Assembly (NCBI GenBank): GCA_002179805.1
Contig: NAVB01000174.1
Location: 45,693-109,692, forward strand
Direction of reading: 5' to 3'
DNA length: 64,000 bases
DNA from: Acanthamoeba lenticulata
Taxonomy: Eukaryota; Discosea; Longamoebia; Acanthamoebidae
Part shown: positions 1 to 64,000 of the stretch, one piece after another
Numbering within the stretch: the stretch's first letter is position 1
Layout: each line of letters starts with the position of its first letter
Position numbers and translations under genes: made by a program
Notes under the pieces: model-generated
The model's input: the letters and a program-made list of their open reading frames with translations, nothing else
Told to the model about the DNA's origin: nothing
Database searches by the model: none

Positions 1-666
1 GAGAATCTTGATGAACATGCCAAGGTTGAAGAGGAGTTCTTCTTCCCCACTCTGCGCCGACCAGAGAGCGGTGGCGTAGGAGACGCCCTCGTTGACCATC
101 TGCTTTCCGATCATCAAGACCTCGGTACTTTAGTAGACTACTTTTAACTCTCAAGCTTCACATCTCTCATACTTCCTGAACGTGTAGAGAGCACGCTGCA
201 CAGCATCGCGTCGGAGAAGTTGCAGCCCCTGGAGGGTGAGCAGCGTACCAAGGAGGCCCTCCAAGCCTTCACCGACGCCGGTACGACATCGCTCCCCCTT
301 CATGTTGTAGAGCAGACCACCTGACTTACGACTTTTTTTCGCCATCAAGTGAGCGAGCTGCTGGAGCGCTACGGGGAGCACATCAACGAGGAGGAGACCG
401 AGGTGGTGCCCTTCGTGCGGCGGTTCATGTCGGAGCAGGCGCAGAAGGAGGTGGGCGAGGTCATCAAGAACTACCACCAGAAGCACCCGACGGGCAAGTA
501 CGGCCTGCTCATGTTCCGCGATGCCACCGCTGAACTCCCCGAGGAGCTCGCTCTCTTCAACGCCACCTTCCCCTGGATCCTCCGCAAGGTCATCATCCCC
601 ATCATGGCCCTCACCGACTCCCACTACAAGGAGTACTCGACCATCTTCTACCAGCCCTGGCCTTGA
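1..666 (+). CDS. Hemerythrin HHE-domain protein, 5' truncated by window edge
   Basis: Three exons can be joined in frame: 1-124, 188-280 and 350-666, each bounded by GT/AG, ending at TGA 664-666. The visible part encodes about 177 residues. Exon 1 has an H-x3-E type motif (DEHAKVEEEFFFPTL) and a second His cluster (LLSDHQDLG). Exon 3 has HINEEETEVVPF, the last His/Glu helix of the four-helix HHE cation-binding fold. Such domains bind a di-iron centre and serve in oxygen or nitric oxide sensing or storage. After the fold comes a C-terminal extension of about 70 residues rich in aromatic residues (FPWILRKVIIPIMAL) that I do not recognise. The start codon lies before the window. An AATAAA polyadenylation-like signal sits at 704-709, between this gene and the convergent gene that follows. 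The family call is good; the physiological role is unknown. Confidence 0.8.
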
Positions 667-748
667 CCTTGACTCGACTTCCTCCAAAGACAAACAAAAA
701 AGCAATAAATATCAAAACTATTTATTAAATAAAATAATAAAAACAAAT

Positions 749-1939
749 TCACCACCAGGAAGAGGCAGGCGTTGGGGTCGGGGTGGGTGTGGAAGCCACC
801 CAGATGTTGAAGAAGACGGTGGGCGCCGGTCCCCCTTTGTTGGCGGCGAGCGCAACGCTGTCGTCGTTGTCTTCGGCAAAGTAGAGCGGAAGCGTGAGGT
901 AGAGGGCGAGCCACACGAGGGCGATGCCCGCCCAGCGCCGCACGTTGGCCGCCGGGAAGGCCACGTCGCGCGCCTTCTGCAGTTGCTGGCCGACGAGCAG
1001 CAGCAAGTCGGTTGATGAAGACGATGACGGTGCCGCCTGATCGGCTTCGGCGACGAGGGCCTGCAGGAGGACGAGGCACGCGTGGAGCATAAAGAAGAGG
1101 AGAACAGAGAAGGCCAGCTGTCGCCCGATGATGAAGTGGATCACAAAGTCGACGACGCCCACGACGAGCAGGTACAGCGGGAGCCCCGTCAGCGCGCGCC
1201 GCACGGCCGCCTTGCCGGCCTCGAGCCCCGACGACGACGACAAGGGCGCGACCAGCGAGCCGATGAAGGTGTACAGCGTATCGTGGAGGCCCGCGTTGTA
1301 GCGTCGGCCCCAGAACTCGCCCAGCGAGGTCGCCAGGTAGGGATCGTAGAAGGCCTCTCCGATGTGGTGGTAGTGCACCGGCCCCGAGGTGACCTCAGCC
1401 GATGATGATGATGACGAAGACGACGAGACGATGGCCCAGCCAAAGCCGGCCATGAGGAAGTCGATGAGGCCCGAGAAGGCCAGGAAGTGGACGGCGGCGT
1501 GGACCAGCAGGAAGCGGGCGCGGTCGAGCCACGGGACGTAGTAGAGCGCCCACGCGAACGTGAGACTGATCACGACGTAGAGCATCCGCAAGGCCAGCGC
1601 CAGGGCGAGCTTGGTGACGCCCCGGATGGCGCGCTTGATGGCCAGCTCGCGCGGCAGGATGATGACGTGTCCGTCCTTGTCGTCGTCGCTCTTGAGGATG
1701 ACCTTGAGGATGCTGGCCACGTAGTGGACCAGGCCGCGCAGGTCCCCACGGGCGAGGAGGCCCGCCGCCTTAGTCCGCACGGAAGCCGGGTCGAGAGGCT
1801 CCTCCTCGACGCCCACCTCCACAGTGAAGCCCGCCACGGTTTCCTTCCTGTGCCTTCGGATAGACAGCGGGTTCTTGGTCACATGCACGGTTCTCTCCAG
1901 CTCTGGCTGCCTCAAGCTTCGCCGGTCTGACCAGGCCAA
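749..1939 (-). CDS. Wax-synthase-like (MBOAT_2-type) membrane acyltransferase
   Basis: One long uninterrupted frame of 396 codons ends at TGA (749-751). The hallmark is SLGEFWGRRYNAGLHD, which matches the FWGRRW block of plant wax synthases and related long-chain alcohol O-acyltransferases. Several hydrophobic segments surround it (ALALALRMLYVVISLTFAWALYYV, the LLVHAAVHFLAFSGLIDFLMAGFGWAIV region, LYLLVVGVVDFVIHFIIG, LLFFMLHACLVLL, IALVWLALYLTLPLYF), consistent with an ER multi-pass enzyme making wax or sterol esters. A nine-serine run and a C-terminal (TP)n run are low complexity. The usual S-G-x-x-H-E motif is not clean: the region reads VGVVDFVIHF, so catalytic activity is uncertain. The frame opens on a TTG, and its first ATG is only at 1585 (residue 119). 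A short upstream exon probably supplies the true start; I could not place it. It is convergent with the hemerythrin gene. Confidence 0.7.
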   Translation of the reverse strand: MAWSDRRSLRQPELERTVHVTKNPLSIRRHRKETVAGFTVEVGVEEEPLDPASVRTKAAGLLARGDLRGLVHYVASILKVILKSDDDKDGHVIILPRELAIKRAIRGVTKLALALALRMLYVVISLTFAWALYYVPWLDRARFLLVHAAVHFLAFSGLIDFLMAGFGWAIVSSSSSSSSSAEVTSGPVHYHHIGEAFYDPYLATSLGEFWGRRYNAGLHDTLYTFIGSLVAPLSSSSGLEAGKAAVRRALTGLPLYLLVVGVVDFVIHFIIGRQLAFSVLLFFMLHACLVLLQALVAEADQAAPSSSSSTDLLLLVGQQLQKARDVAFPAANVRRWAGIALVWLALYLTLPLYFAEDNDDSVALAANKGGPAPTVFFNIWVASTPTPTPTPASSWW

Positions 1940-2222
1940 CGTCGTGAGCTAATCTTGTCGACAAATGCATTGAAATATGTGTCGACATGTAGTACCTGGT
2001 CTGGCCAAGACCTTCTGGGTGTTGTTCTTCTGGTCCAGGATGGCTTGGATCCACCAGACCTGGTTCAGTAGTATGGTTGTTTTCATTAGTTTGGGTGGGA
2101 GGGCGTGGGCAGGCGACGAGCGCACCGCCCACACGACCATAAATTATGCTGGCTGCTCACCCCGTAGGGCAGCAGTAGTCACCACCACGCACAACCCAAC
2201 GTGCAATGGAAGGGGGTGGCGG

Positions 2223-4492
2223 CTAGAGGGTCTGCCTGCTTGATCGCAGACCCTTCCAGCAAGGTACGTATGCTTTTGCCCTCCCCCCGCTCCGCTATTT
2301 GTACCCACCTCCCCTCTCCCTCCCGATTGTGGGACAGAAATGTTGCCCAAATAAACCAGCCACTTGGGGCGGAGCTGTTGTTGCAGCATACCTGCTCGTT
2401 CTTGCTGGGCGCTCCGAAGTAGTGCGAGTCCTTGGACTTGGTCAGCACACGGAACCCGTTGGGCAGGTCGGCTGGCGCGTCAGGCACAGGGACTAGGAGT
2501 CAGCTCTCCAGGGTGGGTGGTGAGAAGGAAAGGGCCGACGTACATCGTTGGCCGCTGGTGTCGTCGACAGACTCGATGGACAAGAGGTCGATCTGCGCAA
2601 GACATGATTACGATGCACGGGTGGAGGTGAAGAAGAGGTAATGAAGCTAATTATGCGTACCTGGAAGAGGAACTTGTACTTGTGCTCCTTCTTGGCCTTG
2701 GGCTTGCCACAAACAAGGAGCTCGTTCAAAAGGAACAGCTGCACCTCAATGACCTGGTTCTTGTGCAGGTATTTAACTGCAGCACAAAGCGACGTTATAA
2801 CACCACACGACTATGGAGGTAGTAGAGGGGAGGGGAGGGGAGGTGGACTCACGCTTGGCTTCGTTGACGAAACGCCGGCTGGGCGCCACCAAGGTGGGCG
2901 CATCGCTCCCAAAGCTGCGTTGGATGTCGGCCACCTTCTGCATGTTCTCGGCCACTTTGAGTCTGATGTGGTATTCAAAAAGTGAAAGGCGCACGTAAGG
3001 TGGGTCTGGTCAAGCTCGTTACGATGGCGATAGCCAGCGCGTACCGCTCGTTGAGGTAGTCGGCTACTTCTTGCGTCATCTTCAAGGCGGACGCGAGGTT
3101 CTCATAGTCGACGTGGCTCTCGTCGGTGTTCTTCAGTAGGTCCTGTTCGTGTTTGTTATTTAAGAAACGAGAGATGAGATGCCATGACACGAAGCCTGAA
3201 ACAAGAAGAAGAGACGGTGAAGGGAGCAAGCGTCACCTTCAAGAGGAGGATGTAGCGAGGTACACGCTGGATTGGCATGACTTGGTGTTTGTCGCATTCG
3301 ACAAGCAGAGCAGAGATGGAGAGCGTCAACCAGAGTTCATGTCATTACGGAGAGGATGAAAAGGTGGGATTGGGCCCGTACTGAGGTAGTCGCTGGCATC
3401 GTGGAACGAGCACTCGGGGTACTTGGCGGTGTCCTTGATGAACTGGGCGAAGGCCTTGTTCTCCTTCATGCACCGTAGATACGTTTGCAGCGCTGTGTGG
3501 AAGCAAAGAAAACGTGAGCACCCACCTTTTTTGGGGGCGAGAAGAAGAAGTAGTAGGACATGAAGTGTATAACTACGAAGAGGTACCGCTGGAGTAATTG
3601 CTGCTGTAGATCGTGTACGTCTTGAGGAAGGGCACAAAGGTGAGGAACACGTCGCCAATCTTCTGCTCAGGAGACCAGTTGCTGATGCGACTCTCCAGCT
3701 CTTCCAGCAGCTTGGAGTTGACCCTGGCAACATGAAGGCTCATGATGTTGGTTACCAACAACATTTGCAGGGCATTGCTACTTCGCAGGACACGTACCCG
3801 ATGATGGTCTCGAGGTTAGAGAAGATGGTCCTGACGTCATCCTACACGCGGTGGTAGGTGAGTAGAAAGGCGGATGAGGCAAGGGAGCGAGGGAGAGTGT
3901 GAGCGACCTTGGCCAGGAGGGGCGTCTCGCGCATGGAGAGGCGCTTCATGAACCACTTGTCAAAGGTCTTGAGATAGCCCACATAGGCCTTCTCGGTCGA
4001 CAAGATCTCCTGCGCAATATGCTGCCTCTTCTTGAGCTTGCGCGCTTCCTCGCTTGAAGGGTCGAGCAGCGCGTCGGACGAGGTGGAAGCAAGCGCGTCG
4101 CTCCCCAAGTTCTTGGTCATCTTGGTGATCTTGGCCGGGATGTAAAGGTAGGCCGCGAATTGAAGGAAGGAGGTCATGAGCTCCTTTTGTCGGTCGGCAT
4201 CGATGAAAAGCAATTCAAAGGTGTGTAGAATGAGAATGAATTGCTCGAACACCAAGAAGTAGGTGAAAAAGTTGTTCGAGGTCTGAGTAGCGTCAATGAG
4301 GAGGAGAGGCGACAGAAGGAAGACCACAGCAGCTGGTACAAGAGAATAGGCGAGAGGCGGCCGAAGGAGCGCGGCTAAGGGCGAGGCCACAGAAGTAGGC
4401 GCAACTCGCGGTTTCATTTGTGGCAACACCACTCGATGCACGAAGAAAGGGAACGCCACCAGGCCCAACAAGTACGCCAACCAGCCCCACAT
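2223..4492 (-). CDS. RhoGEF (DH-PH) protein with N-terminal membrane segments
   Basis: The ATG at 4492 opens an exon with two hydrophobic stretches (MWGWLAYLLGLVAFPFFVH and LVPAAVVFLLSPLLLI). A DH domain follows, spread over about six exons: RQHIAQEILSTEKAYVGYL (CR1), DDVRTIFSNLETIIG then VNSKLLEELESR, KIGDVFLTFVPFLKTYTIY, the hallmark QVMPIQRVPRYILLLK (CR3, near 3233-3300), and KNTDESHVDYENL. A PH-like region continues with VQLFLLNELLVCGKPKAKKEHKYKFLFQ and FRVLTKSKDSHYFGAPSKNEQ. Dbl-family DH-PH modules exchange GDP for GTP on Rho GTPases and so control actin. An N-terminal membrane anchor ahead of a DH domain is unusual. The last exon is unsure: splicing after NEQ into a short exon ends near 2223, while reading through would end at 2179. 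It is divergent from the calmodulin-like gene. Confidence 0.82.
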
Positions 4493-4925
4493 CTTGCACT
4501 AACACGTTCTGCGTGTTCTTTTCTGCGTGTTCTTTTTGCTGGCAACAGCCAGAAATTAATGATAGCCCCGTTGTCCGTTCTCACCCAGTCCCGGAGCGCT
4601 GGCGTGCTTCGCAACAGACGAACCAGCCAAGGACCTGGACGTTTTCAAACTCTCGGCAGGGCTGCGCAGCATGCAAGGTTTACTTCCATCCGGGTGAAAC
4701 AAATGTTACGGCAAACGCTCACTCTGCTCTGTTCTTTGAGGCAGAAAATACACTGGCCTGGGGCGAGTGACGTCAGCACCTTCCAAAAGCGGTTTCCTCC
4801 ACCAACCGCATCTTGGACACCAACGTTGACCAAAAAGGAAGGGGGTACCCCTTGGCCTGAACGAACACTTACACGTTAGGCAGCGCTGCTTTGCCAACCC
4901 TCGCCAATATCCACATCAGCTACAG
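4493..4925. other. Intergenic, divergent promoter region
   Basis: About 430 bp lie between the divergent starts of the RhoGEF and calmodulin-like genes. I see no conserved coding frame and no clear repeat. It presumably holds both promoters, but I cannot point to a specific element. Confidence 0.5.
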
Positions 4926-5621
4926 ATGGTTCGTTTCACTTAGCTCTCCTCGTGCTGGCCTGCTTCGCTAACCACAACTGTGAACAGGAATTTCTCAGCC
5001 AGGAGCAGATCGCCGAGTATCAGGGTGTGTTCGCCCTCATGGACAAGGAGGGTCGCGGAACCGTCGATTTCGAAGTCTTGAAGACCGCTATGATGGCTTT
5101 GAGTGCGTTTTCCTCGGCTGGTGCAGATCTGGCGGGGGCTGACTTAACAACTTCACCAATTTCACAGGGATGCACCCGAAGGACAGTGAAATCCGTAACA
5201 TGATCAAGGAAGCTGACGTGTCTAAGACGGGTACCATCGACTTCACCGAGTTTGTTGGTGTGCTGACCAGGTACGGAATTGCTCTTCAACAATCCATCCC
5301 CTGCGTCTTTTCACCAACTGCGGGAACAGGAAACTGGGCAAGATGGACAATGAGGAAACCATCCTTAAGGCTTTCAACACCTTCGATCTGAATGACTCCG
5401 GAAGCTTGAACGTGGAGGAGCTTCGCACTTCTCTCTCTTCTCTCGGCGACAAGCTGTCGGACAAAGAGGTAGGTGTACTCTTTGTGGTGTTGCTGCTACC
5501 CGACGGGTGACTGAAGGCACTACCCTCACAGCTCAGGGAGATGTTCGCCATCGGCGCCGATCCCAGTGGCAACTTCGACTACGAGAAGTTCGTGCGGGTG
5601 ATGGTTGGCAAGAGCAGCTAA
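4926..5621 (+). CDS. Calmodulin-like four-EF-hand protein
   Basis: Five exons join cleanly: 4926-4928 (only the ATG), 4988-5102, 5168-5270, 5330-5468 and 5532-5621. They give 149 residues, exactly calmodulin length. Four EF-hand loops are visible. EF1 (DKEGRGTVDFEV) lacks the acidic residue at position 12. EF2 (DVSKTGTIDFTE) and EF3 (DLNDSGSLNVEE) look competent for calcium. EF4 (GADPSGNFDYEK) has Gly at position 1 and Lys at 12, so it is probably dead. The protein is thus a divergent calmodulin or centrin relative with perhaps two working sites, a cytosolic calcium sensor. An intron directly after the ATG also occurs in many calmodulin genes and explains why the apparent frame upstream of residue 2 hits a stop codon. 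Confidence 0.85.
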
Positions 5622-5824
5622 GCGCCCATTGTACTTGTCATTGCGCTGCTGCCAGTAGGGCCAGACACTGGCGCAGCAGGAAATAGCGGAAGAAAACCAA
5701 AAATATAAAGAAAATCTTTCCCGCCCTCCTGCCCGCAACTCGACCTGCGTTTGTTTGCCTGCGTGCATCGTGCAAAGCTCTCACTCAATCATGATTCTCT
5801 TTTTGTTTTCCACCCTGCCAAACG

Positions 5825-7872
5825 ATGGCGCATATGACTGAGACCAAGAAGATCGTGCTCGAGGAGTGGACAGTGGTTGTCCGTGTCGACTCGACAGCAC
5901 CTGGCAAGATCTCGATCGAACTCGGCTACGCTTCAGATGAACCTTTGTCCCTGTGTGCCGAAGTCTCTTCTGTATCCAAGGTGCGTCCATTGCTGCAGCA
6001 GGGACACTACTACTTTGCAAACACTTCTGCTGCAACAGATTACTCTGTGCGTTGCTGCCGTGCCGGAGGGACCTTCTGGCCAGCGCGGCAAAAGGTTTCT
6101 CAGCGCCATTTGCTTACCTTCCAGAGTGGCCACGACTCAACGCACTACGCGCCACTCCTTCAGGAAGTCCTGCTGGGAGCGAGAGGGCGAAACACAAAGC
6201 GATGACGAGGACTTCGACTACGCGTACGATCGGCAAACCAAGCTCGCAAGAACCTCGACTTCGGCACAACGCCTCGACTACCCTGTACAGTAATTCATCT
6301 TCTTGTGGCGCTCGCGTGCTCCGACTGATGCACATATTTCTTCTAGGGTGTTAGCTGGTTGTCTATGCTTCCGGCCGAGATACTAATGCATATGCTACAC
6401 TTTTTACCCCCTTTGGACCTCGTCAAGCGGTGCGTGTGTTCCTTCCTGTCGCTCACAACTCGGTCGTCACGACTGAGTGCGCTCGTGACTAGGATTCAGT
6501 TGGTCTCCCACGCGTGGCGGGATGTGTGCAATGACGAAACGTTTTGGCGTGCCGTCTATGGCCGCCACGTAGGCAGTTTGGACTACTACCGCCGTACGTG
6601 AACCACCAGATTCATATAAAAAGCTTAGTGTGCTGACCTACTGTACAGCCAAACGTGGGTGGAAGGAGGTGTGCATGCACCCTCTTGAGAGGTTATGCAG
6701 GCACGGAGAGCAGTGCAAAGATGCCCAGCGCAAGAAGTTCGAATTCTACCAGTGGAAGCACTTCTTCCTGCTGTGCAAGAAGGGCCACAGCAAGTTGGTA
6801 GAGACTATGCTCACGTCTCGCGAGGGTACATCGTAAACGAGTATCTCTTCAGGCTTGATCGTTTCTAAATCGTGCAATTATGCCACACAGTCTATCTGAG
6901 CATGAATGTGCAAGACAAGCATTCAGAATGCACGGCGCTGATGGTTGCCTCCATGAAGGGGCGCACAGACGTGGTGGCTACGCTTTGTGCCAAAGGCGCT
7001 CTCATGGGTATGATGCTTTCTACGTGTTCCTCGCTTCGGTTGTCCCTTGAAACTGCTTCGCTCACGTGTTCCGTTAAACTCAAGACATGACCGATCGCCA
7101 CGGTATCACGGCGCTCATGTATGCCGCGCGAGAGGGACACTTGACGACGCTACAAACCTTGCTTGCTGCTGGTGCAGACTGTAACGCCAAGACAAACAAT
7201 GGCAGCACTTGCTTAATGATCGCGGCTAAGGTAAGCTATTTCCAAACACTCACCTCTGTCCAAACGTACGTTACGAGCAGGACCAACGTAGACCGTTCCT
7301 GTCGCAGGAGGGCTTCCACGAAGTTGTTTCGTGCCTTTTGCGTCATGGTGCACGCGACGACAGCAACCAGAACGGGAGCACGGCACTCACATTCGCCGCC
7401 GAGAAGGCCCGGAGCGAGGTGGTGGAGGTGATGTTAAAGCACAACGCCGATGTCAACGCCAGAACCAACAAGCGAGGCATCACTCCGCTCATCTTCGCGG
7501 TGAAGGCCCGAGACCTTAGGACCGCCAGAATGCTGCTAGAGCACGGAGCGAAGGTGGACGTGCAGACGCTGCGCACCAAGTACACGGCGTTGATAGCTGC
7601 CGTGCGAAACAACGACGAGGTACTGGCGACTCCCTTTTCTTAGCTAAGCTCTGGCTAAGCAATCTCTGCAAGGCCATGGTGCGTCTTCTGCTCGAGTTCA
7701 AGGCCAACCCCAACTTGAAGAGCCACGTGGTAAGTGCCCCACACAAAGCTTAAGGTAATAGAATGGCAACCTCACCAAGCGCCGCTGCTACAAATAGGGG
7801 CATGATGCGTTCAACTACGCGGAGGACGACAACATGACCGAAGTACTCCTTCAGTCTGCGGGAAGCAACTAA
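5825..7872 (+). CDS. F-box and ankyrin-repeat protein
   Basis: The ATG at 5825 starts MAHMTETKK. An N-terminal segment of about 50 residues (to 5980) is unrecognised, and a short acidic exon (QSDDEDFDYAYD) follows. The exon at 6349 opens an F-box: MLPAEILMHMLHFLPPLDLVKR, then after an intron VQLVSHAWRDVCNDETFWRAVYG. From about 6720 come ankyrin repeats, for example HSECTALMVASMKGRTDVVATL, HGITALMYAAREGHLTTLQTLL, NGSTALTFAAEKARSEVVEVML, RGITPLIFAVKARDLRTARMLL and KYTALIAAVRNNDE, about seven in all, ending NYAEDDNMTEVLLQSAGSN and TAA 7870-7872. F-box proteins bind Skp1 in SCF ubiquitin ligases and the ankyrins would choose the substrate. Internal splice sites between 5980 and 6349 are approximate. 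It is convergent with the Kelch-BTB gene, with a gap of about 50 bp. Confidence 0.85.
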
Positions 7873-7922
7873 CAAGTAGTGAAGGATCAGCAGATGCTCT
7901 TCTCGTCAACTTTCTTCTTTTG

Positions 7923-10384
7923 TCACGGTCGTTGGTTCAATACATCGCTGCCACCGCGACTGACGCTGTCGCTGCCGTATCGTTTTCGTGCGATGCGTTC
8001 GATTCGCTCCATCTGCTCTTGCGTGAGCCCGGCGGCCGTGGGGAGAGCCCCCAGGGCGGCCCAGTGCTTGGCCAAGTACTCGAGGGTGTACTTGGCCAGG
8101 TCAGGCGCCTTGATCTGGACGGCGAGGAGGTGCAGCTGGACGGCGTTCTCGCCATCCACGTAGCCGATGATCTTGCGCTCGCAGAGGTACTTGAGTCGTT
8201 CCAGCTGGTACTGGTCCGCCACTTGCAGCAGATCGACGAGGCCCTCAGCCTGCATGAAGACTTGTCCTACACGCGGGAAGAAGAGCGCGCACCAAGTGTC
8301 AAGAAGGCGGAAGCTGACGCTCTCACCAACAAGGTACGGACGGCACCGGTGTACAAGAACTCGAGGAGCGCGTAGAACGTGGCGTGCTCGATGCTATCGA
8401 TCACCACTACCCCGCTGTGGGCCTCTCTCATCCCTGCACCACCGCCATCTCAGCCGCGTGTGTTCGATTATCATCACGTGGAAAGAGGGCCGCACCTGAA
8501 CGAAGCAGCGCTTGAATGGGCGCGCATCGTGCAGAGAGGATGTTCTTGTGGGCCCGAATCTGCTTGTCGTTCTCTCTCGGGAAGACAAAGGTGACATCGC
8601 TCAGCGACGGGTCGTCAAGTAGACCCTTGAAGTCGTCGACGAGTGTGTTGGGCGCTCCACCATGTCCGTCGACTTGAAAACCGCATCGTCAACAACACTT
8701 TGGCCAAGAAAAAGAAGAACAGGAATGGATAGAACAAAGAAAGGGTACCGTGGTGGTAGATGAAGAGGTCGTTGAAGCAAAAGTGGAAGATGTTGCATCC
8801 GGCAAACGAGTACAAGTGATCTCCATAGGCCACCAGCGAGTGGTAGGCTCGCTCGCTAACGCCTTCTGACGTCGCCATGCGCTGCCAGCGTCCGCTCTCT
8901 ATGCGACATAGAACCGTGAGGACCTTCGTCGACATCATGGCAGCGCATGGCGACGTGAGAACGCACCAAAATGAAAGACGAGGAGGTCCTTGAAGGAGAA
9001 GACGTTGTCACGGCCGGCAAAGATCCACATGCCGCCGCGCCACACGCACGCGCCGTGGCCCCACCGTGGCCGCGGGCCCGACCCCTCCGACTGCACGAGC
9101 GACCACGTCTCCGTGCCTGAAGAGGTCAACATAAGCAACCAGCACCACCAACAAGATCATCCAAAAAGAAGCTATGGCAACGGTACTGAATCGGTACTCG
9201 ACGATCTCGTTGAAGGACTTCTTGCCACCGAAGACGTACATGGAACCGCCGTGCACTACGGCTGTGTGGTGATATCTGCTCACCTCACATGGGCCATAGG
9301 CATGAACACTTGTACATGACCAACCTTTAGGTAAACAAGAAATAGGGGCATACCGGTCCTTGGGGATGATGCCCTTGGTCTTGACTTTGCGCCACTGCCG
9401 CGTGAGGAAGCTGAACTCGTAGAGGTCGTTGCACTCGAACCCGTCCTTGTCGTAGCCCCCAAAGACGTACATGGAGTAGCGATGCACCACCGCCGAGTGG
9501 CCATAACGCGGCGAGGGAGCTTTGTTGGCTGGCAACACCACCGACCAGTAGCCCTCGTCTTGTGCAAGACAAGTAGCAAGTCAGAAGACTGTGGCCCTTC
9601 ATAGTCGTCAAGTGTGTAGCAAGCAAGCAAGCAAGCAGGAGTACTGAGATCGAAACAGTGGAGGTCGTTGTAGTAGCCGTTGGAGGTGCCGCCAAAGACG
9701 TACATGCAGCCCTCGTACATGACCGCGCTATGAAAATGTCGTCCTGCAGGCGCGCTCTCGGCCTCGATGCGGCCCCACTTCTTGGTTTCTGTGCGGTGCA
9801 GCCCCACCAGGTGTATCGACGTCAACAACAAGAAGAAGGCGAGTAGAAGTTGCAGAAGAAGAAGAAGAAGGGCGCTTACCAAAGTTGTAGTGCCAGAGGT
9901 CGCGAAGAAAGGTGCCCGTCGGGTCGGAGCCGCCCCACACGAGGAGAACGCCGCCACCGCGTTCCTCCACGACTGCCGTGTGGCCGTAGCGCTCCCCAGG
10001 CCACTCGCTGCCTTGGTGTGGCTTCAGCTCCTCGAAGCCATCTGTCGAGGGGCCAGCATCAGCAGCAGCCAAGTAGCAAGGAGGAGAGGAACGAGAATGG
10101 TGCGCACCACCTTTCTTCTTGGCCTTGTGCGGTCGGTGCAACGGCTTCTTGGCCTTCGAGGCAGTCGCCTTTTGCTGTTGCTGTTGTGCAGAGCGGCGCA
10201 GACCCGCCACGCTCAGAAAGGGAGCAAAGTCCACCAGCACCGTCGTGGTGGTTTCAACTCGTCGCCCCAGCGCCTCTTTTTCGTGCCGATCGCAGGGCAA
10301 GTACCGCTCCTCTTCTTCCTCCTGCTCCCACCCACCGAGGGGGGCACCCCGACGTGCTTCGTCCTTCGCCCCCTCTTCTTCCAT
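7923..10384 (-). CDS. Kelch-repeat BTB/BACK protein (LZTR1-like architecture)
   Basis: The ATG at 10384 starts a charged, Gln/Lys-rich N-terminus of about 90 residues. Kelch blades follow across many exons: ERYGHTAVVEERGGGVLLVWGG, GRHFHSAVMYEGCMYVFGG, PRYGHSAVVHRYSMYVFGG, SRYHHTAVVHGGSMYVFGG, PRWGHGACVWRGGMWIFAG and ERAYHSLVAYGDHLYSFAG, giving a six-bladed propeller. A BTB domain then begins with DPSLSDVTFVFPE and IRAHKNILSARC. A BACK-like tail (GLVDLLQVADQYQLERLK, LCERKIIGYV) ends at TGA 7923-7925. Kelch first and BTB last is the order of LZTR1-type proteins, CUL3 ubiquitin-ligase adaptors, rather than of classic BTB-Kelch proteins. CUL3 binding is inferred from the fold only. The upstream neighbour ends 44 bp from its start codon on the same strand. 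Confidence 0.85.
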
Positions 10385-10428
10385 TATTAAATTCTTTTCG
10401 AAACAGAACAAAAGAAATAAAATTTTAT

Positions 10429-12543
10429 TTATTTCTGCGCTTCGCTGGAGACCGCACTGTCGCTGTTCTCTCCGTCATTGTTATCGTCATCGTCATCATC
10501 GGTATCGTCGTCGTCGTCCTTTACGAACTCGTCTACGGGAGCGAGGCAGCCGGTCACAAGGCTCAGGACGTACTTGGCGCTACCGTCCTCCGTCCATAGG
10601 TGGAGGTTTTGGCTGCGGCGGCCCTGCCCCGTCTTCAGCCAGCACGGCGTAGGGTTGGCTTGGCCGGGCAGCGTCAACGAGCCCAGGCCCGACGATCCAA
10701 AAGTGCCTTCCTTGTCCAGTTCGCCTTCCCAGCGCGCGCCATTCGGGAACGTAAACTTGGCCTGGTCGTCCACACAACAATTCGGGTGAGCGTGTAGAAT
10801 GCTTCTGGAGGCAACAGATGAACACACCGAATGACCCAGCATCTGATGTAAGATTATCAAGCCCTCGAAGCGAACTCCAGAGCGCCACTCCCGAGAGCCC
10901 AGGCCAAGCGGGAAGGCCTCTTCGCTGTCAAACATCCTTTGGGAAACAGTGAGCAGCAGAGGGATGGCTTCAAACAGGCGGACTACAAACCCTTGATAGA
11001 TGTGCTGATCCGCAGGACTCTTCCATCCTGAGTACTTGACCCCACTCGCTACGCTTCCATCACGGATGAACCCCTCTACCAAACTAGGGCGGTCCTCGAA
11101 GAAGCACGCATAGCTACTCGTGTAGAGAAGACGAGCTACGACTGTCAGTCCAACAACATCCCCTTTTCCTCCCCCAACGCAGTGTCCACCACGCACCAGC
11201 CATAGCCCGTGAAAGAGGGCGCGTAGAGCTTGAGGCAGAAGAGCGCCGTGTGGTTTTTCCGGTCGGCCCAGGCCTCTGCAAAGGTGAGCCTCGGGTGCGG
11301 CTCTTCGACGGCCCAGCGCGAGACCTCGTCCACGGCCTCACCTCGTCGGGCCATGACGTGGAGGCTGCCGTTGTGCTTCACCATTTTGTAGTGCTTGTAC
11401 GAGCTAGGGATGCCATGGAGATGTCAACAACCAGCAAAGAGACTACGCGCAAGCGTCATGGCGGCGTCGAGGAGGAAACACACAGCGAGGTCGAGCGTTC
11501 CACGGCGGGGTCGGTGCGGCACTGGTCACACAAGCCCACGAAGCAGCCACGGCCCAAGCACGTCTGGCAGTACCAGCTTCATACCCCCATCCCCAACGAC
11601 GCCGATGAGAGACGAGGCCTTCCCCCGGGGGAGGTCGGTGGCCTCGTACGTGGACTCTACCTCGTTGCAGACCAGGCATGGCTGCTTGTCGACCACCAGC
11701 TGCATCGCGTGGTCGTCCTTGTGCTTGGCCTTGCCGTCGTCCTCTTGGCTGACCTCCCCGTGTTCTGCCACCTCCTCGGTGGCGGCCTGCTCCGGGCCTG
11801 CTTGCTCGGCCACGGCCTCTTTCTCCACCCCTTCAACACCATCGTCGTCATCATCCTCGCCTTCATCCGCATCTTGGTCCTTCTCTTCAGCATCGCCTTC
11901 ATCATTTTCATCGTCGTTTTCATCGTCACTGACGTCGGAGAAGAAATTCCAGAAGTTGGTCTCGCTAATGACCGACCGGCCCTTGCCTCGGCACCGCACG
12001 CACACGACCGTGTGCTCCGGGCATTCAGTGCAGCGCCACCAGGGCGTGGCCAGCACGTGGTTGCACTTGCTGCAGCACACCGGGTTGAGCGCGCCCCAGC
12101 GATCGCCCACGAGCTGCTCGACCACAAACCTCTTGGAGCGGACCACCGTCATCACCTCGCCCTCCTTGGACAGCTCTTCGGGCCACATCATGTACTTCCT
12201 GAGGCCAACGTTGACGATTCCCCACGTCAGCGTCAACTACACAAGAAGAGACCGAGATCTCAGAGACGCACTGCTGGAGGAGGTCGACGAGCGGTCCCGC
12301 GTAGGTCGTGTAGGCCGCCTGGAGGGCCGGGATGACAAAGGTCCGCAGGCGGCGCCAGAGGAAGGGCTCCCAGAAGGCGCGGGTCGTGGTCGCGTGCTCG
12401 TACGCCGCACGACACAGGAGCATGAGCTCGAGCGCCTGGGCATACGAGTCGTAAGCGTGGGGCAGCACAAAGTGGAAAACCACCTCCTTTGGAATGGGAG
12501 GAAGCTCCACTCCAACGTCGTTGTGTGTGGCGTTCGCAGACAT
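10429..12543 (-). CDS. F-box-like protein with ZZ-like zinc cluster and MORN-like motif
   Basis: The ATG at 12543 begins MSANATHNDVG. The first part (VVFHFVLPHAYDSYAQALELMLLCRAAYEHATTTRAFWEPFLW) resembles an F-box with its trailing Trp motif. A large exon (about 12232-11530) carries a cysteine cluster, NPVCCSKC then WWRCTEC then VCVRC, spaced like a ZZ finger, followed by an acidic tract of about 60 residues and a second pair, CLVC with CDQC. Later exons include FTFPNGARWEGELD (MORN-like) and end in an acidic tail at 10429. The order suggests a ubiquitin-ligase subunit or membrane-associated adaptor, but I do not recognise the full protein. I treat 10429-12543 as one gene because the frames connect through plausible introns and no second start or poly(A) signal stands out. 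A split into two genes near 11400 is possible. Confidence 0.55.
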
Positions 12544-13090
12544 GGTGGAGTTGAGAAGAGGCCACAAAGGGGGGCTTGGGCTTGTGGGTAATAAAAAGGC
12601 ATTTAACTGCACAGAGAAAAGCTCCAGAAGGGATGCGATTGGTCCATCCCTCATGGGCATCTTCTTGTGGAACAAAAGGAGAAGGGACGGCGGAAGGTGC
12701 GGTTTGTCTGGGAGGAGGCTTTCACGAAGTAGCACCCGTATCCATTGGCCCTTCTCCCCATCCTCGTGGCCAGTCGAGCAGCCTCTTCATCGCGAGGTCA
12801 GCCTGTTGCCTTCTCTGCTTGCGGCCAAGGCGGATAAAAAAGCAAGAAAGAAAGGATACGCGTCCGTCGTCGATTTGGCCATCAATCACCAACTGGCCTG
12901 ATGGCTGTGATGGCCGAGTGCTCACCACAAACCGAACTGCCGCGCATGACCAACAACTCCTTAGGCCACCTCCCGTGTATGCCAAGCTTGTCATACGGCC
13001 ACCTGGGCAATACCACCAACCGCTTGGCAACACGTGCGCCGCTATTTGCCCGAGGGGCTTCTTTGTCTCAGTAAAACTTTGGCGAGCAAG
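12544..13090. other. Intergenic, divergent promoter region
   Basis: About 547 bp between two divergent genes. It contains long open frames on both strands, but their translations look like low-grade shadow sequence (no domain, biased composition). I see no RNA gene or repeat here. Confidence 0.5.
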
Positions 13091-16000
13091 ATGGAAGAAC
13101 GGAGCACGTTGCCAGCGTTCAAACTTACTGTGGTTTTAAAAGACAGGTTTGAGGCAGGCCCTCACGTAAAATCATGGTGCCGCCCCCCACACCGCCCCCA
13201 CCTCTCACTGTGATGATTTTTGATTCTTTTGGAAAAAGAAAGATTTAGGTTAGAAGTGTCCTCATGCTCACACTGTTCTTTATGCATCCATCTTCTTCGC
13301 TCTTTGATATTTTTTTTTAATTATTTAAGTTTTATTTATTCAATAAATAAAAGGGCGTCAAAAGGGCCTCAACCCGTTGGCGTTCCTGAGGAACTCACAC
13401 ACGCGGTTCTTTGTGCTCAGGTTACGCCGTGTGCTTGTGCAGCGAAGCAACGAGCGAGTCGCGAAGCAGGCCGTCTACTCGGCCTACCAGGCCTTCTGCA
13501 AGGCCAACGCCTTCGAACCGACGACCGCGTCCTCGTTTGGCCGCCTCGTGTGCGAGGTCCGTCCTGCATAGCCTTTTGTTTAAACTATTTCAGGCATGAC
13601 GGCTGCTTATCTCTGTTGCATTGTTGCGCACCAAAACAGACCTTCCCTGAGGCGCGCAGCTGGCGGTCGCGCAGCAAGCAGCAGGGCAGCGCGGGCGAGA
13701 TGTTTTATCTCAACATCGCCTTTGCCTCTGATGCGGCATCATCGTCATCGTCGTCATCGTCTTCTTCCTCCACCTCAACACCTGCGACAGGGACGGGCCA
13801 CCGCCTGATCAAGCGCGCAGGCCCGGTGGCACCCCAAGCACGCACATCACCGCCGCTTGCTGAGTCCCAATCCTCAGTCTCGCCCGTCACTACGGCCGCA
13901 ACCACAGCCACAGCCACAGCGACGGCAGTCACCACAGCCACGACAACGGCCACGACCACGACCACGACAACGGCCACGGCCACGGCCACGCGACCGCCCA
14001 AGCCGATGGCCACGCCCACGCGCGCTGCAGTGACGACGCCTCCCACAGCGTCGGCCTGTGCTGCAACACAGCACCTCCACAGCCCGCTTTCGTCGGACTC
14101 CTCGGGCGGGCTCTCGTCCTCGTCGCCGATGTCGCCCTACTACCCCTTATCGTCCTCCTCTTCCTCCTCGTCTTCGTCCTTTTCCTTGTCCTCGTCGTCG
14201 CAGTCGCCCGAGTCGTCGAGCAGCTCCTCCACGCCCACCTGGCAGCCGTCCGCCTTCCTCCCGTCGTCCTCATTGTTGTCGACTTCGCCGTCGACGTCGC
14301 CGTGGCCGGAAATGTCGACGACGTCGACGACGCCGACGACGATGCCGATGGCGTGGACGTCCCTGATCTCGTCGACGGGGCCGGGCTGGCCCCCGACGCA
14401 GCAGCCGGCCCGCATGTACACGCACGACCAGCGCGTGCTGGCGGCGTGGGTCGAGAACGCCGAGATCGCGTCGCCGGCCGAGGAGGACGAGCACGACGAC
14501 AACGACTTTTGGTGGGCGCAGCGACAGCGGAAGCAGCAGCGACGCGTGCGCGCCCGGATGTCGACGATGCCGACCAATTTATGGACTTGCGAATCGGAAC
14601 TGCACAGCCTCGAAGTGCTCCACGCCTTTGTCGACGTTTATCAGCACCACATCTGGATCAGCTGGTGCGCCCCTTCGTTTTCGTTCTTTCGTCGTTTTCG
14701 TTTTCGTTCTTTTGTCGTTTCAACTCCTCAACTATTTGGTGAATGTTCAGTCCGATCAACCCGGGCTGCTTCGACTTTGAGACGCTGCGGCACATCTGCC
14801 TGAGCGAGGAGGGCCGCCTGGAGCGAAGTCCTGTCTCCCTCAACATCTTCGTCGCTCTCAGCCTCGGTGCGTCGTCATCATCATTCCCCCCAAGGACTTG
14901 GGCTCACAATTTCTCTTTCCTTTTCTTTCTTTCTTTCCTTTTCTTTCTCGTGGCCTGCACAGGCGCCACCTACGCCGGTGACCTCCAGCGCGGCCGCGAG
15001 TTTTGGATGATCGCCAGGTTCGCACCGCACACGCGCACCGCACACACGCGCGCAGATGACGAACTTGTGTGGTGGACACACGCGTGCAGGGAGCACTTGG
15101 GCTACGTGTTTGACCAATCGAGCTACGACGTGGCCTGCACGCTGCGGCTCATGGCCCGCGCGGCCCATGTGTTCTCGCGGACCGAGCAGGAGGGCCGCGA
15201 GAAGGCGGCCTACTACTTTGCGCTCGCCCGCCAGATCTTTGCCGCCGTGGGCTCCGTCCAGGACGAGAACTACATCATGGCCGACAAGTGCGACGCCCTT
15301 TACCACCGCGCCGCGCCGCCCGACCCCGACGAGGCCCTCGGCCGCATGGTCCGTCCGCCCTCTCGTCTCTTGCGCGCGCGTGTGCGTTCATGGGCTGACA
15401 CCGCACACACGCGCGTGTATTCGTACACAGATGCGATGCAACCCGCGGCCGCGGTGGCGGCAGACGTGGCGGCTGAACGACTACCAGTTCCTGCAGTGCA
15501 AGTACGGGCGCGTGGCCGAGGGCCTGCGCGACCACCTGTGGCACGCCTTTGCCGGCCTCCGTGCGGCCCTGCAGGCCCGCGATGCCGGCGCGACGCCCGC
15601 GGCCGCGCTCCAGGCCCAGTTCCAGGACGTGGCCGCCCGCGTGGCCGGGCTCGAGGCCAGCCTCGAGCACGAGCTCGGCGGCGAACACTTTACGGCGTCG
15701 CGCCACGTCGTGGCCTACCAGCGCACGTTCCTCCTCTTCATGCGCGCCTGTTGCGCCCACCACCTCGGCTCGGCCGACCGCGCGCTCTTTCTCACCGGCG
15801 CCCTCCTGACCCACCTCGGCTCCTTCAATCCCGGTACCACGCACGCCCGTGTGTGTGTGTGCGCGCGCGTGTGCGGTGTGCTGACGTCAGCATGACGTGT
15901 GCGGCGCAGGGGCGCTGGCGGTGATGCTGGCCGAGATGTGGTGGCTCGAGCCCATCGCGCGCGAGCTGGCGGCCCTCCTACGGCTGTGCCTCAGGCACGG

Positions 16001-16301
16001 GCGCGACGACCTGCCGCACCGCTTCCTGGGCCTCCTGGCGCCGCTGCGCGCGTCCATCGTGTGGGCCGACCGCATCGCGCGGCTCGTCGAGGACGCGCTC
16101 GACCGCGCCGCGGCACCGGCCGCCTGGCCGTCGTCATCGTCGCAGGCGACGCAGCGACGAGCGAAGCGCGGGCGGGAGGCCGATGTCGTTGGCAGCGAGT
16201 TGGAGGGCGACATCATCGATCTCGACCTCGACCGCGCGCTCGAAGCGCTCGAGCGCAGCCATGAGGCGGAGAACGGCCGAAGCCAACGATTTCATAACTA
16301 A
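13091..16301 (+). CDS. Winged-helix (RFX/D5-like) protein with fungal-regulator-like C-terminal half
   Basis: The model is exon 1 13091-13165, exon 2 13443-13556, exon 3 13640-14664, exon 4 14751-14866, exon 5 14963-15017, exon 6 from 15090, then two or three more to TAA 16299-16301; phases agree at the joints I checked. The first two exons and the start of exon 3 read FKLTVVLKDRFEAGPH, ERVAKQAVYSAYQAFCKANA, EPTTASSFGRLVCETFPEAR, which follows the winged-helix pattern of RFX domains and of the D5/primase C-terminus. A Ser/Thr/Pro-rich low-complexity linker of about 200 residues comes next (about 13735-14400). The helical C-terminal half (SPVSLNIFVALSLGATYAG, SSYDVACTLRLMARAAHVF, YYFALARQIFAAVG) resembles the middle-homology region of fungal zinc-cluster regulators. 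It is probably a nuclear DNA-binding regulator; target genes are unknown. Confidence 0.65.
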
Positions 16302-16425
16302 TTTTTGATTGGGCAAACAAAAATATGTTAAAACTCTAAATTTTTTTGCTACATTGCAGCATGGACAAGACGCTCTTGCGTCCCAGGGTGCTCCCACTGC
16401 AGAAGAACCTGAAGCCCTGGTGGGC

Positions 16426-16716
16426 ATGGAAGACCTCATGGTGGAGATCATCACATTCACCTTCCAGTTTGTGCATCCCCTAAGCCGGCCCGCCTGCCGT
16501 GCTGTGCGCGCCAACGGCTGCCCGTGGGATGAGAACACTTGCTACATGGCGGCCAAGGGAGGCCACTTGGACGTGCTCCAGTGGGCGCGTGCCAATGGCT
16601 GCCCATGGGACGAGGAAACCTGCATCAACGTGGGGCGAAAGTACCTGTCGCGGCCCTGCGGTGAGGACGTCGAGTCCTGGATTGCAAGCACCAAACACCA
16701 GACAAAGCAGTCATGA
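16426..16716 (+). pseudogene. Truncated F-box/GCPWD-repeat gene, probable decayed paralogue
   Basis: The frame has an F-box-like start (MEDLMVEIITFTFQFVHPLSRPACRAV) that runs directly into two GCPWD repeat units (RANGCPWDENTC, GHLDVLQWARANGCPWDEETC). It then continues with an unrelated tail (VGRKYLSRPCGEDVESW) to TGA 714-716 of 16700s. The intact relative at 36999-38459 has the same CRAV block followed by about 60 residues of F-box end and 14 repeats. The junction CRAV-RANGCPWD therefore looks like an internal deletion. The first in-frame ATG is 16426, giving 96 residues; homologous-looking codons continue upstream to about 16365 after a good 3' splice site (ttgcag), so an upstream exon may exist. 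It sits 124 bp after the previous gene on the same strand. Whether it is expressed is unknown. Confidence 0.6.
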
Positions 16717-16781
16717 TTCGATTTATGTACTCGTTTTTATTCGTTTTTGTTTTCTATTTTATTTTTTAGATGAATTTCTGG

Positions 16782-18471
16782 TCACAAGAAGCGGTCCCGG
16801 CGCGTGTGCGACGCCGTGAAGCCCACCACCGAGTAGCGCAGGTTCTGCGTGCGTCGCACGGCCTCTCGAATATGCGTCGGCTGCAGCGCTGTCTTCTCGC
16901 TATCCTGTTTTTTTTAATTGTAATTATTTAATTAAGGTGAAATAAATCAACAAATAAATCAATAAATAGAGGGATAAAAAGCGAACCTTTTGATAGGAAG
17001 TGAGGCGGAGCGAGAGGATGGAGCCGCCCTTGTGCCGCCAGTTCCCGTAGCCCCGCGTGTGCGCCTCCATCTCCTTCTTGATGGCGACGCCGAGCCGCGT
17101 GACGAGTCCCACCATCTCCCACGCCAAGTAGCCCAGCACCTCGATCACGTCGTCGTGCAGCTTGAGGGCCGTCACGCCAGGTCCCAACCAGTCTCGGAAC
17201 TATAAAATAAAATCGTAAATTTATAAATTTAAAATAATTAGAATTGTAAAATAAAACAAAAAAGGGAAGGGAATGGATGAGGTGATGATGATACCTTCTT
17301 GGCCTTCTTGTAGATGAAGCTGGCCTTGCGCGCTTCGGTGTACTTCATGTACTCCTCCTTCGACATGTTCTTCGTCATCTCATCGGCTTGCTGCGTGACA
17401 CACACAAGTCCAGACGACACGCCAAAATAAAGAATGAAAAACGATGAATGAAGAACGAAAGCGAGGGCGAGGGCGAGGGGAAAGAACCCGCAGGCGCTCC
17501 TTGTTCCTGGAGATGACCTCGGGCTTGGTCAGCAGCTCTTCCTCCAGCAGGTCCGCTTCCTCCTGCCCCGAAACACCATTCATCATCATCATCATCCACC
17601 AATGCGCGCGTGTGGCGAAGCCAGGCGCTTGCGGTACCTCGTCACCGCCGCCACCGCTACCAGTGCCGCCGAGCGGCGCGGTGAGGTCGTGCATGAACTC
17701 CCAGCTCCAGTGTGTCGACGTCTTGCCGCCCTTCTGCAGGTCGGCTGCACGACGATGACGATGATGATGATGATGAGGAAGGAGAAGAAGAAGGAAAGGG
17801 AGGAGGAGGACGAACCTTTGATCTTGGTGATGGCTTTGGTGGTGGAGGCGGCGGGACCACCGCTCTCCTGATCGTAGTTCTTGCGGATCTCCTTCCATTT
17901 GAGGAACTCCTTGAGGTTGTTGAGCTTGACGACGTCGTGGCGCACCTGGAACGCGATGTGCTCCGTCGTGACGCGGCTGCCCCCGCTGCGGAAGACCAGC
18001 GCCGCGGCGTCGTTGACCTGCAATCGCGATTCCAAGGCCAAAAATAAGAGGCCTGGGTGCTCTACAAGGTCTCGAGTTGAGAGCTGGAGCGAGGGAGGAG
18101 AAGGAGGCGCGTACGAGGCTCAAGATGTGGTCTCGAACGATGCTCTCTACGAGCACGGCAGCTTCGCCAGAGCCGTTGCGGATGTTGGTGTCGCCAAAGA
18201 CGTACATCATGTCAGTGATCTCTGCCAGATAAGACACCTCCTTCCGTGCCCGCTTTGCTGGAGGCGCTCTCCTGCGTGGATAAGCCGACAAGACATGCAG
18301 TAATAGAGCCGTCAGCGAGACCTGCGCCCTTCCTCGATTAATCCAATTCAGGGGGAGAACAACAAACCCGGTCGATGGTGTCTCTGTTTCTGTTGACGCA
18401 GGGGCACCAGCATCGATGGTGCTCGATCCTGCCGCTACGGGCTGTGGCGCCTCCGCCCCCCTCTTCCTCAT
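16782..18471 (-). CDS. SPT3: SPT3-like SAGA subunit (TFIID-18/SUPT3H family)
   Basis: The ATG at 18471 begins MRKRGAEAPQ; the stop is TGA at 16782-16784. The histone-fold core is clear: YLAEITDMMYVFGDTNIRNGSGEAAVLVESIVRDHIL, then after an intron SRVTTEHIAFQVRHDVVKLNNLKEFLKWKEIRKNYD. This matches the N-terminal SPT3/TAF13-like fold, including the EI-x2-MMYVFGD signature and the WKEIRK end. The C-terminal exons carry the second conserved region (FRDWLGPGVTALKLHDDVIEVLGYLAWEMVGLVT, VAIKKEMEAHTRGYG) and end REAVRRTQNLRYSVVGF. SPT3 contacts TBP within the SAGA coactivator complex in the nucleus. There are about six introns, one holding a (CAT)n-like run near 17755-17785. It is a full-length-looking member, and I am confident of the family. 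Confidence 0.88.
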
Positions 18472-18694
18472 AACTTTTGCTTTTTGTTGTTTTTATTCAA
18501 TTTTTATTTTATTTTATTTTGCTCCTTTTTCTCGCCATGACGTGGCATGCGCTGGCACGACGTGGCCGTCCTGTGTCCTTGTCTGTACAAGCTGCCCAAG
18601 GCCTAGGCTCAGTGTGGCATCCTGTCGAGAGGCAGAACAATCCCTCGAAGGATATGGGCAGCGAAGAGGAGAGGGAGGAGCGCGTCAGGGTGAT

Positions 18695-20021
18695 CTATGA
18701 ACGTCGTGTGGGGCCGCACCCTTCGTCCGTGCCGTGGCTGCTGCCGGTGGAGGCGCCCGATTGGCTGCCATCCCCGCGCATGGACGCCAGGCTGGGCGCC
18801 GTCTCGTAGAGGTCCAGGATCTGGCTGCTCACCTCTGCTCACAAGACAATGACGACGATGATGACAAAGATGACGGTGATGGTGATGAGCACAGCGGTTC
18901 ATGCAAGTTCGGTGAGGGTGCGAAGAGGGAGCTGCCTTCAATGAGGTTCTTGGGCATTTTGAGCAGCTCGAAGAAGCGCGCAGCGGAATCGCCGCGCGTG
19001 ATGCTGAGTCCCAGGCACCTGCCCGACAGGAACAGCGCCGCGCCCGCGATCAGCCGCGGGTCGTAGCTGAGGCACACCTCCGTGCGCAGGCTGCCAGACG
19101 AGGAGCAAAAAAGGGCATCGTCAACGCCAGTTACAACATGTTGAAAAACTCATCAGAAGCTGCTTGCTGTACCTGTCGTTGACGAAGTTCCACGCGATCT
19201 GGATGAGGTCCTTGTTGGCCGCTGCGTCGTCATGAAACAGTCACATAGTTTTAAAAATTAGGATAAATAAAATAAAATCTCATATGTTTATGTTTTTAAA
19301 AAATTGGAAAAGGAAAAAAGGAGGGACAGTCGCACGTACGATCGACGCCCTTGGCGATGGTGACGAGGTAGTGATAGGGGTGGTCCACCGCCAGGCTGAT
19401 GTTGGTCACCAGCAGTCGCTCGTGGCGGATGACCTCCTCTCGGTACCGCGCAAACTCCTGGACGAGGATGAGACCCCTCGTTTTTGCGTTTTTGGGGCAC
19501 CTCTTCATGGAGGGGCGGGACGACGGCGCACCGGCGAGTCGGCGTGCAGGGATTCCTTGCGGGCAACGTGGTGGGTGGCGAGGATGACGTCACGCGCCTT
19601 CTTAGGCACCTCCTCCACCTGACGCCGTATCACCATCACCACCACCACCACCGTGAGGGCGTGCACTTGGACATGCCAGCCTGTCCCTGGACTGCTTTGG
19701 GTGGAGGAGAACACGTACCTTGGAGGCGAGGAAGAGGCAGGACATGACCATGATCAAGCGGTCATACTCGTGCAAGGGATTGCACGCGAAGAAACGGTGG
19801 AAGAAGGTGGCTGCCGTGGCGATGACAAGCTGTGGGCTGCGAAAAAAAAAAGAGGATGGCGGTGATTAATGCGTCGGTGGGGGAGATGGGAAGGAGTACA
19901 GTTTAAGCTCCTGTCCAGCATTCTGTATAATGACGATGCAAGCACGCACACGAAGCGCCCGCTTCTGCTGCTCCGTTTTTCCGTGCACAGAAGGCGACAT
20001 GGGCGTGCGGCTTGTATCCAT
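18695..20021 (-). CDS. Cyclin of the K/L/T (transcriptional) type
   Basis: The ATG at 20021 starts MDTSRTPMSPSVHG; TAG is at 18695-18697. Across exons the cyclin box reads RVRACIVIIQNAGQELKL, QLVIATAATFFHRFFACNPLHEYDRLIMVMSCLFLASKVEEVPKKARDVI. The second fold includes QEFARYREEVIRHERLLVTNISLAVDHPYHYLVTIAKGV, FVNDSLRTEVCLSYDPRLIAGAALFLSGRCLGL and a C-terminal SQILDLYE. The CLSYDP-x-LIA block and HPY motif are typical of cyclins K, L and T, partners of CDK9, CDK11 or CDK12 kinases acting on RNA polymerase II. The protein stops soon after the second fold, so it lacks the long RS or His-rich tails of animal homologues. It follows SPT3 on the same strand, with a gap of 223 bp. Which of the three subtypes it is cannot be settled by eye. 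Confidence 0.82.
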
Positions 20022-20142
20022 CTTACCTTCGCAGCACAGATTTTTTATTTTTCTAGCTTCTTTTCTTCTTACTGCAAGAGAAAAGAAACTTTTCTCGTGA
20101 TCGGACAGATTCGACTGTTGATTCTTGCTCGTGCAATAGACA

Positions 20143-20430
20143 ATGGCCTCCCTCCTCCGGCTCAATCCCATCAAGCCCCTGCGTTTCCTCCGCAATGGAA
20201 CGCCTCTTGGCGCATCTTTCGATCTGCGCACCACCACCCGCCTGACCAATGGCCCCACTCAGTTCGGAAATGCGCTCGTCGACGGCCCCATCGCTGCCGA
20301 AGCCGGCCACACTCTTCCCTCGACCCCCGCTGGTGCCCTCCCCACGCTCCAGCTCACCTCGCGCACCCCGGGAGGCATCTCCCGCGCTCCCCGCGTGAAT
20401 GTTTCGACCCGCAGGCAATCATTTGAGTAA
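20143..20430 (+). CDS. Small hypothetical protein, possible mitochondrial targeting
   Basis: A single-exon frame of 95 codons runs from ATG 20143 to TAA 20428-20430. The N-terminus MASLLRLNPIKPLRFLRNG is basic, lacks acidic residues and could form an amphipathic helix, like a mitochondrial presequence. The rest is rich in Thr, Pro, Gly and Ala with no motif I know (GNALVDGPIAAEAGH, TPGGISRAPRVN). GC-rich third positions match its neighbours, which argues for a real gene. It is divergent from the cyclin gene (121 bp between starts). Function unknown. Confidence 0.6.
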   Translation: MASLLRLNPIKPLRFLRNGTPLGASFDLRTTTRLTNGPTQFGNALVDGPIAAEAGHTLPSTPAGALPTLQLTSRTPGGISRAPRVNVSTRRQSFE

Positions 20431-20634
20431 TGTAATGCCCTTACTCTCAATTGCAATATATCAACCTCTTACTGCTACTAGTGAAAAGGAATTGCACCAT
20501 CCCTCTCTTGTCGCGCCGACGAGGTGTACCTCCTTTCGGCGCTTTGTTGTTTCGGCGTTGTTGGCGCGCCCTCGAAAGAAAAAAAGGCCAGAGGACGCAC
20601 ACCACAACCAATCCAAACGTACTCTCGAGCAACC

Positions 20635-21540
20635 ATGGCGAGCGACGACAACAAGTTGACCCTCTACACCAACCCGATCTGCCCCTTTGCCCACCGCTCT
20701 CTACTTACCCTCACAGAGAAGGGCCTTCCCTTCGAAAGCGTCATTATCCCTCTGGGCGGCGAGAAGCCCGAGTGGTACACGAAGATCAACCCTCGCGGCA
20801 CTGTGCCCACGCTCGTGCACGGCAAGCACACCATCCACGAGTCGGTACGTGGCCTGTTGTTCTGAGCCCGGGTGAACTCAGAACCCATCTTAATCTTCAA
20901 TCTTGTAGCTGCTCATCACTGAGTACTTGGACGACGCCTTCTTCAACGATGGACCTCGCCTCTTGCCCAGCGACCCCTACCTTCGGTACAGTTGTGCTCG
21001 CCACTGCACTGCACGTGTATGTTATGCACTCATGCGCTACCTTGACGTCTGGCAGCTACGCAACGCGCTTCGTTGTGGACCAGTTCGGTTCGCAGTTGAT
21101 CCCCAGCTTCTATCAGCTCCTTAGGAACCAGGTAGCCTTTACCCTTCTTGTTGTTGTGTTCTCCTTGACCTTGCTGGTGACACACAATGGCCTTGGTTCT
21201 TCTTCTTGCACGATAGGACCGGTCGCAGGATGAGAAGCTTAAGGAGGAGCTGACCAAAAAGATCAAGTCCTTCCTCGACCTCTACTCGGCCGAGTCGACC
21301 GGTGACGGCCCCTTCTTCCTCGGGCAGCAGATCTCGTTGGCCGACGTGGCCATTGTGCCCTTCATTGGCCGCTTCGCCGTGATCCTCCCGCACTTCCGCA
21401 ACTTCGACCTCTTGGCCGTTGATGAGCGCCTGAAGAAGCTGCACGACGCCTTCACGAGCCGACCCTCGTGGCAGTCCACCTTCCCGCCGTCCGACGATCT
21501 CTACCAGGCCTACAACCGCTACGCGAACCCCACGCAGTAA
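20635..21540 (+). CDS. Glutathione S-transferase, omega-like
   Basis: Four exons join in phase: 20635-20844, 20909-20985, 21056-21131 and 21217-21540, giving 228 residues. The N-terminal thioredoxin fold reads KLTLYTNPICPFAHRSLLTL, then INPRGTVPTLVHG and ESLLITEYLDD: a CPFAHR active-site Cys, the cis-Pro in TVPTL, and the E-S pair that binds the glutathione gamma-glutamyl group. The C-terminal helical domain ends with FFLGQQISLADVAIVPFIGRF, containing the conserved N-capping Asp. The CPFxxR Cys suggests omega-type thioltransferase or dehydroascorbate reductase activity rather than classic conjugation. It is cytosolic, with no targeting signal. The ATG is preceded by a good context (caaccATGGCG). 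Confidence 0.9.
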
Positions 21541-21860
21541 AAGTCGAAGCCTGTACATCAGCCCAAGTAGAAAGAAAAAGAACCGCAAACCTTACTTGTT
21601 TGCACGTTGAGAGCGATGTCCACTATCATCCAGCTGTCTAGCAAGGACAAGGTCAAGAAGCTGCCACCTTGCCGAAGGTTGACCCAAACCACACAGGAGG
21701 CGAGTGTCGACAGAAAAATGAGCTGTCTTGGGCCTTGGTGACGTGGACTTGTGGTCGCGAGACTGGACGCAACCACAACCACAACACCGCAAGAAGCCGA
21801 CTCAGACGATCAATACCGGTGTGGCAATTGATTTGCAGAGACCATACAGCCACATTAAGT
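21541..21860. other. Intergenic, GST 3' end to IRE1 5' region
   Basis: About 320 bp between two co-oriented genes. I see no convincing coding exon or RNA. It should contain the GST poly(A) site and the IRE1 promoter. Confidence 0.5.
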
Positions 21861-26431
<4,571 letters not shown>

Positions 26432-26659
26432 GCAAAGTGACACCACGAGAGAGAGCTTTGTACATACAGTTTTTAGCGCCCTTTGTAGATACAAACAGCC
26501 AAAAAACCCTTCGGCGGAAAAAATGAGCTCAAAATGTGCCCAAATTCACCCAAAAAAAGTGGGCAATTCATGTCACAACAACGAAAGCCGAGGTAGATCA
26601 GATCAAGGACGTACCATTTGATCCAAATTGGCTACAACGACAACAATCATCTGGCGATT

Positions 26660-28780
26660 ATGGACTCCCAACATGGGGCAGAGGCTACTGCTCCTGGGGC
26701 AGCGAAGGGCGATGCAAGCGAGGCGCCATCGCCTGCTACACATGCACATTTGCTCCCTAGCACGCCCCCACCGCAGCATTATGCCCGAATGCCCCAGCCA
26801 ATGACTCCCTTCTACATGACGAGTCCACTTAGACGCAACTCTCCTCATCCCATGTACATACTATGCACACCTACCTCCACGCCCCCGACACGGCTCTTTG
26901 CAACAGATGACAATCCGCCCAACAATGCCGAGGCGGAAGGCCGGCACACAACCGATGTGGAGGCGTCGGAACAGGAGCTTATCGATGCCACGCTCTACAC
27001 ACGACCCATGCCTTTGCCACCCTCTCCATTCCGACGCCATTTCCAAGAAGATCTTGCTGCAGGATCGGGCCACATCCCCAGCAAACTGCGAGCAGCAGGA
27101 GGAGAAAAAGTAAGCAGCAGTCGCAAGCGCGGTACCCGAGGAGCCCTTTCATCCATAGCACTCGCCACCATCCTCGCGGCCGCGCCCTTGCGCCTGGCAT
27201 TCTTTCGATTCAATTCTGTGCTTGCTGCCCCCATCGAAAACGGGGACAGCAGCCCCGCCGCGGTAAGGCTCGACCACCTCCACTTAGGCATGACCGGCGG
27301 GGCCGGGGGCGACATCATCGTCGACGGCGAGGTATGGCCCTGGCAAGCCGGCGAGCACCTCGAGGATGTGTTTGCCGACGAGGGCGTCGAGGTGGGCGTC
27401 GTCGACCACCGCGGCCAGCGCGTGCGCCGCACCACTCTCCCCCTCGTCCTGCGCGAGGGCTGGCGCCTGCTCGTGGCCGACCCCCGGACGAGTGTCGTCC
27501 TCGTCTACACTCTCACCCGCGACGTCCCCGACGGTACGGTCCCGTGGCCTTCGCGCCCGTTCACTTGCTAGCGCTTGTTTTTGTGGTGCGCTCACATGCG
27601 CCGTATATGTGGCCACGACAGGGGTCGGGCGGGATCCGACAGAGTGCTTCGGGGAAGAGATCGTGGTGCGTATCTTCTCCTTCCTCGATGTGCGCGCGCT
27701 GTGCACGGCCGCGATAGTTTCCTCGTCCTGGAAGCGCATCTCCGAAGACAACTCGTGCGTCCTTCCTCCCCACGTTATTACCTCCATTCTTTTCAAGTTG
27801 ATGACATTCATTTTATGTTGACGTCATCGTCGCGCCCTTTCAACACCCGGGAAGGCTATGGCGGGAACGATGCTTGCGGGAGAAGCCGTTCCTAAAGGAG
27901 CTCATGACGGGCGTGTTTGAGGAGAAGCGCGCCTCATGGCGCACCATCTACCGATGCCTCTCCTTCCCCCACCGCGTACTCGCTCCCTCCCCGCATTTGC
28001 CTCTTTCTCGTCTTCTACGTCGATGTCGACCTCAACATCGACTATCGTTAACACCGGCGCACGACAGTGGTCCAAGGACCGGAAGCCCAACGGGATCAAA
28101 GTAACCAACGAGGGCTTCACGGCCAAGGTCAAGGGCCCGACCTCCACCAACGTCTCTGTCCAGGCCTCGCGCCCCCTTAAGGCACGTTACTGCCTGTAGT
28201 GTAAGCGGACTCGCACGGGTCTGACCTGGTGAACGGCGGGGAGCAGGCGGGGGCGGAGCCCTTCTGGTACTTTGAAGCGATGGTCGACCGGAAGCCGCCA
28301 CCGTGGAACATTGGCTTTGGCATCGCCGACTCAGAGTGGGCGGTGCGTGTGTCCTCTTCGCTTGTCCAGCAAGCACTGGGGCTTACACACGCGCACGCAC
28401 GCCACAACAACAGCTGGAGATCAAGTTCGTAGGGTTTGACCGGGACAGCTTCAACTACGGATACACGTCCAACGGGAAGATGCGGGCCACGCCCCAGTTT
28501 GAGGGCTTCACCACGTATGGCCAGGGCGACCGCATCGCCTTCTGGGTGGAGTACTTCTACCCGGGCCTGGAGCTCACCCTCCACGTCTTCCTCAACGGCG
28601 TACGCACGTGCCCTTGGTGTTCCTGCAGAGCGCAATAGGATGAAGATGATGCTAATTCATTAATTATTCGAGCAGGTCAAGGTTCACTCGTGGGAGCGCG
28701 CCCCGGAGAAGCACAAGCCGCCGCTCTACTTCACGGCCACGCTCTACCACGACGGCACGCAGGTCTCACTTTCTAAGTGA
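26660..28780 (+). CDS. F-box protein with C-terminal SPRY-like domain
   Basis: The ATG at 26660 (MDSQHGAEATAP) begins a Pro/Ser/Thr-rich region of about 200 residues with one hydrophobic stretch (LATILAAAPLRLAFF). A GGDIIVDGEVWPW block follows, with a ubiquitin-like feel (LVLREGWRLLVADPRTSVVLVY) but no certain fold. After an intron comes the F-box: FGEEIVVRIFSFLDVRALCTAAIVSSSWKRISEDN, then LWRERCLREKPFLKEL. The last exons form a SPRY-like beta sandwich: PFWYFEAMVDRKPPPWNIGFGIADSEW, EIKFVGFDRDSFNYGYTSNGK, GDRIAFWVEYFYPGLELTLHVFLNG and VKVHSWERAPEKHKPPLYFTATLY. It ends at TGA 28778-28780. Such F-box/SPRY proteins act as SCF substrate adaptors. The exact N-terminal start is the weakest part, since other in-frame starts lie upstream. 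Confidence 0.75.
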
Positions 28781-29278
28781 CGACCGGTCGCGCACGAGAG
28801 GCAGGAGTCCTTCCTTGTCCGCACTCTGGCGAAAGCAAGTGCCTCAGGAAGCACAAAACACACCACCATGCACATGTTATAGAACGTTGTTTTACATAAA
28901 CCCTTGCTTGCTAACTGGCTTGTGGCGCTGCACACACAGGGTGGTACAACACCTCTACGATCATGGAGTTGATGCACAGGCGGGTGGTGCAAGCTCACCT
29001 GTAGAACTCATTCACACGCACCAAAAAGTCTTGCAATCGTGTCGTGGGTTGGACAAACAGTTAACGACCAACGTCCGGTCCTTTCCGACGATGATCGGGT
29101 TTGCGTCGGTTTGCAGGCGGGATCCAGACGGCCGCCAAGATGCGTTTCTTGGGTCAGCCCGGCGGCCTCCAGAGCTCGCCCTGCAGGCTGGGGCCCCGCC
29201 ATAAACTACAAGCGGCAGACCACATTCAAGTAACTCCACAACAAGAAGAAGAAGAAGAAATAGCAACCCAACACCACC
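28781..29278. other. Intergenic, nothing recognised
   Basis: About 498 bp between two co-oriented genes. Open frames on both strands are short and lack family resemblance. I see no RNA gene or repeat. Confidence 0.5.
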
Positions 29279-30256
29279 ATGATGAACCTGGATGACAAGA
29301 GGTCTGGATACAAGCCCGACGACTCCAAGCCCAGCAGGAAGGGAGCGGCCCGCGAGTGGCCAGACAAGAGCGATGAGAAAGATGAATACCGCGACCTCTC
29401 GAGCACGGTGCAGAGCTTCTTCCGCGGAACTGGCGAAGGCTTGAAGGATCGCCTCTTTGGTCGCAGCAAGGCGGAGCGCCAGCAGGACGACGCCCACCAG
29501 CGTACGTTGTCCCTCAGTGACTAGTGTCCAGCTATGGTCCTTGTTTTATGAACCTTCTTCTGCTTCGTCTTCTCTAGTATGCTGGACGGTGACGGAGCGA
29601 TTGCAGTCGGGCCACATGAGGCGAAACAAGAGGTACATCGACACGGACGACGTCTGTGGATCGCTGCGTGGTGCCGACAGGCGTGCGGTACGTCACCGGC
29701 TTGTGTACAGTCGTAATTTGTAGGGTGGTTGTTGACGTAGTTCAACCACAGTGCCAATACTTCGTGCGCACGTTCGGTGAGGACATACTGGAGAGGCTGG
29801 ACGAGCCCATCGAAGACATCTGCGACGAGCTCGACTATGCCAAGACATCACCCGCGCGTATGCAGGACGAGAGCGATGCCACCAAGCGCGACAACCTGCG
29901 TGGCAGCCAACAAGCCCGAAGGTGAGCAAACTCCCTCGCGATAACAGCGTCCATAGCAGCACGCTCACCATGTCCTGCACATGTACAGCACACGCGGAGG
30001 CGATCCGAAGCGAGACTCGGTGCCGCTGTCTGACCTGGACGAAGGAGGTCGGGGCTTTACGCTGAACCGCGCGCGCACGCCCGGCGGCAGCAGTGCTGGA
30101 TTGAACAAGGGTGGACGGTCTCTGCCGTTCGTGAACAGCGCCCAACAGCGCGAGGTTGGATTTGACACAGTGCATCCTCACGAAGAGGGCCACCCTGCGG
30201 CCAGCTCTGGCCGTGCGGGAGCCATGGGCGTGGGCGTCAATTCTCGTGGGCAGTAA
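29279..30256 (+). CDS. Hypothetical hydrophilic protein
   Basis: Four exons can be joined: from ATG 29279 (a second in-frame ATG follows at once), then TGCTGGACGGTG..., then CQYFVRTFGEDILERLDE, then STRGGDPKRDS to TAA 30254-30256, about 250 residues. The N-terminus is charged (DDKRSGYKPDDSKPSRKG). A middle block, FVRTFGEDILERLDEPIEDICDELDYAK, looks helical and acidic. The C-terminal part is Gly/Arg/Ser-rich (RTPGGSSAGLNKGGR). No transmembrane segment or known domain is visible. It lies between the SPRY and E1 genes on the same strand. Function unknown; splice joints keep frame and give confidence that it is a gene. Confidence 0.6.
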
Positions 30257-30622
30257 AGAACAAGAAACGTTGCACTCCCAGTTGTGGTCCTGTGCACGAT
30301 AACTGCAGCTCAGCGTCCGGGCAACAGAAGGAATTTCACATAAAGGTGACACGGCCGGTAATATCCCGCAGCCAGCTTTTCGGCGAGCGTCGCTGCCAAG
30401 ACTTGGGCTGTCCTTCGCTACACACGATCATCACCGCCGTTGCCTATTGCATCACATAACTGCCCACTTCCATTTTCCACACAACACAAACCTAACCTTC
30501 GGTATGCGCAAGTCTCTCTCTCTTTTTGTTGTAGCTCGCCTTCGCATTGAAGAGGATTCTAAAAGAACCTCACTCGCTGACCCTCTTGGTTGCTGGCGAC
30601 GTCGTGCGCCGCGCAGAAAATA
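30257..30622. other. Intergenic with pyrimidine tract
   Basis: About 366 bp upstream of the E1 gene. A pyrimidine-rich run near 30510-30535 (ctctctctttttg type) lies about 90 bp before the start codon. Nothing else is recognised. Confidence 0.45.
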
Positions 30623-33600
30623 ATGGATAAGCCGGTGATCGCAAAGGAGAGCACCGATGCCGAGGGCGTGGACACTGACCTGATGTCGCGTATCATCCCT
30701 ATCCTCGGCACGGGAAACCTCAAGAAGCTTATGGGCCTTAAGGTCCTCATCTCGGGCCTCAGCGGCCTGGGCGCTGAGATCGCCAAGAACCTCACCCTCA
30801 CTGGCCTCGGCGCGGTCACCATCCACGACACTGAAAAGGTTGACTGGATCGATCTTTCGTCACACGTACGCTTCACGTTCCCCCCCCCACCAATATTTTT
30901 ATTGTTACGCCTGGATCGATCAAATGGACGCTTTGGGGTCACGCGTTGACGCACTCTTGCGGTGCAGTTCTACTTGTCGGAGGCCGACATTGGCAAGAAC
31001 AGAGCTGAGGCTTCGCTCAGCAAGCTGTCTGAGCTCAACCCTTACGTCAAGGTCCACCTCTCCACTGAGCCCCTCACCGACAGCTACCTCAGCCAGTTCC
31101 AGGTATTTCAAGACACAACTAGTGCCAACACTGTCCGCGAGGCAGAGACAAAAAAACGCAGTACTGATATTCTACTTCCACTTGCTCAGGTTGTGGTCTG
31201 CGTCGACTACACGTCGGAGGAGAAGCTTCTGCACATCAGCGACTTCTGCCACGCGCACGATCCCGCCATCGTGTTCATTAAGGCCGACATTCGTGGTCTC
31301 TTCTGCAGCGTCTTCTCGGACTTTGGACCTAAGCACGTTATCTACGATAAGACCGGCGAGGAGCCCAGGCAGGCCATCATCACCTCCATCTCCAACGTAC
31401 GTTCTTCTTGCTGTTTTCTCTCGTTGAGAGGACTGAACGTTGAGCTGATTTGTTTCGTCTTTGTAGAGCAACCCCGCTGTGATCACCACACACGAGGAGA
31501 AGCCTCACGGCCTGGGCGAGGGCGACTACGTGGACTTTACTGAGGTGCGCGGCATGGTGGAGATCAACAATCCCGACCGAGACAACGAAGATGGCGCTGC
31601 TCAGCCCAGCCCGCTCGCCGCCATCAAGGTGCTCTCGACCAAGGGTACGCCCACCGCTCCTCATGGAATTGTTCTTGCGAGAGGAGGAAGAGTGTGATCA
31701 AGAACTCGCGTGACTGATAGTCACGCCCGAAGGTCTGTACGGTCTTGAGGTCGAGCTCGACACCACCAACTTCACGCCCTACACTGGCGGCGGTTTGATC
31801 AACCAGATCAAGGTGGAGGAGCACGTCGCCTTCGTACGTACTCCCGTGAGCCATCTTTGGCCACGTATGAAACGCCTAATTGGGAATCGACGCGCACATG
31901 CAGAAATCGTACCGCGAGGCTCTGGCTAAGCCGGGTGAGTTCATGATCTCCGACTTTGCCAAGTTTGGCCGTGCCGAGCAGCTGCACTTTGGCTTCCAGG
32001 CGCTGCTCAAGTTCCAGGCTAGGCACGGCGCTCTTCCCGAGCCCGGCAACAAGGCCCACGCCGATGAGGTCGTTCAGATCGCCAAGGACCTTAACGCCCA
32101 GGCTCAGGAGGGTGACCACAAGGTCGAGGAGATCGACGAGAGCCTCATCTCCAAGCTTGCCCTCACCGCGGCAGGCAAGCTCAACCCGATGGCGGCCTTC
32201 GTGGGCGGCATCGTGGCGCAGGAGGTGATCAAGGTGACCGGCAAGTTCAACCCGATCACGCAGTGGTTCTACTTTGACTCGCTCGAGTGCCTGCCGGAGC
32301 AGCCGGTGAACGTGCCTAAGCTCGAGGGCACGCGCTACGACGGCCAGATCGCCGTCTTTGGCACTGACTTCCAGCGCCAGCTGGGCAACCTCAACCTTTT
32401 CCTCGTTGGTGCTGGCGCTCTCGGGTGCGAGTTCCTCAAGAACTTTGCGCTCATGGGCATTGCCGCGGGCGAGGAAGGCCTGCTGTCGCTCACCGACATG
32501 GACAACATCGAGAAGAGCAACCTCAGCCGTCAGTTCCTCTTCCGTGATGCCGACATTGGCAAGATGAAGTCGGCCTGCGCCTCGGCCGCCGCCAAGCGCA
32601 TGAACCCGAGCCTGCGCATCAAGGCCTCCGAGGTGCCCGTCGGCGAGGACACTGAGGACACGTGGAACGAGGCCTTCTGGTCGACCCAGGACCTCGTCGT
32701 CAACGCGCTCGACAACATCAAGGCGCGTCTCTACGTCGACTCCCAGTGCATCCGCTACCTCAAGCCCCTCCTCGAGTCGGGCACGCTGGGCACCAAGGCC
32801 AACTCTCAGGTCATCGTCCCGCGCCTCACTGAGTCCTACGGCTCCTCGCGCGACCCGCCCGACACTGCCATCCCCATGTGCACTCTCAAGAACTTCCCGC
32901 ACCAGATCGAGCACACCATCGAGGTTCGTATTTTTATTTTTATTTTTATTTTTATTTTTATTTTTATTATTATTATTATTTTTATTGTTATTGTATTACA
33001 GGTTGTCCAAGGATGATCCACATAAACCCAGCTCGATGATCACTTATGATTATAAAATCATGAATTCTGCTTTTCTGATAACAACCGCCGTTTAACCGTT
33101 TATTCCCTTCTTTTACAATCTTTTTTGGCATTATCTCACCGTTGGCTGTTCTACAGTGGGCGCGTGACAAGTTCGCGGGCTACTTCACCAACGCCATCGA
33201 GGATGCCAACAACTGGGTCTCAGGCAGCGACTTCCTGGACCGGATTAAGCAGGTCGAGTCCTATGCCGCCAAGAAAGAGCGGCTGCAGTCGTGCCTCCAG
33301 GTGCTGCGCCTGTTCAATTATGGCCAGGCTTCCTTCCAGACCTGCGTCGAGTGGGCGCGTCTGGTGTTCGAGGAGCTCTTCCACAACACCATCGTCCAGC
33401 TGCTCTACAACTTCCCGCTTGACGCCACCACCTCCACTGGTACCGTCCTTCCGTCCTTTCTTCCCCTCGGCCTCCCTTCTCCTTTGGCACATGATGATCC
33501 GTTAGGGAGAAGATATTTCCCGAACAATAACTATTATTAATAACAAATTTATTATTTTTAAAAGATTAAATTCTGCATGTTGGACGAAAGGCCGAATCTG

Positions 33601-35066
33601 ACCCCAGAGGGGAAGAAAAAAGTGGCGCGCATGCTGCTCTGGCTCTTGGTTGAGTCGTTTCACTCACTCGCTCTTCGCTGGTTGGGTGTCACACGGACAG
33701 GTGCGCCCTTCTGGTCGGGCCCGAAGCGTCCCCCGATGCCCATCGTCTTCAACGCGGACAACGCGACCCACCTGGACTTCATCATCGCCGCGGCCAACCT
33801 CCTGGCCTTCAACTTCCACGTCCCGCAAGTTCGCGGTACGTACTTCTTCTTTGATTTTTTTTTCTTGTCTAAAGAAAGTAGAAGACAATTATTAATTTAA
33901 TTATTAATTCTGCGACGTTACGCCAGATCGGGAGCAGGTCAAGGAGATGGTGGGCAAGGTGCACGTGCCCGAGTTCTCGCCCAAGCAGGGCGTCAAGATC
34001 AAGTCGGGTGACAACGACACCACCGAGGAGGGCGCCGAGGATGACGAGCAGATCGTACGCGCCTCTCTCTTTCCTCTCTCCATTTTGCCTCTTTTGTTCA
34101 CGAGTTTGCCTTCATCGTCATTGTTGGCTTACACCATCGGGGCGGACGCACGGCAGGTGTCCAACCTGATCGGCGAGCTGGGCAAGCTGGACAAGGGCAA
34201 GTACCCCGTCGGCGAGAGCGGCCGATGCTTCGAGCCGGCCCAGTTTGAGAAGGACGACGACTCCAACTTCCACATCTCCTTCATCACCCGTACGTTCACC
34301 GTCATCCTCCCCTTGTTTCGTCGTCCTTAACCTGAACGTAATGATGATTAAAAACGTGTCATCTTCCACAACAACAACAACAGAGGCGTCGAACTTGCGG
34401 GCGGCCAACTACAAGATCCAGCCGGCCGACTTCCACAAGACGAAGAAGATCGCCGGGCGTATCATCCCGGCCATCGCGACGACGACGGCGATGATCACGG
34501 GCCTCGTCGGGCTCGAGCTCTACAAGGTGGTCCAGGGCGCGTCGGTCCCGATCGAGCGCTACCGCAACTCGTTCGTCAACCTGGCCCTGCCCTCGTTCGT
34601 GCAGTCGGAGCCCATGCCCTGCACCAAGCACAAGTCCGACCCGGCCAAGGGCCTCAAGTACTACCCCGAGGGCTGGACCCTGTGGGACTCGTTCGTCATC
34701 GACGAGGGCGACATCACCTTCCAGCAGCTGCTCGACCTCTTCCAGGCCAAGCACGGCCTTGAGGTCACCAGCGTCAGCTGCGGCACCACCCTCGTCTACA
34801 ACCCCTACTTCCCGACCCACAAGACCCGCCTCAACACCAAGATCTCTGACTTTGTCCGCTCCAGCGTCCCCTCTTATGGCCTCAAGGTACTTTGACCTTC
34901 TTCTTTTTCTTCTTCAAACACTTATTTTTGTTATTTATTGCTGACGATTGTTTTTGCCACTTTACAGGAGGACGACAAGCAGATGTTCATCGTGGTGCTG
35001 ACCGAGGACGAGGAGGGCAATGACGTGGAGATCCCCGACCCCGTCATCCTCAAGTTCAGGAAGTGA
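30623..35066 (+). CDS. UBA1: Ubiquitin-activating enzyme E1
   Basis: The ATG at 30623 begins [12 protein letters not shown]; exon 1 ends at 30865 and exon 2 starts at 30968 in phase 0. The inactive adenylation half has [22 protein letters not shown] and [21 protein letters not shown]. The active half has [22 protein letters not shown] (ATP-binding loop), [28 protein letters not shown] and [15 protein letters not shown]. The catalytic Cys sits in [13 protein letters not shown], followed after an intron by the Cys-domain [10 protein letters not shown]. The C-terminal ubiquitin-fold domain ([20 protein letters not shown]) binds E2 enzymes. TGA is 35064-35066. All expected blocks occur in order, so it is a complete E1 of about 1,050 residues, charging ubiquitin at the head of the pathway that the F-box and BTB genes nearby would feed. 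One intron holds a (TTTTTA)n tract. Confidence 0.95.
32930..32985. repeat. (TTTTTA)n microsatellite in a UBA1 intron
   Basis: A T5A tract just after the 5' splice site of the intron that follows the catalytic-Cys exon. Confidence 0.9.
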
Positions 35067-35341
35067 ACGCGAGAGCCCTCCTTCTCTCTTTCTTGTTGGT
35101 CCCCACAGCATTGCATTAATAGATCAGAAAATGAAGTCATTTTCCATCAATTTTTCTTCTCTCGCGTTGCGTGCTTGGAATGCCGCACATCCCGAAGAAC
35201 ATCGTTCAAGGAATGGATTTGGGGCGTGGGCAGGAGCGGTGGAGGCTTCACTGACCCTCCCTCCCCCCTCCCTGCGTGGGTTTGGGCGTGGAGGAGTATT
35301 ACCCCCGTCCAGTGTGTTTTGAACTTGCACTACTTGAACAA

Positions 35342-36929
35342 ATGGAGAGCCCTGAAAGCCTGGCCAACTGGGCCGATGTTCGCTTCGGCTTTGTGGCGCG
35401 TCGTGTACGCAGGTGCGCCTCTTCTCTTTCATGCTTCGTGCTCTCCTTTTACTCTAGCAACTGGTCGGTGACCCTGCTGGCGCCTGCTGCAGGCCCGAGA
35501 CTGAGTTCGAGGCCGAGTGTCGGCGCAAGGAGGTTGCCCACGAGCCCCTGTGGGTCGAGTTGCTCATGGACTGGGAACAGCACCACTGGAAAGTCAAGAC
35601 CGTACGATCGTCCTCCCACTTCACCTCACCTGCTCCTTCTTCTTCAGCACAAGCCTCATGCTACGTCGTTTGTAAAAACGCAAACAGCTGCGTAGACTGG
35701 CGCTCAAGGGCATCCCCGAGGCCCTGCGTGGGGTGGCCTGGCGGTGCCTGACCGCGACGGCCGAGCTTCGGGCCATGAACGGCGGGCGGCAGTGCTACGC
35801 GGCGCTGCTCGAGCAGGAGCTGAGCGACGGCCACGCCACCGCCGCGCGCATCGCCGTCGACGTGTCGCGCGCCTTTTGCGAGCACGCGCTGCTGCGCGAC
35901 GCCGACGGCCCCGGCCAGCGCTCGCTGGTCAACGTGCTGCGGGCCTACGCGGCCTACAACCCAAGCGTGGGCTACTGCGGCGGCCTGGCCTCGGTCGCCG
36001 GCGTGCTCGTCATGCATCTGCCCGAGGAGGACGCCTTCTGGGCACTGGTCCGGCTCACCCTCGACGGCGGCCTCGAGCGGCTCTACATGCGCAGCTCGTC
36101 CCTCGGCCTCAGGCAGTGCCTGGGCGCCCTCAATCGCCTGCTCGCCGTCTTCCTTCCCGACCTCGCTCGCCATCTCGTACGGCCCCGCCACATGCATGTT
36201 GCTGCTTCTTGCATGGATGTGGCTCTGACGTAGCTGCGTCATCATCATCGCCGCCGCGCAGGCCGCCGAGGAGATTGACACCAACATGTTTGCGGCGCGC
36301 TGGTTCCTGACGCTGTTCGTGAACAGCCTGCCCTTCACCGCCGTCCTGCGCTTCTTCGACGCCTTTGTGCTCGACGTACGTCGTGCGGCCTCCCGCCAAA
36401 GTGTCCCCTGTGTGTGGGACGGGAGTAGAGGCTCACGCACGAGGAGCTTGTTGTTGGGGGCGCACCGCAGGGATTTGACGCCCTCTTCATCATGGCCGTG
36501 GCGCTGCTGAGCCAACTGGCGGCCCACATCAAGACCCTCAAGATGGACCAGATCCTGCGCTTCCTCCACTCCGAGCTCGAGCAGGTACGTCCGCGTCCGC
36601 GTCCGCGTCCGCGCGCGTGTGCGTGTGCGTGCGTGCGTGTGCGGTGATCATGGGCTGACCAACGGCGCACAGAGCGGGCAGCTTGACGTGGAGCGGCTGA
36701 TGAAGCGCTACGCGCGGCTGAGCGCGCGGGTCAAGCACAAGGTCCACAACTACTTCAAGGTCCAGCAGGCCCAGTTTGTACGTGTTCAGGGTCCCTTTGG
36801 CCTCCTCTCGCTCGACTTGTCATTATCATTGACTCCCTCTTCGACCGTGTGCTGTGTGTTGGGGCGGGGCGGCAGGAACGGACGGGCCGCGCGTACGTGA
36901 GCGCCAACAAGGAGGGCGGCGGGCCATGA
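35342..36929 (+). CDS. TBC-domain Rab GAP-like protein, glutamine finger missing
   Basis: The ATG at 35342 (MESPESLANWADVRFGF) starts a gene of about seven exons ending at TGA 36927-36929. The TBC domain begins LALKGIPEALRGVAWRCL (motif A, R-x3-W). Motif B is ARIAVDVSRAF, keeping the I-x2-D-x2-R arginine finger. Motif C reads YNPSVGYCGGLASVAGVL where active members have YCQGM, so the glutamine finger is Gly. Later helices (EEDAFWALVRLTLDGGLERLY, FAARWFLTLFVNSLPFTAVLRFFDAFVLDGFDALFIMAVALL) are standard TBC. A short C-terminal coiled segment (ERLMKRYARLSARVKHKVHNYFKVQQAQF) follows. TBC proteins speed GTP hydrolysis on Rab GTPases; loss of the Gln finger suggests weak, altered or absent GAP activity. 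Confidence 0.85.
36590..36644. repeat. (TCCGCG)n then (GTGTGC)n alternating tract in a TBC intron
   Basis: A hexamer TCCGCG repeated about four times runs into an alternating purine-pyrimidine GCGTGTGC tract within one intron. Confidence 0.85.
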
Positions 36930-36998
36930 CCTCAGATGTCGACGAATTCAAGAGGAGTGAACTGAATATAAATAAAAAAGCAATAAACCGCCGGCAAA

Positions 36999-38459
36999 AT
37001 GGAGCGAGATGAAGAAGTGGTTGCTGCTGCCCGGCCCGCGAAAAAACAGCGCACGGGAAGCAACTCGCCCCAAGATGCCACTTCTTCTTGGCCACAAGAC
37101 TCGGAACCACCGCTACAGGTAGCAGCAGCAGCAGGCGAACGGGAGGTAAAGGTGGGCGTGGGCGACCTCCCCGTGGAACTCATCGGCTTCATGCTTGGCT
37201 TCGTGGAGCCGCTCTCGCTGGTGCCTTGCCGCGCCGTGTCACGCACATGGGCTGGTGCCGTTGAACGCGTTCTGCCTCTTCTCTGCTCGTTCGAGCGGCC
37301 GCGCGCCCTGGCGAGGGAGACTGGCCCGGAGTCGTTTGCTTCGTGTGTCGCAGAACAGGGCTGGCTCTCTGTGCTCCAGTGGGCGTCTGCCAACGGCTGC
37401 CCGTGGGACGATGAGGAGACCTGCGCCGCGGCGGCCAGGGCAGGCCATCTGGACGTGCTCCAGTGGGCACATGCTAATGGTTGCTGGTGGGACGAGCGCA
37501 CTTGCAGCCTAGCGGTGAGGAATGGCCACCTGGACGTGCTCCGGTGGGCCCGCGCCAACGGCTGCCCGTGGGACGATGACACTTGCAGTGAAGCGGCGGG
37601 GAATGGTCACCTGGACTTGCTCCAGTGGGCTCGCGCCAACGGCTGCCCATGGGACGAGCGGACTTGTGCCTACGCGGCCAGACAAGGCGACATGAACGTG
37701 CTCCAGTGGGCCCGCGCCAACGGCTGCCCGTGGGACGGGTGGACTTGCGCCTACGCGGCCAGACAAGGCCATCTGGGCGTGCTCCAGTGGGCGCATGGCA
37801 ATGGTTGCTGGTGGGACGAGAACACATGTGCCTGTGCGGCCAATGCAGGCCACCTGGACGTGCTCCAGTGGGCTCGCGCCAACGGCTGCCCGTGGGACAA
37901 GTGGACTTGCAGCAATGCGGCCAAGTCAGGCCATTTGGACGTGCTCCAGTGGGCGCGTGCCAACGGCTGCCCATGGGACGAGCGAACCTGCGTCAGTGCG
38001 GCCTATCCAGGCCACCTGAACGTGCTCCAGTGGGCGCGCGCCAACGGCTGCCCGTGGGACAAGGAGACCTGTGCTGAAGCGGCCAGAGGAGGCCACTTGG
38101 ACATGCTCCAGTGGGCACGTGCCAACGGCTGCCCGTGGGACGAGCGTACTTGCGTCAACGCGGCCTGGGAAGGCCACCTGGACGTGCTCCAGTGGGCACA
38201 TGCCAACGGCTGCCCTTGGGACAAGTACACTTGCAGCACAGCAGCCTTGACAGGCCGTCTGGACATGCTCCAGTGGGCACATGCCAACAGCTGCCCTTGG
38301 GACGAGAAAACCTGTGCCAACGCGGCCAGGAAAGGCCGTCTGGACATGCTCCAGTGGGCACGCGCCAACGGCTGCCCGTGGGACAAGGCGGAGTGCACCT
38401 CCATAGCAAAGGCAGAGGGATATCTGGACATGCTCGAGTGGCTACAAACCATAGATTAG
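36999..38459 (+). CDS. F-box protein with 14 GCPWD (ankyrin-type) repeats
   Basis: A single exon of 486 codons from ATG 36999 to TAG. The N-terminus carries a basic stretch (RPAKKQR), then an F-box, GDLPVELIGFMLGFVEPLSLVPCRAVSRTWAGAV. From 37369 to the end run 14 near-identical 27-residue repeats of the form GHLDVLQWARANGCPWDERTCxxAAR (81 bp period), ending DMLEWLQTID. The repeats are degenerate ankyrins in which Trp, Cys and the CPWD turn are fixed. This F-box plus GCPWD arrangement is, from general knowledge, abundant in Acanthamoeba and in giant viruses that infect it, notably Pandoravirus. The protein likely serves as an SCF adaptor. The lack of introns stands out among its intron-rich neighbours. 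Confidence 0.88.
   Translation: MERDEEVVAAARPAKKQRTGSNSPQDATSSWPQDSEPPLQVAAAAGEREVKVGVGDLPVELIGFMLGFVEPLSLVPCRAVSRTWAGAVERVLPLLCSFERPRALARETGPESFASCVAEQGWLSVLQWASANGCPWDDEETCAAAARAGHLDVLQWAHANGCWWDERTCSLAVRNGHLDVLRWARANGCPWDDDTCSEAAGNGHLDLLQWARANGCPWDERTCAYAARQGDMNVLQWARANGCPWDGWTCAYAARQGHLGVLQWAHGNGCWWDENTCACAANAGHLDVLQWARANGCPWDKWTCSNAAKSGHLDVLQWARANGCPWDERTCVSAAYPGHLNVLQWARANGCPWDKETCAEAARGGHLDMLQWARANGCPWDERTCVNAAWEGHLDVLQWAHANGCPWDKYTCSTAALTGRLDMLQWAHANSCPWDEKTCANAARKGRLDMLQWARANGCPWDKAECTSIAKAEGYLDMLEWLQTID
37369..38456 (+). repeat. 81-bp coding tandem repeat array, 14 units
   Basis: Fourteen tandem 81-bp units encode the GCPWD repeats. Units share long identical stretches at DNA level (the ctccagtgggc and gccaacggctgcccgtgggac cores recur almost unchanged). 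This suggests recent unit duplication or gene conversion within the array. Confidence 0.9.
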
Positions 38460-38494
38460 TATTCGCGATGTTGATGTGTATGGCACACGGCGAT

Positions 38495-39508
38495 CTATCG
38501 CCCCAGCAAGGGCGAGTGCTCCTCTGGTAGTGGTTGTGGCAGCTCCGATGGTCGTACTTCGCCCGCGGGCATGTGCCGCTTGATGTGGAGCAGCGCCGCG
38601 GCTGCCGCAACGATGGCCACGAGGCTGGCGCACCCGAGGACGAGCGCCCCGACAATCAGCCAACGCCATGAGGCCCGCTCTTCAGACGAGAACTGTTCGA
38701 GCTGCGCCAGGCGGGCCTCCATGGCGCCGAGCTGGGCTGCCGTGTGGTCGTGCCGGGCTTGGAGGGCTTCGAACTCGGCCTGGAGGTCGGGGATGGGCGT
38801 CCCGAGGCACTCGTCGTTGAAGCAAAAGTCGGTGATCGTGCCTGTGACGCGCAGCAGCAGGGCAAGAAGGCAGCACGATGAACAAGAAGAAACAAAAAAC
38901 AAATAACAAATAAAAAAAAACAAAAAACAAAAGCCGTACTGGTGAGGAGGACAGACTCTTGGTGGAACTGCTCGGTGTAGTTGCGCCAGATGACCTCTAG
39001 CTTGTTGTGGTACTCGGGCTCGTCCGGGTGAAAGATGAGCATGTACTTGCTCTTCTCCCGCACGAGCAAGCCGTGGTGGTTGAGGTATTGTCTGTCGTCG
39101 ATGTCAGACGACGTTGCCGGCCTTGGAAAGCAGGAGGGGAGGATGAAGCAGCGAGGGGAGGGCGAGGAACCCGTGGGAGTCGAGGACGGTCAGGCCGTCG
39201 GGGAAGAGTGGCGTGACTACATCGGCGACGAAACGGTAGAACGCCTCGTCAGTGATTTCGTCGTCCTCGTTCGTGGTACCGTTGGCCACCTCTTGCAGCG
39301 AGAGCCCGAAGAAGAGGGTGCTCTCCCTCCACTGCGCCCCGCGTTTCGCCCGCTCGGCGCTGCTGGCCCACCACCCCCGCTTGGCGTCCGCTGCTCCCGG
39401 CCTCGGTGGTCGGACACTGTCTCGTCCACTTGCGGCTGCCACAAGGACCAGCGCAAGCAATACCAAGAAGAGCGCTTGGTCACTTGGGGTGTACCACAAG
39501 AGGCCCAT
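38495..39508 (-). CDS. DUF3574 domain protein with C-terminal coiled coil and transmembrane helix
   Basis: The ATG at 39508 starts a hydrophobic signal-like N-terminus (ALFLVLLALVLVAAASG). The DUF3574 core follows: WRESTLFFGLSLQEVANGT, FYRFVADVVTPLFPDGLTVLDSHGF, then after an intron LLVREKSKYMLIFHPDEPEYHNKLEVIWRNYTEQFHQESVL and TDFCFNDECLG. Next comes a Gln/Ala-rich coiled coil (DLQAEFEALQARHDHTAAQLGAMEARLAQLEQ), a transmembrane helix (WLIVGALVLGCASLVAIVAAAAALL) and a short tail with a dileucine-like end (EEHSPLLGR). DUF3574 is a domain of unknown function found mainly in bacterial exported proteins. The protein is probably in the secretory or endolysosomal membrane with DUF3574 in the lumen. 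CTA at 38495-38497 is the stop on this strand. Its 5' end abuts the tRNA-like unit at 39514. Confidence 0.75.
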
Positions 39509-39513
39509 TCTTT

Positions 39514-39735
39514 GGGCGTGGTGCTTAGTCGAGGTGTCTCATCTGCCCATTGCACGGGCCGCCTAAAATGAACTCGCGGGTTCGAATCCCGCCGCCTCCA
39601 TCCAGGGGGTGTGGCCGAGTGGTTAAGGCGTTGAACTTGAAATTCAAATTTACTTCGAAACTGGCGTAGTCTGTGCGAGTAAGTGGCAAAGCCTTCGGGC
39701 TCCCGAGGCACCTGACGCGACCACCATCCCTTCTC
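39514..39735 (+). ncRNA. Permuted tRNA-like unit 1 (precursor extent)
   Basis: This segment is conserved almost base for base with 39922-40145, well beyond the tRNA parts. Its left flank AGGTGTCTC (39532-39540), preceded by GTC (39528-39530) and one unpaired G, can pair with GAGGCACCTGAC (39705-39716): 12 pairs with one bulge. A perfect small hairpin, AGCC-TTCG-GGCT, lies at about 39690-39701. A T run at 39736-39740 could end Pol III transcription. I read it as a primary transcript that encloses a tRNA whose halves are in reversed order. The RNA-structure reading is by hand and needs folding software. Confidence 0.65.
39575..39662 (+). tRNA. Circularly permuted tRNA-Ser(TGA) candidate
   Basis: The 3' part comes first: T stem GCGGG (39576-39580), T loop TTCGAAT, CCCGC (39588-39592), acceptor 3' strand CGCCTCC (39593-39599) and discriminator A 39600. 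After a 4-nt spacer the 5' part follows: acceptor GGGGGTG (39605-39611), T8-G9, D arm GCC-GAGTGGTTAA-GGC (39614-39629), anticodon stem TTGAA (39631-39635), loop CTTGAAA with anticodon TGA (39638-39640), stem TTCAA (39643-39647), then a variable-arm-like stretch with ACTTCGA. All seven acceptor pairs form (two are G-U). The Pol III A-box (TGGCCGAGTGG) and B-box (GGTTCGAATCC) consensus are present but in inverted order. A class II tRNA for UCA serine codons is inferred. Confidence 0.7.
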
Positions 39736-39740
39736 TTTTT
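39736..39740 (+). terminator. T5 run, possible Pol III terminator of unit 1
   Basis: Five T residues follow the conserved ccaccatccc end of unit 1, as expected for RNA polymerase III termination. Confidence 0.45.
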
Positions 39741-39921
39741 GCTGTTTCCTGTAGCGAGTAGTCTTGTCCTGGTGGCGTACTTTTTTAGATGCTGCCTGTA
39801 ACAATCATCTGACGGCAGGGCGAGACGCTCTCGCTGGCGACCGATCGAAGTGGCGCACGAGTGAGTCGAGGTCGAGCGCCGCCGCGGCCTTGCCCGTCGC
39901 CACATGCAATCGTTTCGTGAT

Positions 39922-40145
39922 GGGTGTGGTGCTTAGTCGAGGTGTCTCATCTGCCCATTGCCCAGGCCGCCTAAAAGAGATCGCGGGTTCGATTCCCGCC
40001 GCCTCCCAAGTTCAAGGAGGTGTGGCCGAGTGGTAAGGCGTTGAATTTAGGATTTAAATGTACTTCGAACGTGGCGTAGTCTGTGCGAGTTAGTGGCAAA
40101 GCCCTCTGAGGCTCCCGAGGCACCTGACGCGACCACCATCCCCCT
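39922..40145 (+). ncRNA. Permuted tRNA-like unit 2 (precursor extent)
   Basis: A paralogue of the unit at 39514, offset by 408 bp. The same closing helix can form: GTC 39936-39938 plus AGGTGTCTC 39940-39948 with GAGGCACCTGAC 40117-40128. The distal hairpin keeps the stem AGCC/GGCT but has the loop CTCTGA instead of TTCG, so stem conserved and loop free to vary. A TTTT at 40151-40154 may terminate it. The 180 bp between the units hold no recognisable gene and may contain the second promoter. Confidence 0.65.
39982..40070 (+). tRNA. Circularly permuted tRNA-Leu(TAG) candidate
   Basis: As in the Ser unit, the 3' part is first: T stem GCGGG (39983-39987), loop TTCGATT, CCCGC (39995-39999), acceptor 3' strand CGCCTCC (40000-40006). 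A spacer of 9 nt (including the base in discriminator position, here C, which is unusual for Leu) leads to acceptor GGAGGTG (40016-40022), D arm GCC-GAGTGGTAA-GGC, anticodon stem TTGAA (40041-40045), loop TTTAGGA with anticodon TAG (40048-40050) and stem TTTAA. The acceptor pairs completely with one G-U. Class II identity fits Leu. The discriminator C is the weakest point. Confidence 0.65.
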
Positions 40146-40150
40146 CTTTC

Positions 40151-40154
40151 TTTT
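40151..40154 (+). terminator. T4 run, possible Pol III terminator of unit 2
   Basis: Four T residues shortly after the conserved end of unit 2; a minimal Pol III terminator. Confidence 0.35.
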
Positions 40155-40172
40155 CTCGTTGTGTAAAATAAT

Positions 40173-40180
40173 TATTTTTA

Positions 40181-40211
<31 letters not shown>

Positions 40212-40222
40212 TTATTTTTAAA
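40173..40222. repeat. (TTTTTA)n microsatellite
   Basis: An imperfect tract of T5A units between the tRNA-like unit and the stop codon of the 2OG oxygenase gene. Confidence 0.9.
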
Positions 40223-40238
40223 TTTTGTTTTTCTTGAT

Positions 40239-41704
40239 TCAAGAGGAGACGGGCTGCTCGTGGCCAGACTCGTCTGCCTTGTTGACGTAAAAGGTTGAGG
40301 TGTACATGCGGAGCAGGTGGTCGCCAAACCGAATGGGCGGGTGGCGCGGCGCCTCGCCTGGCGCCACGCACGTCGGGACGCACTCGACCACACAGTCGAC
40401 GCCCGGCTCGAAGAAGAACGGGCTCGAGAAGCGGTGGCGGCCGCTCGACGGGTTGATGACGCGGTGGAGCGTCGATCTGTAGCGGTCGTTGGTCCACCGC
40501 TGCATCATGTCGCCGATGTTAATCACCAGCGTGCGCGGAACGGGCCGCACGGCCACCCACTGGCCCTTCTTGTTGAGCAGCTCCAACCCACCGGAGTCCT
40601 GGAGCGTGTGCGCGTGCGCGTCATCAGAAACAAAGACGAAAGGCAGGGCTGAAATAAATAAAATAAGAATTAAATAAATGAATAGAATACGCACGTCCTG
40701 GGCGAGGATGGCGCAGCAGCCGTAGTCTGAGTGGGCGCCGCAGCCCATCCGAGTCTTCTCCTGCGGCGACGGCGGGTAGTGCAGCATCCGCAAGGTAGGC
40801 TGTGTGGCGTGTGTCAGTACGTAGGTGTGATGCAAAGACATCCTGCTTTGGGAAGGGCGTACCAGCGGGGAGCCCATGCGCTCTTCGAACCAGGTCTCGG
40901 GCAGGCCGAGGCTACGAGCGAAGATGCGGTTGAGGACGTGGCCCAGCTGCGAGGCCAGCTCAAAGTACTCCAGCACGAGCGTGCGCCATTCCTGGCCCAC
41001 GGCCTCCTGCAGCGCACACGCGTCTCACGTGAGACTCAGGTCTCCTGAGCAGCAAAGGGTGTGGAGGTCACGAACAGGATCGGGCCAGCGGTTAGGCGTG
41101 TAGAAGACTTCGCCAAAGTAGGGATGGCTCGAGTCGACCTCAGGACCCATGTCCAAGCCCTCCTTGTAGTCGCCCAGGTCCTTGTCCTCAAAGTTGACGT
41201 TGTGCTCCGGATAGATGGTGCTCAGGTTCTCTTCGCCAAAGGCAAAGTAGCCTGTACACGGGAAGCTCCCACATGTCAATGCCTCGCTCAGCAGGTAATG
41301 GCGCTACATAGGCGGAAGCGGCTAACAGTTCTGTAGGTCTCTGCCAGCGGATCGGTTGCTGGGCTGTACTGGAGATGAAGAGGAGGGAACGTACCGCGGC
41401 CATAGTTGCCCTTTAGTTGGCGCTTGGCGGCAGCGGGGAGTGAGAAGAAGCGGCGCATAGCCTGGAAGAGAGCGTCAATCTTTTCTTGCGGAAGAATCTC
41501 CTGGTAGTTGCAAATCAGGAAGAAGCCCGTTTCGGTGCACGCAGCATGCACAGCCTGTGCGATCTTCTGCTTCTTCTCCTCATCCGCTTGGTTCCCACTG
41601 CCGTCCTTATTGATGTAGGAGCTCACGTCGATTACGGGTAGTTCGTATTCTGGCAGAGGCTCTTGGGTTGTTGTGGTCGTGTTGTTGAGCTCCTGGTCCG
41701 CCAT
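40239..41704 (-). CDS. 2-oxoglutarate/Fe(II) oxygenase, isopenicillin-N-synthase-like
   Basis: The ATG at 41704 (MADQELNNTTTTTQ) starts a gene of about five exons ending at TGA 40239-40241. The N-terminal DIOX_N region reads YELPVIDVSSYI and ACTETGFFLICNY, with FFSLPAAAKRQLKGNYGRGYFAFGEENL. The catalytic double-stranded beta helix has the iron ligands: H-x-D in CGAHSDYGCCAILAQD and the distal His in STLHRVINPSSGRHRFSSPFFFEP, where R-x-S (RFSSP) would bind 2-oxoglutarate. GGLELLNKKGQWVAVRPVPRTLVINIGDMMQRWTNDRY matches the family. All ligands are present, so it should be active. Members oxidise small molecules (antibiotics, hormones, flavonoids); the substrate here is unknown. No targeting signal is seen. 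Confidence 0.9.
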
Positions 41705-41946
41705 GTTTAGGTCCTAGTACTAGTACTTCGTAGTTTCTCTGTCAAAAGAGGCCGCTGAGTCGTCTTTCTTGCACACTGCCGCGCTCCCTGTAAATGGTGA
41801 ACATGTTTTTGTTTTTATTCGAAGAAAATTTAAAAGAAACGCTTAAGACAAAAATGGTAAAAAGAAACATGACGAGAAAATGAGACGCAATTCGAAGGAA
41901 AGCGGAGACGAAAAAGAAGGCCAGCTCGTGTGTGCTCATCAGCAGC

Positions 41947-44900
41947 ATGTCGAGGATCGGGGCGGGTGTGCCCTTGGGAGCTTCGCTCTCGTCAATGGGG
42001 AGCCTGCCCGGGGTGCAGGGCTATCCGCTCTTCAAACTGAAGCGGCTCCTCTCCGTCCGCGGTGGGGGCGGCCAAACGCAACAATCAAATGCTGCCCCTG
42101 TGCCCAATTCGCCCTTCTCCTCAGGCGGGTCACCGCTCAGCTCCTCTTACGCTTCCATCTCCCCTTCCACCTCTCTTTCTTCTTCGTCACTCAGCCTCTC
42201 CACATCGAGCCTCTCGACACTGGAGACCGATTGGGGGGTGATCCCAGGGCAAAGCTCGTCTGCCGTCACCATTCGGTTAATCGCCGCGGCGGCAGTGAAG
42301 AACTACTCCCTCATGGCTCTTGTCTGCTCCAACGGTCCGCTGCACACTTTTTCTATTTATATCAATCTGCCTCTTATTAATTCATCGATTCACCAACAGA
42401 CTTTTTGGTGTTTCGTTACGTGGACGAGGGCGGCGTGCCCATCGTGCGCCAGTTGGTCTGGCCTGACGTACCTCTCGCTTTTCTTTTGCTGTCGCTTTCG
42501 CTTTTTCTTCGTTCTTTGGCGTCGCCGCCCGTCCTCATCAGCGTCGTTGTCGTTGTTGTCGTTGCCGACGCCAAACAGGGGCCTATGAAGCGAGTGGTGG
42601 CGATGGACTTCAACCCGACGGCGCAGCTGCTGTGCTGCGTGACGGGCGACTCGACTGTGGTGCTCATCCCCATCTACTTCCTCATGCGCCGACGCGCCGA
42701 AGCCGCTCCCGCCATGCAGCGCAGCGAGCGGGAGGCCGACAAACTCAGGTTCGTGCACTCTCCTCTCCTCGACTTCTTGACGCCTTGTCTTTCTTGCGGT
42801 GTCGTTCACGCTCGTGCTGATGTGCAGACGATCAAGCTCGGCCGGCAAGAAGGACGACCCCAAGGCCACCAACACCTGGTACGCCGCGGTTCATGTCCAT
42901 GCGCCATGTCCACATGGACAACTCAGCCGCCTTTTCGCATTCCTGACGCGCCTGACCCAATCCTGGTCCAGGTCCCTGAACTCGTTTCCCTCGCTCATGA
43001 GCTACGCGCAGGGCACCCTCGCTTCGCCCAAGACCAAGACGGACAAGGTATTGGAACCGGTTTGTGTGTTTTTTTTTATATGTATGTGTGTGCCTCCTTG
43101 TCTGTGCGAACGCTGAGTGATCGAGCGCGTTGGGGCGCGTTGGGGGCTTGTGCAGAGCTCGGCGCCGTCATCGTCGGCGCTGGGTGCGCTGGACGACGTG
43201 ACGCTGATCACATGCTGCACTAAGCCCAAGCCGCCGGGTGTGTCCCAGTGCCTCTGGTGGAACACGTCTGACGGCCGCGATTACGGTACGAATGAACTGT
43301 TTTCTTTTTATTTTTGATTATTTAATTATTTTAATCTATTTTAATTCTTATTTTGTGCTACTTCGGCCCAACTCAATCTCTGGTTTCTTCAGGCCTGATC
43401 GCGACGCTGGCGGGCAAGGTCCACTTCATCGACTTCAAGCAGCAGAAGGAGGTCTACACGCTCTCCCTTCCCAACGCCGCCATCGAAAGCGTCGACATCG
43501 TCGCCACCGACTCCTACAAAGTACTTGCCTACCCATTTTTCACATATTTTTGTATTTGTTTTTTGTTTTTTGTTTTTTGTTTTTTGTTTTTTGTTTTTTG
43601 TTTTTTGTTTTTTGTTTTTTGTTTTTTGTTTTATGTTTTAAAGCACCAAAAATAATTTATTATTGTTGTTATGCAGTATCTGCTGCTCCAGACGCGAAGG
43701 GGCGTGTACTACAAGCTGCTGCTCGAGTACCGCACGCCGGGCGAGGGCGGCCGCTACGAGTCGATCATCTCCACGCCCAAGAGCAAGGCCAACGAGCCCC
43801 TCAGCACCCAGTTCCTGCCCGTGGCCCTCCAGCAGTTCCCCTACCAGGACAACGTCTCCCTGGGCGTCCAGAAGACCCGCCAGGGCTGCCTCATTGGTGC
43901 CACACACACACACACACACACTCGACCGTGGCCTCGACCTGACCTGCCTGCTGGCGCGCGTGTGTGCGGTGTGTGCGGTGCGTGTGTGCGGCGCACGCAG
44001 GGGCCTACCACCCGCTGACGCACACGTACGAGGTGTTTGGGCCGGACCTGGGCAAGTTTGCGCTGTTCGTGTACCAGCTGCCGTCGCCGCCCACGCAGAT
44101 CCTCCTCACCGAGCGCCTCACCTTTGTCGTCAGCAAAGGTTGGGCCCCTTTTCCTCCCCATGCGCCCTTTGTCTCCGCCGCGTCTGGTCGCCTCCTGGCT
44201 TGTTGGCTGACTGGGCTGGTTCTGGCGCGGCAGTGGGCGAAGAGGCCAGCTCCATCTCGGTCGTGTCCAACTGGAACGCGGCCACGTCGCCCGAGCCCCA
44301 CTGTACGCAACGCAACGCAACGCAACGCAACGCAACGCAACGCAACGCACGACATGAGCAAGTTGGCCACGCCCGTGGCTCACAGCACGTGCGTGGGTGG
44401 CGTGCGCAGGGTTCTACAAGCACCACAAGGACAGCGTGATGCAGGAGTTTAACCTCGGGCCCGGCCAGAGCATCCTGGGCGTCTTCCGCACCAACAGCAC
44501 CGCCACCCAGCCCGGGATCCGCTCCTCTCGGGTACTTTTTTTTATTTAATTTATAATTTAATATAAATAACTATTTTTATTAGTTTCTCATTACTTGATT
44601 TCCGTTGGAAAACGACAGACCACGTCGACGACGCTCGAGGGGTTCTACCTGTGGACCGCCGACGCGGTGTACCAGTGCGTGGCCGATGTGCGTCCTCTCC
44701 CGTCACCACGTGTCGTTGATGATGAGGAGGAAGTCGAAAAATGGCTTACGAAAAAACAAAAACAAAAACAAAAACAAAAAACAGCAAACGCCAGAGAATA
44801 TCTTCTACTCGCTGATTGGGAAGGGCCTGGAGAAGAGCGAGGCCGAGTCCTTTGGCAAGACCCTCGCCCTCGACATGCTCACGCTCTACGAGACCGCGGC

Positions 44901-47900
44901 CGACAAGTACTTTGAGCTCGGCAACTACCGACGCGCCTTCGAGTACGTCCCCATCCTCATCTTGACCGTCATCATCGTGGTCATCACCGTCATCACTGTC
45001 ATCATTGTCGACAACAGGCTGTACCAGCTGTCCAACGTGGAGATGCTGAAGCTGATCCAAAAGTTTGGGAGCATCAACCGCATGGACATCGTCCTGACGC
45101 ACCTCCGTGACCAGCTCGACTCGCCCCACGGTACGAAGCTGCTGTCCTTGTCGTCACATACCACACATACCAGACCATGCATTCCTCACAACATTCCTTC
45201 ATCAGCGCTCTCGGCGGGCGACAAGAAGAGCCTCTCCAACACGCTGCTGCGGAGCTACCTGCAGTGCTACCTCGAGGCGCCCCAGCACACCAACCTGGTA
45301 ATGCCTCTCATCTTCATCTTCATCATCATCATCATCATGGCGACGATGCCAACATGTGGCCTCGCCTCGGCTACTTGGGCATCAGGTGCTCGAGTCTGAC
45401 TTTCGGCTGTTCCTGCGCGAGAACGAGGACTACGATCCCAAGACCGCCCTCGACCTACTCCTCTCCCACGGCCTCATGCAGGACTTTATAATCGTACGAT
45501 GGGCGCCTTTCCCCAGCCCAGCCCGGCGCCAGTCCTCGTCCCTTTGCCCCACACGCTCTGACCGCCGTCCCGTTGTTTCGTGCGTACGTGAGCAGGTGGC
45601 CCGCGCGCGGCGCATGAGCGCCTACGCCCTGCGGCTGCTGGCCAACTCGGGCAACCTCCACATCGACCCGAAGCTCATCCCCCTCCTCCGCGTACGCGAC
45701 CATCCCCCACGTGCGCACGTGTCGTGCGGTTGTCTGACGCGCAGACGGGTCTACGTCGACGACCATAATGATGTCGACAATGGTGATGATGGTGATGATG
45801 GTGATGATGGCGCAGGAGGGCGGAATGTCGGGCGACTTGAAGGCGTGCGAGGGCGGCATCTTGGTACGATGCCTCCCGCCCAAGCTGCAGATGAAGCTCA
45901 TCCTGGACGACGTCAGCAACATCCCCTTCTACTTCCGGCGCATCGAGCCCCTCCTCCCGCTCCTCGACGACAACATGCTCGTACGCGCACGCCTCGTCCC
46001 CGCACCTCGCCCAGTCGCTCCGCGCAGCCTCTCACCAGCAGCGCCGCCGCGCGGGGCAGTTGGAGGTGGCGCGTATCTTCGATCCGCTCGGGGACGTCGC
46101 CCCCAAGATCTACTCGGCCGTGGCGCGGTACCGTCCTCCTCGCCATCATCATCGAAGCGCCCGTGAGGCGGCTCGTGCTCACGTTGGTGATGAACAGGTC
46201 GGAGCACGACCAGACGTCGTGGGGCAAGTTCACGATGGCAGGCTCACTGGAACTGACCGACGCGCACAATCCCAACGTCGAGGTCCTTCCGCCCTCTCCT
46301 CGACTCGTCTTGTGTTTGTTGTGGCCAGGCTCACGCGTTATGTCGGAATGTCAGGAATGGGCCAAGGGACCGGAGGACTTTATCGAGCTGTTCCTGACGA
46401 CCCTCCTCATGCTCAACCACCGGCGGCAGCGCAATGAAGCTCACCTCCCGCCCAAGCTCGAGAAGCGCCACAGCCTCGACCCGGCCACCGCCTTCCTCGG
46501 CCCCTCGTCCTCCTCTTCTCCCTCGTCCGATGCCCAGGCCAGCGGCTCTCCGGTCCGCGCCCTTCTCCTCATCATCTCCATCTTCGTCGTCATCGTCATC
46601 GTCTTGGTCATCATCATAGTCCTTATCATCATCGTCGACGTCTTTGTCGTGGGCAGAAGCTGTCGCTGCCCTACGGAGGGCTGGTGAGCATGCGGGCGGT
46701 CATCAGCGTGTCCTGCGGGTGGAACCACTGCGCCGCGCTGACCGGTACGACTCCACGTCTTCTTCTTCTTTCTCGGGACTGACTCGCGCGCGGACAAAAC
46801 AGAAAACGGGCACGTCTACACGTGGGGCCGAAACGGGTCGGGCGAGCTGGGCCACGGCGACAAGAGCGGCGTGCCGCAGCTCCACCCGAAGCAGGTCATC
46901 TTCTTCAAGTCCAAGTGCGTCCGCGAGGTCGTCTGCGGCGGCGAACACACCCTCGCCCGAACCGGTTCGCCTCCATTTATTTCGAAACAAATTCCGAAAA
47001 ATTTAAAAATTTGGAATTTGACGAAAAAACAACGAAACACAGAGAGCGGGAGCGTGTACGGGTGGGGCAACGGGCGCATCGGGCAGCTGGGCCTGGGCGA
47101 CCGGGCGCTGCACTGGCTGCCGGTGCCCATCAAGGCCCTCCGCAAGCTGCAGGTCGGCCAGATCGCCGCCGGCTACGCCCACACCGTCGTCGTCCTCAGT
47201 ACTCATCTTCATCTTCATCTTCATCTTCATCTTCATCTTCATCTTCATCTTCATCTTCATCTTCATCTTCATCTTCATCTTCATCTTTGTTGTCATCTTG
47301 CTCACGCGGCCTGGGCGCACAGAGACGGGCGAGGTGATGGTGTTTGGCGGCGGGGAGGTGGGCCAGCTGGGGACGGGCATGCGCAAGGACCTCCTCGTGC
47401 CCACCAAGCTGCAGGCCATGCCCGTCATCGTCCAGGTGCGCGCGCTGGCCTGCGATGGCCCATCAATTGAACATGGACGCCCCCTGACTTCTCGCGTGCC
47501 GTGTTTCTGACGACGCGCAGGCGGCGTGCGGGTACTGCCACACGGCGCTGCTGACCGAGGCCGGCGAGGTCTTCACCTGCGGCAGCGCCATGTCCGGCCA
47601 GCTCGGCCACGTACGCCCGTCACATACTTGAAATAGTTCAATTTAGTAATGAATTATTAATGTTTGTTTATTCATTTAAATGGCCCAAATCCAGGCGGAC
47701 AACTTGCAGAACGACAGGCTGGCGCCCAAGATGGTGGAGGGCCTCAACGGCAAGCGGATCCGCTTCATCGCCTGCGGTTCCTTCCACACCATCGCCATCA
47801 CAGGTTTGGACTTGCTTGAATCCCGAAATCTTCTCGTCCGTGGCGCCAAACGCACACACAGCACTCACCACGTGGTCGCTCCCAGACCTGGACAACGTGT

Positions 47901-50127
47901 ACACGTGGGGCGGCGTGCAGGGCACCGACGCCGAGGGCGCCATGCGGCAGGAGCGCAAGGCCGCCATCCTCAAGCGGTACGTTGTCCTCGTCGTCGTCCT
48001 CGTCCTCGTCGTTGTCTCCGTTCTCGTCGTCGCGCTGGAGCTCAAAGACGTGGGGCGGACGGGCGGTGAACCACAAACGAACGCGCAGGGTGACGCCGTC
48101 GATCGTGAAGGGGCTGATGGGGAAGCGGATCGCGCTGGTCTCGTGCGGGCACACCCACTCGGTGGCGACCACCATGGACGGCGAGGTCTACATGTGGAGC
48201 AGCACCGGCGCGCTCGCGCCGCCCCTCCTGCTGCGCAATTCCAGCAATTCCAGCAATGCCAGCAATCTCAGCACAAGCGGCGGCAGCGGCAGCTACAGCA
48301 GCCGTACGCGCCTCCCCCTTTTTGGCTGACGTCAGCACGCGCTGGCGACACGTCAGCAACGCGCCTGACCAATCCCGCGTGCGCGTGTGACAGTGGCGGC
48401 CATCGGGACGCCCGAGGCGCCGATGCTGGTGTCGAGCATCCCCGAGAGTGTCGACGAAAACAATGACGGCGACGGCAGCCCGCGGCCCAACGGCGCCGGC
48501 GCCAAGCCGTGCGTGCGGCACGCGGCGGCGGGCGAGGAGTTTGCGCTGCTGGTGACGCAGTCCGGCCGACTCTACGCGTGGGGCTCGGGCGCCTTTGGGC
48601 AGCTGGGCGTGGGCGACCAGGGCGACCGGGCCGAGATCGTGCTGGTCTCCAAGTCCGAGGAGAGCCGCCGCCGCAGCTCGAGTCCCTACAGCGGCAGCGT
48701 CGGCGGCAGCCTCGACACCCTCCACTCTCACCGTACACCTCTCTCTCTCTCTCTCTCGTCGTCGTCAACGTCGTCGTCGTCGAGGATGAGGACGAGGTCG
48801 TGACTGACGACGGGGCGGGGACAACAGGGCTGAGCTATGGCCAGAACGTATTGGAGAACACGCTGCGATCGCACTGGGACCAGTACGACCCGTCGGCCAT
48901 CCTCACCAAGTGCGCCCACTACCACAACTGGGCCGCCGCCGCCGTGGTGCGTCTTCCTCTCCCCGTCGTCGTCGTCGTCGTCGTCGTTGTGGTCGACGTC
49001 GTTGTGATCGATGTTGACGGCGCGGGGCAGGTGTACGAGATGCTCAACAGCTGGTCCGAGTCGGTCGAGTGCGAGCTGCGGGCCATCCGGGCGCGGGCCG
49101 AGCACCACCAGGCCCACCTGCCGGCCGACGAGGCGCGCGGCCACGAGATGGACGCCCTCCTGGGCGGCGTGCTGGCCAGCGGCGTGTTTGGGCGCCACGC
49201 GCGCGGGAGCGACGCGCGCAAGGCCAAGCTCGTCCTGCAGGTCCTCTGGTACTGGCGCGCCCGCGGCCTCGACGTCGCTGTGCTCGAGCGCTTCCTGCAG
49301 GCCCACTTGCAGCAGCAGCAGCATAGCGGCGTCGGCCGGGCCCTGGCCTGGATCCTGCAGGAGGCGTCCCTGGCGGACGAGGACCTCGCCGCGCGGCCGT
49401 TCGCCGGCCTGGCCTTTGACCCGACCTTTTACGCCGCCCTCGCACGGCTCCGCATCGACCGCCTCAAGGAGCTCCTCCACGGCGTGCCCCCGCCCGCCCT
49501 ACAGCAGACCGCCACCGGCGGCGCTGACGGCCGGACGCAGCCGCCGCCCCCGCCGCCGCGCCCGCTGGAGCTCTCGGAGGACGCCCTGTGGCAGCAGATC
49601 ACTGTACGTTTGTGTGCGCGCACACGCGCGTGCGTGCGGCGCTGGCTGACACTTCCGCACGCACGCACACGCGCGCACGCAGGCGACGATCACGACCAAC
49701 TGGGACAAGCGGGCCAAGATCACGATCCCGGCGACGTCGCTCCCCGTGCCGCCGCCCAGCGCCGGCGCGGCCAAGCAGCAGAGCGAGGCCGATGATGACG
49801 ATCGGGAGCTGGTGGTGTTCTCCTGCGACAAGAACCACATGTGGACGCGCCAGGTCTTCTTCGAGAGCGTCCTGCCCAAGTTCCGCAGCCTGGTCGCCGG
49901 TCTCCCGGCCGACCTGTCGATCACGACCCAGTTCCTCCTCGCCGAATACCATCTTGTACGTCGTCGCGCCGTCATCGTCCAGCTCGTCCCCACTGACTCT
50001 TTTGCTCACTCACACACGACCACCACCAGAGGACGATCCGGGTGGCGTGTCCCATGTGCGTCTACAACACGCTGGCCGCCGAGCAGAACGCGTCCGGCGC
50101 GGCGTCCCTGAAGCCCTGGGTCGAGTA
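41947..50127 (+). CDS. Very large RCC1-repeat protein with coat-like architecture
   Basis: The ATG at 41947 (MSRIGAGVPLGAS) opens a gene of about 30 exons to TAG 50125-50127, over 1,600 residues. The N-terminal third looks like a beta-propeller (VVAMDFNPTAQLLCCVTGDSTVVLIPI, LIATLAGKVHFIDFKQQKEVYTLSLP, YLLLQTRRGVYYKLLLEY). Next is a helical solenoid resembling Vps/clathrin-type repeats (LDMLTLYETAADKYFELGNYRRAFELYQLSN, LLSHGLMQDFIIVARARRMSAYALRLL). Around 46680-48650 come about seven RCC1 blades (CGWNHCAALTENGHVYTWGRNGSGELGHGD, GSVYGWGNGRIGQLGLGD, GEVFTCGSAMSGQLGH, LYAWGSGAFGQLGVGD). The C-terminus has SCDKNHMWTRQVFF and VACPMCVYNTL, a possible C-x3-H ... C-x2-C zinc site. A trafficking coat or tether role is inferred only. 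Several introns carry microsatellites. Confidence 0.75.
43557..43632. repeat. (TTTTTTG)n microsatellite in RCC1-gene intron
   Basis: About ten copies of a T6G heptamer lie in the intron after the ATDSYK codons. Confidence 0.9.
44306..44349. repeat. (CGCAA)n microsatellite in RCC1-gene intron
   Basis: Nearly nine uninterrupted copies of a CGCAA pentamer lie directly after the 5' splice site following the SPEPH codons. Confidence 0.9.
44751..44782. repeat. (AAAAAC)n microsatellite in RCC1-gene intron
   Basis: About five copies of an A5C hexamer, ending close to the 3' splice site before PENIFYSL. Confidence 0.8.
45781..45811. repeat. (GGTGATGAT)n repeat in RCC1-gene intron
   Basis: Three and a half copies of a 9-mer next to the 3' splice site before EGGMSGD. 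Confidence 0.8.
47203..47287. repeat. (CTTCAT)n microsatellite in RCC1-gene intron
   Basis: About 13-14 perfect hexamers in the intron between two RCC1 blades. It keeps an open frame (HLHL), but the flanking blades join without it. Confidence 0.9.
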
Positions 50128-50216
50128 GAAAGCTGAAAATATGAAACAATACAAACATTTTAAAATCTTGATTTTGTTTATTATTTCCTGAAATATTTTT
50201 GAAATAGTCTTATGGA

Positions 50217-53200
50217 TCAGAGGTTGCTGAGCGGAGCGTCCGTGTCGTCGGGCCCAATCTGCTGGTCCAAAAAGGCTACCATTTTCTCCATGGATGGCCT
50301 CTTGGGGGCGAGTGCGTGCCAGCACTTCTTCATCATCTTCCTTACCTCGCCCGGACAGTCGGCGGGGATCTGCGGCCGCTTGCCCTCGAGCACGTCCAAC
50401 GACACGCCCATGAAGTTGCGCCCGGCAAAGGGCTCCTTGCGCGTCACCACTTGCCACATGATGATGCCGAACGAGAACACGTCGGCCCGCTCGTCGTACT
50501 TTTCTCCACGGAGGATCTCGGGCGCCGTCCAGCACGGCGTGCCGCAGCGGGTCATGGTCGCGTTCTCCTCCTTGATGCGCGCGAACCCAAAGTCGGCCAC
50601 CTTCACGTTCCAGTTGTCGTCCACCAGCAGGTTCGACGGCTTGAGGTCGCGGTGCACGATGACCGGCTCCAGCGAGTGGAGGTAGTTGATCCCGAGCGCG
50701 GCCGACCGCAGCAGCCGCAGCTTCTGCTTCCAGGCCAGCTTGATGCCGTTGCTGTTGGCCAGGATGTCCTTGAGCGAGCCCATCTTCATGAACTCGGTCA
50801 CGATGCACAGGTTGGGCTTCTGGATGCACGCCCCGATGAAGAGCAGGATGTTGGGGTGGTGCAGCTCGGACAAGAAGGCCATCTCGGCCCGGAACTCGAG
50901 CATCCGGCGCTCGTCGAGCTTCTGCTTGATGAACCGCTTCACGGCCACGTCGACGCCCTTCCACCGGCCGCGGTAGACCACGCCGTAGGACCCTAGGCCG
51001 ACCTGCTTGCCCAGTTGGACCTCGTGGAAGTTGATGATCCACCGGCACAGGTTGGCCGACGTGAGGAAGGTGTCCTCCTTGAACATGAGGCCCTCGCCCA
51101 CCGCCGTTTGCATCGTCGTCTCATCGCCGGTGGTGCTGCCGCTCTGGTGGCCGCCCTCGCCCCCGCGCTGGTCGGCCGAGGTCGCGGTCCCATCCGACCG
51201 CTGGTTGGACGACGAAGAAGCCCCGTCGTGGACCACGCCGCCAAAGAAGCGGCCCTCGAGGCCGGCCACCTTGAGCTCGTAGAGCTTGTCCGCGCCGTTG
51301 GGCGCATCTGGCATCTCGAACCGCCCCAACGCCATGATCTGCTGTTCGGCCTGAGTGTTGTCGGCCTCGCGGAGCTTATCGCGCACGGCGCGGCTCATGA
51401 CGATCTGGCCGCCGTGCGACAGGGCCGTGATGCGTGCCGCGGCGTTGACCACAGGGCCGATGTACTCCATGTGCCTCGTCATTGGGTCGCGCACCAGGCG
51501 AGGGATGCCTACGTGCACGCCCATGCGCACGCGCAGGCCCTTGAACACGACCCGGTCGTCCGTGTCGCCCCACTCCTCAGTCGCGCCCGGGTGCTCGAGC
51601 AGCGCCTCGGGCCACTCGACCCGCAGGAGGGCGCGCTGGACGTCGGCGCACCAGGCGAGGGCGTCGTCGGTGCGGTGGAAGGCCATGCAGAAGGAGCCCT
51701 CGCCGCTGTTGCGGTCGCGCAGGAAGACGACCTCGTAGCCCCGGTGCTTGGCCAGCAGGCCGCGCAGGGTCGCATTGTGGAGGATGGTGGCGTCGCGCAT
51801 GGCCGCGGCGTTGAACTCCCAGAGCGAGGCCGCGCGCGTGATGTCCGTGAACACGATCGTTACTTCTCCTTCGGGCGCCCGCACCGTGCCGGTGGCCTCC
51901 GCCAAATGCTTTGCATTGGACGACGCCGACGACGTCGATGATGCCGACGAGCCGCCCGCCGACAATTGGTCTGATGGCAAAGTCCACGACATCCGCCGGC
52001 GGCCCTGGCCGAGGACGCTGGAGCGGCCCGACGCTGACGACGACGAGCGCGACGTGCCACCGAGCGAGGTCGACTCGCCGTTCAGGGGCGACAGGCGGGT
52101 CATGATCTCGAGGAAGGCCGGCCGGATCATCGGGTTCACATGCCAGCAGCTCTGGATGAGCTCGTCGTACTCGGGCGGCCGCAGGCCATGGTCTTCTTCG
52201 GGCATCTTGGGCCGGACGCCGTCGCGGATGACCGCCACCGCGATCGACGCCGGGCTGAGGCCGGCGTAGGGCTGCTCGCGCGTAAGCAGCTCCCAGAGGA
52301 TGACCCCGAACGAGTACACGTCGGCCAGGATCCAGTCCACGTCCATGGCCTCGTTGAGCACCTCGGGCGCCGTCCAGTGCACGGTGCCGCCGAACTCGCG
52401 CCCGCCGCCCTTGGCGAGGTCCTCCTTGAACTGGGTGAGGCCAAAGTCAGAGACCTTGACGTTCCACTTGGTATCGAGCAGGAGGTTGAGGGACTTGAGG
52501 TCGCGGTGGACGATGCCCGACGAGTGGAGGAAGTGTATGCCCTTGGCCGCCTGGTAGGCCATCTTGGCCTTGAGCACGAACGGAATTTCGGGAATGAGCT
52601 CGTTGTGGAGGAGGTCGTAGAGGGAGCCGAGGCCCATGAACTCCATGACGATGCACATCTTGGGCGGCTTGGTGCAGGCCGCCATGAAGAGGACCACGTT
52701 CGGGTGGCGCAACGCGGTCATGATGCGCACCTCGTCCTTGAAGCTGCGTTCCATGTCCTTGGTCACCTGGTCCGACGACAGGACCTTGACGGCCACCTCG
52801 GTGCCCTTCCACGTGGCCTTGTGCACTTCGCCAAAGCCACCTGAGCCGAGGTGCTCGCCCACCTCGAGCTCATCGTAGGCGATCTCCCAGTCATTTTCTT
52901 GCTGGCCCGAACGTTTCATGAGCCACAGAAGGACCAGCACCAGCGCCGCCACGACGCAGAACACGCCCACGCCTCCCGGGATCAAGATCGCTGCACGCAA
53001 AATGATCATTAATAGATGAAAATTAACACTATAATTATGATATTATAAATAAATAAACCAACCTAGCAAGATCGTCGCAGTGTCGCTGGACGACGAGCTG
53101 ACGAGGCTCTCGCAGTGCTGGCCTTGGCGGTCGCTGTTGCACAGGCAGGCGCCGTTGCTGCAGGTGCCAGCATCGGAGCAGATCAAGCCCTCGTCGCTGA

Positions 53201-56039
53201 TGCACGCGGACAAGGCACTCACGGGAGCGCCGTCACAGGTGATGTCGCGAAGCTGAAGCAGGCCCTGGCGCTTCACAGCGTCCACGGCGGAACCGACCAC
53301 GAACCCTTGCCTGTAACCGACGGTAAGCCCTGGACGTATCGCAAGAATCCTTGGTGAGGGGAATGGACATGCCTGGCGGCAATCTGGCGGGCGGAGCTGT
53401 CGGTTTGGGTCCAGTAGAGAAAGTCGGCCAGCGCCGCGGCGTGCGCGCAGTCACTCTCGGTTTGCAAGTTGTAGATCATCGACCCAAAAGCAACCAGCGG
53501 CCAGCTGTTCTCACCCTTGGCTGGTTGTTTCAATCCTCACGAGTCAGCCTCAAAAAAAATGCATAGTAGTCGCGAGCGTGATGTGTACCGAGGACGATGC
53601 CAGAGAAGTCGAGGCCGCTGACGCCTTGGCTGACATAGTCCGAGAGGGCATTGGCGATGGTGTCGAGAGTGGCATTGATCGGCTGGCCAGCCTTGGTGAA
53701 CATCGACGCAGCAGCCAGACCGCGCAACTGTCCATCAATTTCAGACACATTAAAAGAATGCAGAGAACATATTTATATAAAAAACATAGAGATATATAAA
53801 ACTTTAAAGTTATCATTCCAGAAAAACATAAATCATTAAACGTACCAAAATCACGTCGTGCATTTGCCCGATGGCGAACGAGTAAGGTGTGTACAGCAGC
53901 ACCTCTTCTACGGTATTGCCCGCGGTTGTCGTTGCGTACGAGATACGGAAGGGATCATCCTCGACGGGGAATCTCGGCCTCGAGTGCACGCCGACCTGCT
54001 CGTTGAACTCGGGCACCATCTGCGACAGCATGCTTGTGAACAGCGTCGTGTAGCTTGACGCGCTGTCCTGGATCACAACGACGATGTCCATGTCGGGCAG
54101 GGCCGCGGCCACGTCGGGCGAGTTGAGGTCGAGGATGCGTTGGTCCCTCCAGCTGGTTACGTTGTTGAGGTAGATGCCCGCGATGATCTCAAAGTTGAGC
54201 ACCAGCGTCATCCCCTTCAGCTCCGGTATGAAGTACGCTGGCCGTCATCATCATGCCCGGTTTTTGTCAGGATTGGTCGCCAGAGCTTCACGTCATGCGA
54301 GGCAGTGCTTGGAGGGAGAGGTACCAGGGACAAGAGCAAAGGCCGTGGCCGGGAACAGGGTCCTGTGGTAGTCGATCTGACGGGAGACCACCTTTTGGCG
54401 GTTGGTGGTGACGCCAAAGTCGATGGTGTTATCGTCTAGCAGGGCCTCGGGCTGCAACGACGTAGACTCGTAGAACTTGGCCTTCTGCTGGCCCGAGCTC
54501 CACCGGCTGGCCCAGCCCTCGTACACCGGCAGGGTCGTTCCGAGGCCCAGGAGCATGTTCAGCGAGAAGGCCTCCTCGCCGTTGCAGACTACCGTCGACA
54601 GGAGGTCGATCACGCTCTTGCGCAGGCTAAGGTCCAGCGGCGCCACGTTGAGCCGCTGAGCGGCGCTCGACACCCTGCCACCATTGGTCGTAAGATCAAT
54701 TTTTATAAAAATCATAAAAGCAATATCCATAAATAATATATATATTAAAAAAACTTGACAAAAAATGCAGGCGGGAAGGTACTCGTCGTTTGTGTGAATC
54801 CAGGCGACGAACTGGAGCAGCTCCTGCACGTTGGTGCAGTCCAACGTGGTCACGTCCGGCCGAAGGCCAAGGAAGGTCATGTAGACCAGCGGCCACGAGT
54901 CATTGCCCGGCGCGTCGAAGATGTCCACCGTGAAGTTGTTGTGTGCGTATTCGGACTGAAAGCTGCGCATGGCCGACTGAACGGTCGTGAGCGAGGGCGC
55001 GACCAGCGAGCCGGCCTTGTTGTACATGTTCATCCACGGGTAGGTCGAGTTGATGGCGTCCGCAAAGTTGACGAACGTGATGCTGTTGTTGTGCGCCGCC
55101 AGCCACCGGATCCTGCGGGCCGTGGTAAAGCCGGCAGCATCTCCGCGGCCGTTCCACACGGTCGCGGCCATGGTCTCGAAGGAGTCGTCGGCGGCGTCGA
55201 GAGCTTCGCGGAAGGGCTCGCTGAAGCTGGAGAGAGCGCTCTTGATGATGTCGGTGGAGGAGAGCCCGGTGTCGTCGTATCCCAACAAGATGCTCGCGTT
55301 GGGCAGAGCAAGGGTGGGGTTGAGTTCACGGATGAGGGTGTCGTTCCAGTTGTCGATCTGGCCGCTCCAGATGAGCCCGAGCACCTCGCGCGTTACCACC
55401 TGGGGCGGACGAGAATAGGCAAAATGCCGATTGGTCCAAAACTCCTCAGTTTTAATTTGCAAATGGGTCAGCCAGTACCAGACGTGACTTGCGTGATGTG
55501 AGCGAGGGGATGTTGTAGACCATGACCAGCGCCTGTCCGGCCACGGGGAACAGCACGAGGTCTTCACCGCCACTGCCTGGGCCGAATGCTCGATCTGTGC
55601 AAATGTAGTCCTATGTTGTTGGGAAGATTAGGGCGTCCGTCGCGAGGAGGGGAAGTATATTTCCGAGAGCTTACCAGCTCCCCTTGGTTGTAGTCTTCGA
55701 GAGCCGGCCCCACGCCTCTGATCGAATAAGATACTCTGCATGGGGAGTCAGTAAAGCTGAAAACAAAGCCAGATCTCCCTCAAAATTTACAGAGGGGCTT
55801 GGTCGTACTTGACATCGTCGCGGTAGTAAAGGTAAGATGACGTCCAGGAGAACAAGATCGAGGCCGGGTTCGTACTGCCAGCACCATCGAGCTGTACCGC
55901 ACCTCTGGCTCCGGAATCTGGAGACGACTTGCTCTCTGAGTCACACCGACCACGAACAAGAAGAGGTGGACGAACCACAGATGAACAAGAGCAGGAACGC
56001 GGCCAAGAGGATGGGGGCCAGCCGGAGAAGTGATGGCAT
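50217..56039 (-). CDS. Receptor kinase: PstS-like ectodomain, kinase, cyclase-like, kinase
   Basis: The ATG at 56039 starts a signal peptide (PSLLRLAPILLAAFLLLFICGSS). The ectodomain has two PstS-like (phosphate-binding-protein) modules (GSTNPASILFSWTSSYLYY, VLGLIWSGQIDNWNDTLIRELNP; then ILNFEIIAGIYLNNVTSW-type repeat) and an EGF-like Cys cluster (CSNGACLCNSDRQGQHCE). After a transmembrane helix (GVGVFCVVAALVLVLLWLM) the single 2.8-kb exon carries TKL-type kinase 1 (GSGGFGEVHKATWKG, VAVKVL, HRDLKSLNLLLD, DFG, TAPE), a class III nucleotide-cyclase-like domain (VTIVFTDITRAASLWEF, GPVVNAAARITAL), and kinase 2 (GLGSYGVVYRG, VAVKRF, HRDLKPSNLLVD, DFG, TAPE), ending at 50217. Both kinases keep catalytic residues; the cyclase lacks its second metal Asp. 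It is the tandem paralogue of the next gene. Confidence 0.85.
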
Positions 56040-56318
56040 TCTGTCCGAGATCTGGTGCTGTGGTGGCTGTGCTGTGAACAGTAGAAGAATGGTTGGGGCC
56101 ACATTGCGCAAAGCCTTCGAGCGACTCTGCCGGTCGCAGTTTCCAGGCGAAGGGGTCACATGAACCGGTTGAGTTCCCTATTGGCCAGATTTACCGGTTG
56201 TGCTCGGGCAACAGGTGCTCTGGTGATTAAATTCAGCGGAGATGACACGTTAAGCCTGTTGGGAGGTGCACAGCACCTTTATTATTGCAAAATGCTGTTT
56301 AAAAAAGGTAAATAGATG

Positions 56319-59300
56319 TTAAACAACGGCATCAGCAGGGCCGGAGAGATCACTGAGGAAGAGGACAACGTCTTCCATGCTTGGCCGACGGTCCGGCCGG
56401 TCGTGCCAGCAACGCCGCATGAGGCGCCTCAGCTCGGGCGGGATGTCGGACGGGATCGGTGGGCGCTCGCCCTCCAGCACGCCGAGCGTGACGCTCATGA
56501 AATCGCGCCCGGCAAAGGGCTGCTTGCGCGTGAGCACTTCCCACAAGACGATCCCAAAGGCGTAGACGTCGACCCGTTCGTCGTAGGCCTCGGCGCGCAT
56601 CACCTCGGGCGCCGTCCAGCAGGGCGTGCCGCAGCGCGTCATCATCGCCGCGGTGGTGGTCGTGTGGGCCACCTGCTTGATCCGCGCCAGCCCAAAGTCG
56701 GCCACCTTCACGCTGCCGTGCTCGTCGACCAGCAGGTTGCTCGACTTGAGGTCGCGGTGCACGATCAGCGGCCGCAGGCCGTGGAGATAGCTCACGCCCA
56801 TGGCCGCGCCGCGCAGCATGTGGAGCTTCTGGGCCCAGGTCAGGCGCACGCGCGGGTTGGCCAGGAGGGCGTGGAGCGCGCCCTGCTGGACATACTCGGT
56901 CACGATGCACAGGTGGGGCTTCTTCACGCAGGCGCCGATGAAGAGGACGATGTTGGGGTGGTGCAGCTCCGAGAGGAAGGCCACCTCGGCCCGGAAGTCG
57001 AGCATCCTGCGCTCGTCGAGCTGGTTCGGCTTCACCAGCAGCCGCTTCACGGCGACGTCGACGCCGCGCCACTTGCCCCGGTGGACGACCCCGGACGCGC
57101 CCTGCCCGACCTGTTTGCCCAGCTGGATCTCGTGAAAGTCGATGATCCACCGGCACAGGTTCGCCGACGTCAAGACGCGGTCCTCCACCTGTCGAGGTTT
57201 GAGGACGGCCGACCCCACGCTGACGCCGCCTTCTGGTGGCGGTGAGTCGTCAAGATTGTCGACGTCGACAAGGCCGGGGAAGGCGCGGCCCTCGAGGCCC
57301 GCGACCGACCATTCATACAAGGCCAGTCCGTCGAGCTCGCCCAGGCGGCGCAGATCGAGATGCCTCGCGCGTCTGTCGTCGTTCTCGTCGTCGCTGTCTT
57401 TGTTGTTTTCAAAGCCTGCGAGCTGGTCGCGAACGGCCTGGGTCAGGACGACCTGCCCGCCGCGGGCGAGGGCTGTGACCCGCGCCGCCAAAGCCACCAC
57501 GGGCCCGCTGTAGCCGATGCGCCGGGTCGCCGAATCGAGCTCGGTCTTGGGCACGCCGGTGTGAAGTCCCATCCGCACGCGCGGTCCGCGGAACAACACG
57601 GCCGGCTTGGCTTTGTCGTCGTCGCCAGCGTCTTCTTCTTCCTCTTCTTCTTCACCTTCGTCGTCTTCCCCACCATCATCGTCATCGCTATCATCGTCGT
57701 CGGCCCCGCCAGCCTGCGAGAGCTCGATCGCGGCGGCCGGGTGGAGGAGCAGGGACTCGGGCCAGTCGACGTCGAGCAGCGCCCGTTGTACGTCGTCGCA
57801 CCAGGCGAGGGCGTCTTCGGCCCGCCAAAAGACCATGCAGAACGAGCCCACCCCGTTCACGGTCGCGTGTTCGTCCTCGTCGTTGTCGTTGCCGTTGTCG
57901 TCTTCTTGAGCCGAGGCCAAGACCAGGGCCTCGTGGCCGCCGTGCCGCGTGAGCGCTGAGCGGAGGACCGCGTTGTGCTGGTGTGTCGCGTCACGCATGG
58001 CCTCGGGGTCAAACTCCCACAGCGAGGCGGCGCGCGCGATGTCAGTCCACACGACCGTGACCCGCGCGTTGTCCTCTGGCGACGGCGCCTGTGGAAAGAC
58101 CGACAGCGTCGCCGTGGAACCAAACATCGAGGCCGTTGCCGACGGCAGCGTCCACGACGCGTTGGCCGAGCGGCCGGGGATCCAGGGCGAGCCCACGGCC
58201 GAGGCAGACGACGACGAGTCGGTGCAGCCGTGCGCCATGGAGGCCAGGCGGGTCATAGCCTCGAGGAACGAGGGCCGGAGGGTCGGGTCGGTGGCCCAGC
58301 AGGCGCGGATCAGGTCGACGTACTCGGGCGGGCAGGGCGCCGGGTCCGGCAGGGCCGGCCTGGCGTCGTTCCGCAGAACGGCCACGGCCACTGCCGTCGG
58401 TCTGCATTGTTTGGCTGACGTCAGGCTGACGTCACGACGCCACCTTGGGCATGGGGGAGGGAGCGTACGTAAGGCCGTCGTAGGGCTGCTCGCGCGTGAG
58501 GAGCTCCCAGAGGATAACGCCAAAGCTGTAGACGTCGGCCAGGACGTAGTCGACTTCGGGCGCCTCGCTGAGGATTTCCGGCGCCGCCCAGTGGACGCTG
58601 CCGACGGGCCGCGCGCTTGTCCCGTGGGCCTTGCGCCCGCGGCCGAGGTCTTGCTTGAACTGGGTGAGGCCAAAGTCAGAGACTTTGAGGTTCCACTTGT
58701 TGTCGAGCAGGAGGTTGAGGGACTTGAGGTCGCGGTGGACGATGCCCGACGAGTGGAGGAAGTGCATGCCCTTGGCCGCCTGGTAGGCCATCTTGGCCCT
58801 GAGCCCAAAGTCGAGGTCGCCGATGAGCTCGTTGTGGAGGAGGTCGTAGAGGGAGCCGAGGGCCATGTACTCCATGACGATGCACATCTTGGGTAGCTTG
58901 GTCGACGCGGCCATGAAGAGGACCACGTTTGGGTGGCGCAGCGCGGTCATCACGCGCACCTCCTCCTTGAAGCTCTTCTCCATCTCCTTGGCCCTGCCGT
59001 GGCCGACGGCACTCCCTCCGGAGGTGTCGGCCGACGAGGCCATGACCTTGACGGCCACGTCGGTGCCCTTCCACACGGCCTTGTAGACCTGGCCAAAGCC
59101 ACCGGCCCCGAGCAGCGGCCCGAGCTCGAGCTCGGCAAAGTCGATCTCCCAGTCGTCGAACTGCCGACGCCGGCGCTTGTGGACCACCAGCACAGTGACG
59201 AGGACGACGCACAAGAGGCACAGGAGGACCGCCCCGACCGGGACCACGACGCTGGTGACGACGACGGTCGCCGTGGAGCTGCTGCCCACGCCGGCCGACG

Positions 59301-62300
59301 AGGCGAGCCTCGCGCAGAACTGGCCCTCGCGCCCGGCGTCGCACATGCACGAGTTGTTGACGCAGCGGCCGGCGCCCGAGCAGATCTGGAAGGCGGGGCC
59401 CTCGTCGATGCAGCCGTAGACGTTGCTCACGGGCGCGCCGTTGCACGTGAAGTTTTTGAGCTGCGCCAGCAGGCGGCGGGCCAGCGCCGGGCTGTCCGAC
59501 GCCAGCGCGAACCGCTGCCTGTTGTTTACAAGAGCAAGGGGGTTAGGCACATCGTCGCCATACCAGGGGCGGATCGCAGAGAGACGGCACCTGTAGGCGA
59601 TCCGCCGGGCCAGCGGGTCGGTCTGGGACCAGTAGAGGAGCTTGGCGAAGGCCTCGGCCTTGGCGCACTCCTGGGCCACGGTCTGGTGCTGCTTCAGCTG
59701 GTAGAAGAACGACCCAAACACGGCCAGAGGCCAGCTCATCGCCCCCGGCCCTGTCGTCGCCATCGTTGCCATGGCCGCATGTCAGCTGCTGCGTGGGAGA
59801 ATGCGTGGAATGTGGGGACGGACCGAGCAGGAGGCTGGCATAGTCGGGGTCTTGCGCGCTCCTAGCGGACTCGGAGAAGTCGTGCAGCGCGCTCTGGAGT
59901 GATTCGAGCGAGGGCCGGACGGCATTGCCCGCCGTGTTGATGATCTGCGCCGTCGAGAGCGTCCGCGCCTGTGCGCCAAGTGGGAAGAGTCAGACCCTTG
60001 GCTGAAGCGGGACCTTCAAGCGGACAAAGCACAAGGCAGAGATGGGCAAGAGAGAGAAACCAGGGTGATGTCGTAATAGTCCCAGAAGGCGAACGTGTCT
60101 GGCGTGGCGGACATGATGGGGATGACGCCCTCGAGGTCGGCCACCGCGATGGACCGATTGGCCGGGTCGTCCTGCACCGGGAAATGCACTACTGGACCCG
60201 CGCCCACCTGTGTGCGAGAGAGGGAGGTGAGCCGACGCGTGGGCAACGGTACAATAGTAGGCTGGCGGCGCGCACTTTGGTGGCGAAGCGCGGGACGGTG
60301 TTGCTCAGCATGGTGGTCACCAGCTGGGTGATGGCCGAGCTGACCGATTGCATCACTACGATGATGGGCCGGGCGGGCAGCGCCTGGGCGACCTCGGGCG
60401 GGTTGAGGGCCTGGATCCGCGGGTCGTTCCACATGGTCACCTCGCCCAGGTAGATCGACGCGATCATCTCAAAGTCGAGGATCAACGATACGTTGTCGCC
60501 CAGCGCCATCAACTCGGCCAAATTGTATCCTTGAATCACAATAAAAATAAATAAATAAATATGAAAGTATTGATTTAATCTTGATATAATTTAATACAAT
60601 AAAATGAATCACAATTTCTAGAAAAATGAAAGTTATTTAAAAATACAATAAAATACAATAAAATGAAAGGTAGTACCTGGAGCGAAGGCGTAGACAACGA
60701 CGGGGCTGACGACGACGTTGGGGATCTTGTCGTGCCACTCGGGCGCAAGGCCGTTGCTGGTGGCTCCAAAGTCGACGCTGCCGGTGGCCATGCGCTGCTT
60801 GGCCGTGGCCGAGTTGGACAGAAAGTACTTGATGGCGACGCCCTCCTGCTGGCTGCTCGTCACGGCCCACGAGGCGTACACCGAGAGCGACGGCCCGGTG
60901 CCGACGAGGTAGGTGGTGCCGAACGCCTGCTCGCCGTTGCATTGCACCAGGTTGAGTAGCGCCAGCGCACTCTTGCGCAGGCTCAGGTCCAGCGGGACGT
61001 GATTGATCTGGGCCACCACCTCGGACGCCCTGGCGACCAAGGTGGAGCACGTCAACATGAACCATAAGATGATCATGAAGAAGAAGAAGAAGAAGAAGAA
61101 GGAGGAGGAGGAAAAGGTCTTACGCGTCGTTGGTGAGCACCCAGGCCAGGAAGCGGAGCAGCTCTTCGATGTTGGTGCAGTCAAAGGCAGTCAAGTTGCG
61201 CCACATGGCGAAGTAGCTCATGAAGGCGAGCGGCCACGAGTTGTTCCCAAAGCCGTCGTAGATGTCGGTCGTGAAGGCGCCTGCGCTGATCTGCGCGGCG
61301 TGCTCGACCATGGCCGCCTGGACCGAGTCGGTGGATGGCTGGACGAGCTTGCCCGCTCGGTTGATCATCTTGGCCATCGCCAGGCTGGCGTTGCTGGCAA
61401 TGGCATAGCGCAGGAATGTCAAGCAGTTGACGTGGCTCTGCACCCAGCGGACGCGGAGCTCGGCGGTGCGGCCGGCGCTCTCGGCGCGGCCCTCGAGCGC
61501 GGGTGGCATGAGCGCGAACGAGCCGTTGGCCCGGGCGAGGGCGTCGCAAAAGTCGTTGCTGAAGCTGCAGAGCATGGCCTTGAACACCTCCGTGATGGAC
61601 AACGGCTCGTCGGGCCCGTAGCCCACGAAGATGGGCTCGCCAGGCAGGCGGGCCGCCAAGGCCGGGTTGAGCGCCTGGATGGCGCTGTCGTTCCACAAGA
61701 CGACCGCGCCCGTGTATACGCGGCTCAGCGTCTCTCGGTCGAGCACGAGGCTCGGGTCGTCGGGCGTGAGGCCGCGCACGTTGTAGACGATCGTGATGGC
61801 CTGCCCAAAGAGCGGGAAGTGGAGCAGCTGGTCCACCTGGGAGAAGGCATGCTTCGTGATGCCCTGCTCGGTGCTCACGAAATCCTGGTGGCGACGTCAA
61901 GCGCGTGCGTCAACACGAAAAAAAAAATGACGAGCCATCACGCGTGACATGCAGTGATCAGACGAGATCGACTCCATAACAAGGAAAAATGCTGCTGCGC
62001 GGCTTGCTGTGATTTGGCAAACACTTACCGCAAGTCCTGCTTTGTAGGTGTTCAAGGCGTCGGACTCGTTCATCTGCTGGTAGGTCAGTCTGTTCGCCAC
62101 GTGGGGACCGGTTGTCAGTTTTCGCCCAAAAGGCCGGGGCGGGGCGAAGAGAGCAGGAGAAGAGAGCAGGAGAGGCGCACATGATGTCGTCGCGGACGAA
62201 GCGGTAGTCACGGGCCCATGCCTCGTAGAGGTTGGCCTGAGTGAGGGACCCCACCCCATAGAGCTGGACGTTCTTTGAGCTGATGGTGTAGGCCAAGGCT

Positions 62301-62441
62301 GCTGGCACAACAACAATAAGAGGAAACAGCTGTTAAATAGAGAAGAGAGAAAGCCGTGTGTGGCCGATATCACGTACATGTGGGAGCACACGTAAGGAAG
62401 AAAAGCCCGAGAAAGAAGACCAGGGCAGGATGCACGCTCAT
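56319..62441 (-). CDS. Receptor kinase paralogue: PstS-like ectodomain, kinase, degenerate cyclase, kinase
   Basis: The ATG at 62441 begins a signal peptide (MSVHPALVFFLGLFFLTC). Two PstS-like modules follow (GVGSLTQANLYEAWARDYRFV, FPLFGQAITIVYNVRGL, LSRVYTGAVVLWNDSAIQALNP; then MIASIYLGEVTMWNDPRIQALNP), an EGF-like cluster (CVNNSCMCDAGREGQFC), and a transmembrane helix (VVVPVGAVLLCLLCVVLVTVLVV). Kinase 1 has GAGGFGQVYKAVWKG, VAVKVM, HRDLKSLNLLLD, DFG, AAPE; a short intron (donor AC/GTACGC near 58467) joins YDGLT to PTAVAVAVLR. The cyclase-like domain (VTVVWTDIARAASLWEF) contains a long acidic insert, and its GPVVALAAR lacks the Asn of the active site. Kinase 2 (GQGASGVVHRGKWRG, VAVKRL, HRDLKSSNLLVD, DFG, TAPE) ends at TAA 56319-56321. 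The receptor probably senses an extracellular small ligand. Confidence 0.85.
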
Positions 62442-62736
62442 GGACGCAAGCAGAACTAAAGGCTTGTCGGCCGTGAGGATAAAGAGTTTGCTTCGTCTTT
62501 AAGCAGGTTAGCAAGGTTAGTGGTGATCCGACAGACAGCTCGCCTGGCACGGAACAGAGAAGCCCGTATCGCGGAACATCCTGTCCTCGCTTGCCGTTCG
62601 CGTTCACGATGTGGGGATCTGGCCAGTCAACAAAGGAAAAGAGTGCGAAATAGCCAAATTATTTTTAACACAATTGGAAATGAAAAAGAAACAATAAAAG
62701 TAGAAGAGAAAAGAGTACCTTGTCTCTGTTGGGAAA

Positions 62737-64000
62737 ATGGATGGCGGAGGCACAGGGATGGTGCCCTTTTCGCCTGTGGCAGTGGTCCCTCCGACACCCC
62801 AGGCGCCCACTGCCTTCAGTGGCCTCCTGGCACGTCACATCTCATTCGTCAATCACTTTGAATTCCGGTGGAAGCATCGCACGTTTCACAAGGCTGTCGC
62901 CCTTGGTGCATCTTTCTCCCCCAGCCCTCTCAAGACCACACTGCGCTGCTGGCAGACCTTCTTTGTTGTCTTTAACAATTTCTTTTGTTTTTATTTTTAT
63001 TTTTATTTTTATTAAACAGGGGACGTGGACAACGACGGTGACATCGAGCTGATTGCCGGCAGCCTCGGCGGTGTGTTGCTCATCTGGAAGGGCACCCACT
63101 CCCAGCCCTGGCGCTCGGCCGAGCACCTCGGCACCGTACGCCTGACTTCCTCTTCACCTCCCCCCATTGACTTGCCTCACCGCCGCCCGCCCGCTCGCCG
63201 CGCAGATTGCGTGCATCGCCGTCGGCGACGTCTACAACCAGGGCCGGGTACTTGCCCAAGCCCGCAACATCAACGAGCCCATACGTTGTCAACCGAGGTT
63301 TGACCCCGGCTCGTCTCACGCGCGTGTGTGCGTGTGTGTGTGCAGAACGTGTTGGTGGTGACCACGTTCGAGGGCGTGGGCTACATCTTTGAGGTCAAGA
63401 GTGACGACGATGACAACGCCCGCACGTGGACGTCCTCTTCCTCCACCTCCTCTTCCTCCTCCACCAACAACGAGGGCGGCGACGGCGGCCCGGCGCGGCC
63501 ATGCGTGACGTTGAAACCGAGCGGCAGGTTCGACATTCCGCCCAACATCAACGCCATCCTCATCACCGACGCCGACAATGACGGCTACAACGAGCTGCTG
63601 ATGGGCGGCAGCGACCGCATCCTGTACTCGTACCAAGTGTCGCCCCCCGACCGGAACGCGGCGACGTCCTCGTCCACGTCCTCGTCCTCGGGTGCGATCC
63701 CGATGCCGACCCCGTCCTCGTCCGCCGGCTCGTCGTCGTCGTCGACAGCATCGTCCTCGTCTTCGGGCAGCGGAAGCGGCCCGCAGTTGCCGATCCTGTC
63801 GCCGACGTCCCGGCGCGAGGCGACGCTGCCCACCAACCCGCACCCTCACCACCATCACATGGGCCTGCCCATCGCGTCGCCCGTCCGGCGCGAGTCAACG
63901 CTCGGCGCCACGCCCTCCTCTTCGGCCCTCGGTGGCGGCGGCGGCAGCAGCAGCAGCGGCAGCCACGGAGCGGTCGGCCACACCTCGCACGGCATCCCTG
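62737..64000 (+). CDS. ITFG2-like KICSTOR subunit (FG-GAP propeller), 3' cut by window edge
   Basis: The ATG at 62737 (MDGGGTGMVPFSP) precedes NHFEFRWKHRTFHKAVALG, which joins through an intron with a (TTTTTA)n tract to GDVDNDGDIELIAGSLGGVLLIWKG. Then come IACIAVGDVYNQGR, NVLVVTTFEGVGYIFEV, a Ser-rich insert, and FDIPPNINAILITDADNDGYNELLMGGSDRILYSYQV. This follows animal ITFG2 closely in order and motif (GDVDND, GDV-N-G, DxDxDG calcium-type loops). ITFG2 is part of KICSTOR, which recruits GATOR1 to lysosomes to restrain TORC1. Compared with animals, long Ser/His/Gly-rich inserts are present (63660-64000). It is divergent from the receptor-kinase gene, with about 295 bp between starts. The end is outside the window. 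Confidence 0.82.

Follow-up and report, generated by a model that had tools for sequence, protein, structure and literature searches.

A candidate family of class II tRNA genes, circularly permuted at the variable arm, in Acanthamoeba lenticulata

Introduction

Thirty-four permuted tRNA genes, with junctions at 20/21, 37/38, 50/51, 59/60, and 15/16, are tabulated in the accessible text of Soma 2014, which gives red and green algae, a nucleomorph, and Thermofilum as their hosts (PMC3978253). The same text describes a circular intermediate detected in algae and a proposed pathway in which RNase P and tRNase Z open the acceptor loop. Permuted tRNA genes in the Amorphochlora nucleomorph and in Auxenochlorella are later additions, as far as the available parts of the sources go. 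Bacterial YrlA RNAs comprise a stem of paired 5' and 3' ends together with a domain that resembles the tRNA D, T, and acceptor arms, according to the accessible part of one report (PMC8394870). The nev-tRNAs of nematodes combine class II bodies with unsuited anticodons and take Leu, as the available text on them states (PMC4033280).

We analyzed a 64-kb stretch of A. lenticulata DNA (64,000 nucleotides, here called the window) and the genome from which it comes, and found a family of RNA units that shares features with each of these systems. Like the permuted tRNA genes of algae, nucleomorphs, and Thermofilum, in the accounts accessible in part, the units carry the 3' half first, a short linker, a T-stretch past the 5' half, and commonly Ser or Leu anticodons. 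Unlike them, according to the same accounts, they have their junction in the variable arm, a long covarying rod made of leader and trailer, no strict bulge-helix-bulge that we could see, an amoeba as host, and normal-order genes for the same anticodons in the same genome. Like YrlA (RF02553), they have a basal stem built from both ends and share the order T arm, sealed acceptor, D arm, but they differ from it in having a full anticodon arm with changing anticodons. The class II body with an ill-fitting anticodon (here CAT, as well as Ser anticodons together with A73) recalls the nev-tRNAs; however, the accessible part of the report on the latter makes no mention of permutation (PMC4033280).

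Results

Two permuted copies in the window

An earlier note on this DNA had described a tRNA-Ser(TGA) whose 3' half is encoded before its 5' half. The pairings in the sequence bear out this permuted cloverleaf. Indeed, the T stem (5/5; 39576-39592), the D stem (3/3), and the anticodon stem (5/5) form as claimed, the acceptor stem pairs 7/7 with two G-U pairs (39593-39599 with 39605-39611), and the 4-nt spacer is TCCA. What the note had missed is a second copy 408 nt downstream, in tandem with the first, and the pairing of leader and trailer with each other. The features of both copies are collected in Table 1. The homology of copy 1 to the copies at other loci begins at ~39513 and stops near the T-run.

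Table 1. Features of the two permuted copies (positions in the window)
Feature	Position	Strand	Remarks
Copy 1, whole putative transcription unit, anticodon TGA	39513..39740	+	From homology to copies elsewhere and the T-run
Copy 1 leader, 5' strand of the rod	39513..39572	+	CGCC at 39560-39563; TGAA at 39569-39572 pairs with variable-arm TTCG
Copy 1 T arm, also B box	39576..39592	+	GCGGG TTCGAAT CCCGC
Copy 1 3' acceptor strand CGCCTCC and discriminator A73	39593..39600	+	A73 at 39600
Copy 1 linker TCCA, sealing the acceptor stem	39601..39604	+	
Copy 1 5' acceptor strand GGGGGTG	39605..39611	+	
Copy 1 T8, position 9, D arm, position 26	39612..39630	+	
Copy 1 anticodon arm, loop CTTGAAA	39631..39647	+	Anticodon TGA at 39638-39640
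Copy 1 variable arm, 5' side	39648..39657	+	TTCG at 39654-39657 pairs with leader TGAA
Copy 1 trailer, forming the 3' strand of the rod and a single small hairpin	39658..39730	+	
Copy 1 T5 run	39736..39740	+	Likely Pol III terminator (putative function)
Copy 2, whole putative unit	39921..40154	+	TTTCTTTT at 40147-40154
Copy 2 T arm, 3' acceptor strand, position 73 (C)	39983..40007	+	
Copy 2 5' acceptor strand, D arm, anticodon arm	40016..40057	+	Loop TTTAGGA; anticodon TAG at 40048-40050

A rule-based scan of both strands of the window found the permuted layout in exactly 2 places, the two copies, and in none of 150 random windows of the same first-order composition. ARAGORN without introns called no tRNA in the window, and the 5' halves scored 28.9 bits (copy 1) and 24.8 bits (copy 2) with the Rfam tRNA model, both under the cut-off of 29 bits. 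After the halves of the six uninterrupted copies of the genome (see below) had been exchanged, all 12 reordered sequences (6 copies with 2 trial junctions each) were called tRNAs by ARAGORN, namely Ser tga, Leu tag, Leu taa, Ser aga, Leu tag, and Met cat; these calls stand without a shuffled control.

Elsewhere in the window, we observed a U1 spliceosomal RNA (2104-2271, minus strand; 75.1 bits) and, at 37800-38460, tandem protein repeats of the type LDVLQWARANGCPWD that look ankyrin-like by eye. A T-rich TTTTA repeat lies directly past copy 2 (40171-40220) and is shorter on the homologous contig C400.

A dispersed family in the genome

Copy 1 and the most divergent copy (L006), each used as the query of a DNA search, led to the same 8 places, which represent six uninterrupted units and two pieces of a seventh copy on C400, all counts being lower bounds. 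The 48,480,206-base genome (1825 contigs) holds at least seven copies, one of them split by an insertion. Each copy has the order leader, T arm, 3' acceptor strand, linker, 5' acceptor strand, D arm, anticodon arm, and trailer. In 6/6 uninterrupted copies, the 3' half stands ahead of the 5' half, and the linkers, which follow position 73 and are 3 to 8 nt long, contain no terminator and vary in both length and sequence. A stretch of four or more T residues follows shortly past the trailer, also in 6/6; it has the form TTTCTTTT in copy 2 and comes only after TTCTATCA in L006.

Homology links contig C557 with C1682 (96.6% across 3247 aligned positions) and the locus on C158 with that on C400, so that the family amounts to about four independent loci. 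Between different loci, homology is mostly restricted to the unit. Over the short time that separates homologous contigs, conservation of the RNA does not exceed that of the flanks (7/222 versus 53/2969 for L002/L004 and 4/109 versus 42/1449 for L005/L008). L002 and L004 are the same gene on homologous contigs, yet the former carries Leu TAA and the latter Leu TAG, and their rod also shows a paired change from G-C to A-U.

The seventh copy is split in its D loop at TTAA (L110 and L111; C400:3280-6806) by an insert of ~3.5 kb with the inverted ends GGGTCCAGTTACG, which we take to be piggyBac-like in its target and ends; Pfam revealed no transposase in its three open reading frames of at least 150 residues. 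The foot of the rod of this copy now pairs poorly, as judged by eye. Spread in the manner of a SINE was considered and rejected, as comparison of the 40 nt upstream with the 70 nt downstream of the six copies showed no clear target-site duplications; the longest run common to both flanks of L002 is T-rich and measures 9 nt, and for each of the other five copies it measures 5 nt. A 21-nt trailer pattern had a single match in a collection of genome contigs, on a Methylomirabilis contig with no tRNA-like surroundings by eye, which we took as chance, and none in a collection of viral contigs.

Leader and trailer extend the variable arm

Leader and trailer pair with each other over 39 consensus pairs, and the resulting long rod extends the variable arm. 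Its innermost part consists of CGCC/GGCG, an A-rich 5x5 loop, and finally the helix UGAA/UUCG, with four pairs (but three in copy 2), which occupies the place of a class II variable arm. By this fold, the RNA would thus be a class II tRNA that has its ends at the variable arm and its acceptor closed by the linker.

Standard pairs occupied 398/404 pair cells of the six distinct copies, a count that leans toward the consensus structure because the latter was derived from these same six sequences, which are related and few. Five pairs had changed on both sides (two in the rod and one each in the acceptor, the T stem, and the trailer hairpin), compared to a mean of 1.5 after shuffling and 0 to 1 when the partner was slid, in which case 38 to 49% were paired. 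One acceptor pair is missing in L003, and 0/18 columns of the D arm vary among the six copies. Single-copy folds had z-scores of -2.9 (0/200 shuffles as low) and -2.1 (6/200). The T arm and the sealed acceptor are present in the minimum-energy folds of both window copies and the canonical anticodon stem is absent from them; it appears in the consensus fold of the six sequences, the pairs of which had mean probabilities of 0.43 to 0.87 over the six copies. Inspection of the fold where the termini meet revealed no strict bulge-helix-bulge. This site is made of the 5x5 loop, the four-pair helix, and a 3-nt CUC, and by eye it could be a relaxed form of the motif.

Anticodons and identity elements

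The anticodons are TGA (L001), TAG (L005), TAA (L002), AGA (L003), TAG (L004), CAT (L006), and, in the split copy, TAG (L008). Positions 34 to 37 are the most variable of 203 four-column windows (mean pairwise difference, 0.617), and the second most variable is the linker. All five quadruplets at these positions are present in normal tRNAs of the genome, and the whole seven-base loop matches a normal tRNA in the case of TGA, AGA, TAA, and CAT, with TAG differing at position 38. If some 46 of the 256 quadruplets are used by tRNAs, we roughly estimate the probability that four new quadruplets would all be in use by chance at ~0.001, which makes this the best argument for anticodon identity having mattered.

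Normal-order genes are present for all five anticodons: Ser TGA (loop CTTGAAA, 2 genes), Ser AGA (CTAGAAA, 10 genes), Leu TAA (CTTAAGA, 1 gene, found by a narrow pattern), Leu TAG (TTTAGGC, 3 genes, equal to copy 2 at positions 32 to 37 and different at 38), and Met (CTCATAA, 13 exact matches of the anticodon arm, 6 of them within Rfam tRNA matches). The earlier note had set against its own reading a normal-order tRNA-Ser(TGA) gene elsewhere that explains all reads while this locus stays silent; the two Ser TGA genes supply the first half of this.

Position 73 is A in 5/6 uninterrupted copies and in L007 and C in copy 2. Among the normal genes inspected, G73 was found in 22/22 Ser genes (10 AGA, 10 CGA, and 2 TGA) and A73 in all 21 Leu genes (18 AAG and 3 TAG). 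If processed, most tRNAs of the family would therefore be Leu-like acceptors under Ser, Leu, and Met anticodons. The identity proposed for copy 1, tRNA-Ser(TGA), agrees with its TGA loop but not with its A73, which is Leu-like. Also speaking against a plain tRNA-Ser(TGA) gene are the TAG, TAA, AGA, and CAT anticodons of the family and its rod, which has the basal-stem layout of bacterial Y RNA.

Discussion

A proposed permuted gene and how it may be processed

We consider it a little better than even that the copies form a dispersed class II tRNA gene family, circularly permuted with the break at the variable arm. This reading is supported by features seen in the sequences, namely, the layout, the two-sided changes, the anticodon loops of normal type, the T-runs, and a family of at least seven copies. 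On the other hand, the rod seems to exceed, in length and preservation, what a splice site would require by itself, A73 is ill suited to Ser anticodons, copy 2 carries C73, all five anticodons have normal-order genes, no strict bulge-helix-bulge was seen, and between homologous contigs the RNA is conserved no better than the flanks.

From the T-runs past the trailers, together with the T-arm B box, we infer that Pol III would transcribe leader, 3' half, linker, 5' half, and trailer; by eye, a weak A-box-like GTGCNNAGT lies in the leader, ahead of the B box. The leader-trailer rod would hold both ends together at the variable arm and might be removed by a cut close to the A-rich 5x5 internal loop that adjoins the variable-arm helix of four pairs. 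Ligation of the cut ends would give a circle, from which RNase P and tRNase Z would excise the linker before CCA addition. Genes for RtcB and for proteins with tRNA-endonuclease domains are present in the genome. The predicted product is an extra tRNA with a Leu-type body (A73 and a long variable arm) and a UGA, AGA, UAA, UAG, or CAU anticodon.

Alternative explanations

The RNA could instead be noncoding and stable and remain unopened throughout, as the eukaryotic equivalent of bacterial YrlA, with the basal rod bound by a TROVE protein and the sealed tRNA-like head binding an effector or tRNA enzymes. We regard this as unlikely, yet as a serious competitor. The layout of Y RNAs, a stem of paired ends with tRNA-like D, T, and acceptor arms, is present in the family, the rod is maintained with two-sided changes, and the Rfam YrlA model (RF02553) follows the permuted order (T arm, sealed acceptor, D arm) in its alignment with copy 2, which scores 23.3 bits; with copy 1 it reaches 20.9 bits. 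However, these scores are far below the 69-bit cut-off, the Rfam Y_RNA model (RF00019) had no match in the genome (50/2657 first-look candidates scored), and such an RNA would need neither a full anticodon arm nor positions 34 to 37 that switch among real tRNA versions. The genome does encode TROVE proteins (4 matches on 3 contigs), and that on C610 is 76% identical to a TROVE protein of A. castellanii Neff, the best of the 120 matches listed; none of these contigs bears a copy of the RNA. The TROVE-domain proteins lie on C610, C965, and C440 (L067-L070), one of them in a 2243-residue open frame that is perhaps TEP1-like, and relatives of the C610 protein frequently bear the name telomerase protein component 1. 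The unopened RNA would itself be the product, a long rod, perhaps TROVE bound, displaying a sealed but complete class II tRNA, which we find rather doubtful. Such a product would make up a eukaryotic RNA class that joins the designs of YrlA and of permuted pre-tRNAs in one molecule and has exchangeable Ser, Leu, and Met anticodon loops.

The copies may also be relics of an old rearranged tRNA copy that spread by duplication and is now silent or without function. The coverage of all five anticodons by normal genes would fit, as would the insertion-broken copy with its poorly paired rod foot, the deviating position 73 of copy 2, the acceptor pair lost in L003, and, in two homologous contig pairs, an RNA conserved no better than its flanks. 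Decay of this kind is nevertheless improbable in view of the two-sided changes in the acceptor, T stem, and rod, the unvaried D arm, the normal-type anticodon loops, the T-runs past the trailers, and an inter-locus homology mostly confined to the unit.

More improbable still is a decoy function, in which rod-mounted sealed tRNAs with several anticodons would absorb anticodon nucleases or modification enzymes. Diverse anticodons on a nearly constant body are in agreement with it, and a role as a competitive inhibitor has been suggested for YrlA by others, in the accessible part of their report (PMC7790460), but the anticodons are spread over Ser, Leu, and Met instead of matching a single target.

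ARAGORN with introns allowed made two calls in the window, one of which is a Ser(tga) (39605-40007) that combines the 5' half of copy 1 with the 3' half of copy 2 across 328 nt. The corresponding normal-order tRNA-Ser(TGA) gene, with a 328-nt intron between a 5' half at 39605 and a 3' half ending at 40007, is scarcely credible because the four other copies L002, L003, L004, and L006 are single units, which are complete in permuted order only and receive no such call, and because the T5 run (39736-39740) falls within the would-be intron; moreover, the product would carry C73, and the identical setting makes an unrelated intron call elsewhere in the window. The latter, Ser(gga) with a 262-nt intron (34373-34731, minus strand), looks like a chance call.

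In permuted tmRNA (RF04321), the T arm and the 3' acceptor strand likewise come ahead of the 5' acceptor strand, but the window copies reached 24.1 and 19.1 bits against a cut-off of 47 bits. The tmRNA model RF00023 gave 25.5 bits, also under 47 bits, and tmRNA was rejected. D and anticodon arms such as those of the amoeba copies are not known to be part of tmRNA.

Implications

As the earlier note had supposed, none of the junction types I to V in the accessible text of Soma 2014 has its break at the variable arm (PMC3978253). The literature on permuted tRNA, in mostly freely accessible papers available in part, yielded neither a variable-arm junction nor, again in line with the note, a permuted tRNA from an amoebozoan. 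If the RNA is cut and rejoined into a tRNA, the family would represent a permutation type and a kind of host that are both new; otherwise, it would be an unusual tRNA-headed RNA. A permuted family in an amoeba would widen both the host range and the range of junction types, would show that permuted genes can coexist with normal genes of the same anticodons, and would link permuted pre-tRNAs to tRNA-headed Y RNAs. Finally, a Leu-type body with Ser or Met anticodons offers a testable case of possible coded mistranslation.
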